Source: an uncultured Pelagibacteraceae bacterium
GTDB lineage: Bacteria > Pseudomonadota > Alphaproteobacteria > Pelagibacterales > Pelagibacteraceae
Reading direction: 5' to 3'
DNA: 64,000 nt
Assembly: GCA_902634325.1 (NCBI GenBank)
Contig: CACPJP010000003.1
Location: forward strand, 1 to 64,000
Position numbers and translations under genes: made by a program. Under the pieces are notes generated by a model. That model was not told the origin of the DNA and made no database searches. It saw only the letters and a list, made by a program, of their open reading frames with translations. Numbering within the stretch: the first letter of the stretch is position 1; every line of letters begins with the position of its first letter. This document shows, in pieces, positions 1 to 64,000 of this stretch.

Positions 1-267
1 ATTTCCAGGCTTTGGCATAGGCATAATGTTAACCTCACCAAGAATTCTCGAAACTCTTACTGTTGGTCTTGCTCCTTTACTTAACCAATGTTTAACTCTT
101 TCAGATTCTATTTTAATTCTTTCTTTTTTTTCTTTTGGTAAAAGAGGGTTAAATGACCCAAGCTTTTCTATGAATCTTCCATCTCTTGGAAATCTACTGT
201 CGGCAACAACGATCTTGTATATTGGTCTTTTCCTTGCTCCACCCATTGATAATCTTATTCTTAACAT
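1..267 (-). CDS. rpsP: 30S ribosomal protein S16 (partial, runs off window start)
   Basis: Reverse-strand translation from ATG at 267: [44 protein letters not shown]..., typical S16; adjacent to ffh. Confidence 0.95.
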
Positions 268-277
268 TTTGATCCTT

Positions 278-1627
278 TCATTTTAAGTTGTTTAGTAGTT
301 CATCAGGTATTTTGCCTTCTGGCATTTTTCCTTTTGACATTTTCTTCATCATCTTTGACATCATTTTGAATTGCTTTAACAATCTATTGATTGTTTGTGC
401 ATCTGTACCTGACCCCAAAGAAATTCTTTTTCGTCTAGATCCGCTGATAATATCAGGGTTCTGTCTTTCTTTTTTTGTCATAGACAAAATTATCGCTTCA
501 TTTGCTGATAAAAGTTTTTCGTCTACATTTGCATTTTGCATTTGTTCTTTTGCTTTTCCTACTCCCGGTAAAAGAGAGAGAACACCTTCCATACCTCCCA
601 TTTTTTTCATCTGTCTTATTTGCGTTAGGTAATCCTCAAAAGTAAATGCACCTTTTTTAAGATTTTCCTCTGCTGCTTTAATTTTTTCTTCATCAAGATC
701 TTGTGATGCTTTTTCAACTAAAGAAACTATGTCTCCCATCCCAAGGATCCTGTTGGCTAGTCTGTCTGGATAAAATGGCTCAAAATCATTTATTTTTTCA
801 CCAACACCTATAAATTTTATAGGTTTTCCAGTCGTTTGTTTCATGCTTAGAGCTGCACCACCTCTACCGTCTCCATCAACTCTTGTTAAAATAATACTGG
901 TTAGTTCAACAGCCTTATCAAACTCTGAAGCCAATTTAACAGCAATTTGTCCTGTTAAAGAATCTGCTACTAGTATTGTTTCTACAGGCTTAGTTTCTGC
1001 TTTAATATTTTTTATCTCCGTCATCATGTTTAGATCAATTTGAGTACGGCCAGCAGTATCAAAGATTATAACATCTGAGCCACCAAGATTTGCTGCATTA
1101 TTTGCTCTCTTGGAAATGTCTATTGGAAGTTGGTCTTTTATGATTGGAAGAACATTTAAATTATTCTTTTCACATAAAATCTTTAATTGTTCCTGTGCAG
1201 CCGGTCTATAGACGTCCAAACTAACTAGTAAAATTTTTTTCTTGAAATTTTTTTCTATATTTTTTGCAAGTTTTACTGCTGTGGTTGTTTTTCCAGATCC
1301 TTGCAGGCCAACTAACAATATAGATGCTGGGGGAACAGCTTTTAAGTTTATTTCTTCAGCTTTGCCGCCTAACACTTTGACTAATTGATCATAAACAATC
1401 TTAACTAGCATTTGTCCTGGTGAGGTAGATCGAATAATTTCTTGGCCGATAGCTTTAGGTTTAATATCTTCTATAAATTTCTTAACTACTGGTAATGCTA
1501 CGTCAGCAGCTAGTAGCGCTTGTCTAATTTCTTTTAGACCAGTCTCTACCTGGGTTTCGTTAAGCGAAGGAGCTTTCTTTAATTTATTAAATATTCCTTC
1601 TAATTTATTTGTTAAATTTTCAAACAT
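278..1627 (-). CDS. ffh: Signal recognition particle protein Ffh
   Basis: NG domain [25 protein letters not shown]-terminal Met-rich M domain. Confidence 0.97.
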
Positions 1628-1648
1628 TTTTCATTTATTCAACACCAA

Positions 1649-1738
1649 TCGCACTAGTGGGCGAACCCTCGCTGACTAGTGTCGATCCCTTTATTTCTAA
1701 AGGCACCGCAAAAACTTGTGTATTTGCGGAAAGTGCGA
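1649..1738 (-). ncRNA. Candidate structured RNA / ffh leader (three hairpins with a closing stem)
   Basis: Closing stem TCGCAC(1649-1654)/GTGCGA(1733-1738); hairpins CACTAGT..GCGA-accc-TCGC..ACTAGTG (1652-1681), CCTTTA-tttc-TAAAGG (1688-1703; GAAA loop on minus strand), CCGCAAA-N10-TTTGCGG (1706-1729). Confidence 0.6.
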
Positions 1739-1791
1739 GGAAAGTACAGTTTGGGGTTTTAAAAGTCAATGAATAATTATACTAATCATTT

Positions 1792-2610
1792 ATGGCAACG
1801 ATTAACGCTTATAAAATGGATGGATTGGGTAATGATTTTGTCATTATCGATAGAAGAAAAAATTATATTGATTTAACAAAAGAAAAAATTATTGAATTAA
1901 AAAGCAGAACTAATATTGGCTTTGATCAAATAATCTTTATCGAAAAAGAAAAAGAAAATTCTTTTCCAATAACAATTTTTAACTCTGATGGAGGTGAAAT
2001 AAGTGCATGTGGAAATGGATCTAGATGTGTAGCTTATCTTTTGGGTAAAAATTTAAATACTAAAGAAATTAGATTAAAAACAAACAATCGACTGCTAAAT
2101 GCAAAAATAGTAGGAAATTTACAGGTAGAACTTGAAATGGGAAAACCTTTATTTAGCTTTGAAGATATTCCGTTATCAAAAACAATAAATCCCGCTGATA
2201 TAACTTTAGAAATAAATAACAAAAAATTTACTGGTGGATTTTGTGTAAACGTGGGAAATCCACACATAATCTTTTTTGTTAAAAATTGTTTTGAGCATGA
2301 TTTAAAAACGATAGGTCCAAAAATTGAAAACCACGATCTATTTCCAGAAAAAACCAATGTAACAATGGCTCAGGTTATAGATGAAAACAATATAACTGTT
2401 AATGTTTGGGAAAGAGGTGCTGGACTAACTAAAGCCTGCGGGACAGCAGCTTGTGCAACAGCCGTTGCCGCATTAAAGAATAAATTAGCTAGTGATAAAG
2501 TAGATATAAAATTTAAGGAAGGGTCTTTAAATATAAAAATAGATAAAGCAGATAATATATTTATGACTGGTCCTGTCTCAGATGTTAAAAAGATTGAATT
2601 AGAAATATAA
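1792..2610 (+). CDS. dapF: Diaminopimelate epimerase
   Basis: KMDGLGNDFVIID start, ACGNGSRC and ACGTAAC active-site cysteine motifs. Confidence 0.96.
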   Translation: MATINAYKMDGLGNDFVIIDRRKNYIDLTKEKIIELKSRTNIGFDQIIFIEKEKENSFPITIFNSDGGEISACGNGSRCVAYLLGKNLNTKEIRLKTNNRLLNAKIVGNLQVELEMGKPLFSFEDIPLSKTINPADITLEINNKKFTGGFCVNVGNPHIIFFVKNCFEHDLKTIGPKIENHDLFPEKTNVTMAQVIDENNITVNVWERGAGLTKACGTAACATAVAALKNKLASDKVDIKFKEGSLNIKIDKADNIFMTGPVSDVKKIELEI

Positions 2611-3485
2611 TGAAGTTCTTTGAAAATTTTAAATTTAACAATTTATTTAGTAAAAAAAAAATAGATGAAAGCTTACTAGATAAATTTGAAGAACTACTTA
2701 TTGAGTCTGATGTAGGTACACAAATAGCATCAGATCTTAAAGAGAAATTTAAAAAAGAAAAAATAGGAAAAGAAATTAAAGATGAAAAAGAAATATTTGA
2801 TTTTCTTGGGGAACAAATATCTAAAATACTTAGTCCTTATGAAAAAAAACTTGGTAATCTTTACAAGACCTCTCCTTCTATTATAGTTGTAGCGGGAGTA
2901 AACGGTGTGGGAAAGACAACAACAATAGGAAAGCTAGGAAAATTATTTAAAAATAACGGAAAAAAAATAGTCTTTGGTGCTGCCGATACTTTTAGAGCGG
3001 CTGCTATTGACCAACTAGAAATTTGGTCCAAGAAAATTGGTGCTGATTTTGTAAAGTCAGACTTAGGAACTGATCCAGCATCTGTTGGATACAAAACTGC
3101 AAAATTTGCCGAGGAAAACAAATCAGATATAGCCTTTATTGACACTGCAGGAAGATTACAAAATAAAAAAAATCTTATGGAGGAATATAAAAAAATATTT
3201 ACTGTTCTTAAAAAAATAAATCCAGAATATCCTCATGAAACTATTTTGGTTTTAGATGCCACAACAGGTCAAAACGCCTTAAATCAAGTTGAAGAATTTA
3301 AAAAAATCTCTGATCTAACTGGTTTGATAATAACCAAATTAGATACAACAGCAAAAGGAGGAATATTATTGGCTATATGTAAAAAATTTGGTTTACCTAT
3401 AGTTGCGGTTGGCATGGGAGAAAAGGAAAGTGATTTACATTCTTTTAGTTCAAACCAATTTTCTAAAATGTTAGTTGAAAATTAA
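2610..3485 (+). CDS. ftsY: Signal recognition particle receptor FtsY
   Basis: SRP GTPase NG domain: GVNGVGKTTTIGKLG, DTFRAAAIDQL, DTAGRLQNKKNLMEE. Confidence 0.96.
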   Translation: MKFFENFKFNNLFSKKKIDESLLDKFEELLIESDVGTQIASDLKEKFKKEKIGKEIKDEKEIFDFLGEQISKILSPYEKKLGNLYKTSPSIIVVAGVNGVGKTTTIGKLGKLFKNNGKKIVFGAADTFRAAAIDQLEIWSKKIGADFVKSDLGTDPASVGYKTAKFAEENKSDIAFIDTAGRLQNKKNLMEEYKKIFTVLKKINPEYPHETILVLDATTGQNALNQVEEFKKISDLTGLIITKLDTTAKGGILLAICKKFGLPIVAVGMGEKESDLHSFSSNQFSKMLVEN

Positions 3486-3487
3486 AA

Positions 3488-3958
3488 ATGAAAATATCAA
3501 AAAATATAGAACCAATTGCATCAGGAATATCGGCAGCATTAGTTATAGGAGTTCTTGCATTTTTAACTTTAAGAACGTCTGCTGGGGTATGGCTAATGTT
3601 TTCTTTTGGAGCGACTGTTTTTATAGTTTTTGTTCTTTATAGTTTAGAAACAGCGCAGCCAAAAAGTATTTTTTTTGGACATTTAGTCTCCGTCCTAGTT
3701 GGAATTGTTTTTAATGAAACAATTGGATTTTCTTTTTACTCGCTAGGTTTATCAGTTGGTGTGGCTGTGGCATTAATGGTTTATCTAAAAGTAATGCACC
3801 CGCCTGCTGCTTCTAATCCTTTGGTAGTTTTATTTACGGATGTATCTTTTGACTTTGTTTTATTTCCAGTTATTACTGGCACGATTGTAATAATTTTGAT
3901 GTCTGTTTTTATAAATAAAATTATTTTAAAGCGAAATTATCCCACGAAGTGGTTTTAA
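3488..3958 (+). CDS. HPP family membrane protein
   Basis: Multi-TM protein with HPPAASNPL motif typical of the HPP family. Confidence 0.75.
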   Translation: MKISKNIEPIASGISAALVIGVLAFLTLRTSAGVWLMFSFGATVFIVFVLYSLETAQPKSIFFGHLVSVLVGIVFNETIGFSFYSLGLSVGVAVALMVYLKVMHPPAASNPLVVLFTDVSFDFVLFPVITGTIVIILMSVFINKIILKRNYPTKWF

Positions 3959-3960
3959 AA

Positions 3961-4773
3961 TTAAATAGATTTAAAAAAATTATCTAAAGTTTCTAAAAGA
4001 TCTTCATTATAATCCATCATGTGATCATCATTATCTGGAAAATAAGAAAATTTTGGTTCATTAGCTTTTTGAAAAACTTCTTTTCCCATATGAAAAGGAA
4101 CTATTTTATCTTTTTTTCCATGCATAACTAAAATAGGACTATTTACATTTTTTAATTTTTTTATAGTTTCATACTTGTCCTTCAGTAAAAGGGAAACGGG
4201 TAAGTAGGGGTAGTAAAATTTTCCTGCATCAATCATTGACGTAAATGGCGATTCTAAAATAATTCCAGCAAACTTTTTATTTTGTGCAACTTCAATTGAA
4301 ACTCCAGTTCCCAAAGATTCTCCATAAATTATAATTTGATCCTCCCTGATCTTCTGTTTTGTTAGCCAACTTAGTGTACTTTGGGCATCCTCGTACAAAC
4401 CTATCTCAGTAGGCTTTCCTTTGTTTCCGCTAAAACCTCTGTAAGCAACAATCAAAAAATTAATATCAAAATCTTTGATCAAATTAAGCTTGTAAATCCT
4501 ATTTCTTAAGTCACCAGCATTTCCATGAAAAAAAACTAAGGTTTTTTTGTTATTAAGATCCTTTTTATGGAACCATCCTTTTAGATTATTTCCATTCAAT
4601 ACTGGTATAAAAACTTCTTCATAAGAAAAATTTGCTTGGTCAGTGGAATAGTTGTTTTCGAATGGATGATAAAGAAGATTTCGTTGATAAAAAAACACAA
4701 AAACCAATATCAGCAAATAACATAGAATAATTGCTGTAATTGCTGTGAACATATATTTAATTTTTTTTTGCAA
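3961..4773 (-). CDS. Alpha/beta hydrolase (BEM46-like, N-terminal TM anchor)
   Basis: FFHGNAGDLRNR, GESLGTGVSIEVA nucleophile elbow, HGKKDKIVP. Confidence 0.85.
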   Translation of the reverse strand: MQKKIKYMFTAITAIILCYLLILVFVFFYQRNLLYHPFENNYSTDQANFSYEEVFIPVLNGNNLKGWFHKKDLNNKKTLVFFHGNAGDLRNRIYKLNLIKDFDINFLIVAYRGFSGNKGKPTEIGLYEDAQSTLSWLTKQKIREDQIIIYGESLGTGVSIEVAQNKKFAGIILESPFTSMIDAGKFYYPYLPVSLLLKDKYETIKKLKNVNSPILVMHGKKDKIVPFHMGKEVFQKANEPKFSYFPDNDDHMMDYNEDLLETLDNFFKSI

Positions 4774-5659
4774 GATAAATACCGATAAAAACTAAAAAGG
4801 CTCCTATTAAATGATAATATTCCAAAGTTTCACTAAAAAATACTAACCCATAAAAAGCACCATAAACAGTAAATAAATACAATGTAAGTCCAGTTATTGA
4901 TGCACCCAAATATTTTTGAACTTTAGCATAAAGAGTAAAAGCAATTATTGCAGGAGATATTGCAGCAAAAATTACCCAAAAAAGGAAGTTTAAATCAAAG
5001 ACTGTACTCTGTCTTTGAAATTCCTCTAATAAATAAAAAGGAAATAGTGATATTGATCCAAACATTGCGATCAAAACAAATCTGGTTAATAAATCAAATT
5101 TTGATTTCCAATTTAATAAATAAACAGAGTAAAGAGCCCAGCTTATTGCAGCTCCTAACATCCAAATATCTCCCACAGTAAATTCTAGACTTGATAAAAT
5201 TGAGGAATCCCCTTTTGAAATGATTGAAAAAACTCCAAATAAACAAAGGACTAACCCAAGAATTTGTATTAAATTTATTTTTTCTTTGTAAATAAGGCTA
5301 GATAATAAAATTATAAATATTGGTGAAGAAGTATATATCACTGCCATATTTACTACTGTGGTAGTTTGACCAGCTATAAATGGAAATGCCCCACATATTC
5401 CACAACCAGTAAGACCCAAAAAGAAAAGTTTATAGAACTCACCTTTAAAATTTTTTATCTTTTTTAATATAGGTTTGTAAAAAAAAGGTATGAGCAAAAG
5501 AAACACTGTTGTCCATCGCCAAAAAGCCAAAGAAATTGGCGGAACAAATTCAACACCGCCTCTAGCAACTATTAAGTTACTAGCCATAAATACTGGTTGT
5601 AAAAATAATAGAAAATAGGGAAAAAATAAATTTTTATTTTTTTTCGAAGAAGGCTTCAT
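4757..5659 (-). CDS. EamA/DMT family transporter
   Basis: About ten hydrophobic segments, duplicated EamA-like layout. Confidence 0.85.
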   Translation of the reverse strand: MKPSSKKNKNLFFPYFLLFLQPVFMASNLIVARGGVEFVPPISLAFWRWTTVFLLLIPFFYKPILKKIKNFKGEFYKLFFLGLTGCGICGAFPFIAGQTTTVVNMAVIYTSSPIFIILLSSLIYKEKINLIQILGLVLCLFGVFSIISKGDSSILSSLEFTVGDIWMLGAAISWALYSVYLLNWKSKFDLLTRFVLIAMFGSISLFPFYLLEEFQRQSTVFDLNFLFWVIFAAISPAIIAFTLYAKVQKYLGASITGLTLYLFTVYGAFYGLVFFSETLEYYHLIGAFLVFIGIYLAKKN

Positions 5660-5813
5660 AAAGCATCATACAAATTACTAAGCCCATAAGGATATAAACT
5701 GGAAGAACGTCTTTAAAACCGATCATCATTGATCTTGTTAAAGTTGTGGCTAATCCAATTAAGAAGGCTATTGCCAAACCACATCCTATTAGTGTTGTTA
5801 TTCTATTCATCAT
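5634..5813 (-). CDS. Small two-TM membrane protein, function unknown
   Basis: ORF with likely start MMNRITTLIG inside the listed ORF; two hydrophobic helices; overlaps the amidase end. Confidence 0.5.
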   Translation of the reverse strand: MMNRITTLIGCGLAIAFLIGLATTLTRSMMIGFKDVLPVYILMGLVICMMLYEAFFEKK

Positions 5814-7137
5814 CCTTGCAATTTTTTTCCAACCAATTGGCAACTCCCAAAAATCTTAGATCGTCAAGCTTGTTACCAACCAATTGAACACCTAATGGTA
5901 GGTTATTTTCTCCTGTAAGTAAAGGTAACGAAATTGATGGAAGACCCATGTAAGTCCAGATTGTGCAAAACTCCGGACTCCCCGTAAATTTTAATCCTTT
6001 ATCAGCTACACCAGTTGACGATGGTGTAATTACACCATGATAATCCTCAAAAACTTCACTGTAGGATCTATAGCTTTGTTCCATAAAATCTTTTGCTTCG
6101 GTGTATTGATTTGCAGAATACTTAAGACCGCGCTCAATAGCTTCAACAAGTTTTTTTCCAAGTTTATTTTTAGAATTCTTATAATATTTTTGAAAACTAT
6201 TTGCCATGTCAGTTTCATGAACTACCTGATGATGTTTATGAATATCTCTAAAATAAGATGGTTCATCAAAAACTTCTATATATTTTTTTAACTTCTTCAT
6301 CAAAAATTGGAAAGCTTTTTGTGATTCTTTGTCTATATTTTTCCAATTTGAAGTTTTGTAAAATATAAATTTAGGATCAAAATGTGGTCCTTTTCTACAT
6401 TCCTCTAACATTTTATCAGCAGAATAATGAACGGTATCTTTGTCATATAAATCTTTTTTGATAAGACATTGAGATAGAAGAGCTACATCTTCAACTTTTT
6501 TTCCAAATACTCCAACCTGATCGAGTTTTGCTGATTGTCTTAGAATGCCATTCCTTGATATTAAACCAAAAGACGGCTTGTAACCCACTACACCACAATA
6601 AGAAGCTGGTCTAATTACTGAGCCTTTTGTCTGGGTTCCAACAGATAAAGGTGTCATGTGTGCTGCAACTGCTGCTGCTGAGCCACTTGATGACCCCCCT
6701 GGAGTTCTTGATTTATCATGCGGATTAGTAGTTTTACCCGGATCGAAATATGCAAACTCAGTGGTAACTGTTTTCCCCATTATGATTGCTCCAGAAATTT
6801 TTAAAAGATTAACCACTTCAGCATCTGCGCTTTCGGACATTCCTTTTCTTAAAACTGTTCCACATTCTGTTGGCATATCTTGGGTTCCGATAATATCTTT
6901 TATTCCAATAGGTAAACCATGAAGTGGTCCCATTGGTTTTCCAGATTTCCTGTATTCATCTTTTTCTTCAGCTTTTTCTAATAAAAGTTTTTTATCTAAA
7001 AAGGCCCAGGCTTTTACATCCTTTTCGAACTTGTCCACCCTTTTAAGATATTGTTTACAGACATCCACACATGAAATTTCGCCACTTTTTAATTTTTCAA
7101 CTATCTCAACACCTGAAATTGAAAGAATATTGCTCAT
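5803..7137 (-). CDS. Amidase (amidase signature family)
   Basis: GPLHGLPIGIKD, PGGSSSGSAAAVAA signature, Ser-cisSer-Lys family features. Confidence 0.93.
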   Translation of the reverse strand: MSNILSISGVEIVEKLKSGEISCVDVCKQYLKRVDKFEKDVKAWAFLDKKLLLEKAEEKDEYRKSGKPMGPLHGLPIGIKDIIGTQDMPTECGTVLRKGMSESADAEVVNLLKISGAIIMGKTVTTEFAYFDPGKTTNPHDKSRTPGGSSSGSAAAVAAHMTPLSVGTQTKGSVIRPASYCGVVGYKPSFGLISRNGILRQSAKLDQVGVFGKKVEDVALLSQCLIKKDLYDKDTVHYSADKMLEECRKGPHFDPKFIFYKTSNWKNIDKESQKAFQFLMKKLKKYIEVFDEPSYFRDIHKHHQVVHETDMANSFQKYYKNSKNKLGKKLVEAIERGLKYSANQYTEAKDFMEQSYRSYSEVFEDYHGVITPSSTGVADKGLKFTGSPEFCTIWTYMGLPSISLPLLTGENNLPLGVQLVGNKLDDLRFLGVANWLEKNCKDDE

Positions 7138-7147
7138 CGTTTATTTA

Positions 7148-8509
7148 TTAGTTAGCAAATAATGCTTCGGGTAACCAAAGTGCTATTCCAGGAAACATAT
7201 ACATTAAAAACATAGCAAAAATAACAATTAATAAAAACGGCATAATACCTTTAAAGATATCAAGCAGTTCAACATTTTTGGATTGCACACCTTTCAAATA
7301 ATATGCGGACATGGCCATCGGTGGTGTTAAAAATGAAGTTTGTAAATTTAGTGCAATTAACATTGCAAAGAAATATGGATTAACCCCAAAAAACTCAACT
7401 AATGGTAAGAATATTGGAACAAATATAATTAAAATTTCAGTCCACTCAAGAGGCCAGCCCAATAAAAAGATAATTATTTGGGTAATAACCAAAAATTGCC
7501 AAGGCTGTAGATTCATAGCCTTAAAGAAATGCTCGAATACTTCGTGGCCACCTAAGTAAGAAAAGACCGATGCAAACGTCCATGATCCTACAAAAAGCCA
7601 CATGATCATCGCAGTAGTTTTTGCAGTTAAAAATACCGACTCTTTAAAATTTTTCCACTTTAAGGTTCTATAAAAAACTGAAAGTATAATAGCTCCAAAA
7701 GCACCCACAGCGGCGGCTTCTGCAGGTGTTGCTAAACCAGCCAAAATTGTTCCAAGAACAAGAATGATTAAAGAGAATAATGGAAGAAACGAAACCATAA
7801 CTTCTCGAATAATTTCAGATCTTGGGGGTATATCTTCTTCTTTTGGTTTTGGAGCTAAATGAGGTTTAAAATAAGCCAAAATTACAACATAGATAATGTA
7901 AAGGCCCGCTAACATTAAACCTGGAAAGATAGCAGCAGCAAATAATCTTAATGGTGATAATTGGGCTATAACGGCATAAACAATTAACATAATGCTTGGT
8001 GGAATTAAAATACCAAGGCAGCCACCAGAACATATTACTCCTGATGCAAACTTTTTATCATACCCGGCCTTAATCATCGCTGGCCAAGCTAATAACCCCA
8101 TTAAAGTTACTACGGCACCAATTATACCTGTTGCTGTTGAAAATAATGCGCAGGTTACTAAAGCAGCAACTGCCATTGAAGCAGGTAATTTATGAGAGGC
8201 AAGCCTAATTGCAAAAAATAAACGTGAAACTATACCAGCACGTTCAACTAAGTAGCCCATAAATAAAAATAATGGCACTGCCGTTAACACATTATTGTCC
8301 ATTATTGTATAAGTATTAGAAACTAACAGTGTAAAAATTCTATTATCAAACAGATGCTCCATCTGTGAAGGGTCGTAATAAGCGTAATAACCAAAACCCA
8401 CTCCCATTGCCAACAGTGTGAATGCAATTGGAAATCCTAAAAGAACAGCAAAAAGAAAAACTCCCATCATCATTATTGCAATTTCAGGATTTGTTAAGCT
8501 AAATAACAT
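7148..8509 (-). CDS. TRAP transporter large permease (DctM family)
   Basis: Long multi-TM protein, GGCLGILIPPSIMLIVYA motif. Confidence 0.93.
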   Translation of the reverse strand: MLFSLTNPEIAIMMMGVFLFAVLLGFPIAFTLLAMGVGFGYYAYYDPSQMEHLFDNRIFTLLVSNTYTIMDNNVLTAVPLFLFMGYLVERAGIVSRLFFAIRLASHKLPASMAVAALVTCALFSTATGIIGAVVTLMGLLAWPAMIKAGYDKKFASGVICSGGCLGILIPPSIMLIVYAVIAQLSPLRLFAAAIFPGLMLAGLYIIYVVILAYFKPHLAPKPKEEDIPPRSEIIREVMVSFLPLFSLIILVLGTILAGLATPAEAAAVGAFGAIILSVFYRTLKWKNFKESVFLTAKTTAMIMWLFVGSWTFASVFSYLGGHEVFEHFFKAMNLQPWQFLVITQIIIFLLGWPLEWTEILIIFVPIFLPLVEFFGVNPYFFAMLIALNLQTSFLTPPMAMSAYYLKGVQSKNVELLDIFKGIMPFLLIVIFAMFLMYMFPGIALWLPEALFAN

Positions 8510-9083
8510 CTGTTTCGTCCTCTTTTTGAGATTTTCTCATTAAAATCTTTTCTGTTTCTTCTGCACTAACCATTCTGGCTGGCCAATGACCTACCTTAAT
8601 ACAAATTATACATCTAAAAACTTCGCTTATACCTTGGATGACTAAAGACACGCCTGCTAGAGGGATAAAAGATTTGGCCATATAAATATTAATTTGTGCA
8701 GGACTATTCCAACTAGTTTCTTTTATTTTCCAAGCTAAAGCCGCATACTCGTAACCATAAAAAACCAATGCAATAATACCAGGAAAGAAAAAAATAAAAT
8801 AAAGAATTAAATCAATCCAAGCTTGGGTACGTGGTTTAAAAAGTCTATAGATTACATCTCCCCTCACATGAGCTTCTGTAGATAAAGTATATGCAGCCGC
8901 CATCATAAAAATTCCTGCATACATTTGTAAACTAAAATCAAAATTCCAAAGTGTTGGAGCATTGAAGGCATAGGCCATAATAACTTCATAACAAGTTCCG
9001 CCCATAAGTATAACTATGCACCAAGAAAATGCTTTACCTAGTGAAGTGCTTAATGTATCTGCAAAGTGTATGTATACCCTCAT
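8499..9083 (-). CDS. TRAP transporter small permease (DctQ family)
   Basis: Four-TM protein adjacent to DctM, HVRGDVIYR motif. Confidence 0.88.
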   Translation of the reverse strand: MRVYIHFADTLSTSLGKAFSWCIVILMGGTCYEVIMAYAFNAPTLWNFDFSLQMYAGIFMMAAAYTLSTEAHVRGDVIYRLFKPRTQAWIDLILYFIFFFPGIIALVFYGYEYAALAWKIKETSWNSPAQINIYMAKSFIPLAGVSLVIQGISEVFRCIICIKVGHWPARMVSAEETEKILMRKSQKEDETDVI

Positions 9084-9130
9084 TGTATCTGAAAATTAGG
9101 TTAGTCTAATTCCTTTTGAATTGCCATAAA

Positions 9131-9155
9131 AAAGGGGGCTACGAGAGCCCCCTTT
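9131..9155 (-). terminator. Intrinsic terminator/attenuator between dctP-like and dctQ-like genes
   Basis: Perfect 10-bp stem AAAGGGGGCT-acgag-AGCCCCCTTT with a T run downstream on the minus strand. Confidence 0.85.
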
Positions 9156-9171
9156 AATTTTTTAAAATCTA

Positions 9172-10329
9172 TTAAATTTTAACTTTTGCTAAATTACCGA
9201 ACTCATTTTCATAAGCTAGTCTGTAATTAGGCTGATTCATCAACAAGTACTTCATTACTTTCTTAGCGTAAGCCTTTTGTGAGTTTACAACTTTCTTAAA
9301 GAAAGGATCTTTTTTATTGAAATCTCCAATAACTTTATCCCATCCTTTTAGTTGTTGAGCCAAAATTTCATCTGAAGTTTGATAAACATTTACTTTGTGT
9401 TTGTTCATCAACTTAGATAAATCATCTGAGTATCTCACTAGTGCTTTGAAGTAGTTGTCTGTATTCGCAGCATAAGCAGCATTTTTCAGAATAGCCTGGT
9501 GTTTAGGATCTAATCCGTTAAATGTCTTCTTATTAATTGGAATTTCAAACATCTCTTGGGATTGGTGAAAGCTACCTAAGTGATAATGCTTAGATACATC
9601 TTGCATACCAAACTGTGAGTCTGAAGTTGGGTTGTTAAATTCCGCGGCTTCAATCAAACCTGTTTTCATAGCAGGCTGAATTTCTCCGCCCGGAAGCTGT
9701 CTTACAACCATTCCCATTGCTGTTAAAACGTTAGTCGCAAGACCAACCGTTCTATACTTCATACCTTTAACATCAGACACTTTAGTTACGTTCTTTTTGA
9801 ACCAACCAAATGGCTGAGCAGGCATTGGCATATGAAAGAAACCTATATAGTTAAAGCCAACCTTTGAGACTACTTCTTCATATAGTTTTCTTCCTCCGCC
9901 GTACTCCATCCATCCCATAACTTCTTGGGATGACATTCCGTACGAAGGACCAGTACCAAACAATGATGCTGCTGGATTTTTTCCGTACCAGTAAGCAGTT
10001 ACCCAGTGTCCCATATCTAGAACTCCAGAACTTACTGCCTGACCAATTTCAGATGTTTTAACAACTGCACCAACTGGCTGAAGATCAATCTTCAGTTCTC
10101 CACCTGACATGTCGCTAACCATCTTTACATAGTCGCCTGCCATTTCGAAGAATATATTAGCTCCTGATGGCCAAGCTGCTTGCATCTTTAAAGTTTTAGG
10201 AGCACCAAACGCTACATTCGGCATTGCAATAGTTGCTGCCGCTGCTGCACCAGTTGCTGCTGCTGCTTTAAAGAACTTACGTCTAGAAGGAGTTTTAACT
10301 CTCTTCAACGTTTTTTCTTTCTTAGACAT
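9172..10329 (-). CDS. TRAP transporter substrate-binding protein (DctP family, Tat signal)
   Basis: SRRKFFKAAAATGAAAAATIAMPNVAFGAP twin-arginine signal; TRAP SBP sequence. Confidence 0.92.
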   Translation of the reverse strand: MSKKEKTLKRVKTPSRRKFFKAAAATGAAAAATIAMPNVAFGAPKTLKMQAAWPSGANIFFEMAGDYVKMVSDMSGGELKIDLQPVGAVVKTSEIGQAVSSGVLDMGHWVTAYWYGKNPAASLFGTGPSYGMSSQEVMGWMEYGGGRKLYEEVVSKVGFNYIGFFHMPMPAQPFGWFKKNVTKVSDVKGMKYRTVGLATNVLTAMGMVVRQLPGGEIQPAMKTGLIEAAEFNNPTSDSQFGMQDVSKHYHLGSFHQSQEMFEIPINKKTFNGLDPKHQAILKNAAYAANTDNYFKALVRYSDDLSKLMNKHKVNVYQTSDEILAQQLKGWDKVIGDFNKKDPFFKKVVNSQKAYAKKVMKYLLMNQPNYRLAYENEFGNLAKVKI

Positions 10330-10436
10330 TATTGTCCCCCTTAGTTAATTAACTAGTTGTTTTATTTAAACACAAATGATGCAGGGAGTCTCGCTGATTA
10401 GAAACAAATTTTTGATAGATTCAATTTTAAATTGTA

Positions 10437-11393
10437 TTAATTAATCCTGTTTCTACATTTACCGATACGAAAAAATTCATCTATATTACTTATTGCCAAA
10501 TCTGCCATTGCCGTACGAGTTTTTTTTGTAGCACTACCAAGATGGGGTAAAATAAATGCTGTAGGTTGATTTAAATAACCTTGGTGAATTTTTGGCTCTC
10601 CTTTATAAACATCTAAACCTATTGCATATATTTTTCTACTTATCAAAGCTTGAACCATAGCTTCATCGTCAATCATGTCTCCTCTTGCAACATTTGTAAT
10701 AATAGCTCCACTTGGAAAATATTCTAAGGTCTCCTTGTTTATAATATCTTTAGTTTCTTTCGTTGCAGGACAACAAATAGATAATACGTCAGAAACTGAA
10801 AATAAACTTTTTATATCTTTATGATATTTTGCGCCCATTTCAAGTTTTGGACTTAATCTTGATCTATTTCTGTAGTGAATTTCCATGCCAAAACTTTTAG
10901 CCAATTTTGCTAAAGCTCTTCCAATTCTTCCCATGCCTAAAATACCAAGCCTAGAACCCGTAAGCTGTTTCCCGATTAAAAAATCTGCTGACCATTTCCA
11001 ATTTTCATTCCTCGCATAATTTATACCCTCGTTAGCCCTTCTACATGCACCAAGAATTAATAACATTGCTATTTCGGCTGTAGCATCTGTGAGAACGTCT
11101 GGAGTATTGGTAACAGCAATATTTCTTTTTTTTGCTGCTTCGTGATCAATATTCCCAAAACCAACAGCAAAATTAGAGATGATTTTAACACTTGAAGGTA
11201 GACTATTTATAACTTTTTCATCAATCTTATCGGTCAAAGAACTTAAAATTCCATCAAAGCCTTGGGTTAATTCAATTAATTTTTTTTGTGAATAAACTTC
11301 ATCATTCAAATTTAACTTAACATCCCAAAGTTTAGCTGCTCTTTCTTCATTTGCTCTTAATAATTTTCTAGTAATTAAAATTTTTTTTTTCAT
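10437..11393 (-). CDS. D-2-hydroxyacid dehydrogenase (glyoxylate/hydroxypyruvate reductase-like)
   Basis: GMGRIGRALAKLAKSFGM Rossmann motif, NVARGDMIDDEAM, LPHLGSAT. Confidence 0.9.
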   Translation of the reverse strand: MKKKILITRKLLRANEERAAKLWDVKLNLNDEVYSQKKLIELTQGFDGILSSLTDKIDEKVINSLPSSVKIISNFAVGFGNIDHEAAKKRNIAVTNTPDVLTDATAEIAMLLILGACRRANEGINYARNENWKWSADFLIGKQLTGSRLGILGMGRIGRALAKLAKSFGMEIHYRNRSRLSPKLEMGAKYHKDIKSLFSVSDVLSICCPATKETKDIINKETLEYFPSGAIITNVARGDMIDDEAMVQALISRKIYAIGLDVYKGEPKIHQGYLNQPTAFILPHLGSATKKTRTAMADLAISNIDEFFRIGKCRNRIN

Positions 11394-12691
11394 ATATTAC
11401 CAAGACCTCTGGGTTTTGGTCCACCAGTGTACCAATCAATTAATTCTACTGTATGAACTATTGGAATATTGATCCCATTAGCAATTTGGACCATACATCC
11501 AATATTTCCAGTAGAAATTAAATCTGGTTTTACCTTACTAATATTTTTGACCTTCTGTTTTAACAATTGTTTTGCAATATTTGGATGTAAAATATTATAG
11601 GTTCCAGCCGAACCACAACAGATATGTCCATCTGGTATATCTAAAATTGTGTTTCCAGTTTTTTTTAATAAATCTATTGGTTGTTTGTGAACATTTTGAC
11701 CATGCTGCATAGAACAAGCAGAATGATATGCAATATTATATTTTTTTGAATTCTTTTCTTTTTTAAAATTAAGTTTCAAATTTTCATCAAGAAATTCTGA
11801 GATGTCTCTTGCTAGATCGGATATTTTTTTAGCTTTCTTTTTCAGTTCTTTATCTTCTCTAAGTATGAATCCATAATCTTTTAAAGTAGTTCCACATCCT
11901 GAGGTATTAGAAATAATAGCATCCAATCCATTTTTTAAATATTCGTCATACCATAAGTTAATATTTTTTTTAAAATTTTCTTTTGCAAGATTTTCTTTTC
12001 CGAGATGATGATTTAAAGATCCACAACATTCTATTTCTGGCATTGTAATTACTTCAACTCCATGCCTAGTTAATAATCTGATAGTAGATTCATTGATTTG
12101 TGGTGAAACAACTCTTTGTACACACCCAATTAATAAAGCAACCCTTGCAGTTGGTTTTTTTCTTTCAGCTTTATAAATATTCTGAGATCTTAGCGTCTTT
12201 CCATATATTTTCTTGGGAGCCAGATCTAACATGCTCCTTAGGTTTTTTGGCATTAAAAATTTAAAAATTTTTCCAAACTTTGATAATAAAATTAAAAATT
12301 TAAAAATGTTAGGTTTTGGCAAAGTTTTTGAGAGAAAATCTCTAAATGTTCTTTCTGAAAATGACCTTTTATATTTCTTCTCTATGTAATTTCTTCCGTG
12401 ATCAATTAAGTGCATATAATTAACTCCTGAAGGACAAGTGGTCATACAAGCATAACACGACAAACATTTGTCAATATGTGACACCACTTTTTTAGTTGGA
12501 GTTTTTTTCTTTTCTATCATTTCTTTTATTAAATATATTCTTCCTCTCGGACCATCCAGTTCATCTCCCAGAAGATTAAAGGTTGGGCATGTTGCATTGC
12601 ACATACCACAATGAACGCATTTTCTTAAAATTTTTTCTGTAGATTTGTTATCTTTATCCTTTAGTTGATCGTCTGAAAAATTTGTTTGCAT
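11390..12691 (-). CDS. glcF: Glycolate oxidase iron-sulfur subunit
   Basis: CVHCGMCNATCPTF and CLSCYACMTTCPSGV 4Fe-4S motifs, two CCG domains. Confidence 0.92.
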   Translation of the reverse strand: MQTNFSDDQLKDKDNKSTEKILRKCVHCGMCNATCPTFNLLGDELDGPRGRIYLIKEMIEKKKTPTKKVVSHIDKCLSCYACMTTCPSGVNYMHLIDHGRNYIEKKYKRSFSERTFRDFLSKTLPKPNIFKFLILLSKFGKIFKFLMPKNLRSMLDLAPKKIYGKTLRSQNIYKAERKKPTARVALLIGCVQRVVSPQINESTIRLLTRHGVEVITMPEIECCGSLNHHLGKENLAKENFKKNINLWYDEYLKNGLDAIISNTSGCGTTLKDYGFILREDKELKKKAKKISDLARDISEFLDENLKLNFKKEKNSKKYNIAYHSACSMQHGQNVHKQPIDLLKKTGNTILDIPDGHICCGSAGTYNILHPNIAKQLLKQKVKNISKVKPDLISTGNIGCMVQIANGINIPIVHTVELIDWYTGGPKPRGLGNI

Positions 12692-13948
12692 TTATATTCC
12701 TGTATACATTTTGCCTGGATTAAAAATTCTTTTTGGATCAAAGCTTTTTTTTAAACCTTGTGAAATCCTAAATTTAATTGGATCAATAGTGAATATTTCA
12801 GAGGAAGATTTAAGATTTTCTGGAGATTTAATTACCGTTAAATATCCCCCTATATCTAGCACTCTTTTTCTAATTTGATCAATTTTTTGATTGGATAAAT
12901 AATCTAATTCTAACCAAACTAATGAACCTCCCCAATCAATAAAATAGGTCGGATGAAAGGTTTTTAGTCTACTTATTAAATTTATTGTTTCTGATGCAGG
13001 GATTACAGCTCTTAGAATATTTTTTTGATTTTTCGAAAAAACTTTGAGATTCCTTGTGTCTTCCCAAAAAATTTCTGACTGAATACTATCCAAAACTGTG
13101 ATATTTTTATCTATTAAAGACAGGTCTTCGATAAGATTATTTATTCTTTGTTCTGTTGAAGTTTTTGTACCCTCGACTCTTATAGCGGTTATTGAACCAG
13201 GATGGGTGAGATCGTTAAATACGAAATTGTTTCTGAAATTGGCCGGATAAAATACTACGCCTGATGGATCATTTGATGAAGCTATAGCAGATACCATGAT
13301 GCCCAGAGAATGCTCTAATGCCAAGCCACTAACGATTATAGTCTTTGTATCAGTTTGTAGTGGTAGGACTTTTAAAGTAATTTCACTTAATACCAAAAGA
13401 GTCCCGAAAGAACCTGTAACTAATTTGGATAGATCATATCCTGTTACATTTTTCACAACGGTTCCTCCTGATTTAATTTTTTCACCTTTTCCATTATATC
13501 CTTTAAAACCAAGAATATGATCCCTTGCACTACCAACTTTAAATCTTCTAGATCCAGAAAAATTGCATGACAAAGTTCCACCTATGGTTCCTTCGTTTGA
13601 ATCTGTTTTAAATAGTTCAGAAAAATTTATAGGTTCAAAAGCCAAGTATTGATTATTCTTTTTCAATTCATCCTGTACAGTTTTAACTGGGGTTCCAGCT
13701 TTAACTGTTATGTAAAGTTCCTCAGGTTTATATTCTAAAATCCCTGAAATATTAGACATATCAAGAATTTTTGCACATTGAAGTTTTTTTCCTATTTGAT
13801 TTTTTGTTCCCGCTCCCACTATTTCAATTGGCAAATCTTTTTTATAGCAATATTTTATTATCTCCTGAAGATCATTTTCATTATTAGGTTTTAATATATC
13901 TGAATTAAAATCTAGGAATGTCTGAGAATTTTGATTTGTCTCTTCCAT
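12692..13948 (-). CDS. glcE: Glycolate oxidase FAD-binding subunit
   Basis: FAD_binding_4 fold, GTIGGTLSCNFSGSRRFKVGSARDHILG, order D-E-F. Confidence 0.9.
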   Translation of the reverse strand: MEETNQNSQTFLDFNSDILKPNNENDLQEIIKYCYKKDLPIEIVGAGTKNQIGKKLQCAKILDMSNISGILEYKPEELYITVKAGTPVKTVQDELKKNNQYLAFEPINFSELFKTDSNEGTIGGTLSCNFSGSRRFKVGSARDHILGFKGYNGKGEKIKSGGTVVKNVTGYDLSKLVTGSFGTLLVLSEITLKVLPLQTDTKTIIVSGLALEHSLGIMVSAIASSNDPSGVVFYPANFRNNFVFNDLTHPGSITAIRVEGTKTSTEQRINNLIEDLSLIDKNITVLDSIQSEIFWEDTRNLKVFSKNQKNILRAVIPASETINLISRLKTFHPTYFIDWGGSLVWLELDYLSNQKIDQIRKRVLDIGGYLTVIKSPENLKSSSEIFTIDPIKFRISQGLKKSFDPKRIFNPGKMYTGI

Positions 13949-15404
13949 GAATGTGTAGCCTTCCTTCTTCAGCGCATTTTCTTAAAATGGGGTATACTTT
14001 CCCTGGATTTAATAAAGAGCTTGGATCCAATGAATTTTTTATACTGATTTGTTGTTGAATATCATTATTGTTAAACATCTCACACATTAGTTCGCGTTTT
14101 TCTACACCTATACCGTGCTCTCCGGATAAAACTCCACCAAATTTCACACATAATTTTAAAATATCTGCACCAAACTTTTCTGTTTTTTCCAATGATTTTT
14201 TATCATTGGCATCAAACATAATAATTGGATGCAAATTCCCATCGCCTGCATGAAACGCATTAGCTACAGGCAACTTGTATTTTTTTGATAGTTCTCTGAT
14301 TTCTTTTAAAACTTTGGCTAGTTTACCCCTGGGAATAGTCCCATCTACACAATAATAATCCGGCGCCATTTCTCCACAAGCCGGAAAAGCTGCTTTTCTC
14401 CCCGACCAAAATTTTAATCTCTCTTCGTCTGATTTGCTTATTTTGACACTTGAACATTTATTTTGTTTTGCAATTTCAGCCACCTTATTAATTAGTTCAT
14501 TAACCTCTGATTTTGTTCCATCTAATTCAACTATTAACATTCCTTCTGCATCCAAAGGATAACCGGCTTTAGAAAAATTATTAGTTGCTTCAAGCAAGAC
14601 TTTATCCATCATTTCCATGCCGGAAGGAATTATTCCTTCTGAAATAATTTTCGTAACACAATTTCCTCCATCCTCTATAGTTGGAAAACCAAGGAGAATA
14701 GCTTTGACTGTACCAGGTTTTTTTAAAATTTTTACAGTAACCTCGGTAATTACGCATAACAAACCTTCAGATCCAGTTATTAATCCAAGAAGATCATAAC
14801 CAGGTGAGTCGAAAACCTTTCCTCCAACTCTTGTTATGGTTCCGTCCATTAAAACTATTTCTATTCCAAGAATATTATTAGTTGTTGTTCCATATTTTAA
14901 TGAGTGAACTCCTCCCGAATTTTCAGCAACATTACCTCCTATTGAGCAAGCTATTTGGCTTGAAGGATCTGGGGCATAATAAAAACCCTTATCTTGGACA
15001 GCATGTGTAATAGCAAGATTTGTTACACCTGGCTGAGCTACAACACATCTATTTTCATAATCTTTTTCTAATATTTTATTAAATTTTCCAAGACCTAATA
15101 AAATACAGTCTGCCAAAGGTAAAGCACTTCCCGCCAAACCAGTGCCAGCACCTCTTGGTACGACTTTTATTTTTCTCCTATTACAATAGGATAAAATCTT
15201 ACTTACCTCTTGAGTAGTCTCTGGCAAAACTACAAGCATTGGTGTTTGTTTGTAAGCTGTTAAACCATCTGTTTCATATGGCTTTAATTCTTCACGCTCA
15301 AATAAAACATTCTTTCTATTTGTAAAAGAATAAATATCTTTCACTATTTGGTCTTTATCTTTTAGAATCTTTCTATCAACTTTAGGCATTTTTAAGGTAG
15401 TCAT
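13905..15404 (-). CDS. glcD: Glycolate oxidase subunit GlcD (FAD-linked oxidase)
   Basis: VPRGAGTGLAGSALP, GGNVAENSGGVHSLKYG, FHAGDGNLHP, SGEHGIGVEK. Confidence 0.93.
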   Translation of the reverse strand: MTTLKMPKVDRKILKDKDQIVKDIYSFTNRKNVLFEREELKPYETDGLTAYKQTPMLVVLPETTQEVSKILSYCNRRKIKVVPRGAGTGLAGSALPLADCILLGLGKFNKILEKDYENRCVVAQPGVTNLAITHAVQDKGFYYAPDPSSQIACSIGGNVAENSGGVHSLKYGTTTNNILGIEIVLMDGTITRVGGKVFDSPGYDLLGLITGSEGLLCVITEVTVKILKKPGTVKAILLGFPTIEDGGNCVTKIISEGIIPSGMEMMDKVLLEATNNFSKAGYPLDAEGMLIVELDGTKSEVNELINKVAEIAKQNKCSSVKISKSDEERLKFWSGRKAAFPACGEMAPDYYCVDGTIPRGKLAKVLKEIRELSKKYKLPVANAFHAGDGNLHPIIMFDANDKKSLEKTEKFGADILKLCVKFGGVLSGEHGIGVEKRELMCEMFNNNDIQQQISIKNSLDPSSLLNPGKVYPILRKCAEEGRLHIHGRDKSKFSDIPRF

Positions 15405-15480
15405 AATTTTATTCTATAATCTAAAAATACTCTGGTCAAAAAATTATATGCCCAAAATATACTAATAAATTTGATTTTTA

Positions 15481-16641
15481 CTAAAGAATCTTTTTAATTT
15501 TATCTAGTGCCTGAGAAATATCGTTTCTGGATGCCGCAAAGCTAAATCTTACATAATCTACAGCAGTTTTCCCAAATGCAGTTCCGGGCACAATAGCTAC
15601 TCCCGCCTCATGTATACATTTTTTTGTAAATTCTGAACCGTTCATTCCTGTTCCAATTACTTTTGGGAATACATAAAATGCTCCTCCTGGCAAACTACAC
15701 TCTACACCTGGTAGGTTATTTAAACCCTCATGAATTAATTTTCTCCGTTGAGTAAATTTTTCCATCATAATGTTAATAGAATCATCTGGTCCATCTAGTG
15801 CGGCAATTCCTGCAAACTGTGCTGCTGCATTTACGCAAGATACACTGTTAATTAAAAGTTTATTAATATGTTCAATTAAATTTTTGGGCCAAAAACTCCA
15901 TCCTAATCTCCAACCTGTCATTGAGTATGCTTTACTCCATCCTTCCAGAACAATAAGTCTTTCTCTTAATTCTGGATAATTAAAAAAAGTTGGCATTTCT
16001 TTTCCATCAAAAATTTGTCTACTATAAATTTCATCACTTAAAATTGTAACATGAGGATGTTTTTTAAGACCTTCGGCTAACACATCAATTTTAGGTTTTT
16101 CAACAAAACTTCCAGTTGGATTATTTGGATTAATCAATATCAATAATCTAGTTTTGTCTGTAATTAATGATAAAACTTTTTCAGGATCAAATTTTAAGTC
16201 CTTATCCTCTGTAAGATCATATGGTACTGCGGTGGAACCAGTATAGTTAATCATAGACTCATAAATTGGAAAACCAGGTGTAGGATGAATTATTTCGGCA
16301 CCAGGCTCACCAAAACATTGTATGGCATAATGCATCGTGGGTTTTCCTCCCGGCATTATTGTGATTCTCTCTGGATCAATTTCTTGATTATAAAGTTTTT
16401 TTATTTTTCGAGTAACTGCTTGCCTACATTCTAAAATTCCATTTGATAAAACATAACCATGATGACCATCATCCAAAGCTTTCTTCGCAGCATCAACTAT
16501 GTGCTTTGGTGTTTTAAAGTCTGGCTGGCCTAAGCTTAAATGGATTATTTTCTTGCCTTGGGCCTCAAGTTTTTTTGCTTCAGCTAATACGGCAAAAGCA
16601 GATTCTGTTCCTAATCTTTCTAAGCTTTTTGCTAATTTCAT
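15481..16641 (-). CDS. Pyridoxal-phosphate aminotransferase (class I/II, aspartate aminotransferase-like)
   Basis: INPNNPTGSF, SDEIYSRQIFDG, LEGWSKAYSMTGWRLGW. Confidence 0.92.
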   Translation of the reverse strand: MKLAKSLERLGTESAFAVLAEAKKLEAQGKKIIHLSLGQPDFKTPKHIVDAAKKALDDGHHGYVLSNGILECRQAVTRKIKKLYNQEIDPERITIMPGGKPTMHYAIQCFGEPGAEIIHPTPGFPIYESMINYTGSTAVPYDLTEDKDLKFDPEKVLSLITDKTRLLILINPNNPTGSFVEKPKIDVLAEGLKKHPHVTILSDEIYSRQIFDGKEMPTFFNYPELRERLIVLEGWSKAYSMTGWRLGWSFWPKNLIEHINKLLINSVSCVNAAAQFAGIAALDGPDDSINIMMEKFTQRRKLIHEGLNNLPGVECSLPGGAFYVFPKVIGTGMNGSEFTKKCIHEAGVAIVPGTAFGKTAVDYVRFSFAASRNDISQALDKIKKIL

Positions 16642-17792
16642 TATCTGAAAATAATTTTTGACTTATTTAATTCTTTCACCGATTTACATCCCAATAATAT
16701 CATATCACGCTTAATTTCATCTTGCATTTTTTGCAATACAGCTTCTACACCTTTTTGTCCTCCTGCTCCAAGTGCAAATAAATATCCTTTACCAAAACTA
16801 CATGCTGTTGCTCCAAGTGATAAAGCTTTCAAAACATGCGTTCCTCTTCTAATACCTCCATCTAAAATTATTTCCATTTTTCCACCTACTGCATCTGCTA
16901 TTGCTGGTAACTGATCAAATGGTGCTCTTGAGCCATCAAGTTGTCTACCACCGTGATTGGACAACATAATTGCTGAAGCACCAATTTCCGCTGCTCTCTT
17001 TGCATCTTCAATTGACATTACACCTTTAATGGCAAATGGTTTTCCCCATCTTTTTATGCAATACTCAGCATCTTTCCAACTCATTGCTGGATCATATTGT
17101 TCATTAATATATTCCATTACGCCTTTGGCTATGCTGCTACCCTTTTTTGTGAAATGAGATACATTGGCTAACTGAAATTTCTCGTGAGTTAAATAATTAA
17201 TTGCCCATTTCGGATGTAAAGCAAAACTTAGTAAACTTTTCAAAGTTAATTTTGGTGGCGTAGTAAATCCCCATCTATAATCTCTTTCTCGGTTGCCAGC
17301 AACAACTGTGTCTACTGTTAAGCACATAGCATTAAAACCTGATTTTTTACATCGATCAATTAAATTATCAGTTAAACTTTTATCCTTATGAATATATAAT
17401 TGAAATAATTTTGGACCCCCCGAAATATTTGAAATTTCTTCAATTGAAGACGTAGACATAGTCGACATGCTGTAGAATGTGTCAAATTTTTCTGCTGCAC
17501 GAGCGCTAGCCTTGTCTCCATCATGATGATACAGTTTTTGCATAGCAGTTGGAGACAAAAAAATAGGCATTTTTATTTTTTTCCCAAATACTTCAGTTGA
17601 TAAATCTGGTTCTCCTACACTTGCTAAAATATCAGGAACTAAATCACATTTTGAAAAGGACTCAGTATTTCTTCTGAGAGTTGTCTCATCATCTGATCCT
17701 CCATCAATATAATGAAATATTGGTGCTGGTAAATTTTTTTTTGCTAATTTTCTAAAATCATCAAAGTTGTAACAATCTTTCAGATTCATCAA
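16641..17792 (-). CDS. lldD: FMN-dependent alpha-hydroxyacid dehydrogenase (L-lactate dehydrogenase/glycolate oxidase family)
   Basis: YIDGGSDDETT, LSNHGGRQLDGSRAPFDQLPAI active-site motif, DGGIRRGTHVLKAL. Confidence 0.88.
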   Translation of the reverse strand: MMNLKDCYNFDDFRKLAKKNLPAPIFHYIDGGSDDETTLRRNTESFSKCDLVPDILASVGEPDLSTEVFGKKIKMPIFLSPTAMQKLYHHDGDKASARAAEKFDTFYSMSTMSTSSIEEISNISGGPKLFQLYIHKDKSLTDNLIDRCKKSGFNAMCLTVDTVVAGNRERDYRWGFTTPPKLTLKSLLSFALHPKWAINYLTHEKFQLANVSHFTKKGSSIAKGVMEYINEQYDPAMSWKDAEYCIKRWGKPFAIKGVMSIEDAKRAAEIGASAIMLSNHGGRQLDGSRAPFDQLPAIADAVGGKMEIILDGGIRRGTHVLKALSLGATACSFGKGYLFALGAGGQKGVEAVLQKMQDEIKRDMILLGCKSVKELNKSKIIFR

Positions 17793-17806
17793 TTTTTTGA
17801 ATTAGC

Positions 17807-18310
17807 TTAAAATTTTTTTAGAAAATTAAACATGTAGCTATTTGCTCCAGGATTTTTATCTCCTAAGCTAGCATTTGATACGTGGTTATAAGACATACCC
17901 AAATTAGACCCTTCGCTTAGGTCGAGGGACAATTGGACTTCACTTTTAAATTCCAAAGGATGACCTAGATCTTTACCATCCCCCTGTCTGTACCAACCTG
18001 GAGTAAAGCTTGGCGTCACATTTAAAGGTCCTAAAGAGTAATTTGTTTCTACACCAGTATAGAAATATGTTGCATTATCCTGTGTAATCATTGCTCCAGT
18101 TACCGGAGAAATTCTTCCAAAAATTGTATCTCTATAGAGATTTTCATTTTGGTGTTCAACGCCATAAAGAGAAGCTCTTTTCCCGTCATCACTAAAGTCA
18201 AACATTCCAGTATAAAAATTTAAACCTTTATTCTTTTCATCTGAAAAAACGGAAGTATTAATCACGAGTATACTGACTAAAATATATAAAAATTTAAATT
18301 TAGTTTTCAT
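17807..18310 (-). CDS. Lipid A 3-O-deacylase (PagL)-like outer membrane protein
   Basis: Signal peptide, beta-rich, NHVSNASLGDKNPGANSY matches the PagL His-Ser catalytic region. Confidence 0.75.
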   Translation of the reverse strand: MKTKFKFLYILVSILVINTSVFSDEKNKGLNFYTGMFDFSDDGKRASLYGVEHQNENLYRDTIFGRISPVTGAMITQDNATYFYTGVETNYSLGPLNVTPSFTPGWYRQGDGKDLGHPLEFKSEVQLSLDLSEGSNLGMSYNHVSNASLGDKNPGANSYMFNFLKKF

Positions 18311-18358
18311 GTTTTAAAAAAGTACAATTTAAATGCAAAAAAGTATATAGCTTATTTA

Positions 18359-18724
18359 TTATTTCTTACCAATTAACCCTTTTTTGATCATCAAATAGAT
18401 AATTATACCACCAAATATAAATAACAGATATGGCAATAGCCATAAAAGGTAATTATTTTTTTTAAAAGGAGGATTAAATAAAATCCAATCACCATATTTT
18501 TCTGATAAGAATTTGTATATTTCTTTTTCTGTTAAGCCTTCTTGAATTTTATCATTAACAACTTCTCGAATAATTTGAGCAAAATCAGAGTTTGATTCTG
18601 ATATTGTTTGACCCTGGCATACTAAACACCTGAGATTTTTTAAAATTTTATTATTTACATCTTCGTTGGCAAAAAGTTTTGTGCTCATAAATATAATTAT
18701 TAGTAAAAAAAAGATTTTTTTCAT
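18359..18724 (-). CDS. ccmH: Cytochrome c-type biogenesis protein CcmH
   Basis: LRCLVCQGQTISESNSDFA, FLSEKYGDWILFNPPF. Confidence 0.95.
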   Translation of the reverse strand: MKKIFFLLIIIFMSTKLFANEDVNNKILKNLRCLVCQGQTISESNSDFAQIIREVVNDKIQEGLTEKEIYKFLSEKYGDWILFNPPFKKNNYLLWLLPYLLFIFGGIIIYLMIKKGLIGKK

Positions 18725-19236
18725 TTATTAATTATTTTTTTTATTTCGTTCACATCTTTAAGATCTAAAGGTCCAATATATTTTTTTAAAATTATTAGAT
18801 CTTGATTTACAAGTATTGTTTCTGGAATGCCATAGACACCAAAATCAATTGATTTTTTGCCTTCAGGATCTTTTGTCAAAATGAAAAATGGGTTTCCCAT
18901 TTTCTCCAGAAACTCTTTTGCTTTTATTTGACTGTCTTTGAAATTAACACCAACAATTTTCAAATTTTGAATTTTACTTAATCTTACCAAATTTTTATGT
19001 TCTTTTCTGCATGGAGCACACCAGGACGCCCAAAAATTAATTAAAGTATATTTATAATTAGAAATTTTGTTTATATTAAATTTATCATTATTAAATAGAG
19101 TTAATTCTACTTCATTAATCTTTTTTCCAATTATGCTTTCTGTATCATAGATTTTCTTATTATCAAGACTGAAGTAGAAAGTAGTAAAAATGAATATTAA
19201 AAAAAAATAAATTATAATTAAATATGGTTTTTTCAT
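18721..19236 (-). CDS. ccmG: Thiol:disulfide interchange protein (CcmG/DsbE)
   Basis: NFWASWCAPCRKEH thioredoxin motif, ccm cluster context. Confidence 0.94.
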   Translation of the reverse strand: MKKPYLIIIYFFLIFIFTTFYFSLDNKKIYDTESIIGKKINEVELTLFNNDKFNINKISNYKYTLINFWASWCAPCRKEHKNLVRLSKIQNLKIVGVNFKDSQIKAKEFLEKMGNPFFILTKDPEGKKSIDFGVYGIPETILVNQDLIILKKYIGPLDLKDVNEIKKIINK

Positions 19237-21110
19237 ATTTGTTTTTTTCTACTAAAAAAATTTAATAAACCACCAAATGAAATAAGTAAAACTGAAAACC
19301 ATATGAAATTCATAAAAGGTTTTTTTTCAAACTTTATATTAAAAACATCGGTATCAGATATATTACTCATAGTTAAATATGTATCGGAAAAAAAATTTGA
19401 TCGAATAGAAGCTTCATAAGTAATAGTTTGGGGTTGGTTATAAAACCTTATTTCAGGTTTTAAATTTTTTGTATTTAATTTTTTTTTATTTATAATTTTA
19501 AAGTTTCCCACAATAGATTTATAATTAGTGGTGGACATAGTAGTTAATTTTTCAAATTTAATAATATAATCTTTAGTATCTTTTTCTTCACCGGTTCTAA
19601 TATTGAAATTATTCTCTGTTGAAAATATATGGTTAATTGATATGAAAAAAATTAATAATCCAAAACCCAAATGAGATATAATTCTTGAAAAATTAACACT
19701 TTTATTTTTAAAATTTTCATAAAAATCAAAAATTGTTTGAACAACAAGATATATAGAAAATAACAAAATTAAACCTATTAAAAAATTATTTTCTTGAATA
19801 ATAAAGAAAATAATTAAAAACAAAAATATTGATAAAAATAAAATAACATTAAAAATTTTTTTAAGTTCAGAAACGACCCATTTATGTCTTGGTCCAGAAG
19901 TCATTAAAAACAACAATGGAATCAAGAATGGTGCTAGAATAAAATTATAATAAGGTGGCCCAACAGAAATTTTCTCTCCAACTAAAGTATCAAGGAAAAC
20001 TGGATATAAGGTTCCAATTAATACAACTGCTAAGAAGAAGACCATAAACCAATTGTTAATTAAGATAAAAAATTCTTTTGAAAATATCCTATAAGTCTTT
20101 TTTTCTGATGGAGCATATTTGAAGAAAATAAATACAGATGAAAAGACCATCAAAGTTAAAAAAGTAAGAATAAATAATCCTCTGGATGGATCATTCGCAA
20201 ATGTGTGTACAGAATTTAAAATTCCTGACCTAACTAAAAAAGTTCCAATTACAGTCATTGTAAAAGTTAGAATACTTAAAATTATTACCCAAGAATATAA
20301 ACCTATTCTTCTCTCTAAAACCAAAACTGAGTGAAGCAAAGCAGTCATTAAAAACCATGGCATTAAGGAGGAATTTTCTACTGGATCCCAAAACCAATAT
20401 CCGCCCCAACCTAATTCATAATAGGCCCATATTGATCCAACGAGTATACCAAGAGTTTGAAAAAACCATGAAACAGAGACCCAAGGTTTTATTGTTGTAG
20501 CTAAAGATTTTGCTTCAACTTTAGAAATTAGAGCTGCTAAAGCTGCAGAGAAATAAATTGAAGATCCAACAAATCCAACATAGAGCAATGGGGGATGTAC
20601 CGCTAAAGCAGGATCTTGTAAAATTGGATTTAAACCCATTCCTTCATTCGGAATTGGGAAAATTGGAGAAAATGGATTTGAATTAGTTAATAAAAATATA
20701 AAAAATGTTGCAATAAGAAAATTTTGAAAAATTAGTGTTAAAATTTTAAAATTTTTATTTTTATTCTTAGTTAATATTAAAAATAAAAAAGAAAATATGA
20801 CAAGTATGTTGGTCCACAAAAGCAAGCTTCCTTCATGATTTCCCCAGGTTCCTGAAATCTTATAAAATAATGGTTTCGTAGTATGAGAGTTTTCATAAAC
20901 ATTAATCATCGAGAAATCTGAAAAAACATAGCCAATTAGTAAAATTAAAAAACTCAGTAAAGAAAAAATCAATTGAGCTAATGAGAAATTATATATTTTT
21001 TTTGGAATTTTACTGTCTGAAATTTTTAACTCTAAAAAAGAAAAATAAATTAATATAAAAGATGTAATTAATGCTATACTTGAAAAAATTACACCAAAAT
21101 TACTTAACAT
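19233..21110 (-). CDS. ccmF: Heme lyase CcmF
   Basis: WGNHEGSLLLW, WGGYWFWDPVENSSLMPW tryptophan-rich motif. Confidence 0.97.
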   Translation of the reverse strand: MLSNFGVIFSSIALITSFILIYFSFLELKISDSKIPKKIYNFSLAQLIFSLLSFLILLIGYVFSDFSMINVYENSHTTKPLFYKISGTWGNHEGSLLLWTNILVIFSFLFLILTKNKNKNFKILTLIFQNFLIATFFIFLLTNSNPFSPIFPIPNEGMGLNPILQDPALAVHPPLLYVGFVGSSIYFSAALAALISKVEAKSLATTIKPWVSVSWFFQTLGILVGSIWAYYELGWGGYWFWDPVENSSLMPWFLMTALLHSVLVLERRIGLYSWVIILSILTFTMTVIGTFLVRSGILNSVHTFANDPSRGLFILTFLTLMVFSSVFIFFKYAPSEKKTYRIFSKEFFILINNWFMVFFLAVVLIGTLYPVFLDTLVGEKISVGPPYYNFILAPFLIPLLFLMTSGPRHKWVVSELKKIFNVILFLSIFLFLIIFFIIQENNFLIGLILLFSIYLVVQTIFDFYENFKNKSVNFSRIISHLGFGLLIFFISINHIFSTENNFNIRTGEEKDTKDYIIKFEKLTTMSTTNYKSIVGNFKIINKKKLNTKNLKPEIRFYNQPQTITYEASIRSNFFSDTYLTMSNISDTDVFNIKFEKKPFMNFIWFSVLLISFGGLLNFFSRKKQI

Positions 21111-21528
21111 TATCTTTTAAACTTTCTTTAATTTCTGGTGGCATATAGTTTTCATCATGCTTTGCCAAAATTCTTTTGGCTAAAAAAAATTTTTTGTCCT
21201 GTAATTTTCCTTCTGCTACTACTCCTTTACCCTCCGCAAAAAGAGCAGGGACTGTTCCTCTATAGCTTACAATTATTTCACTTTTAAAATCTGTAATAAT
21301 AAATCTTATTTCATTTTGATTGGTTTCTATTGATCCTTTTTTAACCATCCCCCCTATTCTCATATTATCATTTAACACAATTTCATTGCTTTTCTCTATT
21401 TCTGAAGGAGAATAGAAATACAGAACATTGTCTTCCAATGTTTTAAAAATCAGAACTGTTATTGTAATAACTAATACAGCTATTGCTACAAGGATTAACA
21501 ATCTGTTTTTTGTCTTAATATTGAGCAT
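21100..21528 (-). CDS. ccmE: Cytochrome c maturation heme chaperone CcmE
   Basis: RIGGMVKKGSI, AKHDENYMPPEI heme-binding HxxxY region. Confidence 0.95.
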   Translation of the reverse strand: MLNIKTKNRLLILVAIAVLVITITVLIFKTLEDNVLYFYSPSEIEKSNEIVLNDNMRIGGMVKKGSIETNQNEIRFIITDFKSEIIVSYRGTVPALFAEGKGVVAEGKLQDKKFFLAKRILAKHDENYMPPEIKESLKDNVK

Positions 21529-21543
21529 TTAAAAAATGCTAAA

Positions 21544-21771
21544 TTAGTTTTTTGATTGTGAAACTAAAATTTCTTTTATGATTTTTTGTTTTTTAAGATC
21601 ACTAAATTGTTCTTTGGAAAGATTTTCAGTTTCTTCTATGAAATCTTTTTCAAGCTTTTTTAAGATCTTTCTAGTTTTTAAAAACAAAAATAGGCAAACT
21701 GAAAATGTCAATAGAAACGAAGACCAAACATAAATTCCATGACCATCCATCAGAAAAAAATTCAAATTCAT
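21544..21771 (-). CDS. ccmD: Heme exporter protein CcmD
   Basis: Short single-TM protein, GHGIYVWSSFLLTF, between ccmC and ccmE. Confidence 0.85.
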   Translation of the reverse strand: MNLNFFLMDGHGIYVWSSFLLTFSVCLFLFLKTRKILKKLEKDFIEETENLSKEQFSDLKKQKIIKEILVSQSKN

Positions 21772-22475
21772 AGTTTTTTTAAACCTTTCTTTTTCACTCT
21801 AATTGTTTCTATCCTATATTTCATTAGAAAAATTAACGCAGAATACATCAAAAATGTAAATAACATGATTCCAAGGGGTATTAACATAGAAAAATGCACT
21901 GTTGTTTTCCCGCTTATATTGATACTTGAAGTCTGGTGAAGTGTAGACCACCAATTTACCGAATATTTTATTACTACAATATTTATTAATCCTAAAATAG
22001 AAACAGTAGTACAAATCTTAGAAGACTTCTCGGTGTTTTTAATAAATTTATAAGAAAAAATAAAAATTATATAAAAGAACATTAAAATTAGCATGGAAGT
22101 TAATCTTGCATCCCATGCCCACCATGTTCCCCAAGTTGGCTGTCCCCAAAGTGATCCGGTTATAATGGCTATAAAATTAAAAGCTAATCCTATAGGAGCA
22201 AGGCTTTTATAAATTAGACTTAAACTTTTAATTTTGAAAATAAAATTAACAATAGAAAGAAAACTAATTAGAGCGAAGCAAAATAAAGATATCCAAGCAG
22301 ATGGAACATGCACATACATAATTCTTGCTGCATCCCCTTGAATATAATCTTTTGGAGCAACAAATAATGAAAAAATAATTCCAATTATAATAATTGGTAT
22401 AATAAAAATTTTTATAAAGTTAAGAATCTTTCCGGTTAAATAGAAAATGTAACTAGGATTTAAAAATTTAATCAT
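21768..22475 (-). CDS. ccmC: Heme exporter protein CcmC
   Basis: YVHVPSAWIS, WGQPTWGTWWAWDARLTSM. Confidence 0.97.
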   Translation of the reverse strand: MIKFLNPSYIFYLTGKILNFIKIFIIPIIIIGIIFSLFVAPKDYIQGDAARIMYVHVPSAWISLFCFALISFLSIVNFIFKIKSLSLIYKSLAPIGLAFNFIAIITGSLWGQPTWGTWWAWDARLTSMLILMFFYIIFIFSYKFIKNTEKSSKICTTVSILGLINIVVIKYSVNWWSTLHQTSSINISGKTTVHFSMLIPLGIMLFTFLMYSALIFLMKYRIETIRVKKKGLKKL

Positions 22476-22526
22476 GTACTCATTTAACTGATTTTGAATG
22501 GGCTTTGAATGGGTTATTTTGTCGGC

Positions 22527-22618
22527 CTAGTTGAAAATTGAGAGGGAGATAAAGGAAGTAAGTGAATTTCCAACTAGACACTAACTCGAAAAGGCTATTG
22601 TTCATTTTAGCCGGAGTT
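22527..22618. ncRNA. Candidate structured intergenic element (two hairpins), strand uncertain
   Basis: CTAGTTG-a-AAATT (22527-22539) pairs with AATTT-c-CAACTAG (22565-22577), 25-nt purine-rich loop; second stem AACTC/GGCTA (22583-22597) with TAGCC/GAGTT (22608-22618). Confidence 0.45.
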
Positions 22619-22662
22619 TTGTATTAAATTTGTTAAATTTGTGGCGAAGTTTAAGAAAATAC

Positions 22663-22983
22663 TTAATTTGAAGGTTTATAATAACCTGATCCTCTTTTTT
22701 CAGAAAAAACTTCGTTGATTAAAGGATGTCGTAATGGTTTGTTAGAATCGTCAGCTATTAAATTTTGTTCTGATACATAAGCCTCATATGTAATTTCATT
22801 ATTTTCAGCAAGCAAATGATAAAAAGGTTGATCTTTTCTTGGACGTACATCTTTTGGGATAGATTGATACCACTCTTCTGAATTATTAAATTCAAAATCT
22901 ACATCATAGATCACGCCGCGAAAATTAAAATGTTTGTGTTTTACTATATCACCAATCGAAAATTTAGCTTTTTTTGAATCCAT
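22663..22983 (-). CDS. hspQ: Heat shock protein HspQ (YccV-like hemimethylated-DNA-binding domain)
   Basis: FSIGDIVKHKHFNFRGVIYDVD, DQPFYHLLAENNE, YVSEQNL. Confidence 0.92.
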   Translation of the reverse strand: MDSKKAKFSIGDIVKHKHFNFRGVIYDVDFEFNNSEEWYQSIPKDVRPRKDQPFYHLLAENNEITYEAYVSEQNLIADDSNKPLRHPLINEVFSEKRGSGYYKPSN

Positions 22984-23064
22984 ATTTGAATAAAGATAAT
23001 AACATTTATGGTAAAATCAACATATTAAATTTAAATTAAATTTCTTTTATGATAGCCTTTTCCT

Positions 23065-23619
23065 GTGAATAAATCTTTTCTTAAGTTTTTAGCAGACTTT
23101 GGCCCATTATTAATTTTTTTTATTGTGTATTATAAAAGTGACAAGAATTTAATAATAGCAATCCCTCCATTGATTGTAGCAACACTACTCGCTGTATTAG
23201 TTATATATTTCCTAGAAAAAAAAATACCCTATATTCCCCTAGTAGGAGCAATTTTGATTGCTATTTTTGGGGGATTAACAATTTTTTTAAACAATCCAAT
23301 ATTCATATACTTAAAACCAACCATAATTAACATTGTTTTTGCAATTGGATTATTAATAGGAAAATTAATTTTTAATAAAAATTTTCTTAAATCATTTTTT
23401 AAAGGCTCTATGAAATTAGAAGATATAGGTTGGGATAAGCTTATGTATAGATGGATTTTCTTTTTTATTTTTCTAGCTATACTTAATGAAATCATTTGGA
23501 GAACACAATCTGAGGAGGTTTGGATTAATTTTAAAGTTTGGGGAATATTGCCATTAACTTTTATATTTACAGCTTTTCAAATACCATTAATACAAAGGTA
23601 TAAAAAACATGAAGAGTAA
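23065..23619 (+). CDS. yciB: Inner membrane septation protein A (YciB/IspZ family), GTG start
   Basis: DFGPLLIFFIVYYKS, RWIFFFIFLAILNEIIWR. Confidence 0.93.
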   Translation: MNKSFLKFLADFGPLLIFFIVYYKSDKNLIIAIPPLIVATLLAVLVIYFLEKKIPYIPLVGAILIAIFGGLTIFLNNPIFIYLKPTIINIVFAIGLLIGKLIFNKNFLKSFFKGSMKLEDIGWDKLMYRWIFFFIFLAILNEIIWRTQSEEVWINFKVWGILPLTFIFTAFQIPLIQRYKKHEE

Positions 23620-23953
23620 ATTAAAACTGATAGTTAACAACAAATTTTATAAAAAAGAAAAATTTTTTATCAGAAAAGAGCTGCAAGCCATACTTAACTT
23701 GTATGCAAAAAAAGTTTCTTCTGGAGATTGGAAAGACTATGGGCTTTCAATAAATAAAAGGGAGATAACTTTTGACGTTTACCAAAGAACGTCTGAAAAG
23801 CCTATTTATAGAATATCAAAAAATTTGAGCCCAAAAAATAAAACAGAAAAATTTTATATTTTAGATAGAAACGGAAGAATAGTAAAAAAGTCTGAAAATC
23901 TATACAGCTTAATAAATAAAGTTGAGTGGACTAACTTAAAATTAGTAAGGTAA
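23609..23953 (+). CDS. DUF2794-like conserved alphaproteobacterial protein
   Basis: VSSGDWKDYGLSI ... PIYRISKN pattern. Confidence 0.7.
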   Translation: MKSKLKLIVNNKFYKKEKFFIRKELQAILNLYAKKVSSGDWKDYGLSINKREITFDVYQRTSEKPIYRISKNLSPKNKTEKFYILDRNGRIVKKSENLYSLINKVEWTNLKLVR

Positions 23954-23959
23954 CTTTCT

Positions 23960-24724
23960 TTATCTTCTCTGACCAAAAAGTCTTAAAAGCATTATGAATA
24001 GATTAATGAAATCTAAATACAAAGTTAGAGCACCCATAACAGCTTTTTTTCCTGACGTCTCACTGTCGTCACTTGCAAGATACATATTTTTAATTTTTTG
24101 AGTATCATATGCTGTAAGTCCAACAAAAATTAAAACGCCTATAATTGAAATCACAAAATACATCATATTAGACTTCATAAAAATATTAACGACAGATGCA
24201 ATTATAATTCCTATTAAACCCATCATCAAAAATGAACCTAGTTTGGTTAAGTCTCTTTTTGTTGTGTAACCATAAATACTCATCGCACCAAAAGTTCCTG
24301 CAGTAATAAAAAATACACGAGTTATGCTAGCACCTGTATAAACTAAAAATATCGATGCAAGAGAAGCCCCCATAAGAGCTGCGAAAATCCAAAAAGTTGT
24401 TTGGGCTTTAGCTGCACTCATTTTTCTAATACCAAAACTCATGTATATAACTATTCCGAGTGGAGCCAACATAACAACCCACATCAAAGGAGAAGCAAAT
24501 AAAGCTTGCCCAATTCCAGTTAACCCAGTAATTCCAGATGAACTAATCTGAATGTCGTACCCTCCAGACAATCTAAACAATAATAGTGACACAACACCAG
24601 TAAGAAAAACGCCAGAAGCCATGTAATTATAAACTTTAAGCATATAACTTCTCAGACCCTGATCAATTATGTGAGAGTCTGCTATTGAAGACTTTGTGGT
24701 AGTATTTTGACGATTAAATTCCAT
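23960..24724 (-). CDS. Bax inhibitor-1/YccA family protein
   Basis: Seven-TM protein, GLTAYDTQKIKNMY and ALTLYLDFINLFIMLLRL. Confidence 0.93.
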   Translation of the reverse strand: MEFNRQNTTTKSSIADSHIIDQGLRSYMLKVYNYMASGVFLTGVVSLLLFRLSGGYDIQISSSGITGLTGIGQALFASPLMWVVMLAPLGIVIYMSFGIRKMSAAKAQTTFWIFAALMGASLASIFLVYTGASITRVFFITAGTFGAMSIYGYTTKRDLTKLGSFLMMGLIGIIIASVVNIFMKSNMMYFVISIIGVLIFVGLTAYDTQKIKNMYLASDDSETSGKKAVMGALTLYLDFINLFIMLLRLFGQRR

Positions 24725-24792
24725 AGTTAAAATATATTCACTTTTTTTTTATTTTCAATGCCCTATATATTGCCTAAAAATATTGCGTTTTT

Positions 24793-25833
24793 ATGAAATA
24801 TAAAGCTTTAGGAGATACCGATCTAAAAGTAAGCCTAATTTGTCTCGGCACAATGACGTGGGGAGAACAAAACACTCAAGAGGAAGGTTTTGAACAAATG
24901 GACTACGCCATTGAAAAAGAAATTAATTTTTTTGACACTGCTGAACTTTATGCAATTCCTCCAAAAGAAAAAACTTATGGTAAGACTGAAGAAATAATCG
25001 GAAATTGGTTTAAAGAAAGAAAAAATAGAAATAAAATTATTTTGGGAAGCAAAATTGCAGGACCAGGACTACCTTGGATTAGAGGTGGTGGCTCACAATA
25101 TTCAGAAAAAAGTATTGAATCTGCGCTTCATGACAGTCTAAAAAGATTAAAAACTGACTATATAGACTTGTATCAATTACACTGGCCTGAAAGAAATACT
25201 AATTATTTTGGAGATCTAAATTACAAACATAAAGAAAATGAAAGAAGTTGGAACAGTTTTGAAAGTATTCTAAAAGTTTTAAAAAAATTTATTGATCAAG
25301 GAAAAATTAGATACATTGGTGTATCAAATGAAACTCCATGGGGATTCTCAAAATTTTTACAAACTGCAAAAGAACAAAACCTACCGAAGATAATATCAGT
25401 TCAAAATCCCTACAACTTAGTAAATAGAACTTATGAGATAGGAATGTCTGAAATTTCAATGAGAGAAAAATCTGGATTGTTAGCTTATTCGCCTTTAGCA
25501 GTAGGTTACCTAACTGGAAAGTACAGAAATAAACAAGTGCCAAAAAATTCTAGACTGGATTTATTTTATAAGAATTACCCTAGATATCATAATCAAAGAA
25601 CTTATGACGCTGTTGATGAATATTTTAAAATTGCTAAAAAACATAAAATATCTTTGGCTCAACTTTCTCTAGCTTTTGTAAATTCAAGAGACTTTGTAAC
25701 AAGCAACATAATAGGTGCCACAACAATGAATCAGCTCAAAGAAAACATTGATAGTATTAACATTTCTCTAAATCAAAAGATTGTGGATGAAATAAACTCA
25801 GTTCATGAGAAAAATCCCAATCCTGCTCCCTAG
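24793..25833 (+). CDS. Aldo/keto reductase (Tas-like)
   Basis: ICLGTMTWGEQNTQEEGFEQMDYA, FFDTAELY, DLYQLHWPER. Confidence 0.92.
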   Translation: MKYKALGDTDLKVSLICLGTMTWGEQNTQEEGFEQMDYAIEKEINFFDTAELYAIPPKEKTYGKTEEIIGNWFKERKNRNKIILGSKIAGPGLPWIRGGGSQYSEKSIESALHDSLKRLKTDYIDLYQLHWPERNTNYFGDLNYKHKENERSWNSFESILKVLKKFIDQGKIRYIGVSNETPWGFSKFLQTAKEQNLPKIISVQNPYNLVNRTYEIGMSEISMREKSGLLAYSPLAVGYLTGKYRNKQVPKNSRLDLFYKNYPRYHNQRTYDAVDEYFKIAKKHKISLAQLSLAFVNSRDFVTSNIIGATTMNQLKENIDSINISLNQKIVDEINSVHEKNPNPAP

Positions 25834-25874
25834 GTAAAGAACTGTTGAAAAGATAATAAATTTGTATAAATTGC

Positions 25875-26399
25875 ATGGATCAATCAAAATTAAAAATGAC
25901 TAAAAAAATTTTATTTATTTCTATATTTTTTGCTGGATTTTTCTCTTCAGCAATTCTTGCTGCTGAACCCAAAAGTGTTGGAAAATATAAAAACTGGGAA
26001 ACTTTTGTCTATACTGATGGTAAAGGAAAAGTTTGTTTTGCCCAAACTATACCTCTAGAAAGAACTCCAAAAAATTTTAAAAGACAGCCATCTAGATTAT
26101 TTGTTACTTTTAGAAAATCTGAAAAAATAAAAAATGAAATAAGTGTTACAGGCGGTTACGAATACAAAACTTCTTCTGTAACAGCAAAAACTGGGAAAAA
26201 TGAGTTTTCATTTTTCTCACAAGGAAATTTTGCTTGGTTGTTAGATGGCGAAGAAGAATACAATTTAATTAAAACAATGAAAAAGGCATCCAAGTTATCT
26301 GTAAGCGCGGTAGCAAAAAATGGCAGCAAAACAAAAGATCTTTATTCAATGATGGGTTTTACAAAAGCCTATAACGTTGCAAGAAAAAGTTGTGCCTAA
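25875..26399 (+). CDS. Invasion-associated locus B (IalB)-like periplasmic protein
   Basis: Signal peptide, [18 protein letters not shown] and terminal Cys; likely start may be MTKKILF. Confidence 0.7.
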
Positions 26400-27600
26400 A
26401 ACTAAAAAAAAAACTAAAAAAAAAACTAAAATTGTTCTAGCTTATTCCGGGGGGCTGGATACTTCTATTATTCTGAAATGGCTTCAAGAAAATTATTATT
26501 CTGAAGTAATTGCTTACACTGCAGACATTGGACAAGAAATAAATAAAAGTAAAATTATTAAAAACGCAAAAAGATTAGGAGTTAAAAATATTATTATTGA
26601 AGATTTAAAAAATACCTTCGTTAAAGATTATGTTTATCCTATGATCAGAGGACACGCTTTATATGAGGGAACTTACCTGTTAGGCACTTCCATAGCTAGA
26701 CCTTTAATTGCGAAAAGACAAATTGCTATTGCAAAAAAATTTAAAGCATTTGCGGTTTCTCATGGTTCAACGGGCAAAGGAAATGATCAAGTTAGATTTG
26801 AACTTGGATATTATTATTTTGGACCAAAAATAAAAGTCATTGCTCCATGGAGAATTTGGAAATTAAAATCAAGAACTGATTTAATTAGATACGCAAAAAA
26901 AAACAAAATACCAATACCTAAGGATAAGAAAGGTGCACCACCTTTTTCAGTAGATGATAATCTTTACCATACTTCAACCGAAGGAAAAGTACTAGAAGAT
27001 CCAAAAAAACAAGCTCCGGAATATATTTATCAAAGAACTGTATCGCCAGAAAAAGCTCCGAACAAACCATCCTATATAACTATAGGGTTTAAAAAGGGAG
27101 ATCCTATTTCGGTAAATAATAAAAAGCTACCGCCAGCAAAACTTCTTCAAAAATTAAATATGGTAGCTGGAAAAAACGGAATTGGAAGAATTGATCTAGT
27201 TGAAAATAGATTTATTGGAATAAAATCTAGAGGCGTTTATGAAACTCCAGGCGGAACTCTCTTAATGATTGCTCATAGAGCGATGGAATCGGTCACGTTA
27301 GATAAAAAAACCATGCATCAAAAAGATGAAATAATGCCAAAATATGCAGAACTTATTTACAATGGTTTTTGGTATTCAAAAGCTAGATTTAAGTTACAAA
27401 AAATTGTTGATCTTAAAAAAAATCAAGTCAACGGTTTAGTTAAGCTTAAACTGTATAAAGGAAATGTTACAATTTTATCAAGACAAAGTAAAAGTAAAGC
27501 TTATTCTGTAAAAAAAGTTTCTTTTGAAGAAAATAAATCTTTTAAAAAATCAAAAATTGAGAGATTTATATCAAGTGCGTCAAGAAGGCTTAGAGCTTAA
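26392..27600 (+). CDS. argG: Argininosuccinate synthase; GTG start proposed at 26392 (listed ORF starts 26377)
   Basis: [40 protein letters not shown] in frame overlapping the upstream stop. Confidence 0.96.
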
Positions 27601-27606
27601 AAAAAA

Positions 27607-27645
27607 TTATCCTATATATAAAATTCGAAAATATTAATAGGATAA
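27607..27645 (+). promoter_or_regulatory. Inverted repeat immediately upstream of a start codon, covering the SD-like AGGAT
   Basis: Perfect 9-bp TTATCCTAT (27607-27615) / ATAGGATAA (27637-27645); ATG at 27648. Confidence 0.45.
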
Positions 27646-27647
27646 AA

Positions 27648-27881
27648 ATGTTTAGACTAATAGTAATATATGAAATCGTATTTATACTCTTTTGGAATTT
27701 ATTGTATCAATCTAGCTCAGGAATAGAAAACTGGTTTCAAGAAAAATTTTTATCTGCCATTTTTAGTGTCCTATCTACAATGGCTCTAGGATTTAGCATT
27801 GCATACGTAGTTTATATAACTTTAAAAATATCTGGAATTTCAGCTAAATTAAAAAAAATTAAAGATCCTAGAAAAACATAA
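27648..27881 (+). CDS. Small two-TM membrane protein, unknown
   Basis: 77-aa ORF with two hydrophobic segments, SD-like TAGGAT upstream. Confidence 0.55.
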   Translation: MFRLIVIYEIVFILFWNLLYQSSSGIENWFQEKFLSAIFSVLSTMALGFSIAYVVYITLKISGISAKLKKIKDPRKT

Positions 27882-27886
27882 AGATC

Positions 27887-28315
27887 ATGAAAAAAAATTT
27901 AACACAAAAACAAGTTAATCTAATAGCTTGGATTAAACAGAAATGGAAAACAAAGTCAGGTAAAAAATCTTCAGTTACTGGAGAAAGATATTTGCCAGAA
28001 AAAGCAATTAAAGTTTTATCAAATCGAGATTACAAAATCACAACAAAAACTAAACGAAGAACTTCAAAAAGAGGAAAACAATTTTCTAAACAACCTAAAT
28101 ATATTGTGGAACAAGTGAGAAAATATAGAAAGGAATGGAAATATAAAGCCTCATCAAAAAAAACAGTTAATTATACAAAACCCTATTTAAGACAAAAACT
28201 ATTTTTACAAATTAAAGCTACAAAAACCCATGGTACAAAAGCAGGCCAATGGTCAGCTAGAAAAGCTCAGTTGCTAGCAAAAAAATATAAGCAAATGGGT
28301 GGGGATTATTATTAA
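27887..28315 (+). CDS. Lys-rich basic protein, DUF5872-like C-terminus
   Basis: C-terminal GQWSARKAQLLAKKYKQMGGDYY motif; very basic. Confidence 0.6.
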   Translation: MKKNLTQKQVNLIAWIKQKWKTKSGKKSSVTGERYLPEKAIKVLSNRDYKITTKTKRRTSKRGKQFSKQPKYIVEQVRKYRKEWKYKASSKKTVNYTKPYLRQKLFLQIKATKTHGTKAGQWSARKAQLLAKKYKQMGGDYY

Positions 28316-29151
28316 TTTAATTTTTTAAAACACTCGACAGTATTACTAAGTAAGCAAGCGATCGTCATAGGTCCTACTCCGCCAGGAACTGGGGTTACTG
28401 CTTTTGCCACTTTTAAAACTTGATCAAAATCAACATCACCTACTATGCCTGAGTCAGTTTTATTAATTCCAACATCAATAACTATAGCACCTTTTTTTAC
28501 CCAATCTCCTTTAACTAACTTAGGTATTCCTACTGCTGCAATAATTATATCCGCTCTAAGACATTCTGCTTTTAGATCTTTTGTTTTTGAATGGGTAACA
28601 GTGACAGTACAATTTTCTTTTAAAAGTAATTGAGTCATTGGTTTTCCATTCAAGTTTGACCGCCCAATCACTACAGCATGTTTTCCGCTTAAATTTTTTT
28701 CAGCTTTTTTAAGCAATAAACTACATCCAAGAGGTGTGCAGGGAATGCTACTGTCATAACCCGATGATAAATTTCCAACATTCATCGGGTGAAATCCATC
28801 TACATCTTTACCAGGCAGTATGGTTTCAATAACTTTTCTTTTGTCTATATGCTTTGGCAAAGGTAGTTGAACTAAAATACCTGAAATTTTTTTATCTTCA
28901 TTCAGTTCATTAATTTTATTTAAAACAACCTTTTCTTCTACGTCCGCAGGATATCTAATGACCTCAGAATTCATTCCAACTTCTTTGGCAAATTTTTCTT
29001 TATTTTTTACATAAATTTTACTTGCGGGATCTTCTCCAACTAAAATAACGGTTAATCCCGGAACAGCATTATGAGTAGACTTAAGTTCTGCTACTCTCTT
29101 TTTTAATTCTTGTCTCAGTTCTGCAGCTGTTTTTTTTCCATCAATAATCAT
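28312..29151 (-). CDS. folD: Bifunctional methylenetetrahydrofolate dehydrogenase/cyclohydrolase
   Basis: GILVQLPLPKHID, GRSNLNGKPM, PVPGGVGPMTIACLL. Confidence 0.97.
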   Translation of the reverse strand: MIIDGKKTAAELRQELKKRVAELKSTHNAVPGLTVILVGEDPASKIYVKNKEKFAKEVGMNSEVIRYPADVEEKVVLNKINELNEDKKISGILVQLPLPKHIDKRKVIETILPGKDVDGFHPMNVGNLSSGYDSSIPCTPLGCSLLLKKAEKNLSGKHAVVIGRSNLNGKPMTQLLLKENCTVTVTHSKTKDLKAECLRADIIIAAVGIPKLVKGDWVKKGAIVIDVGINKTDSGIVGDVDFDQVLKVAKAVTPVPGGVGPMTIACLLSNTVECFKKLN

Positions 29152-29153
29152 AT

Positions 29154-29444
29154 TCAGAACATCGCAGGTGCAAGAAATTCAAAAATTAAATTTCTTACAA
29201 ACATTAAAAGTAAAATAAGAACTACCGGAGAAATATCTATGCTGCCCAGATTAGGTAAAAAATTTCTTATGGGTCTTAAAAGTGGATCAGTCATTTTATA
29301 ACTTATATCCAGCAAAGAATAAACTAAACGATTTGAAGTATTTAAAACATTAAAAGCTATCAACCAACTAAGTAAAGCATTAATAATTAAAACCCAAATA
29401 TAAATAGTCACAACACTATCAATTAAAATTAAAATAGATTTCAT
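29154..29444 (-). CDS. YggT family membrane protein
   Basis: SWLIAFNVLNTSN, DPLLRPIRNFLPNLGSIDISPVVLIL. Confidence 0.9.
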   Translation of the reverse strand: MKSILILIDSVVTIYIWVLIINALLSWLIAFNVLNTSNRLVYSLLDISYKMTDPLLRPIRNFLPNLGSIDISPVVLILLLMFVRNLIFEFLAPAMF

Positions 29445-30529
29445 TATTTTTTCTCCACGTAAATTGATTGACTTGGAAATGCAAAAGAAGCGTTATTTTT
29501 TTCTACAATTTGTTTAATTTCTATTGCTAACCTCTCTTTAACTGCAAGCCATTCATCCCAATCATCTGTAACTGTAAAACATCTTATATACATATCTATA
29601 GAACTATCTGAAAACTTATCAATCCTAACAGCGTGACCCAGACTAGTTTTAAAATCCTTATGAGTGGTAACATATTTTTCTATTTCGTCTCTAATTTTTT
29701 TAAGTTGCTCAATGGTTGTATTGTATTGCAAAGTAATAACCCAACTAATTATCCAGTTGGTTGTTTGGCTTATATTAATTACAGCATTTTCTGCAAATTG
29801 AAAGTTTGGGATTATAGCTATTGATTTATCAAATTTTCTAACAACCGTTGATCTAAATCCTATACCTTCAACAATGCCTTCGATGATATTCTCAACAATA
29901 ATCCAATCTCCAACTTTAAATCTTTTTTCTACTAATACCAAAATTCCTGATATTAAATTTTTAAATAAATCTTGGGCTCCTAATGCTACTGCAACACCAA
30001 ACAAACCTAATCCAGCGATTATTGGTCCTATCTTGATCCCCCAAAGTTCCAGAACTGCTGCTGCACCAAGAATTAAAATTAGAATTTTAATTGCTTTGAT
30101 AATCCAATTCAACAAATCTTTTGATAAAAGATCTCCTATTGATTTTATTAGAACGGAAAGAGGTCCAATTATTTGATGTATTGACCAGAAAATTAAAATT
30201 GTAATTAAAGTTCTGTTGGCATTATCAATAAAATTTTCAGTACTATCTCCAAGAGATACATAGCTAGTAGCTATAAAAAAACCTATAACAATTGGAAAAA
30301 ATTTTGTTGGGCCCTTTAATGACTCAACTAAAGAATTATCAAAACGATTTGTGGTTTTGGAAACATACTTTTCAAGACGTTTTATAATAAATTTTGCAAA
30401 TAGGCCTCTTAGCAAAAGAAAAGCAAAAAATATTAGAAGAGCAATGATAATCTCAGAAATATTAATTCCTGATATTCCATTTTTCCAAACCTCAACAAAC
30501 AAACTTATAAATTGTTCTATTTTATCCAT
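29444..30529 (-). CDS. Mechanosensitive ion channel (MscS family)
   Basis: GLGLFGVAVALGAQDLFKNLISG, GDWIIVENIIEGIVEGIGFRSTVVR. Confidence 0.93.
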   Translation of the reverse strand: MDKIEQFISLFVEVWKNGISGINISEIIIALLIFFAFLLLRGLFAKFIIKRLEKYVSKTTNRFDNSLVESLKGPTKFFPIVIGFFIATSYVSLGDSTENFIDNANRTLITILIFWSIHQIIGPLSVLIKSIGDLLSKDLLNWIIKAIKILILILGAAAVLELWGIKIGPIIAGLGLFGVAVALGAQDLFKNLISGILVLVEKRFKVGDWIIVENIIEGIVEGIGFRSTVVRKFDKSIAIIPNFQFAENAVINISQTTNWIISWVITLQYNTTIEQLKKIRDEIEKYVTTHKDFKTSLGHAVRIDKFSDSSIDMYIRCFTVTDDWDEWLAVKERLAIEIKQIVEKNNASFAFPSQSIYVEKK

Positions 30530-31226
30530 TTTTAATTTGATCTATTTTTATCAATTCCTCGCCAGGATTAAAAATTTCAGTTTTCTTCCAACCTTTTAAT
30601 TTTAAAAACTCTTCAATTTTTTTACTTATACACATAACTATGCAGTGTGTCATCAATTCAGCAAGAGAGTATTTTCTAACTATCTCATCAAAACTTTCGG
30701 CGCTTCTTTTAGAGTAAATAAGCGCAATATTTGCTGGATATTTTTTTATTAAGTCCATATTTTCTTTGTTGAGGTCTGTAATCTTGGTAGAAGTGTAGTT
30801 TATAATTTTACTTATTTTAAAACCCTCTTCTGTAAGCTCCTTGTCTAATTCGTAGGAAATAATATCTCCACATAAATAAGCTAAATTTTTAATATTTTTT
30901 TCTGAATTTATAATTATATTTTTAAGAGCATTCACTGTACCAGACGCGGCAACAGTATTGTTAAAACCTTTGAGCCTTAAGGATCTTTCTGTAAGATTCC
31001 CAACACAAAAACATTTTATGTTTTTGTCATCATTTTTTAATTTTAAAAACCTGACTGCATTTGCACTGGTAAATATTAATCCGTTATAATCTTTTGTATT
31101 TATTGGTTCCATGTTTGCAGAAGCAATACTTAAAGTTGGTATATGAATTACTTTGTGTCCTGATGAAAAAAAATTCATCATAAGATCCTCGGAATCTATT
31201 AATGGCCTAGTAAAAATTATATTCAT
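30522..31226 (-). CDS. hemD: Uroporphyrinogen-III synthase
   Basis: RPLIDSEDL, GLIFTSANAVRF, IALIYSKRSAESF; adjacent to hemC. Confidence 0.88.
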   Translation of the reverse strand: MNIIFTRPLIDSEDLMMNFFSSGHKVIHIPTLSIASANMEPINTKDYNGLIFTSANAVRFLKLKNDDKNIKCFCVGNLTERSLRLKGFNNTVAASGTVNALKNIIINSEKNIKNLAYLCGDIISYELDKELTEEGFKISKIINYTSTKITDLNKENMDLIKKYPANIALIYSKRSAESFDEIVRKYSLAELMTHCIVMCISKKIEEFLKLKGWKKTEIFNPGEELIKIDQIKNG

Positions 31227-32143
31227 CTTTTTTTAGTAAAACTATTTCCAGACTTTTTTAAAATTTCTTCACCCGCTAATTTTCCAAGTAACTGTGATTG
31301 ATTTGATTTACCTAATTTCATAACATTAAAAACTTTCTGCCCATCATCAGAGAAGAGCTGTGCATTAAGTTCTATGCTATCTTTTTTTAAAATTGCAGAG
31401 CAGCCTACTGCAGTATCACAATCTCCGCCCAAAGTTTTTAAAAAACTCCTTTCAGCCAAAGCACATATTTCTGTTTCATTGTGGTTAATTTTTTTTAAAA
31501 TTTTCTTAGTATATTGATCATCCTCTCTGCACTGAACAGCAATTACTCCTTGCCCAGCTGTCGGGATAAAGTCTTTTATTGAAAATGTTTCTTTTACATA
31601 TTTTTCTAGATTCAACATTTTTAAACCCGCCAAAGCCAATATCGCGCCATCAAATTCTCCTGCTTCAACTTTTTTTATTCTTGTATCTACATTGCCTCTA
31701 ATATTCTCAACTTTAATATTTTTGTTAAACAACTTTAATTGAAGCTCTCTCCTTCTTGAACTTGAACCAATTTTCCCATTATCTAATTTTGATAATTTTT
31801 CAAATTTTTTGGAAACAAAAGACTCTCTTGGATCATTCCTTTCTATATAAGCCTGAATGATGAGCCCTTTTGTTTCGATAGAGTCCATATCTTTTAAAGA
31901 ATGAACAGCAATATCAATTTCTCTTTTGATCAACTTATCTTCAATTTCTTTACAAAATAAATTTTTTCCTCCAATTTCAGATATTTTTTTATTCTGAAAT
32001 AAATCTCCTGAAGTTTTAATAGTTTCTATTGTTATTTTTTTACCTGCTGCTAGGTCAATATTCGATATTAAATCTTTAACTTTGTTGGCATAAGCCAGTG
32101 AAAGTTTGCTACCTCTTGAGCCTATAGTTATTTTATTATTCAT
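31223..32143 (-). CDS. hemC: Porphobilinogen deaminase
   Basis: IGSRGSKLSLAYA, AVHSLKDM, GGDCDTAVG cofactor-Cys region. Confidence 0.96.
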   Translation of the reverse strand: MNNKITIGSRGSKLSLAYANKVKDLISNIDLAAGKKITIETIKTSGDLFQNKKISEIGGKNLFCKEIEDKLIKREIDIAVHSLKDMDSIETKGLIIQAYIERNDPRESFVSKKFEKLSKLDNGKIGSSSRRRELQLKLFNKNIKVENIRGNVDTRIKKVEAGEFDGAILALAGLKMLNLEKYVKETFSIKDFIPTAGQGVIAVQCREDDQYTKKILKKINHNETEICALAERSFLKTLGGDCDTAVGCSAILKKDSIELNAQLFSDDGQKVFNVMKLGKSNQSQLLGKLAGEEILKKSGNSFTKKR

Positions 32144-32181
32144 TTATCTATAAAGATATATATTTTATAATATCTAATTTA

Positions 32182-33258
32182 ATGAAAAAAAAACTTACTT
32201 TTTTAGGAATTGAAACTAGCTGTGACGAAACAGCTGCATCAGTAGTACAGGAAAATGGAGATAGTGTTGCAAAAGTTTTGTCTAATGTAGTTTCCAGTCA
32301 AATCAAAGAGCATGAAAAATTTGGGGGTGTGGTCCCGGAAATTGCAGCCAGAGCACATGTTGAAAATATTGATTTTATTATTCAACAAGCCTTGGATAAG
32401 AGCAAAAAAAAGATTGAAGATATAGATGGCATAGCCGCAACAGCAGGACCAGGATTAATTGTGTGTTTAAATGTTGGCTATAATATTGGAAAAAGTTTGG
32501 CAGCTTTTAGTGAAAAACCTTTTTTATCAATAAATCATCTTGAGGGACATGCGTTAAGCCCTGGTATAGAAAACAAAATGTCTTTTCCATATTTATTGTT
32601 ATTAGTTTCTGGCGGACATTCTCAATATTTAATAGTCAAAGACGTAAATAATTATAAACAAATAGGAACAACGATTGATGATGCTGTTGGGGAAGCTTTT
32701 GACAAAACTGCAAAAGTTTTAGGTTTAGGTTATCCAGGAGGACCACAAATTGAAAAATTTGCAAAATTAGGGGATAAAGATACTTATAACTTGCCTGAAC
32801 CAATTATAAATAGAGCGGGATGTAATCTTTCTCTTGCTGGACTCAAAACTGCTGTTCTTAGAAAATCTAAAGAACTTACTTCAGACAATGAAAGATATAA
32901 TTTGGCCGCTTCTTTTCAGGAAACAATAAACAAAATTCTATCAAAAAAAACTAAGGTGGCTATGGAAAAATTTAGAATGGAAATATCAGACGGTTCTTTA
33001 AGACCATTTGTTGTTGCAGGAGGGGTTGCTGCAAATGAAACTATAAGAAAAAATTTAAGAGAATTATCCAAAAAAATGGATTTCAATCCTATTTTCCCTT
33101 CAAAAGAATTTTGTGGCGACAATGCTGCTATGATTGCTTGGGCAGGCATTCAAAGATATAACAAAAAACTTTTTAGTGTTAAAAACGAAAACGTTCGATC
33201 TAGGTGGCCGCTAGATGATAATGCTCCTTTTTTAAAAGGACCAGGTTTAAAATTATAA
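32182..33258 (+). CDS. tsaD: tRNA threonylcarbamoyladenosine biosynthesis protein TsaD
   Basis: LGIETSCDETAASVV, NHLEGHALSPG, SGGHSQYLIV, GGVAANETIR. Confidence 0.97.
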   Translation: MKKKLTFLGIETSCDETAASVVQENGDSVAKVLSNVVSSQIKEHEKFGGVVPEIAARAHVENIDFIIQQALDKSKKKIEDIDGIAATAGPGLIVCLNVGYNIGKSLAAFSEKPFLSINHLEGHALSPGIENKMSFPYLLLLVSGGHSQYLIVKDVNNYKQIGTTIDDAVGEAFDKTAKVLGLGYPGGPQIEKFAKLGDKDTYNLPEPIINRAGCNLSLAGLKTAVLRKSKELTSDNERYNLAASFQETINKILSKKTKVAMEKFRMEISDGSLRPFVVAGGVAANETIRKNLRELSKKMDFNPIFPSKEFCGDNAAMIAWAGIQRYNKKLFSVKNENVRSRWPLDDNAPFLKGPGLKL

Positions 33259-33678
33259 ATGAAATATTGGTTACTTAAAACCGAACCGGATGAATGGTCT
33301 TGGAAAGATCAGGTTAAGAAAAGCGAAAGGGGAGTTGTTTGGGATGGTGTAAGAAATTTTCAAGCAAGAAATAATCTGAAGGGAATGGATATTAATGATC
33401 TGTGTTTTTTTTATCATACAGGAAAAGAAAAAAAAATTGTTGGGGTTGTTAAAGTCATTAAAAAATATTTCGATGACAAAAGTGATAAAACAGGAAACTT
33501 TGGGTCCATAATGGTTCGATCTTACAAAAAATTTGAGCTACCAGTTACGTTGAAAGATATTAAAAAGCATAGGTTTTTAATGCATCTATCCCTTGTTAAA
33601 CAATCAAGATTATCTGTTATGAACATCGATTCAAAAAGCTGGAAAATTATATGTAAGATGGGTAAAATAAATCTCTGA
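33259..33678 (+). CDS. EVE domain-containing protein
   Basis: [14 protein letters not shown] ... [28 protein letters not shown]. Confidence 0.93.
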
Positions 33679-33697
33679 ATTTACAATTGGATTAGTC

Positions 33698-35764
33698 ATG
33701 GCTAAAAGAAAGAAAAAGAAAAGAAAAAAGAAGACAAAAAAGAGAAATAAGAAAAAAAGAAGAAAATCACGAAAAAAAATTAAAGTAGTAAAAAAGAAGA
33801 AATCATCTAAAGAAACTGTAGACTCTGATGGTAACTCTGTCTTTAAAGTTTCGGAAGCTTGGGCAAAACAAGCCTACGTAAATAAAGCTCAATACGAAAA
33901 AAAATATAAATTATCTCTTAGAGATAATGAGGGTTTTTGGAAAAGAGAGGGAAAAAGAATAACTTGGATAAAACCTTACACAAAAGTAAAAGACGTTAAG
34001 TACAGCAAGCAGGAAGTAAACATAAAATGGTATTATGATGGAACTTTAAATGCTTCTGCAAACTGTATAGACAGGCATTTAGAAAAAAAAGGTAACAAAA
34101 CTGCAATTATTTGGGTAGGAGATGATCCAAGTGACTCCAAAAAAATAACATATAAAGAACTTCACAAAAATGTTTGTAAAGCAGCTAATGGTTTAAGAAG
34201 TATTGGTATTCAAAAGGGCGACAGAGTAACTATTTATTTAACAATGATTCCAGAGTTAGCATATATAATGTTAGCTTGTGCTAGAATTGGAGCAGTACAT
34301 TCCATAATATTTGGGGGTTTTTCTCCTGACTCAATTGCAACAAGAATAAATGACTGTGAATCAGATTATGTTGTTACAGCTGATGAAGGAGTTCGTGGCG
34401 GTAAAATAATACCTCTTAAAAAAATCGCTGATGAGGCCATGATGCAGTGTCCTAATGTAAAGAAATGTATTGTTGTTAAAAGAACTGGAAATCAGGTAGA
34501 TTGGAACAGTGAACGAGATGTGTCTTACGAAGAAATAACATCAAAAATTTCTGATAAGTGTCCTCCTGAGGAAATGAATGCGGAAGATCCCCTTTTCATT
34601 CTTTATACATCTGGTTCAACTGGAAAACCTAAAGGAGTTTTACATACAACTGGTGGCTACATGGTTTATGCATCAATGACTCACCAATATATTTTTGATT
34701 ACAAAAATAGGGACGTTTATTGGTGTACTGCTGATATTGGGTGGGTTACGGGTCATAGCTACATAATTTATGGTCCCTTATCAAATGGAGCTACAACAAT
34801 AATGTTCGAAGGCGTACCAAATTACCCGGATAGTTCCAGATGGTGGCAGATAGTCGATAAGTATAAAGTTAATATTTTTTATACAGCTCCTACAGCAATA
34901 AGGGCATTAATGCGAGAAGGTGATGCTCCTGTTAAAAAAACTAGCCGTAAATCACTCAAACTTTTAGGCACAGTAGGCGAACCAATAAATCCTGAAGCTT
35001 GGATGTGGTACTACAAAACCGTAGGGGAAAAGAAATGTCCCATAGTAGATACTTGGTGGCAAACAGAAACGGGCGGTATTTTAATTTCACCACAACCTGG
35101 AGCTATAAATTTAAAACCTGGCTCTGCCACAAAGCCATTTTATGGAATCAGACCTGTAATCGTTGATGAGTCTGGAAGAATATTAAAAGGTGCCTGCAAA
35201 GGAAGATTATGCATGGCGCAATCTTGGCCTGGCCAAATGAGAACCGTTTATGGAGATCATCAAAGATTTATAGATACTTATTTTTCACAATTTGATGGAA
35301 AATATTTTACAGGAGACGGATGTAAACGAGACAAAGATGGATACTACTGGATTACCGGTAGAGTAGACGATGTTATTATTGTATCAGGACACAATTTAGG
35401 AACAGCAGAAATTGAAAGTGCTTTTGTAGCTCATACAAAAGTTGCGGAAGCTGCTGTAGTTGGTTTTCCTCATGAGATCAAAGGTAATGGACTCTACTGC
35501 TATGTCACCTTGAATGCTGGAGAAAATCCTAGCGGAGATTTAGAAAGAGAACTTAAACTTTGGGTCAGAAAACAAATCGGTCCAATAGCAACACCAGACC
35601 ATGTACAATTTTCATCTGGTTTACCAAAAACTAGATCTGGAAAAATTATGAGGCGTATTTTAAGAAAAATTGCTGCTAATGAACATCACAATTTAGGTGA
35701 TACCACAACCTTAGCAGATCCTTCCGTTGTGGATTCATTGGTAGAAAACAGAAAAATTAAATAG
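33698..35764 (+). CDS. acs: Acetyl-CoA synthetase with Lys/Arg-rich N-terminal extension
   Basis: [49 protein letters not shown]; basic first ~45 residues. Confidence 0.95.
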
Positions 35765-35766
35765 TT

Positions 35767-36378
35767 TTATTTCAAGTTAAATCTACTTGTTAATCTTTTA
35801 AAATCATCTTGTACATTATTCCATTTTAACAACATTGAATTAAGTACAATTTTTTTATCTAATTTTTTTAATTCATCTGCAATAGGTGACCAATGATAAA
35901 GCTCATTACTACTGTACTCAAAGGGTTTTAAACTACAATGGTTCATCCAATTTATTTGTTGGTACCTTGAATTAAACTCTTTTGTTGCCCTTTCGTATGC
36001 TTCTGAATGCATCCCATTGGCTTTTTCTGTATTTAAAATTTCAAAAAAAACTTTGTTTGCTTCTTCTGTTTTGGAAAAATTTCTTTCTTTATATAAAAAA
36101 GAAAAACAAAAAAATGTACAATCAACTAAAGAAGCCGAATATACATACCATTTAGCGATATTGATTGAATTTAAAAAATCTTTATCTTCAAACATCAATA
36201 CATGCTTTGCTCCCATTCTTGTTTTTAAATATCCATACAAGGTCATTTGACTGACAAGGGAAGATTGTTCTTGAATAAAATTTTTGACCTGTCCCAAGGA
36301 CTTTATTTGACGATATTTTGCAAACATCCTTTTTAGAGGAAACAGGTATTTTTGTATATCTTTAAGATTCAATTTCAC
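35767..36378 (-). CDS. Conserved-looking hypothetical protein, 203 aa
   Basis: Full-length ORF filling the space between acs and the symporter operon; no family recognised. Confidence 0.65.
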   Translation of the reverse strand: MKLNLKDIQKYLFPLKRMFAKYRQIKSLGQVKNFIQEQSSLVSQMTLYGYLKTRMGAKHVLMFEDKDFLNSINIAKWYVYSASLVDCTFFCFSFLYKERNFSKTEEANKVFFEILNTEKANGMHSEAYERATKEFNSRYQQINWMNHCSLKPFEYSSNELYHWSPIADELKKLDKKIVLNSMLLKWNNVQDDFKRLTSRFNLK

Positions 36379-36519
36379 GTTGTATTGCTAAAACTATCAA
36401 ACTATTTTCCTTATTAAAAGGGTATCATATTAGGCCTTTATTGGGTTTTTTAACTTTTAATTGATGCTGTATTGGATATGCTCCCGCCATTAACTCTTAA
36501 TAAACAAGGGAGGAAAGAC

Positions 36520-36780
36520 ATGTCAAACAAAGAAGCGCATTGGACGAAGACTAGAAACCATATGTGGGTTACATTGGCGATCTGGTTCTTCTTCTCAATA
36601 GTAATATTTATGTTCGGTGAGTCGGTTAATCAAGCATCGTTTCTTGGTTATCCATTAGCTTATTATATGTCAGCGCAGGGATCACTTCTTGCGTTCGTAA
36701 TTTTAATCTTTTGGTTTGCTAATAAACAGGAGAAAATCGACGACGATCACGGATATGGTGGCGAAAGGGAGGATGACTAA
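36520..36780 (+). CDS. DUF4212-like sodium/substrate symporter small subunit; start revised to MSNKEAHW
   Basis: Strong SD GGGAGGAAAG just upstream of ATG 36520; two-TM protein coupled to an SSS large subunit. Confidence 0.88.
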   Translation: MSNKEAHWTKTRNHMWVTLAIWFFFSIVIFMFGESVNQASFLGYPLAYYMSAQGSLLAFVILIFWFANKQEKIDDDHGYGGEREDD

Positions 36781-38615
36781 TGTTTAAAGGTGGTTTTATA
36801 CAAAACCTTCCTAAGATCTACGGTTTATACACTGGTGGATTCATAGTTTTCATCTTATTGATGGCAATTTTGGAATCAGCTGGTGTTAGCGCAGCGAACA
36901 TAGGAATTATGTTTGTGGCCTTTACAGTGTGTATATATGCATTGATCGGTTACTTATCTAGAACTATTCAAGTTGACGCTTATTATGTAGCGGGAAGACA
37001 AGTACCAACGGTATTTAATGGAATGGCGACAGCAGCTGACTGGATGTCAGGTGCATCGTTCGTTGCAATGGCTGGTGGTATTTATTTTGGTGGCTATACT
37101 TACATGGCATTCTTAGTTGGATGGACTGGTGGATACGTATTAGTATCAACTCTTCTAGCACCATACTTAAGAAAATTTGGTTGTTATACTGTGCCAGACT
37201 TTATTGGAACTAGATACGGCGGAACTCTACCGAGATTCTGTGCAACACTAGTGCTAGTATTGGCTTCATTCACTTACGTGACTGCACAAATTAACGCTAC
37301 TGGAACAATTGCATCAAGAGCTTTACAAATTCCATTTGAACTTGGAGTTTGGGTTGGTCTAATTAGTATTTTATTGTGCTCTATGTTAGGTGGTATGAGA
37401 GCTGTAACTTGGACGCAAGTAGCTCAGTATATCGTTTTAATTATAGCGTACTTAATCCCAATATTTTGGATGGGTAATAAGTTAGGAAACATATTCCCAC
37501 ACTTAATGTTAGGTGATGAAGTTCAGCGTTTAGCTGCTCTTGAAGCAGAATACGGTCTAGTTAAAAACAGTGCTGCGGACATTAAATCTGCGGGTGTACC
37601 AGGTGGATTAAAATATATTTCTAATCCTCACTCTGCTGTACCTGCTGGTGGAATGGCTGTATGGAAATACTTATCGCTTGCGATCTGTATGATGGTTGGA
37701 ACTGCATCGTTACCTCATATCTTAATGAGATACTTTACAACTCCTTCTGTTAAATCAGCAAGAAAATCAGTGGCTTGGTCACTGTTCTTTATCTTCTTGC
37801 TTTATTTCTCAGCACCTATGTTAGCGACACTATCTAAACTACAGTTAATGGATCCAAACTTACCTACTGCGATTATTGGTAAATCAATATCAGAGGTTCA
37901 AAGTATTGCATGGGTTCAAAACTGGATGTCAGTAAAACAAGTATTTATTGCTGACTTCAACGGTGATGGAATATTACAGTTGAACGAATGGTTTATGAGA
38001 GGTGACGTAGTAGTATTAGCGACTCCTGAAGTTGCTGGATTACCTTACGTTATTTCTGGATTAGTTGCTGCAGGAGGTATGGCTGCTGCCATGTCAACTG
38101 CCGATGGATTAGTTTTGGCGATATCAAACTGTTTATCACATGATATCTATTACAAAATAATCGATCCAAAAGCTGATGTTAGAAAAAGGCTGATCGTAGC
38201 TCGTGTACTTCTAGTAGTTATCGGTGCTCTAGGTGCTTATATCGCATCAATGAGACTTACTGGTATATTAGGAGCAGTAGCTTGGGCATTCGACTTTGCA
38301 ATGTCAGGCTTATTCTTCCCACTTGTACTTGGTGTATGGTGGAAGAGAGCTAACACAGCTGGTGCGGTTGCAGGAATACTTGGAGGTTTAGCTGCTGGTA
38401 CAGCATATCTAATTTATGTTGGACCTAAATTTATGGCAAACACTCCTTGGCTTGGAATTGACCACTTAAGATTTGGTATCATTGGAGCTTCAGTAAGCTT
38501 AATTGCTATGGTTGTAGTAAGCTTAATGACTAAAGCACCTAGTGCTGCCACTCAGAAGATGGTTGATGACGTTAGAGTACCTAGCGGAAGAGCTATTCTT
38601 GGAAAACAACACTAA
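36780..38615 (+). CDS. Sodium:solute symporter large subunit (VC_2705/ActP-like)
   Basis: SSS motifs DAYYVAGRQVPTVFNGMATAADWMSGASF, GLVAAGGMAAAMSTADGLVLAISNCLSHD. Confidence 0.93.
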   Translation: MFKGGFIQNLPKIYGLYTGGFIVFILLMAILESAGVSAANIGIMFVAFTVCIYALIGYLSRTIQVDAYYVAGRQVPTVFNGMATAADWMSGASFVAMAGGIYFGGYTYMAFLVGWTGGYVLVSTLLAPYLRKFGCYTVPDFIGTRYGGTLPRFCATLVLVLASFTYVTAQINATGTIASRALQIPFELGVWVGLISILLCSMLGGMRAVTWTQVAQYIVLIIAYLIPIFWMGNKLGNIFPHLMLGDEVQRLAALEAEYGLVKNSAADIKSAGVPGGLKYISNPHSAVPAGGMAVWKYLSLAICMMVGTASLPHILMRYFTTPSVKSARKSVAWSLFFIFLLYFSAPMLATLSKLQLMDPNLPTAIIGKSISEVQSIAWVQNWMSVKQVFIADFNGDGILQLNEWFMRGDVVVLATPEVAGLPYVISGLVAAGGMAAAMSTADGLVLAISNCLSHDIYYKIIDPKADVRKRLIVARVLLVVIGALGAYIASMRLTGILGAVAWAFDFAMSGLFFPLVLGVWWKRANTAGAVAGILGGLAAGTAYLIYVGPKFMANTPWLGIDHLRFGIIGASVSLIAMVVVSLMTKAPSAATQKMVDDVRVPSGRAILGKQH

Positions 38616-38633
38616 ATAAAATTATTTTATTAT

Positions 38634-38664
38634 AAAAGGGGCGATTTATTCGCCCCTTTTTTTT
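38634..38664 (+). terminator. Rho-independent terminator after symporter operon
   Basis: AAAAGGGGCGA-tttat-TCGCCCCTTTT followed by a T run. Confidence 0.92.
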
Positions 38665-38700
38665 GCTTTAAGCAGTCAATTTCACATGCTAACTTAATTT

Positions 38701-39036
38701 ATGCCAATTTGGGTATTAACTGTAGATTATGTCCTGGGAATCATTATGTGGACACTAATAGGAAGATCCGCAATGAATATTTTCCAAAGAGAGGATTCGA
38801 ATTTCTTTTTTATGAAAGCTTTTGTTAAGCTAACTAACCCTATCCTAAAACTCTTTGAATTTATTACTCCTAGTTTTTTAATACCAATTTTTGTACCATT
38901 ATACGTTGCATGGTTCTTTTATATGATTAGATTTTATGCAATGCCTTATATTTTGGGCTATGATGTAATGGGTATGCTTTCATTTCCATTAGAAAGTGAT
39001 ATTTCTAAAGAAATATATCGTCTATTTAATAGATAA
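38701..39036 (+). CDS. Small membrane protein (YggT-like topology), unknown
   Basis: 111-aa ORF, hydrophobic, ...FVKLTNPILKLFEFITPSFL... Confidence 0.6.
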   Translation: MPIWVLTVDYVLGIIMWTLIGRSAMNIFQREDSNFFFMKAFVKLTNPILKLFEFITPSFLIPIFVPLYVAWFFYMIRFYAMPYILGYDVMGMLSFPLESDISKEIYRLFNR

Positions 39037-39042
39037 TTTAAA

Positions 39043-40974
39043 ATGACAGGGAAACTTTATATTTTGGGAATTTTTTTAACCTTGTATTGGGGTTTTTGTC
39101 TTCTTATAGGTTTTAAAAATCAAAAAAAAATCATATCTCCAGTTGACTTTTTTATATTTGGTAGACAACTTCCAAGTTGGGCTTTCTTTGCTATTGCAAC
39201 AAGTACAGTTTTTTCTGGTTGGATATTTTTTTTACACCCAAGTTTAATTTTTACAAATGGATTTCCTTATTCGGTCACATCTTTATTCATAATTGCAATC
39301 CCATTAGTTGGGATACTTTTTTCTAAAAGACAGTGGATGCTATCAAAAAGATTTGGATTTGTAACTCCTTCAGAAATGATTTCAATATATTTTAAAAGTG
39401 ATATTTTGAGAGTATTAATAGTTATTATAACTTTAGGTTTTGCAATACCTTTTATCGGAATGCAATTATCCCTGGGGGGATTATTGATAAATATTCTTTC
39501 AGATAATTTAATCGGTACTGGTTCTGCGGCTATTTTATTAGGAGGAATAATTACAGTTTATTTAAGCACCGGGGGAATTAAATCAATTATTTATATTGAT
39601 TCAATTCAATTTTTATTAATAGTTTTCGGGATAATTTGTGTCGGTTTTGTTGTGTATGAATTAGTTGGGGGCTGGAGTCTTTTAAATGAAAGTTTATCAA
39701 GAATTGCAAACTTAAAAGTAAATTTATTTAATTCTAAAGAAACTTATAATTCCTATCTCGCTATTCCAGGAACAATAAAAATTGTTGAAATACTAAACGA
39801 AAGTTTATCCTATAATGGAATATGGACTTCGTCGATGATATTTACTTTTGTTTTTGCATTAACTGGGATGCAAATGTCTCCCAATATGTCCATGCTAACT
39901 TTTGCAAGCAAAGAAGTTCAATATTTTGGTACACAACAAATCTGGTTTTCTGCTTTTTTAATAGGATTTTTATTAATTTTTTTCACAACAGCAATTGGTA
40001 TTGGAGCAACATTGCTAGGAGGGAATAATTTTATTAATGAAAGCGGGAATAATATTTCAAATATTTTACCTCCAACAATGTATCCTAACGAGGCCATAAG
40101 CTTAGTTCCTAATTTAATTAACCTTGTTGGGGAATACTCTTATGTCTTTTTTGGAATTTTGGCACTTTGCGCAATTGCATCTGTTCAGGCAACAAGTTCT
40201 TTATATTTAACTACAAGCGCAATAGTAACAAGAGATATATTAAAGAAATTTTTTGTTAAAAATTTGAACAACCAACAACAAATTTTTTCTTCTAGAATTG
40301 CTTTAATGTTGGTCTTTATTTCTTCCTTGAGTTTGTCGATTATATCTGGTGGAAAAATTATTGATCTCGGAAGCTTTGCTCTATCTATAGCTTGCCAAAT
40401 GCTTGTACCATTAATTGCGATATGTTACTTCTCGTGGTTTACTAAACAAGGCGTCTCATGTGGAATTATTGTGGGAATAATTACAGTAATTTTTACTGAA
40501 AGTATTGGTAAAAATCTTTTTGGTGATCTTATAGTTTGGAATAAGTGGCCACTGACAATTCACTCTTCTGCATGGGGAATATTTTTTAATTTAGTTAGTG
40601 CATCTATTATATCTTTCATCACACAGGAAACTAAAGAAACCAACCATAAGAGAAAGTTTCATGATTTTATTGAAGAAAATAAAAACTATTCTTTAACAAG
40701 AAGAAGTTTAAAACCAAGCGCATTGATAATTTTGATTGCCTGGCTATTTTTTGCTTTGGGACCCGGGGTTATAATGGGAAATGAATTGTTTGGTAAACCA
40801 GTTAATGTGGAAAGTTGGTCCTTTGGTATGCCATCTATTTGGGTATGGCAAATAGTATTTTGGATACTTGGGGTTTTATTGATTTGGTTTTTGGCTATAA
40901 AAATGGAAATGTCTACTTCTCCTCCAAAAACTATAATTTCACAAACAGATGATATTGGTAGCAGTTATAGGTGA
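39043..40974 (+). CDS. Sodium:solute symporter family protein (second SSS)
   Basis: SPVDFFIFGRQLPSWAFFAIATSTVFSGWIFF; long multi-TM protein. Confidence 0.88.
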   Translation: MTGKLYILGIFLTLYWGFCLLIGFKNQKKIISPVDFFIFGRQLPSWAFFAIATSTVFSGWIFFLHPSLIFTNGFPYSVTSLFIIAIPLVGILFSKRQWMLSKRFGFVTPSEMISIYFKSDILRVLIVIITLGFAIPFIGMQLSLGGLLINILSDNLIGTGSAAILLGGIITVYLSTGGIKSIIYIDSIQFLLIVFGIICVGFVVYELVGGWSLLNESLSRIANLKVNLFNSKETYNSYLAIPGTIKIVEILNESLSYNGIWTSSMIFTFVFALTGMQMSPNMSMLTFASKEVQYFGTQQIWFSAFLIGFLLIFFTTAIGIGATLLGGNNFINESGNNISNILPPTMYPNEAISLVPNLINLVGEYSYVFFGILALCAIASVQATSSLYLTTSAIVTRDILKKFFVKNLNNQQQIFSSRIALMLVFISSLSLSIISGGKIIDLGSFALSIACQMLVPLIAICYFSWFTKQGVSCGIIVGIITVIFTESIGKNLFGDLIVWNKWPLTIHSSAWGIFFNLVSASIISFITQETKETNHKRKFHDFIEENKNYSLTRRSLKPSALIILIAWLFFALGPGVIMGNELFGKPVNVESWSFGMPSIWVWQIVFWILGVLLIWFLAIKMEMSTSPPKTIISQTDDIGSSYR

Positions 40975-41024
40975 TTAAATATTTTTTTGACATCTAATTA
41001 TTTAAAACTATAAATAAATTAGAT

Positions 41025-41687
41025 ATGACCACTTCCATTAAGATATCACCTTCAATTTTAGCGTGTGATTTTAGCAAAATTGGAAAAGAGGTAGAAGCTT
41101 TGGAAAAGGCCGGCGCCGATTATATTCATGTTGATGTGATGGATGGTCATTTTGTTCCTAACTTAACAATTGGGCCTGATGTAATAAAAAAAATAAGACC
41201 TTTTAGTAAGAAAATTTTTGATGTGCATTTAATGATTTCTCCAGTAGATAAATATATTGAACAGTTTGCAAATGCTGGCGCTGATATAATTACTTTTCAT
41301 CCAGAAGCAACAAATGATACTGGAGAAACAATTAAATTGATAAGAAAGTTTAACAAAAAAGTTGGTGTATCACTTAAGCCGAAAAGTAAAATTGAAATTA
41401 TAAAAAACTATTTAGATAAAATAGATTTAATTTTGATAATGAGTGTAGAGCCAGGTTTTGGAGGTCAAAAATTCATGCCAGAAGTATTGCCAAAATTAAA
41501 AGAATTAAAAAAAATTATAGATAAAGAAAAATATAATATAGATTTAGAAATAGACGGGGGTATAAATTTTCAAAACTCAAAAACTGTAAAGGAGGCTGGA
41601 GCCAACATATTGGTTTCAGGATCCACGATATTTAAGGAAAATAACGGAGACTTAAAAAAAAATATTAATCTACTTCGTGAAAAATAA
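41025..41687 (+). CDS. rpe: Ribulose-phosphate 3-epimerase
   Basis: SPSILACDFSKIG, HVDVMDGHFVPNLTIGP, MSVEPGFGGQKF. Confidence 0.97.
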   Translation: MTTSIKISPSILACDFSKIGKEVEALEKAGADYIHVDVMDGHFVPNLTIGPDVIKKIRPFSKKIFDVHLMISPVDKYIEQFANAGADIITFHPEATNDTGETIKLIRKFNKKVGVSLKPKSKIEIIKNYLDKIDLILIMSVEPGFGGQKFMPEVLPKLKELKKIIDKEKYNIDLEIDGGINFQNSKTVKEAGANILVSGSTIFKENNGDLKKNINLLREK

Positions 41688-41690
41688 TAA

Positions 41691-43337
41691 ATGACTAGTG
41701 TTAAAAGTATTTATATTTATTTTTTATCAATAAGAAAACTTATAATTAAATCAATCAAAGAGTTTATTTTCACTACTGGTTTTTATAACAAATTATTGAA
41801 CTCAAAAATTCCATCAAGATTTTTCTTTTACCCCAATCCATATTTATTGTCACCTTTATTAAATCACAAAGATTTATTAATTAAAATATCAAATGAGGAT
41901 GTAAGAAATTTTCGAATTAATTTTCTTAAAAATAAAGAAAAAAAAAGTATACATAATTTTTTATGGTTAAATTTAGTTGATAGAAAAAATGAATTTGAAA
42001 TAATTCAAAAAATTATAGAAGAATGGATAATAAAATATCAAAAATACAAAAAAGATACGTGGAGTAATAATTTAATTAGCATAAGAATTATTAGTTGGAT
42101 TTCCAATGCCGACCTTATTTTAAAAAATAATCAAAAAGATTTTAAACAGCTTTTTTATAAATGCCTTATGAGACAAATAACTTTTGTAAAAAAAAATTTA
42201 CAAAACATATCTAATGAAAATAAAAAAATATCTGCTATTAGTGCAATAATATTGTCTGGGCTAGTATTCAGAGAATACTATAATAATTACAAAATGGGTC
42301 TTAAGGAACTTAAAAAATTTATTGAAAATTCTTTTGATAAAAATGGTTTTCCTAAAAATAGGAATTTCGAAAATTTAGTTACATTTTTACAATATTTTAT
42401 TCTAATAAAAGAATGGATAAAAAATGGTCAAGAAATAGTACCTGACTATTTGGAAGAAATAATCGATAAAAATCTAGTCTGCCTCAATTCCTTAAATAGT
42501 CCGCTTAAAAAACTACCTTTATTTAATGGTTCTACCGAAAAAAATTTAGAGAACTTTTTAGAATACTTAGAAAAACTTAATTATAGTTTAAAAAAGAATT
42601 TAAAATCCGTTGGCCAAATTCAAATTGTAAAAAATAAAAAATCAACCTTATATTTTGATTCTGGAGAACCTCCTACACACAAACTTTCAAAAGATTACCA
42701 ATCAGGTCCATTATCATTTGAGTATTCAAATGATAATGACAAAATAATTACAAATTGTGGTTATGGAAGAAAAATATCAAAAAAAATTCAACTTTTAAGT
42801 AAATTTACTTCTGCTCAATCAACATTATGTATTAACAACACTTCGGTTGTTAAATTTAAAAAGAATAGTTTAATTAACAAAGCTTATGGCTCAACTATTA
42901 GTAATTCATTTAAAATTTTTGATTTTGATAGAACAGAAGATAAAACAAATGTTACTGTTTCAGCAACTCACAATGCTTACCTTGATAAGTTTGGATATCT
43001 ACATAAAAGAACTATTAAATTTTTTAAAAAAAATAACCAAATAGAAGGAAACGATCATTTAATCAAAAAAAATGGCAGTTCAAGTGTTGGGTTTTCTATT
43101 AGATTTCATCTGTATCCTGGAATCAATACAGTTAAAACTATTAGCGGCAAGAGCATACTCTTACAAGTTAACAAAAATAAAGCCTGGGTGTTTTCATCTG
43201 AAAATCAAAATATTAATATAGAGAAAAGTCTATTTTTGGGGGGTAATAAAGCATTAAATAATCAATGCATAGTAATTTATGGAGATACAAAAGATGAAGA
43301 CGTTGATATTAAGTGGAAACTAAAAAAAGCCAGCTAG
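41691..43337 (+). CDS. Heparinase II/III family protein
   Basis: C-terminal beta region with GYGRKISKK, SATHNAYLDKFGYLHKRTIKF; position between rpe and purH. Confidence 0.82.
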   Translation: MTSVKSIYIYFLSIRKLIIKSIKEFIFTTGFYNKLLNSKIPSRFFFYPNPYLLSPLLNHKDLLIKISNEDVRNFRINFLKNKEKKSIHNFLWLNLVDRKNEFEIIQKIIEEWIIKYQKYKKDTWSNNLISIRIISWISNADLILKNNQKDFKQLFYKCLMRQITFVKKNLQNISNENKKISAISAIILSGLVFREYYNNYKMGLKELKKFIENSFDKNGFPKNRNFENLVTFLQYFILIKEWIKNGQEIVPDYLEEIIDKNLVCLNSLNSPLKKLPLFNGSTEKNLENFLEYLEKLNYSLKKNLKSVGQIQIVKNKKSTLYFDSGEPPTHKLSKDYQSGPLSFEYSNDNDKIITNCGYGRKISKKIQLLSKFTSAQSTLCINNTSVVKFKKNSLINKAYGSTISNSFKIFDFDRTEDKTNVTVSATHNAYLDKFGYLHKRTIKFFKKNNQIEGNDHLIKKNGSSSVGFSIRFHLYPGINTVKTISGKSILLQVNKNKAWVFSSENQNINIEKSLFLGGNKALNNQCIVIYGDTKDEDVDIKWKLKKAS

Positions 43338-43341
43338 GTTA

Positions 43342-44889
43342 ATGTCTCAAAAAATAAAAAATGCTTTAATATCGTTATCTGATAAATCTGGCATTGAAAA
43401 AATATTAAAAGTATTAAAGAAGTACAACATAAAAATAATTAGTTCAGGTGGAACTTATAAAGAAATAAAAAAACTTGGCTACAGTTGCACTGAGATCTCA
43501 AAATATACAAAATTTGATGAGATACTTGATGGGAGAGTAAAAACTTTACATCCCAAAATTCACTCAGGAATTCTCAGCAAAAGATCAAATAATAAACACA
43601 AAAGAGAAATGAATAAAAAAAAATTTAATTATATAGATTTGATAATTGTAAATTTTTACCCTTTTGAAGAAACAATCCAAAAAACTAAAAATTTTAAAAA
43701 AATTATTGAAAATATAGATATTGGTGGTCCTACAATGGTAAGGGGAGCAGCTAAAAATTTCAGTGATGTTTCAATTATTGTAGATAAAAAAGATTATACT
43801 TACCTCATAAGCGAGTTAAATAAAAACGAAGGTTCTACAAGCCTAAAGTTTAGAGAACAAATGGCTGGTAAAGCCTTTGGATTAACCGCTTATTATGACT
43901 CTATGATATCAAATTGGTTTAATAAAAAACTTAATATAATTTTTCCTGATAAAAAAACCATTTTTGGAAAAAAAATCACACAGCTGAAATATGGTGAAAA
44001 TCCTCATCAAAGAAGCAGTATATATGTGAATGATTTGTTTCATCAAGAGTTGGGTTTAAAAAAAATTAGAGGAAAAGCATTAAGTTACAATAATTACAAT
44101 GATATATTTGCTGGTCTAGAAATTTTGTCATCATTCAAAAAAACTGGGTCAGTTATAATCAAGCACGCAAACCCATCGGGAGCATCAATTAATGCTTCTT
44201 CTATGAAATCTTTTCAAGAATCTTATCGGTCTGACCCAATAAGTGCCTTTGGAGGGGTTGTGGCATGCAATTTTAAAATTAATAAAAAAATAGCAAAAGA
44301 AATGTCTAAAATATTTTTTGAGGTTATATTGGCAAAAAAATTTGATAAAGAGGCTTTAAAAATATTTAGTACAAAAAAAAATTTGATATTGATAGACATA
44401 TCAAAATTTAAGCACAAAAAAGAATACCAGATTAAACAATTTGATAACTCATTTTTAATACAAGATAAAAATAAGATAATATTTAAAAAGAAGGATTTAA
44501 AATTTGTTACAAAACTTAAACCAACCAAAAAAGAGACCGAAGCTGCTGAATTTGCTTTTAATATATGCAAATTTGCTAAATCAAACTCAATTATAATTAC
44601 AAATAACTTTTCAACTATAGGAATAGGAGCTGGCCAACCTAGTAGGATTGATAGTTGTAAAATTGCCATTCAAAAAGCAAAACAATCCCAACCTAAAAAA
44701 CTTAAAAACTCTGTTGCTGCATCTGATGCTTTTTTTCCTTTTTCTGATGGAATTAAAAAATTAATTAAAGCTGGTGTGAAAGTAATAATTCAACCTGGTG
44801 GCTCGATAAGAGATAAAGAATCAATCTTGGTGGCCAATAAAGCAAAGGTGAAAATGATTTTTACTGGTGTTAGACACTTTAATCATTAA
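43342..44889 (+). CDS. purH: Bifunctional AICAR transformylase/IMP cyclohydrolase
   Basis: ALISLSDKSGI, ISSGGTYKEIKKLG, DGRVKTLHPKIHSGIL, KHANPSGASI. Confidence 0.97.
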   Translation: MSQKIKNALISLSDKSGIEKILKVLKKYNIKIISSGGTYKEIKKLGYSCTEISKYTKFDEILDGRVKTLHPKIHSGILSKRSNNKHKREMNKKKFNYIDLIIVNFYPFEETIQKTKNFKKIIENIDIGGPTMVRGAAKNFSDVSIIVDKKDYTYLISELNKNEGSTSLKFREQMAGKAFGLTAYYDSMISNWFNKKLNIIFPDKKTIFGKKITQLKYGENPHQRSSIYVNDLFHQELGLKKIRGKALSYNNYNDIFAGLEILSSFKKTGSVIIKHANPSGASINASSMKSFQESYRSDPISAFGGVVACNFKINKKIAKEMSKIFFEVILAKKFDKEALKIFSTKKNLILIDISKFKHKKEYQIKQFDNSFLIQDKNKIIFKKKDLKFVTKLKPTKKETEAAEFAFNICKFAKSNSIIITNNFSTIGIGAGQPSRIDSCKIAIQKAKQSQPKKLKNSVAASDAFFPFSDGIKKLIKAGVKVIIQPGGSIRDKESILVANKAKVKMIFTGVRHFNH

Positions 44890-45224
44890 GAAATTTTATC
44901 GACCTTAGCAGCTAAAACAAAATCACTTTCGTGCAATCCTTTTATTGCGTGTGTAAAAATTTTAATTTTTGCATACCCCCACCCAAACCAAATATCTGGA
45001 TGGTGACCTTCTTTTTCAGCTATTTCGCCAACTTTATTTACAAAGTTTTGGCTCTCTAAAAAGTTTTTGAATTTAAAGTTTTTAATTAAATAGTAAATTT
45101 TATCATCATCTGTTTTAACTTCCCAGCCATCAACCATTTTAAGATATTTGTGTATTTCAGTTATTTCAAATCCTGGGATACCACCTTTGCAAGGAATACA
45201 TTTTTTATCGGCTAAGTCAGTCAT
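44886..45224 (-). CDS. phhB: Pterin-4a-carbinolamine dehydratase; start revised to MTDLADKKC
   Basis: EGHHPDIWFGWGYAKIKIFTHAIKGLHESDF; longer listed ORF would run into the tRNA. Confidence 0.92.
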   Translation of the reverse strand: MTDLADKKCIPCKGGIPGFEITEIHKYLKMVDGWEVKTDDDKIYYLIKNFKFKNFLESQNFVNKVGEIAEKEGHHPDIWFGWGYAKIKIFTHAIKGLHESDFVLAAKVDKIS

Positions 45225-45242
45225 AAATTTAGGTCTTTCTTT

Positions 45243-45317
45243 TGGAGCGGGAGAAGGGAATTGAACCCTCGGCCTAAACGTTGGCAACGTTTCGCTCTAC
45301 CACTGAGCTACTCCCGC
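45243..45317 (-). tRNA. tRNA-Gly(GCC) with encoded CCA
   Basis: Reverse complement GCGGGAGTAGCTCAGTGGTAGAGCGAAACGTTGCCAACGTTTAGGCCGAGGGTTCAATTCCCTTCTCCCGCTCCA; cloverleaf, anticodon GCC. Confidence 0.97.
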
Positions 45318-45366
45318 ATTATTACAGTTCAATAATATAGTATATAAAATTTAAAAAGGTCAAGTT

Positions 45367-46185
45367 TTATATGTAACCAAGTTCTGCCATTTCTTCTCTA
45401 AGATTATTTTCTATTTTTTTTTGAAGTTCAGGCGTTAATTCGTTTTTCCAACTATCTTTTTGACCTTTTCTAAAAAATTTTCCATTTTGAGCTTCAATGA
45501 AACCCTTGTCACTTTCTAAATTTTTTAAATTAGAAAAACTACAAAGTTCTATTGTCTTCTTTATTCTTTCTTTGTCTAAATTAAATTTTATTTTATCTTT
45601 CAGAAATAAAAGTATTTTCTCAAATTCTCCATATGAATTGTCTTTCAAATCTTCATATTTAACAATTATACCAGGGAAGTTTTTTCTTTTTTTCCATGAC
45701 AAATAATTTATTTTCCAAGAACATGTTAATTCTGCTAAAGAAAACTTTCCATTATATCCAATAAAATTTTCATTTAGTAAATCGTCTACTGAATTTTCAA
45801 TTTTTATATTTGAGTGGGCTGCCATAGAGCAAACCACTGATCTTGGGTCACGGACAATATAAACATAAGCGCTGCTATTTTCTTTTGTTGTAAACCATTT
45901 TTCTTTATAAGCAATACACGCATTGTGTGTTTTAAAAAATTTAGTTTCATTACTCAAATTAATTTTTGATTGTGCAATATTCCAATAATTACTAATTCCA
46001 AGAGGATCATTTTTTAATTTATTTAAATCTAAAAAAGTTGAAAAATATTTTGATTGAATAAAATTAGGTATTTCCTTCAAAATATCAAAATCAAATTTAT
46101 TTTCTCCTAAAAAGAAATACGATGAAAGCATAGCGCGTAACCATGTATTTCCGCTTTTTGGATACGATGCCAACCAAATAATCAT
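45367..46185 (-). CDS. Sulfotransferase domain protein
   Basis: LASYPKSGNTWLRAML PAPS-loop motif, YIVRDPRSVVCSMAAH. Confidence 0.9.
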   Translation of the reverse strand: MIIWLASYPKSGNTWLRAMLSSYFFLGENKFDFDILKEIPNFIQSKYFSTFLDLNKLKNDPLGISNYWNIAQSKINLSNETKFFKTHNACIAYKEKWFTTKENSSAYVYIVRDPRSVVCSMAAHSNIKIENSVDDLLNENFIGYNGKFSLAELTCSWKINYLSWKKRKNFPGIIVKYEDLKDNSYGEFEKILLFLKDKIKFNLDKERIKKTIELCSFSNLKNLESDKGFIEAQNGKFFRKGQKDSWKNELTPELQKKIENNLREEMAELGYI

Positions 46186-46187
46186 AT

Positions 46188-47318
46188 TTAATAAAAAATT
46201 CCTTTATTAGATAAATTTAAACTTAAATCTTTTAAAAATTTAAACTTATTTATATCTCTCAAAATTAAACTTTTTACAGGAGCTGCAATTTTATTATCAC
46301 TAAAAAATTTATTGATAAAGTCAATGCCAATACCAAAAAGAAAATTCTCAGGTTTTCTTAAGCTAACAAAATTATTAAAAATTTGTGAGTCCTTTAGTTG
46401 CATTCCAATAGACAAAAGGTTTTTAATTTCTTTGTTTAGAGTTTTTATATCTCTCAAAATTAAATTGTAACCTTGGCCTGCGATAGGATGAACACTGTAT
46501 GATCCTTCGCCTAAAATCAAAATGTTCTTTTTGGTATAGCTAACGCTCAGCTTGAGAGAGATAGGAAAAAAGTCAATTCTAGAAAAATTAAATATTTTTT
46601 CTACACCTAAAATAATTTTTAGTTTTTGCCTAACTAGGTTATTAATATTTTTTAAATTAAATTTTCTATTAAGACTCCAAACCAATGAAAAGGAATTTTT
46701 GCTTACAGGCAAAACAGCTAGCGGTCCTTCTTTAAAAAAATATTGACTCGGATTAAGATTTTTTAAATTATGTTTTACAACTGTTGTGAGAGCAATTTGT
46801 CGTGTATCATTCTGCACATATCTTTTGCCAATTAAATCATTAACCATATTTGATCCTTTGCCCGTACAAAGAAAAATGGAATCATAAATTATTTTATTTT
46901 TTCCAAATAAGATGCCAGAACTATTAAGGTCTATCTTTTTAGTTTTTTTTTTTAAAATTGTAATGTTCTTACTTTTTTTAATTTTCTTTTTTAATAAAAA
47001 TTTTAGTTTGTTATTATCTATAACATACATTAAATTTTTACCCTCATCCTCGAAGCTCATAAAATTTTTACTTACGCCCGATATTTCGTGATAAAGATTA
47101 ATTTTGTTAGATGGCCAAAATAATTTAGCATTTTTATCTCCTAAAAATTTTAACAAAAAATCATAATTGCTTCGTGACAATGCCGTAGTTCTTTTGTCTT
47201 TTGGGTTTTTTTCAAAATTGGGAGCTACTAAATCTATTTTTAAATTTAGTCTGCTCAAAATGAAAGCAGTTGTTAAACCGGTCAGCCCATCTCCAACAAT
47301 ACAAATTTTTTGTTTCAT
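46188..47318 (-). CDS. FAD-dependent UbiH/UbiF/Coq6-like hydroxylase
   Basis: CIVGDGLTGLTTAFILS, ILGEGSYSVHPIAGQGYNL. Confidence 0.85.
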   Translation of the reverse strand: MKQKICIVGDGLTGLTTAFILSRLNLKIDLVAPNFEKNPKDKRTTALSRSNYDFLLKFLGDKNAKLFWPSNKINLYHEISGVSKNFMSFEDEGKNLMYVIDNNKLKFLLKKKIKKSKNITILKKKTKKIDLNSSGILFGKNKIIYDSIFLCTGKGSNMVNDLIGKRYVQNDTRQIALTTVVKHNLKNLNPSQYFFKEGPLAVLPVSKNSFSLVWSLNRKFNLKNINNLVRQKLKIILGVEKIFNFSRIDFFPISLKLSVSYTKKNILILGEGSYSVHPIAGQGYNLILRDIKTLNKEIKNLLSIGMQLKDSQIFNNFVSLRKPENFLFGIGIDFINKFFSDNKIAAPVKSLILRDINKFKFLKDLSLNLSNKGIFY

Positions 47319-48331
47319 CTTTTTCTTTCCCTTAGAATTTTTATAACATACTCAATTATTTCTGGCTTGGTTTCTGGTATAACCCCATGGCCTAAATTAA
47401 ATATGTAAGGATAATCTGAAAATATTGTAATAAATTTTTCAACATTTTTTTTTATATTTTCTTTTTCCGTTAAAAGAATTTTAGGATCCATCCCCCCCTG
47501 TATTGGAATTCCGTTTACTTTATCTTTTATCCAACTTGGATCAATTTCATAATCTATACTGATACAGTCCGGTTTAACTATGGAACAGAAATTTATATAA
47601 TTATTTTTAATTCCTCTTGGAAAACAAATTGCGGGTATTTTGGATTTTTTAATGTGTTCTACAATTTTTAAAGTAGGCATATAACAATAATTTTCTAGTT
47701 CGTTGCCCGGCAAGAGATTTGCCCACGAATCAAATATTTGTATAACATTTGCTCCAGCTTCTATTTGTTTGTCGACATGTAAACAAATTGCTTCTTCAAT
47801 TTTTTTTAAAATTTTGTTAGATGCAGACTTATTTTTATTAATATAATTTATATCAAAATTTTTTTTGGGGGACTCGCGATTCATCATATAAACCAATAAA
47901 GTCCAAGGAGCGCCCACAAATCCTATTAGGTTTTGATTTTTTATTTTCTTTTTTACCTTTCTTATTCCTTCATAAACCGGGGATAATTTCTTTATAAATT
48001 CATTGTTATTGGTATTAATTATTTTATCTATATTTAAATTTCCCAATTTAGGGCCAAAATTCTTTTTGAACTCAACTTCCTGATTTAATCCATAAGGTAT
48101 CATCAAGATATCAGAAAATATTATTGCTGCATCAAGATCAAATCTATTCATTGGTTGTAAAGTTATGTCGGTTACTAAATCAGAGTTTAAACAGAGTTTA
48201 ATAAAATTTTGGTTTTTTTCTCTTATTTTTCTAAATTCTGGTAAATATCTTCCTGCTTGTCTCATAAACCAAACGGGCATTAAAGAAGAATTTCTATTTA
48301 GTATACATTCAGTTAGTTTATTCATTATCAA
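47315..48331 (-). CDS. hemE: Uroporphyrinogen decarboxylase
   Basis: PVWFMRQAGRYLPEFRKIRE, GFVGAPWTLLVYM, NLGHGVIPETKPE. Confidence 0.97.
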   Translation of the reverse strand: MIMNKLTECILNRNSSLMPVWFMRQAGRYLPEFRKIREKNQNFIKLCLNSDLVTDITLQPMNRFDLDAAIIFSDILMIPYGLNQEVEFKKNFGPKLGNLNIDKIINTNNNEFIKKLSPVYEGIRKVKKKIKNQNLIGFVGAPWTLLVYMMNRESPKKNFDINYINKNKSASNKILKKIEEAICLHVDKQIEAGANVIQIFDSWANLLPGNELENYCYMPTLKIVEHIKKSKIPAICFPRGIKNNYINFCSIVKPDCISIDYEIDPSWIKDKVNGIPIQGGMDPKILLTEKENIKKNVEKFITIFSDYPYIFNLGHGVIPETKPEIIEYVIKILRERKR

Positions 48332-48598
48332 TATTATAGTTTTAAATTATAAATGATGTAATAGGCCATGTTAGCTATAGAAAATGGTATAATTTTCAAC
48401 TTATATACATACTAAAAGACATATATTTTGCTTATAAAGGCGTATTTTGTTTCATTGTTCACAGTGTTAATTATTAATTATTAAATTATAAACATATAAT
48501 AACTTGTTTGTAGTTTGTTAATTTAGAGTGAATAAAAAATCAACTTTATGAATTTTTGTTAAAATTTGGTACTTATTATAGAATAATTCACATAATTA
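48332..48598. other. Candidate chromosomal replication origin region (oriC)
   Basis: hemE/PpsR(DUF299) divergent intergenic; DnaA-like boxes TTGTTCACA (48455-48463), TTATTCACT on minus (48527-48535), TAATTCACA (48584-48592); AT heptad repeat (TTAATTA)x2-TTAAATT (48467-48487). Confidence 0.65.
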
Positions 48599-49420
48599 AT
48601 GACAACAAAATATCAAATATTTTTAATATCCGACTCAACGGGGGAAACCCTAGATAGAATTTTCTTGGCATTACAATCTCAGTTTGCAAACTTTGAATAT
48701 GATAAAAAAGAATTTGTTTTCATAAGAACAGAACAACAAATAAATAAAATTATAAACGAATGTAAAGATAAAAAAAATTCAGTAATTTTATATACCATTG
48801 TAGACACAAAACTTGCAAAATTTTTAGCAATAGAAAGTTTAAAAAATAACATTCCTTGCTTTGGGGTTTTAGGAAATCTAATCTTAAGTTTTTCAAAACT
48901 TCTTAACCAAAAAGCAACACACAAACCCAGCGCCCAACACGTTTTGGATGAAGCTTATTATAAAAGGATAGAGGCAATACAATTTACAATGTCACATGAT
49001 GATGGAAAGAAAAACGAAGATATTGAAATGGCAGATATAGTTTTGGTAGGAGTTAGCAGAACAAGCAAAACGCCAACATCGGTGTATTTGGCTAATAGAG
49101 GGTACAAAACATTAAATATACCGCTTGTTTCTGAACAAAAAATTCCTCAGCTTTTAGAGAAAGAAAACAAAAAATTTTGTGTGGTAGGATTATTTGCTGA
49201 TCCAGAAAGATTATCAGAAACAAGAAAAATAAGAGCAAACGTTAATCAGTCTATTGATTTAAAATCTTATACAGATGTAGAGAAAATTAAAATTGAAGTA
49301 GAAAATTCAAAAAAAATTTTTAAAAAATATAATTGGCCCACAATAGATGTTACTCGTAGATCAGTTGAGGAAACAGCAGCATCTATAATTAAAATTTTTG
49401 AAATTAAAAAAAATAAATGA
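48599..49420 (+). CDS. Pyruvate, phosphate dikinase/PEP synthase regulatory protein (DUF299/PpsR family)
   Basis: FLISDSTGETLDRI, DIVLVGVSRTSKTPTSVYLANRGYK. Confidence 0.95.
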   Translation: MTTKYQIFLISDSTGETLDRIFLALQSQFANFEYDKKEFVFIRTEQQINKIINECKDKKNSVILYTIVDTKLAKFLAIESLKNNIPCFGVLGNLILSFSKLLNQKATHKPSAQHVLDEAYYKRIEAIQFTMSHDDGKKNEDIEMADIVLVGVSRTSKTPTSVYLANRGYKTLNIPLVSEQKIPQLLEKENKKFCVVGLFADPERLSETRKIRANVNQSIDLKSYTDVEKIKIEVENSKKIFKKYNWPTIDVTRRSVEETAASIIKIFEIKKNK

Positions 49421-49998
49421 AAATCATTTTAGCATCAAAAAGTGGTGTAAGAAAAAATATTTTAGACAAGAATAATATTGAAAACGAAGTATGTATATCT
49501 AATGTTAATGAAGATGATATAAAAATGTCTTTAATTTCTGAAGGCGCGAATCCAATGCTTATATCAAAAAATCTGGCCGAGCTTAAGGCAAACAAGGTAA
49601 GTTCTAAAAAACCAGATGAAATGGTTTTAGGCGCCGATAGTGTAATCGATCTTAACGGGGAACTTGTTTCAAAACCAAAAGACAGAGAAGAAGCTTTAAA
49701 GATTCTTCAAAAATTAAATGGTAAAAAACACCAATTAATTAGTTCTGTATGTATATCTAAAAATGGTTCTATGATATGGAATTTTACAGACGCTTCCACT
49801 TTAACCATGAAGCAACTTAATTTAGACGAAATTAAATCGTATTTAGCCAAAGTGGAAGACAAAGAATTATATGCTTATGGGGTTTATCAAATCGAAGCAG
49901 GCGGCAGATCTTTATTTTCAAAAATAGAAGGCAACGAAGATACGATTATGGGTTTGCCCGTTAAACAAATTAAGGATTATTTAAAAAATATTAAATGA
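49417..49998 (+). CDS. maf: Maf family nucleotide pyrophosphatase
   Basis: ILASKSGVRKNIL, VLGADSVIDLNGE, IEGNEDTIMGLPV. Confidence 0.95.
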   Translation: MKIILASKSGVRKNILDKNNIENEVCISNVNEDDIKMSLISEGANPMLISKNLAELKANKVSSKKPDEMVLGADSVIDLNGELVSKPKDREEALKILQKLNGKKHQLISSVCISKNGSMIWNFTDASTLTMKQLNLDEIKSYLAKVEDKELYAYGVYQIEAGGRSLFSKIEGNEDTIMGLPVKQIKDYLKNIK

Positions 49999-50792
49999 AA
50001 AAATATTTAGTTATAGGCAATCCTATCGAACATTCATTGTCCCCTAAATTGCACAATTACTGGATAAAAGAAAATAATATTGATGCAATCTATGATAAAA
50101 AATCTATTAAAGAAGAAGATATAAAGGAAATTATTAGCAAATTAAAAAATGACAATATTTCAGGAATTAATGTAACAGTTCCTTTTAAAAAGAAAGTTAT
50201 ACCCTTTTTGAATGAGCTAACAACTCTTGCTCAAGAAACAGATTCGGTGAACACAATATATAAAAAAGAAAATAAAATTATTGGAGATAACACTGATATT
50301 GGCGGGTTTGAGCATGCATTAAAACATATCAATTATAATGTTAGAGGGAAAAAAGCTTTTATTTTAGGAGCAGGGGGAGTTGCACCATCAATTATTTATG
50401 CTTTAAAAAAAATTGGCATTTCAAAAATTACTTTAAGCAATAGAACCAAAGAAAAAGCTGAATTTTTGAAAAACAAATATCCTGATTTGAACGTTATAAA
50501 TTGGGGAGAAACTTCAAATTCTGACATCATAATTAATGCTACAAGTCTAGGTCTCAAGGAAAATGATGAAATAAAATTAGATTATTCTAAAATTGGTAAA
50601 AACAAACTTTTCTACGATATTATTTATAATCCAGGCAAAACAAAATTTTTAATCAAAGCAAAAAAGTTTAATAATAAAATTGAAAATGGCAAATATATGT
50701 TTGCTTGTCAGGCCCAATTAGCTTTTCAAATTTGGCACAATGTTAAACCAATAATAAATGAAAAGGTTCTTGAGTTATTAGAAAATGATTAA
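49995..50792 (+). CDS. aroE: Shikimate dehydrogenase
   Basis: VIGNPIEHSLSPKLHN, INVTVPFKK, GAGGVAPSIIYAL. Confidence 0.97.
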   Translation: MKKYLVIGNPIEHSLSPKLHNYWIKENNIDAIYDKKSIKEEDIKEIISKLKNDNISGINVTVPFKKKVIPFLNELTTLAQETDSVNTIYKKENKIIGDNTDIGGFEHALKHINYNVRGKKAFILGAGGVAPSIIYALKKIGISKITLSNRTKEKAEFLKNKYPDLNVINWGETSNSDIIINATSLGLKENDEIKLDYSKIGKNKLFYDIIYNPGKTKFLIKAKKFNNKIENGKYMFACQAQLAFQIWHNVKPIINEKVLELLEND

Positions 50793-51336
50793 AATTGGTA
50801 TTACAGGATCGATTGCATCAGGCAAATCAACTGTAGCAAAGATGCTATCAAAAAAAAAATATCCAATTTTTAACGCCGATTATGAGGTTAGAAAAATTTA
50901 TAAAAAAAATTTTTTTAAAGATAAAGTATATAAAACATTAGGAGTTAAGAGCAAAAAGGAGATAAAAAGGATTATAAGTAAAAATCCAAAAAAATTAAAA
51001 ACAGCAGAAAAAATAATTCATCCATTGATACGAAAAGAATTAAGAGCTTTTACGAAAAGAAATAGAAGAAAAAAATTTTTAATATTTGAAATTCCACTTT
51101 TGGTAGAAAGTAAGCTTATGAACAATTTTCATAAAATAATATTTGTAAATTCTAAAAGAGACATCAGGATAAAAAGATTCCAAAGAAAAGGAAAAAATAT
51201 GAAACTTTTTAATGTTTTGGATAAAAGACAACTCAAGCCTGTAAAAAAAATTAAATTTTGTGATTATGTTATTCACAACAATAATTCTTTAAAAAAATTA
51301 AAAAAGCGTGTTAAACTTATTCAAAATAAATTATGA
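50785..51336 (+). CDS. coaE: Dephospho-CoA kinase
   Basis: IGITGSIASGKSTVAKML, FNADYEVRKIY. Confidence 0.95.
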   Translation: MIKIGITGSIASGKSTVAKMLSKKKYPIFNADYEVRKIYKKNFFKDKVYKTLGVKSKKEIKRIISKNPKKLKTAEKIIHPLIRKELRAFTKRNRRKKFLIFEIPLLVESKLMNNFHKIIFVNSKRDIRIKRFQRKGKNMKLFNVLDKRQLKPVKKIKFCDYVIHNNNSLKKLKKRVKLIQNKL

Positions 51337-52004
51337 ACGAAGTAATTTTAGATACTGAAACCACAGGCCTATCATTAAAAGAAGATCATAGAATTATTGA
51401 AATAGCTTGTATCGAAACAAATAATCTTATACCCACAAAAAAAGTTTTTTATAAACTTATTAATCCTGAAAGAGAAGTTTCAAAGGATGCTCTAAAAATT
51501 CATGGTTATGACAATGAAAAATTAAAAAAAGAGCCAAAGTTTAAAGAAATAGCAAATGAGTTCATCAAATTTATCTCAGGAAAAAAATTAATTATACACA
51601 ACGCTCCTTTCGATATTGGTTTTATAAATCATGAATTGAAGAAGATTAATATGCAATTAATTGATTTAAAAAAAAATGTAATTGATACTCTTGAAATTGC
51701 TAGATCTAAATATCCAGGATCCTCGAATTCTCTAGATAGTTTATGCAAAAAATTTGATGTAGATTTGTCTAAAAGAACAAAACACAATGCACTATTAGAC
51801 TGTGAACTTTTAAGAAAAGTTTATATCAATCTTATTGGAGAAAAAGAACCAACTCTGGTTTTTCAAGATAATAGTGAAAAAAATTTTTCTAATATAAAAA
51901 ACGAACTAGTTGAATATTCTAAAACGATAGTAAAAATTTCTAAAAAAGAATTAGAAAATCATAAAAATTTTTTGAAAAGCGAAATGAAAAAAAATTATTT
52001 TTGA
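51333..52004 (+). CDS. dnaQ: DNA polymerase III epsilon subunit
   Basis: VILDTETTGLSLKEDHRIIEIACIE, HNAPFDIGFINHEL, HNALLDCELL. Confidence 0.95.
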   Translation: MNEVILDTETTGLSLKEDHRIIEIACIETNNLIPTKKVFYKLINPEREVSKDALKIHGYDNEKLKKEPKFKEIANEFIKFISGKKLIIHNAPFDIGFINHELKKINMQLIDLKKNVIDTLEIARSKYPGSSNSLDSLCKKFDVDLSKRTKHNALLDCELLRKVYINLIGEKEPTLVFQDNSEKNFSNIKNELVEYSKTIVKISKKELENHKNFLKSEMKKNYF

Positions 52005-52417
52005 TTTTTTTTATTTTCATAAAGTTTTAAAAAATTAATTTTTTCCTCTATATTGATTTTTTTAAAACCTGATTTTTCAAATAAAATAATAATTATATTT
52101 CTTATTTCTGGATATATGTCTGTTGGAACTTTTATCAGTATAATTTTTTCCAATTCGTTTCTTTCAATTTTTCCTTCGATTTGTACTATAGAAGCGAGCT
52201 CAACAGATACATGAATATTTTTTGTATAATTTTTTTCCTTAGGCTCTAATCTTAAATTTACATTTACCTGTAAAATATTTTCTTTAATTTTATTACTATT
52301 TATGTCACAAATAAATCTGTAATTTTTTATATCTTTTTCGATAAGAAAATATGTTTTTGAATCAATTATCTCAAAAGATAAATCTCTGATATACTTTGTT
52401 ATTATTTTATAATTCAT
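51995..52417 (-). CDS. secB: Protein-export chaperone SecB
   Basis: YIRDLSFEI, PTDIYPEIRNIII; next to dnaQ as in other alphaproteobacteria. Confidence 0.85.
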   Translation of the reverse strand: MNYKIITKYIRDLSFEIIDSKTYFLIEKDIKNYRFICDINSNKIKENILQVNVNLRLEPKEKNYTKNIHVSVELASIVQIEGKIERNELEKIILIKVPTDIYPEIRNIIIILFEKSGFKKINIEEKINFLKLYENKKNQK

Positions 52418-52823
52418 CTTTGTCTTTATCTACAATTTCTCCGTCAATATAGTTCTCTTTTTCTTTTATAGAAGATTTTCTTTCTAGAAAGAATAAATTT
52501 ATTATTTTTTTTCTTGTAAATGGAATAAGCAATAAAAATCCAAAAAAATCTGTAATAAAACCTGGAATTATAAGAAGTAGTGCAGCAAAAGCTATCGAAG
52601 CTCCTGAGATCATTTCAAAAATAGGAGATTTGTTTTTATATAAATTATAAACACCAGATCTTAAAGTGTTCAAACCTTCTATTTTTGCAAAATAAATACC
52701 AATGACTGCTGTTAAAAATATAAGACCAACAGTAGTCAATGCCCCAATGTTTTGGCCTATTTTTATCATTACGAAAATTTCTACAGCTGGAACAGCTATT
52801 AAAAACAATAAAAGTGTGTTCAT
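52407..52823 (-). CDS. fxsA: FxsA family membrane protein
   Basis: PAVEIFVMIKIGQNIGALTTVGLIFLTAVIG, LLIIPGFITDFFGFLLLIP. Confidence 0.92.
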   Translation of the reverse strand: MNTLLLFLIAVPAVEIFVMIKIGQNIGALTTVGLIFLTAVIGIYFAKIEGLNTLRSGVYNLYKNKSPIFEMISGASIAFAALLLIIPGFITDFFGFLLLIPFTRKKIINLFFLERKSSIKEKENYIDGEIVDKDKDEL

Positions 52824-52849
52824 TTGGCAGTTACTAAATTATATTATTA

Positions 52850-53473
52850 ATGTATATTTATCAAACTATGAGTAGTAATTTTGGATATTTGGACATTATA
52901 CTTTTGGCAATGATTGCTGGATTTATAGTTTTAAGGTTAAGAAGTATATTAGGAAGAAAAACAGGTCATGAAGATAAAGTTTATACTGACTTTGTAGATA
53001 AGAAGTTTGGACAATTTAAAAATCCAGAAGAAACAAATTTAAAAAAATCTCCTACAGAATTTAATGCAAATGACAAAAAAAAATTTCTTAAAGGTGCTGA
53101 AATAGCTTACGAAACAATACTTGCTTCTTTTTCGAAGGGAGATAAGGAGAGTTTAAAAAATTTACTAACTGAAAAAATGCAAGCAAACTTTTCCTCAGCT
53201 ATTGAAGATAGAAATTCAAAAAAAATTAAATCAGAATTAACTTTCATTGGAATTAAATCATCCGCAATTCAAAAATTTGAAAAAACAACAGAAGCTCTTT
53301 TTTTTACTGTAAAATTTGTAAGTGAAATTATATCTGTTAAAAGGGACAAAGATAATAAAATATTAGAAGGTGATCCTAATAAAATTAAGACTGTAATTGA
53401 TCATTGGAAATTTACACGAAAAATTTCTAGTCTAAGTCCAAATTGGTATCTTGCAGAAATTAAAAACTCTTGA
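52850..53473 (+). CDS. Tim44-like domain protein (TimA-like)
   Basis: DIILLAMIAGFIVLRLRSILGRKTGHE, Tim44-like C-terminal domain. Confidence 0.9.
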   Translation: MYIYQTMSSNFGYLDIILLAMIAGFIVLRLRSILGRKTGHEDKVYTDFVDKKFGQFKNPEETNLKKSPTEFNANDKKKFLKGAEIAYETILASFSKGDKESLKNLLTEKMQANFSSAIEDRNSKKIKSELTFIGIKSSAIQKFEKTTEALFFTVKFVSEIISVKRDKDNKILEGDPNKIKTVIDHWKFTRKISSLSPNWYLAEIKNS

Positions 53474-53880
53474 CAAAAGATTCTAACCAAAAAGATTGGG
53501 AGAATTTTTTAAATAATCCTTCAGATGTTTTTGATAAAGATAATATAGGAAAAAATAATCAAAAAAAATTGACCAAATATAAATTTGATTTTCATGGTTA
53601 TTCAATAGAGGATGCTAATAAAAAAATAGAGTATTTAATTTCTAAATCTTTAGAAGAAGGAATTGAAGAACTTCTTATTGTCACAGGAAAAGGTATTCAT
53701 TCAAATAGAAAAGATGATATTTATGTTTCAAAAGACTATAACAAATTACAAAGTACATTACCTGAATTTATAAAAAATAATTCGGAATTAAGTTCTAAAA
53801 TACAAAAAATAAGACAAGCACCCGAAGAACTTGGTGGTAGTGGTGCTTTAATTCTTAAATTAAAGAAAATTAAAGAATAA
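53470..53880 (+). CDS. Smr/MutS2 domain protein
   Basis: [41 protein letters not shown]. Confidence 0.9.
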
Positions 53881-55240
53881 ACTTTGACAGATCTGTGTCT
53901 TTGACAAGATCACCTAAGTTTTTGCTAACGTAGTCTTTGTTAATTATAATTTTTTGTCCAGCTTTATCTGATGCTGTAAAACTAATTTCATCTAAAACTT
54001 TTTCTATTATGGTGTGTAGTCTTCTTGCACCTATATTTTCTACAGTGGAATTTATTTCTGTTGATAATTTTGCCAACATATCAATTCCATCTTCAGAAAA
54101 ATCTAAATCGACATCTTCAGTTTTTAATAACGCTTTGTACTGTTTTATTAAACTGTTATCAGGCTCTTTTAAAATTCTTTTAAAGTCTTTTTCAGTAAGT
54201 GCTTTTAGCTCTACTCTAATTGGTAAACGTCCCTGTAGTTCTGGTAACAAGTCCGATGGCTTAGCTAATTGAAAAGCTCCTGATGCAATAAATAAAACAT
54301 GATCTGTTTTAACAGGTCCATATTTTGTGTTTACAGTTGTTCCTTCTATTAAAGGAAGTAAATCTCTTTGTACTCCTTCTCTAGATACATCACCGCCCAC
54401 CCTATCTGTTCTTGCAGACACTTTGTCTATTTCATCTAAAAATACTATTCCGTTATTTTCCGTTGAATCTTTGGCCTCTTTGATAATTTTATCTTCCTCA
54501 ATCATTTTATCTGATTCCTGGGCTATTAAAATTTCATGAGACTCCTTAACAGTCATTTTCTTCTTTTTCCCTTTTGGACCCATAGATTTTCCTAGCATTT
54601 CTCCAAGGTTAACCATTCCAATATTAGCACCAGGCATTCCCGGTATTTCAAAACTTGGCATTCCTGATTTTGCTTCGTTTACTTCAATTTCAATTTCATT
54701 TTTATCTAGATCACCAGAACGCAATCTTTTTCTAAAACTTTCTCTTGTTGCTAAACTTGCTTTTTTTCCTACAAGAGCATCTAAAACTTTTTCCTCGGCA
54801 GCTTGTTGAGCCTTTGCATGAACTTCTTTTCTTTTTTTCTCTCTCTCCATTGCAATTGCTATTTCAATTAAATCTCTAATTATTTGTTCTACATCTCTTC
54901 CTACATAACCAACTTCTGTGAACCTAGTTGCCTCAACCTTTATAAAAGGTGCTTGAGCTAATTTTGATAATCTTCTTGAAATTTCTGTTTTACCAACTCC
55001 AGTTGGTCCAATCATTAATATATTTTTAGGAAGAACTTCTTCCTTCATTTCATCAGAAAGAGCCTGTCTTCTCCATCTATTTCTAAGCGCTACAGCCACT
55101 GCTCTTTTCGCTTGGCTTTGACCTATAACATATCTGTCTAATTCTGAGACTATCTCTCTAGGTGATAATGCACTGACCTTAGAACTAGTTTTTTTTCCAG
55201 TATCTTTGACAACTTTAAGATTTGAAACTTTTTGAACCAT
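53870..55240 (-). CDS. hslU: ATP-dependent protease ATPase subunit HslU
   Basis: [46 protein letters not shown]. Confidence 0.98.
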
Positions 55241-55242
55241 AA

Positions 55243-55782
55243 CTAAACTTTTTCTGTTGTAATGTTGTTATTTGTAAACACACAAATTTCAGATGCAACT
55301 TTTAAGGCTTTTTTTGCTATTTCTTCTGCAGGCATATTTGTTTCCATTAAAACTTTTGCTGCAGCAAGAGCGTAATTTCCGCCTGATCCAATACCAATTA
55401 TTCCGTCTTCAGGTTCTAATACGTCCCCTGTACCAGATATAATAAAACTTTTTTCCTTGTCTGCTACAGCCATTAATGCTTCTAATCTTCTCAAATATTT
55501 ATCTGTTCTCCAGTCTTTAGCTAATTCGACGGCTGCTCTAGTTAAATTTCCTGCATGTTTTTCTAATTTAGCTTCTAACCTTTCAAACAATGTTAGAGCA
55601 TCTGCTGTTGATCCTGCGAATCCTGCAATCACATTTCTTTTCTCAATCTTTCGAACTTTTTTTGCTTTGCTTTTTAAAACAGTATTACCCAAACTTACTT
55701 GACCATCACCAGCTACTATAGTTTGATTTCCCTTCCTTATTAGGACAATGGTCGTTCCATGCCAATTTTGATTTGTGTTCAT
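55243..55782 (-). CDS. hslV: ATP-dependent protease peptidase subunit HslV
   Basis: [30 protein letters not shown]. Confidence 0.98.
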
Positions 55783-55790
55783 ATTAACTT

Positions 55791-55818
55791 ATGTGGAGAT
55801 TTAATTTGAATCTTCAAG
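55791..55818 (-). promoter_or_regulatory. Candidate sigma-32 (RpoH)-like promoter for hslVU
   Basis: Minus strand CTTGAA-N16-CCACAT ending 8 nt before the hslV ATG; resembles CTTGAAA/CCCCAT consensus. Confidence 0.5.
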
Positions 55819-55885
55819 GTTTTACATTGCGTTTATTGCTAAAATGTAAATTTAGCTATATATCTTCATATAAATCTCAAAATTT

Positions 55886-56476
55886 ATGAGCAGAAAAGCC
55901 AAAATTATAAGAAAAACCAAAGAAACAAATATATCTGCCGAAGTAAATTTGGACGGAAAAGGTAAATATCAAATTAAGACCAAAATAGGTTTTTTGGATC
56001 ACATGTTAGAACAGCTTTCCAAACATTCTTTAATAGATATGAAGGTTGTTGCTAAGGGTGATACTCATATTGATTTGCATCACACAACAGAGGATACTGG
56101 TATTGCTATAGGGGAAGCCATAAAAAAAGCCGCAGGGAATCTCAAGGGGATTAAACGATTTTCAAGTAAAATTATTCCTATGGATGAAACTTTAACAAGG
56201 GTTTCTATGGACATTTCTAATAGGCCATATCTGATTTGGAAAGTAGATTTGAAAGTTGAAAAACTTGGAGAAATGGATACTGAACTTTTCAAAGAGTGGT
56301 TCCAGGCCTTTTCTCAAGCCGCAGGCATTACTTTGCATGTAGAAAATATATATGGAGACAATAGTCACCACAAAATTGAATCTTGTTTCAAAGCCTTAGC
56401 CAGATCTCTCAGAGAAGCTTTGGAAATAGACAAAAGAATTAAAAACATTCTTCCTTCGACAAAAGGAAAACTTTAA
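55886..56476 (+). CDS. hisB: Imidazoleglycerol-phosphate dehydratase
   Basis: [45 protein letters not shown]. Confidence 0.97.
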
Positions 56477-56484
56477 AAGAATTA

Positions 56485-57228
56485 ATGAAAATATTTCCTG
56501 CTATAGATATTAAAGGGGGGAAGTGTGTTCGGCTTCTAAAGGGAAATTTTGACAAATCCACAGAATATAAAAAGTCTCCTATAGACCAAGCAAAGGAATT
56601 TTCAGACTCAGGATTTAGAGATCTTCATATAGTTGATTTAGACGGCGCCCTAAAAGGAGAACCAGTAAACGGAGAGTTAATCGAAGAGATATGTAAATTA
56701 ACAAAAATAAGGATTCAAATTGGCGGCGGAATAAGATCAATCGATCATATAAAAAAATTAATTGATATTGGCGTTGATAGAGTAGTTATAGGCACTATGG
56801 CTGTTGAGGATACTAAATTTCTCGAGAATATTTGTAGTAAATTTAAAAATAAAATCGCAGTAGCTCTTGATGTTCGTAATGGATTTATTGCATTAAGAGG
56901 TTGGAAAGAACAAACAAAAATTCTGGCGTCAGATTTTTTAATGAAAATTAAGAATATAGGTGTTTCAAGAATAATTTATACAGATATTGAAAGAGACGGA
57001 ACTTTAACACGACCAAATCTTCCAGAAACTTTAAAATTTGCTAAACTTTTAAATTACAATGAAAGAATTCCAGTTGTGGTTTCAGGAGGTGTTGGTTCTA
57101 TAAACGATATAGTTGCTATTAAAAAACTTACTCAGCCTCCAGAGTTAGAAGGTGTGATAGTAGGTAAAGCAATGTATGATGGAACTTTAAGTGATCATAA
57201 TATAGTTAATTTATTAGTAGATTATTAA
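56485..57228 (+). CDS. hisA: Phosphoribosylformimino-AICAR-P isomerase
   Basis: FPAIDIKGGKCVRLLKG, LHIVDLDGALKGEP, IQIGGGIRS. Confidence 0.97.
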   Translation: MKIFPAIDIKGGKCVRLLKGNFDKSTEYKKSPIDQAKEFSDSGFRDLHIVDLDGALKGEPVNGELIEEICKLTKIRIQIGGGIRSIDHIKKLIDIGVDRVVIGTMAVEDTKFLENICSKFKNKIAVALDVRNGFIALRGWKEQTKILASDFLMKIKNIGVSRIIYTDIERDGTLTRPNLPETLKFAKLLNYNERIPVVVSGGVGSINDIVAIKKLTQPPELEGVIVGKAMYDGTLSDHNIVNLLVDY

Positions 57229-57984
57229 ATGTTAAAAAGAATTATACCTTGTCTAGATGTTAGCAATGGCAGAGTTGTTAAAGGAATTAATTTCATTAAC
57301 CTCGTTGATGCTGGGGACCCAACTGAACAAGCTAAATTTTATAGCGAAAATGGTGCAGATGAGATTTGTTTTTTGGACATCACTGCATCTAATGAAAATA
57401 GAAATACTATTTTAGATGTAGTAAAAAAAACATCTCAACAATGTTTTGTTCCGCTAACCGTCGGTGGGGGTGTTAGAAATCTTAATGATATTTCAAACTT
57501 ACTAAGTTCAGGAGCAGACAAAGTCTCAATTAATACCGCTGCAGTAAATAATAAAAGTATTGTAAAAGAATCGGCTGAAAATTTTGGATCTCAGTGTACT
57601 GTTATCGCAATTGATGCAAAGAAGATTGACAAAAATAAATGGGAAGTATTTACGCATGGAGGAAGAAATTCTACAGGCAGGGATGTTCTTAGTTATGCTA
57701 AAGAAGTAGAAGAACTTGGTGCAGGCGAAATACTCTTAACTTCTATGGATAGAGATGGAACTAAAAAAGGATATGATTTAGAATTAACTGAGCTAATTTC
57801 CAATTCAGTAAATATTCCAGTTATAGCCTCAGGTGGTGCCGGTAACCTCGATCATTTGTATGATGGCTTTAAAAAAGGCAAAGCTAGTGCAGCATTGGCT
57901 GCATCAATATTTCATTTTGGTGAGTTTTCAATACAAGATGCAAAAAAATATTTAGACTCAAAGGGAATTCCTGTAAGAATTTAA
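57229..57984 (+). CDS. hisF: Imidazole glycerol phosphate synthase subunit HisF
   Basis: [43 protein letters not shown]. Confidence 0.97.
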
Positions 57985-57987
57985 AAA

Positions 57988-58263
57988 ATGTTTAAAACTC
58001 TAGAAGAATTGATTGCTATTATTCGTCAACGAAAAGGATCTTCGTCTGAGAAATCCTATACAAATAAATTATTAAATGACAAAAAATTAATTGTTGCAAA
58101 AGTTAAAGAAGAAGTAACAGAACTTATCAGTGCAATTGAACAAAATTCAAATAAAATTCATGAAGCAGCGGATGTTTTGTATCATTTAATGGTGCTTTTG
58201 GAAGCAAACGGTATTAAAATCGAAGATGTAATGGACGAATTAAAAAAAAGACAAAAGAAATAA
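57988..58263 (+). CDS. hisE: Phosphoribosyl-ATP diphosphatase
   Basis: KEEVTELISAIEQ, HEAADVLYHLMVLL. Confidence 0.94.
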   Translation: MFKTLEELIAIIRQRKGSSSEKSYTNKLLNDKKLIVAKVKEEVTELISAIEQNSNKIHEAADVLYHLMVLLEANGIKIEDVMDELKKRQKK

Positions 58264-58264
58264 A

Positions 58265-58399
58265 ATGATAAATTGGCACAAAAGAGTGGTGAAGCGGTTT
58301 AAGAAAAAATTCAATGTTTCTGATTATGGAGTAGCCTGGATATCTTTTATTAAAGGATTAATTCTTGGTTTACTGATTTATCATTTTTTTATTAAATAA
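58265..58399 (+). CDS. 44-aa basic N-terminus/single-TM small protein (not in provided ORF track)
   Basis: ATG 58265 to TAA 58399: MINWHKRVVKRFKKKFNVSDYGVAWISFIKGLILGLLIYHFFIK; fits exactly between hisE and HIT gene. Confidence 0.65.
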   Translation: MINWHKRVVKRFKKKFNVSDYGVAWISFIKGLILGLLIYHFFIK

Positions 58400-58403
58400 T
58401 AAA

Positions 58404-58769
58404 ATGGCATACGACAAAAACAATATTTTTGCTAAAATTTTAAGAGGTGAAATACCTTGTAAAAAAATTTATGAAAATGATTTTGTTCTTTCATTTCATG
58501 ATATTAATCCACAAAAGAAAATACATGCTTTAGTTATTCCGAAGGGATCATATGTAAATTTGGATGATTTTATTCAAAATGCCAAAGAAAAAGAAATTAC
58601 AGAGTTCTTCAAAGCAATATCTCATGTTGCCAAATTACTTGAAGTATCGAATGCAGAAGGTGGATATAGAGCTTTATCTAATATAGGCAAAAATGGGGGA
58701 CAAGAAGTTCCCCATCTACACTTTCATATTTTTGGTGGAGAAAAAGTCGGGAAAATGGTTTCTAATTAA
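58404..58769 (+). CDS. HIT family (HINT-like) protein
   Basis: IFAKILRGEIPCKKIYEND, GGQEVPHLHFHIFGG. Confidence 0.96.
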   Translation: MAYDKNNIFAKILRGEIPCKKIYENDFVLSFHDINPQKKIHALVIPKGSYVNLDDFIQNAKEKEITEFFKAISHVAKLLEVSNAEGGYRALSNIGKNGGQEVPHLHFHIFGGEKVGKMVSN

Positions 58770-59331
58770 TTGTCGGAATATTAAATAGTTTTTCATCAAA
58801 GCTTTGGTTTTTATTAAGATTGTTAATTTTGAAATTAGTATAATTACCATTTAGATCGACAATTTCCCATCCAGACAAGTCAAAGCTTTCTCTATCAAAA
58901 AAAAATACTATTTCCCCTTTATTTTCTTCAGAGTATTTGATTTGAAAAGACTTTTGTTCTGAACTTAAATTTCCTTCCAAAATCAAATTCTCAAATTTTT
59001 TTTTATCTAAAATGTTTACAAAATACGATTTTGAAACAGGATAAAAATATGTTTTGTTGTACCTTTTGTGATAAATTACGAGATTTTTTCTATTAACTAT
59101 AACTTCTTTTTGATTTTTATTTTCGTATATGCATTTTAAAAAATGAGGTCTTTTTAAAAAACAAACTCCACTCTCTTTTTTACCAAAAGAGGCTTGAACA
59201 AAATCAAATCTAAGAGTTTTTATATTATTTAGATTTTCAATAATTTTCGACTTATCATTAGCTAGTAAATTTGTAGTATTTATTGAGACTATAAAAGTTA
59301 GTAAAATTAATATAAATTTTTTTTTTAACAA
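58762..59331 (-). CDS. LolA-like outer membrane lipoprotein carrier protein
   Basis: Signal peptide, LNNIKTLRFDFVQ, FLKRPHFLKC, adjacent to ftsK. Confidence 0.85.
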   Translation of the reverse strand: MLKKKFILILLTFIVSINTTNLLANDKSKIIENLNNIKTLRFDFVQASFGKKESGVCFLKRPHFLKCIYENKNQKEVIVNRKNLVIYHKRYNKTYFYPVSKSYFVNILDKKKFENLILEGNLSSEQKSFQIKYSEENKGEIVFFFDRESFDLSGWEIVDLNGNYTNFKINNLNKNQSFDEKLFNIPTIN

Positions 59332-59334
59332 AAA

Positions 59335-61389
59335 TTATAAAACCTCTCTTTTACCTGTATGGTTGGCTTTACTTACGATTCCACTGCTTTCCATTTGATC
59401 GATTATTCTTGCAGCTCTATTATAGCCAATTTGTAATTTTCTTTGAAGAAAACTAGTTGATGCTTTTTTTTCTGTTTGAACAATTTTAAGAGCAGCTTCA
59501 TATAATTCGTCATTACCTTCGTTTGAGTCGCTTTCGTTTATATTATTATCTTGTATTGTTGTTATTTCTTCCATGTAATCTGGATTTCCTTGGGACCTTA
59601 AAAAACTAGTGATTTTTTCAATTTCCCCTTCAGAAATGTACGGACCATGAATCCTAAATATTTTATTGGCTGATGACATAAATAGCATATCCCCCTTGCC
59701 CAAAAGTTGCTCAGCCCCTTGTTCACCCAAGATAGTCTTACTGTCAATTTTTGAGCTTACTTGAAAAGATATTCTTGTTGGAAAGTTAGCTTTGATTGTT
59801 CCCGTAATAACATCAACACTTGGTCTTTGAGTGGCCATGATTATATGAATTCCAGCTGCTCTTGCCATAGCAGAAAGTTTTTGGACATAGCTTTCAATTT
59901 CTCTACTTGAGATTAACATTAGGTCAGACATTTCATCTACAACAACAACTATGTATGGCATCTTTAGTTTATGTTTTTGATTGTAGCCGTCTATGTTTCT
60001 TACTCCTTCAGAACTCATTAATTTATATCTATTTTCCATTTCTCTAACCGTCCAGCTCAATGCAGCCGTTGCTTTTTTTGCATCGGTAATTACAGGGGAT
60101 AAAAGATGAGGAATTCCTTCATACGAAGAAAGTTCTAACATTTTTGGGTCAATTAAAATAAATTTACAGTTATTTGGATTATGTTTGTAAAGAAGAGAAG
60201 TTATTATTGTATTTATACAAACTGATTTTCCGGACCCCGTAGTTCCAGCTATTAATAAATGGGGCATTGATGTTAAATCAGCAATTATTGGTGATCCAGA
60301 AATACTTTTGCCTAGAGCTATAGGAAGTTTTATTTCTTTTTTAGAAAAAGAATTAGAAGAGATAATTTCTGACAAAATTACCCCATCTCTTTTAGTATTT
60401 GGTATTTCTATTCCTACTGTGTTTCTTCCAGGTATTATAGAAACTCTGGTCGAAACAGAACTTGTATTCCGAGCAATATCATCTGATAGACTTACTATTT
60501 TTGAGACTTTAATTCCGGGTGCAGGTTCAAATTCATATAAACTTACTACTGGACCATTACTAACTTTTTTAATTTTTCCTTTTACTCCAAAATCTAATAG
60601 AATTTTTTCAATAAATTCCGAACTAGGATTATTCGAAGTAGAACCTTTTATGCTATGTTTTTTTTCTAACAGGTTTACTGTCGGTAGTTTATATTCTTTG
60701 GTTTTATTATCTGGTAAATTTTTAAAAGAAAAAGATTGTTGTTTTGTTTCAAGAGATTCCTTTTCATCTCCAATAGTATCAATATAGCTATTTTCACTCG
60801 ATGTATTTTTAATATTTTTTCCTATAGAGAATTTTTCTATAATTTTTTTAAAATTAATTCCAGAACCCAGAACAAAAAATATTAAGGTTAGTAGTAAAAT
60901 TACGATTTTATTTAGATCATTTTCTATTAGAGGATAAAATTTATTTATAAAATAAAAACTTCTCTCACCTAAAAAACCAGAATTTCCATTATCAATTAAC
61001 CAAAAGGAATTATTATTAGTTAAATATATAAATAGACATCCTAAATTAATATATAGAATAGTATAAAATATTTTGCTTAATAGGTTTTTAATCTTCTTAT
61101 TTATTATTAAATTTATTCCCCAAGATAATATGCTAACAGAAATCAAAAAAGATATTAGCCCAAAAGATTGAAGAAAAAAATCTGCTACAATATTCAAATA
61201 TTTTTGAAAAATAACCTCTGTATTAGGATCGTTAATCTTGTAAATTAGAGTGGAATTTTCAGGGGAGTAGCTAAATAAGGAATAAGAGAATATGAAAAAA
61301 ATGCTTATTAATAAAAGACCAAAGAGCTCAATAAATCTCTTTTTAAAAAAAATTAAAGTATTATCGTAAATATTCTTGTCTAATTTCAT
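59335..61389 (-). CDS. ftsK: DNA translocase FtsK
   Basis: LLIAGTTGSGKSVCINTII, MATQRPSVDVITG, C-terminal gamma winged-helix domain. Confidence 0.97.
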   Translation of the reverse strand: MKLDKNIYDNTLIFFKKRFIELFGLLLISIFFIFSYSLFSYSPENSTLIYKINDPNTEVIFQKYLNIVADFFLQSFGLISFLISVSILSWGINLIINKKIKNLLSKIFYTILYINLGCLFIYLTNNNSFWLIDNGNSGFLGERSFYFINKFYPLIENDLNKIVILLLTLIFFVLGSGINFKKIIEKFSIGKNIKNTSSENSYIDTIGDEKESLETKQQSFSFKNLPDNKTKEYKLPTVNLLEKKHSIKGSTSNNPSSEFIEKILLDFGVKGKIKKVSNGPVVSLYEFEPAPGIKVSKIVSLSDDIARNTSSVSTRVSIIPGRNTVGIEIPNTKRDGVILSEIISSNSFSKKEIKLPIALGKSISGSPIIADLTSMPHLLIAGTTGSGKSVCINTIITSLLYKHNPNNCKFILIDPKMLELSSYEGIPHLLSPVITDAKKATAALSWTVREMENRYKLMSSEGVRNIDGYNQKHKLKMPYIVVVVDEMSDLMLISSREIESYVQKLSAMARAAGIHIIMATQRPSVDVITGTIKANFPTRISFQVSSKIDSKTILGEQGAEQLLGKGDMLFMSSANKIFRIHGPYISEGEIEKITSFLRSQGNPDYMEEITTIQDNNINESDSNEGNDELYEAALKIVQTEKKASTSFLQRKLQIGYNRAARIIDQMESSGIVSKANHTGKREVL

Positions 61390-61454
61390 TTATCGAATCA
61401 CCTGCTTTACTTTGTATCATTTATTAAAAATTGATAAAGTTTTAATAAAGAAAT

Positions 61455-62465
61455 ATGAAAAAAGCAGTTATTTTATTTAATTTAGGTGGTCCCGATAATT
61501 TAGAAAATGTGGAACCGTTTCTCTTTAATTTATTTAACGATCCAGCAATTATTAGTATTCCATCATTTTTAAGATACCCTTTGGCAAAATTTATTTCAAA
61601 AAGAAGAGCACCTATTGCAAGGAATATTTATAGAGAAATGGGAAACAGATCACCCATTCTTGAATTAACAGAGCAGCAAGCAAAGAGTTTAGAAAAAAAT
61701 TTATCAATACAAGGAAACTATAAATGTTTTGTTGTTATGAGATGTTGGCATCCACGTGCAGCTAATGTAATAAAAAAAGTTCAAGTATATAATCCTGAAG
61801 AAATAATACTTTTACCATTGTACCCACAATTTTCTGCCACAACTTCAGGATCATCAATCAATGAGTGGAAGAAATTATGTGAAAAAGAAAACTACAAAGT
61901 AAAGACTAAAACAATTTGTTGTTACCCAACAGAAGACAGTTTTATAGAATCACACGCTTCTTCAATTAAAAGAACAATAAAAAAATTGAATGATAAAAAT
62001 TTTAAATTAATTTTTTCTGCACATGGTTTACCTGAAAGTAAAATTAGAAAAGGTGATCCTTATCAATGGCAAGTTGAAGAGACAGTAAAAGAAATAATGT
62101 TAAAATTAGCAGATGAGAATTTGGATTATGCAATAACCTATCAGAGCCGAGTAGGACCAATGAAATGGATTGGACCATCTACAGATGAAGAAATCGTTAA
62201 GTACTCAAAAGAAAAAAAGGGTTTGGTTGTTGTGCCAGTAGCATTTGTTTCCGAGCATTCAGAAACTTTGGTTGAATTAGACATTGAATATAAAAAATTA
62301 GCTGAAAAAAATGGGTGTAGTTTTTACAAAAGAGTACCAGCTTTGGGAGTTGAAGAAAATTTTATTAAAGCATTAACAAAACTAATTTTAAAACCAGAAG
62401 AAAGAGGAAATTTTGTATCATCTCTCACCTGTCCCAATAAATTTACAAAGTGCCCGTGTAAATGA
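61455..62465 (+). CDS. hemH: Ferrochelatase
   Basis: AVILFNLGGPDNLENVEPFLFNLFND, FSAHGLPES, PVAFVSEHSETLVELD. Confidence 0.97.
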   Translation: MKKAVILFNLGGPDNLENVEPFLFNLFNDPAIISIPSFLRYPLAKFISKRRAPIARNIYREMGNRSPILELTEQQAKSLEKNLSIQGNYKCFVVMRCWHPRAANVIKKVQVYNPEEIILLPLYPQFSATTSGSSINEWKKLCEKENYKVKTKTICCYPTEDSFIESHASSIKRTIKKLNDKNFKLIFSAHGLPESKIRKGDPYQWQVEETVKEIMLKLADENLDYAITYQSRVGPMKWIGPSTDEEIVKYSKEKKGLVVVPVAFVSEHSETLVELDIEYKKLAEKNGCSFYKRVPALGVEENFIKALTKLILKPEERGNFVSSLTCPNKFTKCPCK

Positions 62466-63628
62466 AAAAACTTTTAGGAATCTTAGTTTTAAGTTTGTGT
62501 TTTATTAATACTGCTGCAGCAAATATTAAAAAACCAAAGATTCAAAACATTGGAGTAGTTTTTCCAATTATAGAAAATAAAAAATTTCCTTGTAGAGTAA
62601 ATGCTATTTATACACCAATAAAACCAATAGAAGAAGTTAAGGCACCATCCGGATATGGTTTAGATGATAGATTTAACTATACTTACGATCGTATAGAAAA
62701 AGTAAGTGTAAGTTGTTCTAGCGGTGATCTTAAAGCTTGCGAGTCTATATATAAAACATTATTAAGCTGGGCGGAATCAAATGCAGCCAAAAGAACAGGA
62801 CCTTCTGATGAGGATGGAAGACATTGGAATGATACTTTGACAGTTAATTTATATGTAGCCGCTCCAATGATAACTGCATATTCTTTTGTAATACAAAGAA
62901 TTGATATTCCCCAAGAGGAAGATAAAAAAATTAAAAAATGGTTAAAAAAAATAGTTAGAAGAAATCAACATCTTATGTATGATAAAACTTACGATTATGG
63001 AGGTGCACGAGGAATACCCAAGAGAGCCCATAACCATGCGCTTTCATCAGCTATGTCACATTTATCATTAGCAATTCTTTTAGGTGATAACAAAACTTTT
63101 AAAAAACCATTTAAAAATTGGATAGGTGCTGTTAAGTACCAGCGTAAAGATGGAAGCCTTCCTATTGAAACCAGAAGAGGTGGAAGAGCAATGTTTTATC
63201 AAGGTAGAGCAATGACCGCACTTGCCACAATTGCCGTGATGGCGGAAAATCAAAATATTGATATATGGAATATGAAATTTAAGAAAATTAAAGACTATCA
63301 TAACATTGTAAAATTTTTTGTTGATTTTGCTGAAAATCCAGAGATAGTTTTTAAGTATGCGAAGGAAAATAGGCATCCTGGTCCTGCTAAAGATTATAAA
63401 AATCAAGATTTAGATAGTAGCGGATCTGTTTGGGGTTGGGTTCCTGCATATGTAAGCAGATTCCCAAATCATGAAAATATAAAAAGAATTAAATCTTGGA
63501 AAAAAGAAAATATGAACAAATATCAAAGATTAATGCGTAGTGCTCTGGATGGAGTTGGAACTAGCTATGTAGATTTTGCAGCTTCTTGGAACGTAGGGGC
63601 TGAACCAAATTGTCATTTTGTAAAATGA
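62462..63628 (+). CDS. Secreted alginate lyase-like protein
   Basis: Signal peptide; (a/a) helical layout, KDGSLPIETRRGGRAMFYQGRAMTAL region similar to alginate lyase domain. Confidence 0.7.
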   Translation: MKKLLGILVLSLCFINTAAANIKKPKIQNIGVVFPIIENKKFPCRVNAIYTPIKPIEEVKAPSGYGLDDRFNYTYDRIEKVSVSCSSGDLKACESIYKTLLSWAESNAAKRTGPSDEDGRHWNDTLTVNLYVAAPMITAYSFVIQRIDIPQEEDKKIKKWLKKIVRRNQHLMYDKTYDYGGARGIPKRAHNHALSSAMSHLSLAILLGDNKTFKKPFKNWIGAVKYQRKDGSLPIETRRGGRAMFYQGRAMTALATIAVMAENQNIDIWNMKFKKIKDYHNIVKFFVDFAENPEIVFKYAKENRHPGPAKDYKNQDLDSSGSVWGWVPAYVSRFPNHENIKRIKSWKKENMNKYQRLMRSALDGVGTSYVDFAASWNVGAEPNCHFVK

Positions 63629-64000
63629 ACACATATTTATTATTTAAATCTCTTCATTTAATTGCAGTCATATCCTGGATGGCTGGCTTATTATATTTAC
63701 CAAGAATTTTTGTGTACCATGTTGAAAATTATGAAAAGAAAGAAACTCTAGATATTTTTGAAACTATGGAAAGAAGACTTTATAATTACATAATGAGACC
63801 AGCAATGCTCTTTGCCTGGATATTTGGGATTGTCTTAATTTATTTAAATGGTCTAGATGTTTTGGCTAATTTATGGATCCAAATCAAACTTGCTTTAGTA
63901 ATTCTTTTGTCTATTTATCATGAATATTTAGGCAAATGTCTCAGTCAGCTTAAAAATAGAACAAACACAAAAAGTGCTAAATTTTATCGTTATATAAATG
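63625..64000 (+). CDS. hemJ: HemJ-like protoporphyrinogen IX oxidase (partial, runs off window end)
   Basis: Translation from ATG 63625: MNTYLLFKSLHLIAVISWMAGLLYLPRIFVYHVENYEKKETLDIFETMERRLYNYIMRPAMLFAWIFG... Confidence 0.9.
   Translation, partial: MNTYLLFKSLHLIAVISWMAGLLYLPRIFVYHVENYEKKETLDIFETMERRLYNYIMRPAMLFAWIFGIVLIYLNGLDVLANLWIQIKLALVILLSIYHEYLGKCLSQLKNRTNTKSAKFYRYIN

Follow-up and report, generated by a model that had tools for sequence, protein, structure and literature searches.

The window analysed here is the whole stretch of 64,000 nucleotides at positions 1 to 64,000 of contig CACPJP010000003.1, from an uncultured Pelagibacteraceae bacterium (assembly GCA_902634325.1). On its minus strand, hspQ (22663-22983; YccV-like, TIGR02097 at 120 bits against a cut-off of 38, and PF08755) is separated by a gap of 187 bp from ccmC (21768-22475; TIGR01191 at 209 bits), the downstream gene in most genera, though not in all. 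Read from hspQ toward ccmC, the gap holds a candidate ChvI-type array of four 11-bp half-sites (TCGCCACAAAT, TTAACAAATTT, AATACAAAACT and CCGGCTAAAAT; 22604-22647), recognized by its family-wide architecture and matrix score; a spacer (22580-22603) of near-constant length and variable sequence, where a -10 element and the start site would be expected; a conserved hairpin (22525-22579), the putative body of a small RNA, which scores 60 bits (E = 5e-12) against our model R1; and a 3' flank (22476-22524) that is conserved in the genus and runs to the ccmC start without an intrinsic terminator. Outside the hairpin, this flank also holds ACAAAATA-CCCATTCAAA, conserved as a block in the genus, and, just before ccmC, a stretch that hardly varies across the genus. 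Scanning the window for sigma-70 promoters found no consensus promoter, the -10 element being weak in this genome, and a scan for terminators found no convincing intrinsic one after the hairpin.

On the minus strand the hairpin consists of 15 pairs (arms 22565-22579 and 22525-22539) around a 25-nt loop, CACUUACUUCCUUUAUCUCCCUCUC (22540-22564). A pattern search in the genus and the alignment described below give the genus-invariant core of this loop as ACUUCCUUUAUCUCCCUC (22542-22559), and the core for the family as AUCUCCCU, which resembles an anti-Shine-Dalgarno sequence. The preliminary description of the locus gave the 187-bp same-strand gap and the letters of stem and loop exactly as the sequence has them. 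It reported a 12-bp stem with one mismatch; the stem is present, and the supposed mismatch is a G·U pair once the minus strand is read. Minus-strand folding of 22500-22640 gives z = -2.70, with one of 200 shuffles equally good, and the plus strand gives z = +0.14 with a different fold. A second, bulged stem proposed at about 22585-22618 is free to vary in sequence in close relatives and overlaps array units 3-4; in this genome its pairing has therefore most likely arisen by chance. Of the suggested two-hairpin structure, only the main hairpin is conserved.

Conservation of the hairpin in the Pelagibacteraceae

The element lies just downstream of hspQ in all 14 genera of Pelagibacteraceae (SAR11) examined. 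Within the window's own genus, which corresponds to SAR11 subclade IIa, a 201-bp query found matches at this site in 25 genomes, its own included. Of 31 genomes of the genus, 24 contain the loop pattern ACTTCC(N)TTATCTCCCTC, each a single time; it is absent from 70 other genomes of the family or order, and the reversed pattern, used as a control, does not occur. Five of the seven genomes of the genus that lack the pattern have no detectable hspQ; in another a contig edge falls inside the array, and the last carries a loop variant differing by one letter. Thirteen further genera of the family have a hairpin after hspQ with different stem letters around the core AUCUCCCU, which is nearly invariant across the family.

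We tested 14 stem pairs in alignment A1, which contains 31 sequences, and found two-sided changes in every one, beyond those seen in both shuffled and slid controls. Pairing is possible in 97.7% of the stem cells versus 82.7% in shuffles, and none of 500 shuffles does as well by any of the measures used; in slid versions, 27-52% of the cells are paired. Compensatory changes keep the stem in every relative examined, the outcome of the covariation analysis that the preliminary description had proposed. The stem alignment contains 55 G·U cells versus a single A·C cell, and the RNA must therefore be that of the minus strand; from these sequences, its strand and structure are near certain. The Shine-Dalgarno-like reading of the plus strand is accordingly wrong or unneeded, and we agree with the earlier placing of the DNA in SAR11 and with the likening of the CU-rich minus-strand loop to the anti-Shine-Dalgarno loops of alphaproteobacterial small RNAs.

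Model R1 detects the element in 180 of about 194 genomes of the family, in an even draw of the order. Two more genomes, G034 and G062, were recovered once the search filters were loosened, and G077 has the element at 289546-289614 on the minus strand. In the sister family, R1 scores are at chance level only (E about 0.2-0.8), and another gene directly follows hspQ with no element there. Other Alphaproteobacteria give weak matches only, apart from one contig (G443:C48 4203-4265) with a SAR11-type element in the order hspQ-element-ccmC; the label of this genome assigns it to a different family within the class, and the contig may come from a relative or be a contaminant. A phage origin was considered and rejected, as none of eight exact loop matches in viral contigs has the hairpin. 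At one locus (L182, G080:C10 about 22226-22343) the 3' part of the element is tandemly duplicated, with loop and 3' arm occurring twice, 74 bp apart.

Adjacency to hspQ holds wherever the locus could be read, with the sole exception of a second copy in genome G069. This unlinked hairpin (L403, G069:C1 182093-182250) has no hspQ and no ccm gene after it. Its stem is unrelated to that of the first copy, and it has its own array of the same type and the same AUUAUCUCCCUC loop.

The upstream array and its candidate regulator

The conserved 44-bp array upstream of the hairpin comprises four half-sites (matrix consensus TTGCCTTAAAT, TAAACAATTTT, AATTCAAATCT and TAGACAAATTA) with a C at an exact 11-bp period, and family-wide it ends 17-26 bp from the stem in all cases. 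Matrices were trained on the arrays of the small RNA only, and scanning with them also picked out the unlinked second copy in G069. The window's array is the best match in the window, at 36.2 bits, and the next scores 8.4. Tandem direct repeats of 10-11 bp fit regulators of the OmpR family (compare PMC9275681), and a ChvI consensus, GCC-N8-GCC, cited in PMC9731502, has the same 11-bp period.

A phmmer search found three OmpR-family regulators in each of two genomes, G026 and G069: PhoB (TIGR02154, 327 bits), a PetR/OmpR-like protein, and one encoded beside a kinase. We identify the third as ChvI because the best NCBIfam match of the neighboring kinase is ChvG (E = 5e-78, under the curated cut-off). 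The full 44-bp matrix ranks the chvI upstream region 5th of 982 in G026 and 81st of 1366 in G069, the low rank arising because just two units are present there. A 22-bp matrix of units 1-2, tried after the longer one had missed chvI in G069, places the chvI upstream region as the top non-coding site of that genome (16.4 bits, in 75.8 kb of non-coding sequence) and first after the small RNA itself in G026 (13.3 bits). Each genome offers 100,000-150,000 positions, of which about 40 would be admissible; on that basis we estimate the chance of both top ranks at about 1e-7, before correction for three regulators and two matrices. Other high-scoring sites of the 22-bp matrix precede genes named from sequence as PBP1A-like, MraZ-like and bactofilin-like, consistent with the envelope role of ChvGI. 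PhoB was rejected as the regulator, since the pstS promoter region of G026 obtains no more than 0.1 with the array matrix. The small RNA is probably under ChvI control, with array unit 4 in a position that would overlap the -35 element.

A conserved site of the type TGCC-N7-ACAATTT stands directly before chvI in two genera (G026:C1 397208, minus strand; G069:C1 1297493, plus strand). It likely reflects autoregulation of ChvI in SAR11 and could be used to define the SAR11 ChvI regulon.

Candidate targets of the loop

The unpaired motif in the loop is CU-rich and conserved, and it is complementary to purine-rich sequences at ribosome-binding sites or in leaders. Target prediction with the loop, as the preliminary description had proposed, covered G026 and G069. 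Among 982 genes of G026, the top-ranked duplex pairs the loop with the proteorhodopsin leader (Bac_rhodopsin, PF01036, E = 5e-51): a perfect 13-nt match at about -74 to -62, with -22.4 kcal/mol. In G069 proteorhodopsin ranks 26th of 1366, through the Shine-Dalgarno sequence alone, and the predicted targets there have no consistent function. A match of at least 13 nt somewhere is reached by 76 of 2000 shuffled loops, so the 13-nt match in a single genome is only mildly unusual.

All ten proteorhodopsin leaders found in the window's genus carry the site GAGGGAGA between variable flanks, some 60-75 nt ahead of the start codon, and eight of them contain the exact 11-nt loop complement GAGGGAGATAA. 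All ten leaders fold into a hairpin with the site in its apical part, and covariation in this leader hairpin is not significant beyond shuffles. Where the small RNA has CCCUCA, the leader has U beside the site in four of six cases, and where it has CCCUCUC, the leader has A or G there in four of four; the leader letters are as pairing would ask, in a small sample of related genomes. In G029, both of the remaining exact 11-mers fall within coding frames, as does a near-match that was examined with them. Proteorhodopsin is a plausible target in subclade IIa, and its leader a good lineage-specific candidate. No proteorhodopsin is seen in the window's own genome, which is 61% complete. As an ancestral target proteorhodopsin was rejected, the leader site being absent from genera other than the window's and the G069 rank resting on the Shine-Dalgarno sequence. 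In several SAR11 genera the proteorhodopsin leaders (L411-L428) have a conserved layout in common, with a hairpin and, between it and the start codon, a GTTTAAATTTAAAC-like palindrome.

Alternative readings and relation to known RNAs

The preliminary description had offered a small RNA, an RNA derived from the hspQ 3' UTR, and a ccm leader, of which the first is the best supported. Were it a ccm-operon leader, the hairpin would act in cis within the ccmC transcript on translation or read-through, and its CU-rich loop would serve as a binding site for a protein or the ribosome. The window's genus offers some grounds for this: the gap to ccmC is near-constant in length, conserved blocks reach the ccmC start codon, and neither U-tract nor terminator is seen after the hairpin, because of which read-through into ccmC is possible in this subclade. 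In this genome, whose -10 element is also weak, the RNA may even belong to a longer transcript that includes ccmC. However, the element is kept after hspQ at five loci (L168, L171, L174, L182 and L183) where no ccmC lies downstream, and a leader is therefore no general answer; moreover, the unlinked copy in G069 precedes no ccm gene, and conservation is far higher in the loop than anywhere close to the start of ccmC. We consider a ccm leader unlikely. Release from the hspQ mRNA by processing, with the RNA lacking its own promoter, is quite unlikely in our judgment. It would suit an element that in every genus lies directly 3' of hspQ and on its strand, but it leaves unexplained both the hspQ-free copy and the phased 44-bp array, whose near-fixed distance from the hairpin marks a DNA-type signal and which is found again before chvI and before the unlinked copy. 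The sequence features instead make a promoter belonging to the element likely.

A purely structural hairpin, serving as hspQ terminator or RNA stabilizer with a loop that binds a cold-shock-type or other protein in place of RNA, seems very unlikely, although it draws on two observations. A U-tract directly follows the hairpin at L169, L172, L183 and L406, so that in these lineages the hairpin can double as a terminator, and a simple search found no Hfq-like protein in two genomes. Yet a terminator does not need an invariant loop of 8-18 nt, the window's genus has no T-tract, and orthologous leaders keep sites complementary to the loop.

We think it probable that the hairpin represents an independently transcribed family of anti-Shine-Dalgarno small RNAs of SAR11, probably controlled by ChvI and working in a mode like that of ChvR. 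The sequences themselves show the strand, the structure, its conservation, the array, the second copy and the complementarity of the loop, and from these features we infer transcription, ChvI binding, targets and the direction of regulation. An OmpR-family regulator, most likely ChvI, would bind the 4 x 11-bp array over the -35 element and activate a promoter downstream of hspQ, with minus-strand transcription starting close to the hairpin base. The product would be essentially a single long hairpin displaying AUCUCCCU in its large loop, terminated in several lineages by the U-tract that follows. The loop would pair with purine-rich Shine-Dalgarno regions or with loops of mRNA leaders and so alter translation or stability; in SAR11 IIa, it may form 11-13 bp of loop-loop pairing with the proteorhodopsin leader, some 62-74 nt ahead of the start codon. 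More tentatively, an ancient hairpin RNA may mediate ChvG-ChvI in SAR11 and have captured proteorhodopsin in its IIa version through loop-loop kissing, a scenario we regard as possible and still rather doubtful. If true, it would be an unusual combination of regulator and target, in which envelope status sets the level of a light-driven proton pump in hugely abundant ocean cells.

Transcription regulators are few in SAR11. Because of this, and because protein and mRNA levels disagree in P. ubique (PMC2864753), post-transcriptional regulators have been sought in the group. The element described here is family-wide and mostly confined to a single locus. Its covariation is unusually strong, and computational analysis has supplied a putative regulator for it and, by name, a candidate target. 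Two studies, Meyer 2009 (PMC2704228) and Stav 2019 (PMC6429828), applied the same type of search, also to SAR11. Their main texts name neither hspQ nor ccm; that of Stav 2019 describes, in HIMB5, one unnamed small RNA along with two highly ranked candidates whose function is unknown. The supplement to Stav 2019 may already include the element, which leaves priority uncertain.

Three known systems resemble the SAR11 RNA in its presumed working, and it belongs to none of them by structure, locus or Rfam comparison. ChvR of Caulobacter crescentus is an 84-nt, Hfq-independent RNA controlled by ChvI-ChvG and encoded beside recF, and its stem-loops pair with the chvT leader at -70 to -59 (PMC6237742). 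The SAR11 RNA is likewise predicted to pair far upstream of the start (about -74 to -62 for proteorhodopsin in G026) and, to judge from sequence, may also answer to ChvI, whose upstream region the array matrix puts first in two genomes; our simple search found no Hfq. ChvR has three stem-loops at the recF locus, whereas the SAR11 RNA has one conserved hairpin 3' of hspQ, and nothing indicates common descent. AbcR1 and AbcR2 of alpha-rhizobia silence mRNAs through the motif aSD1, CUCCUCCC, in a hairpin loop; they are controlled by LsrB/RpoH1 and carry two motifs and a larger number of stem-loops (PMC8844928). An anti-Shine-Dalgarno motif within a hairpin loop is common to both, but in contrast to the two motifs and multiple stem-loops of AbcR/alpha-r15, there is one hairpin with one motif here. 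The alpha-r8 siblings SisA-D carry a conserved pairing core, UUUCCUCCCU, and are sequestered by the G/A-rich hairpin loop of CrfA (PMC12559287), much like the loop-loop pairing proposed here; their core is single-stranded, 3' of a weak hairpin, whereas ours lies in the loop of a 15-pair hairpin. The covariance-model comparison called for by the preliminary description was carried out against Rfam 15 with the window and 13 loci of other genera, and no family matched the element at its gathering threshold; at relaxed thresholds the best weak matches reached about 15 bits, versus thresholds of 55-80. Elsewhere in the window, the Rfam ffh RNA (RF01793), a motif described from SAR11, occurs at 1644-1696 on the minus strand.
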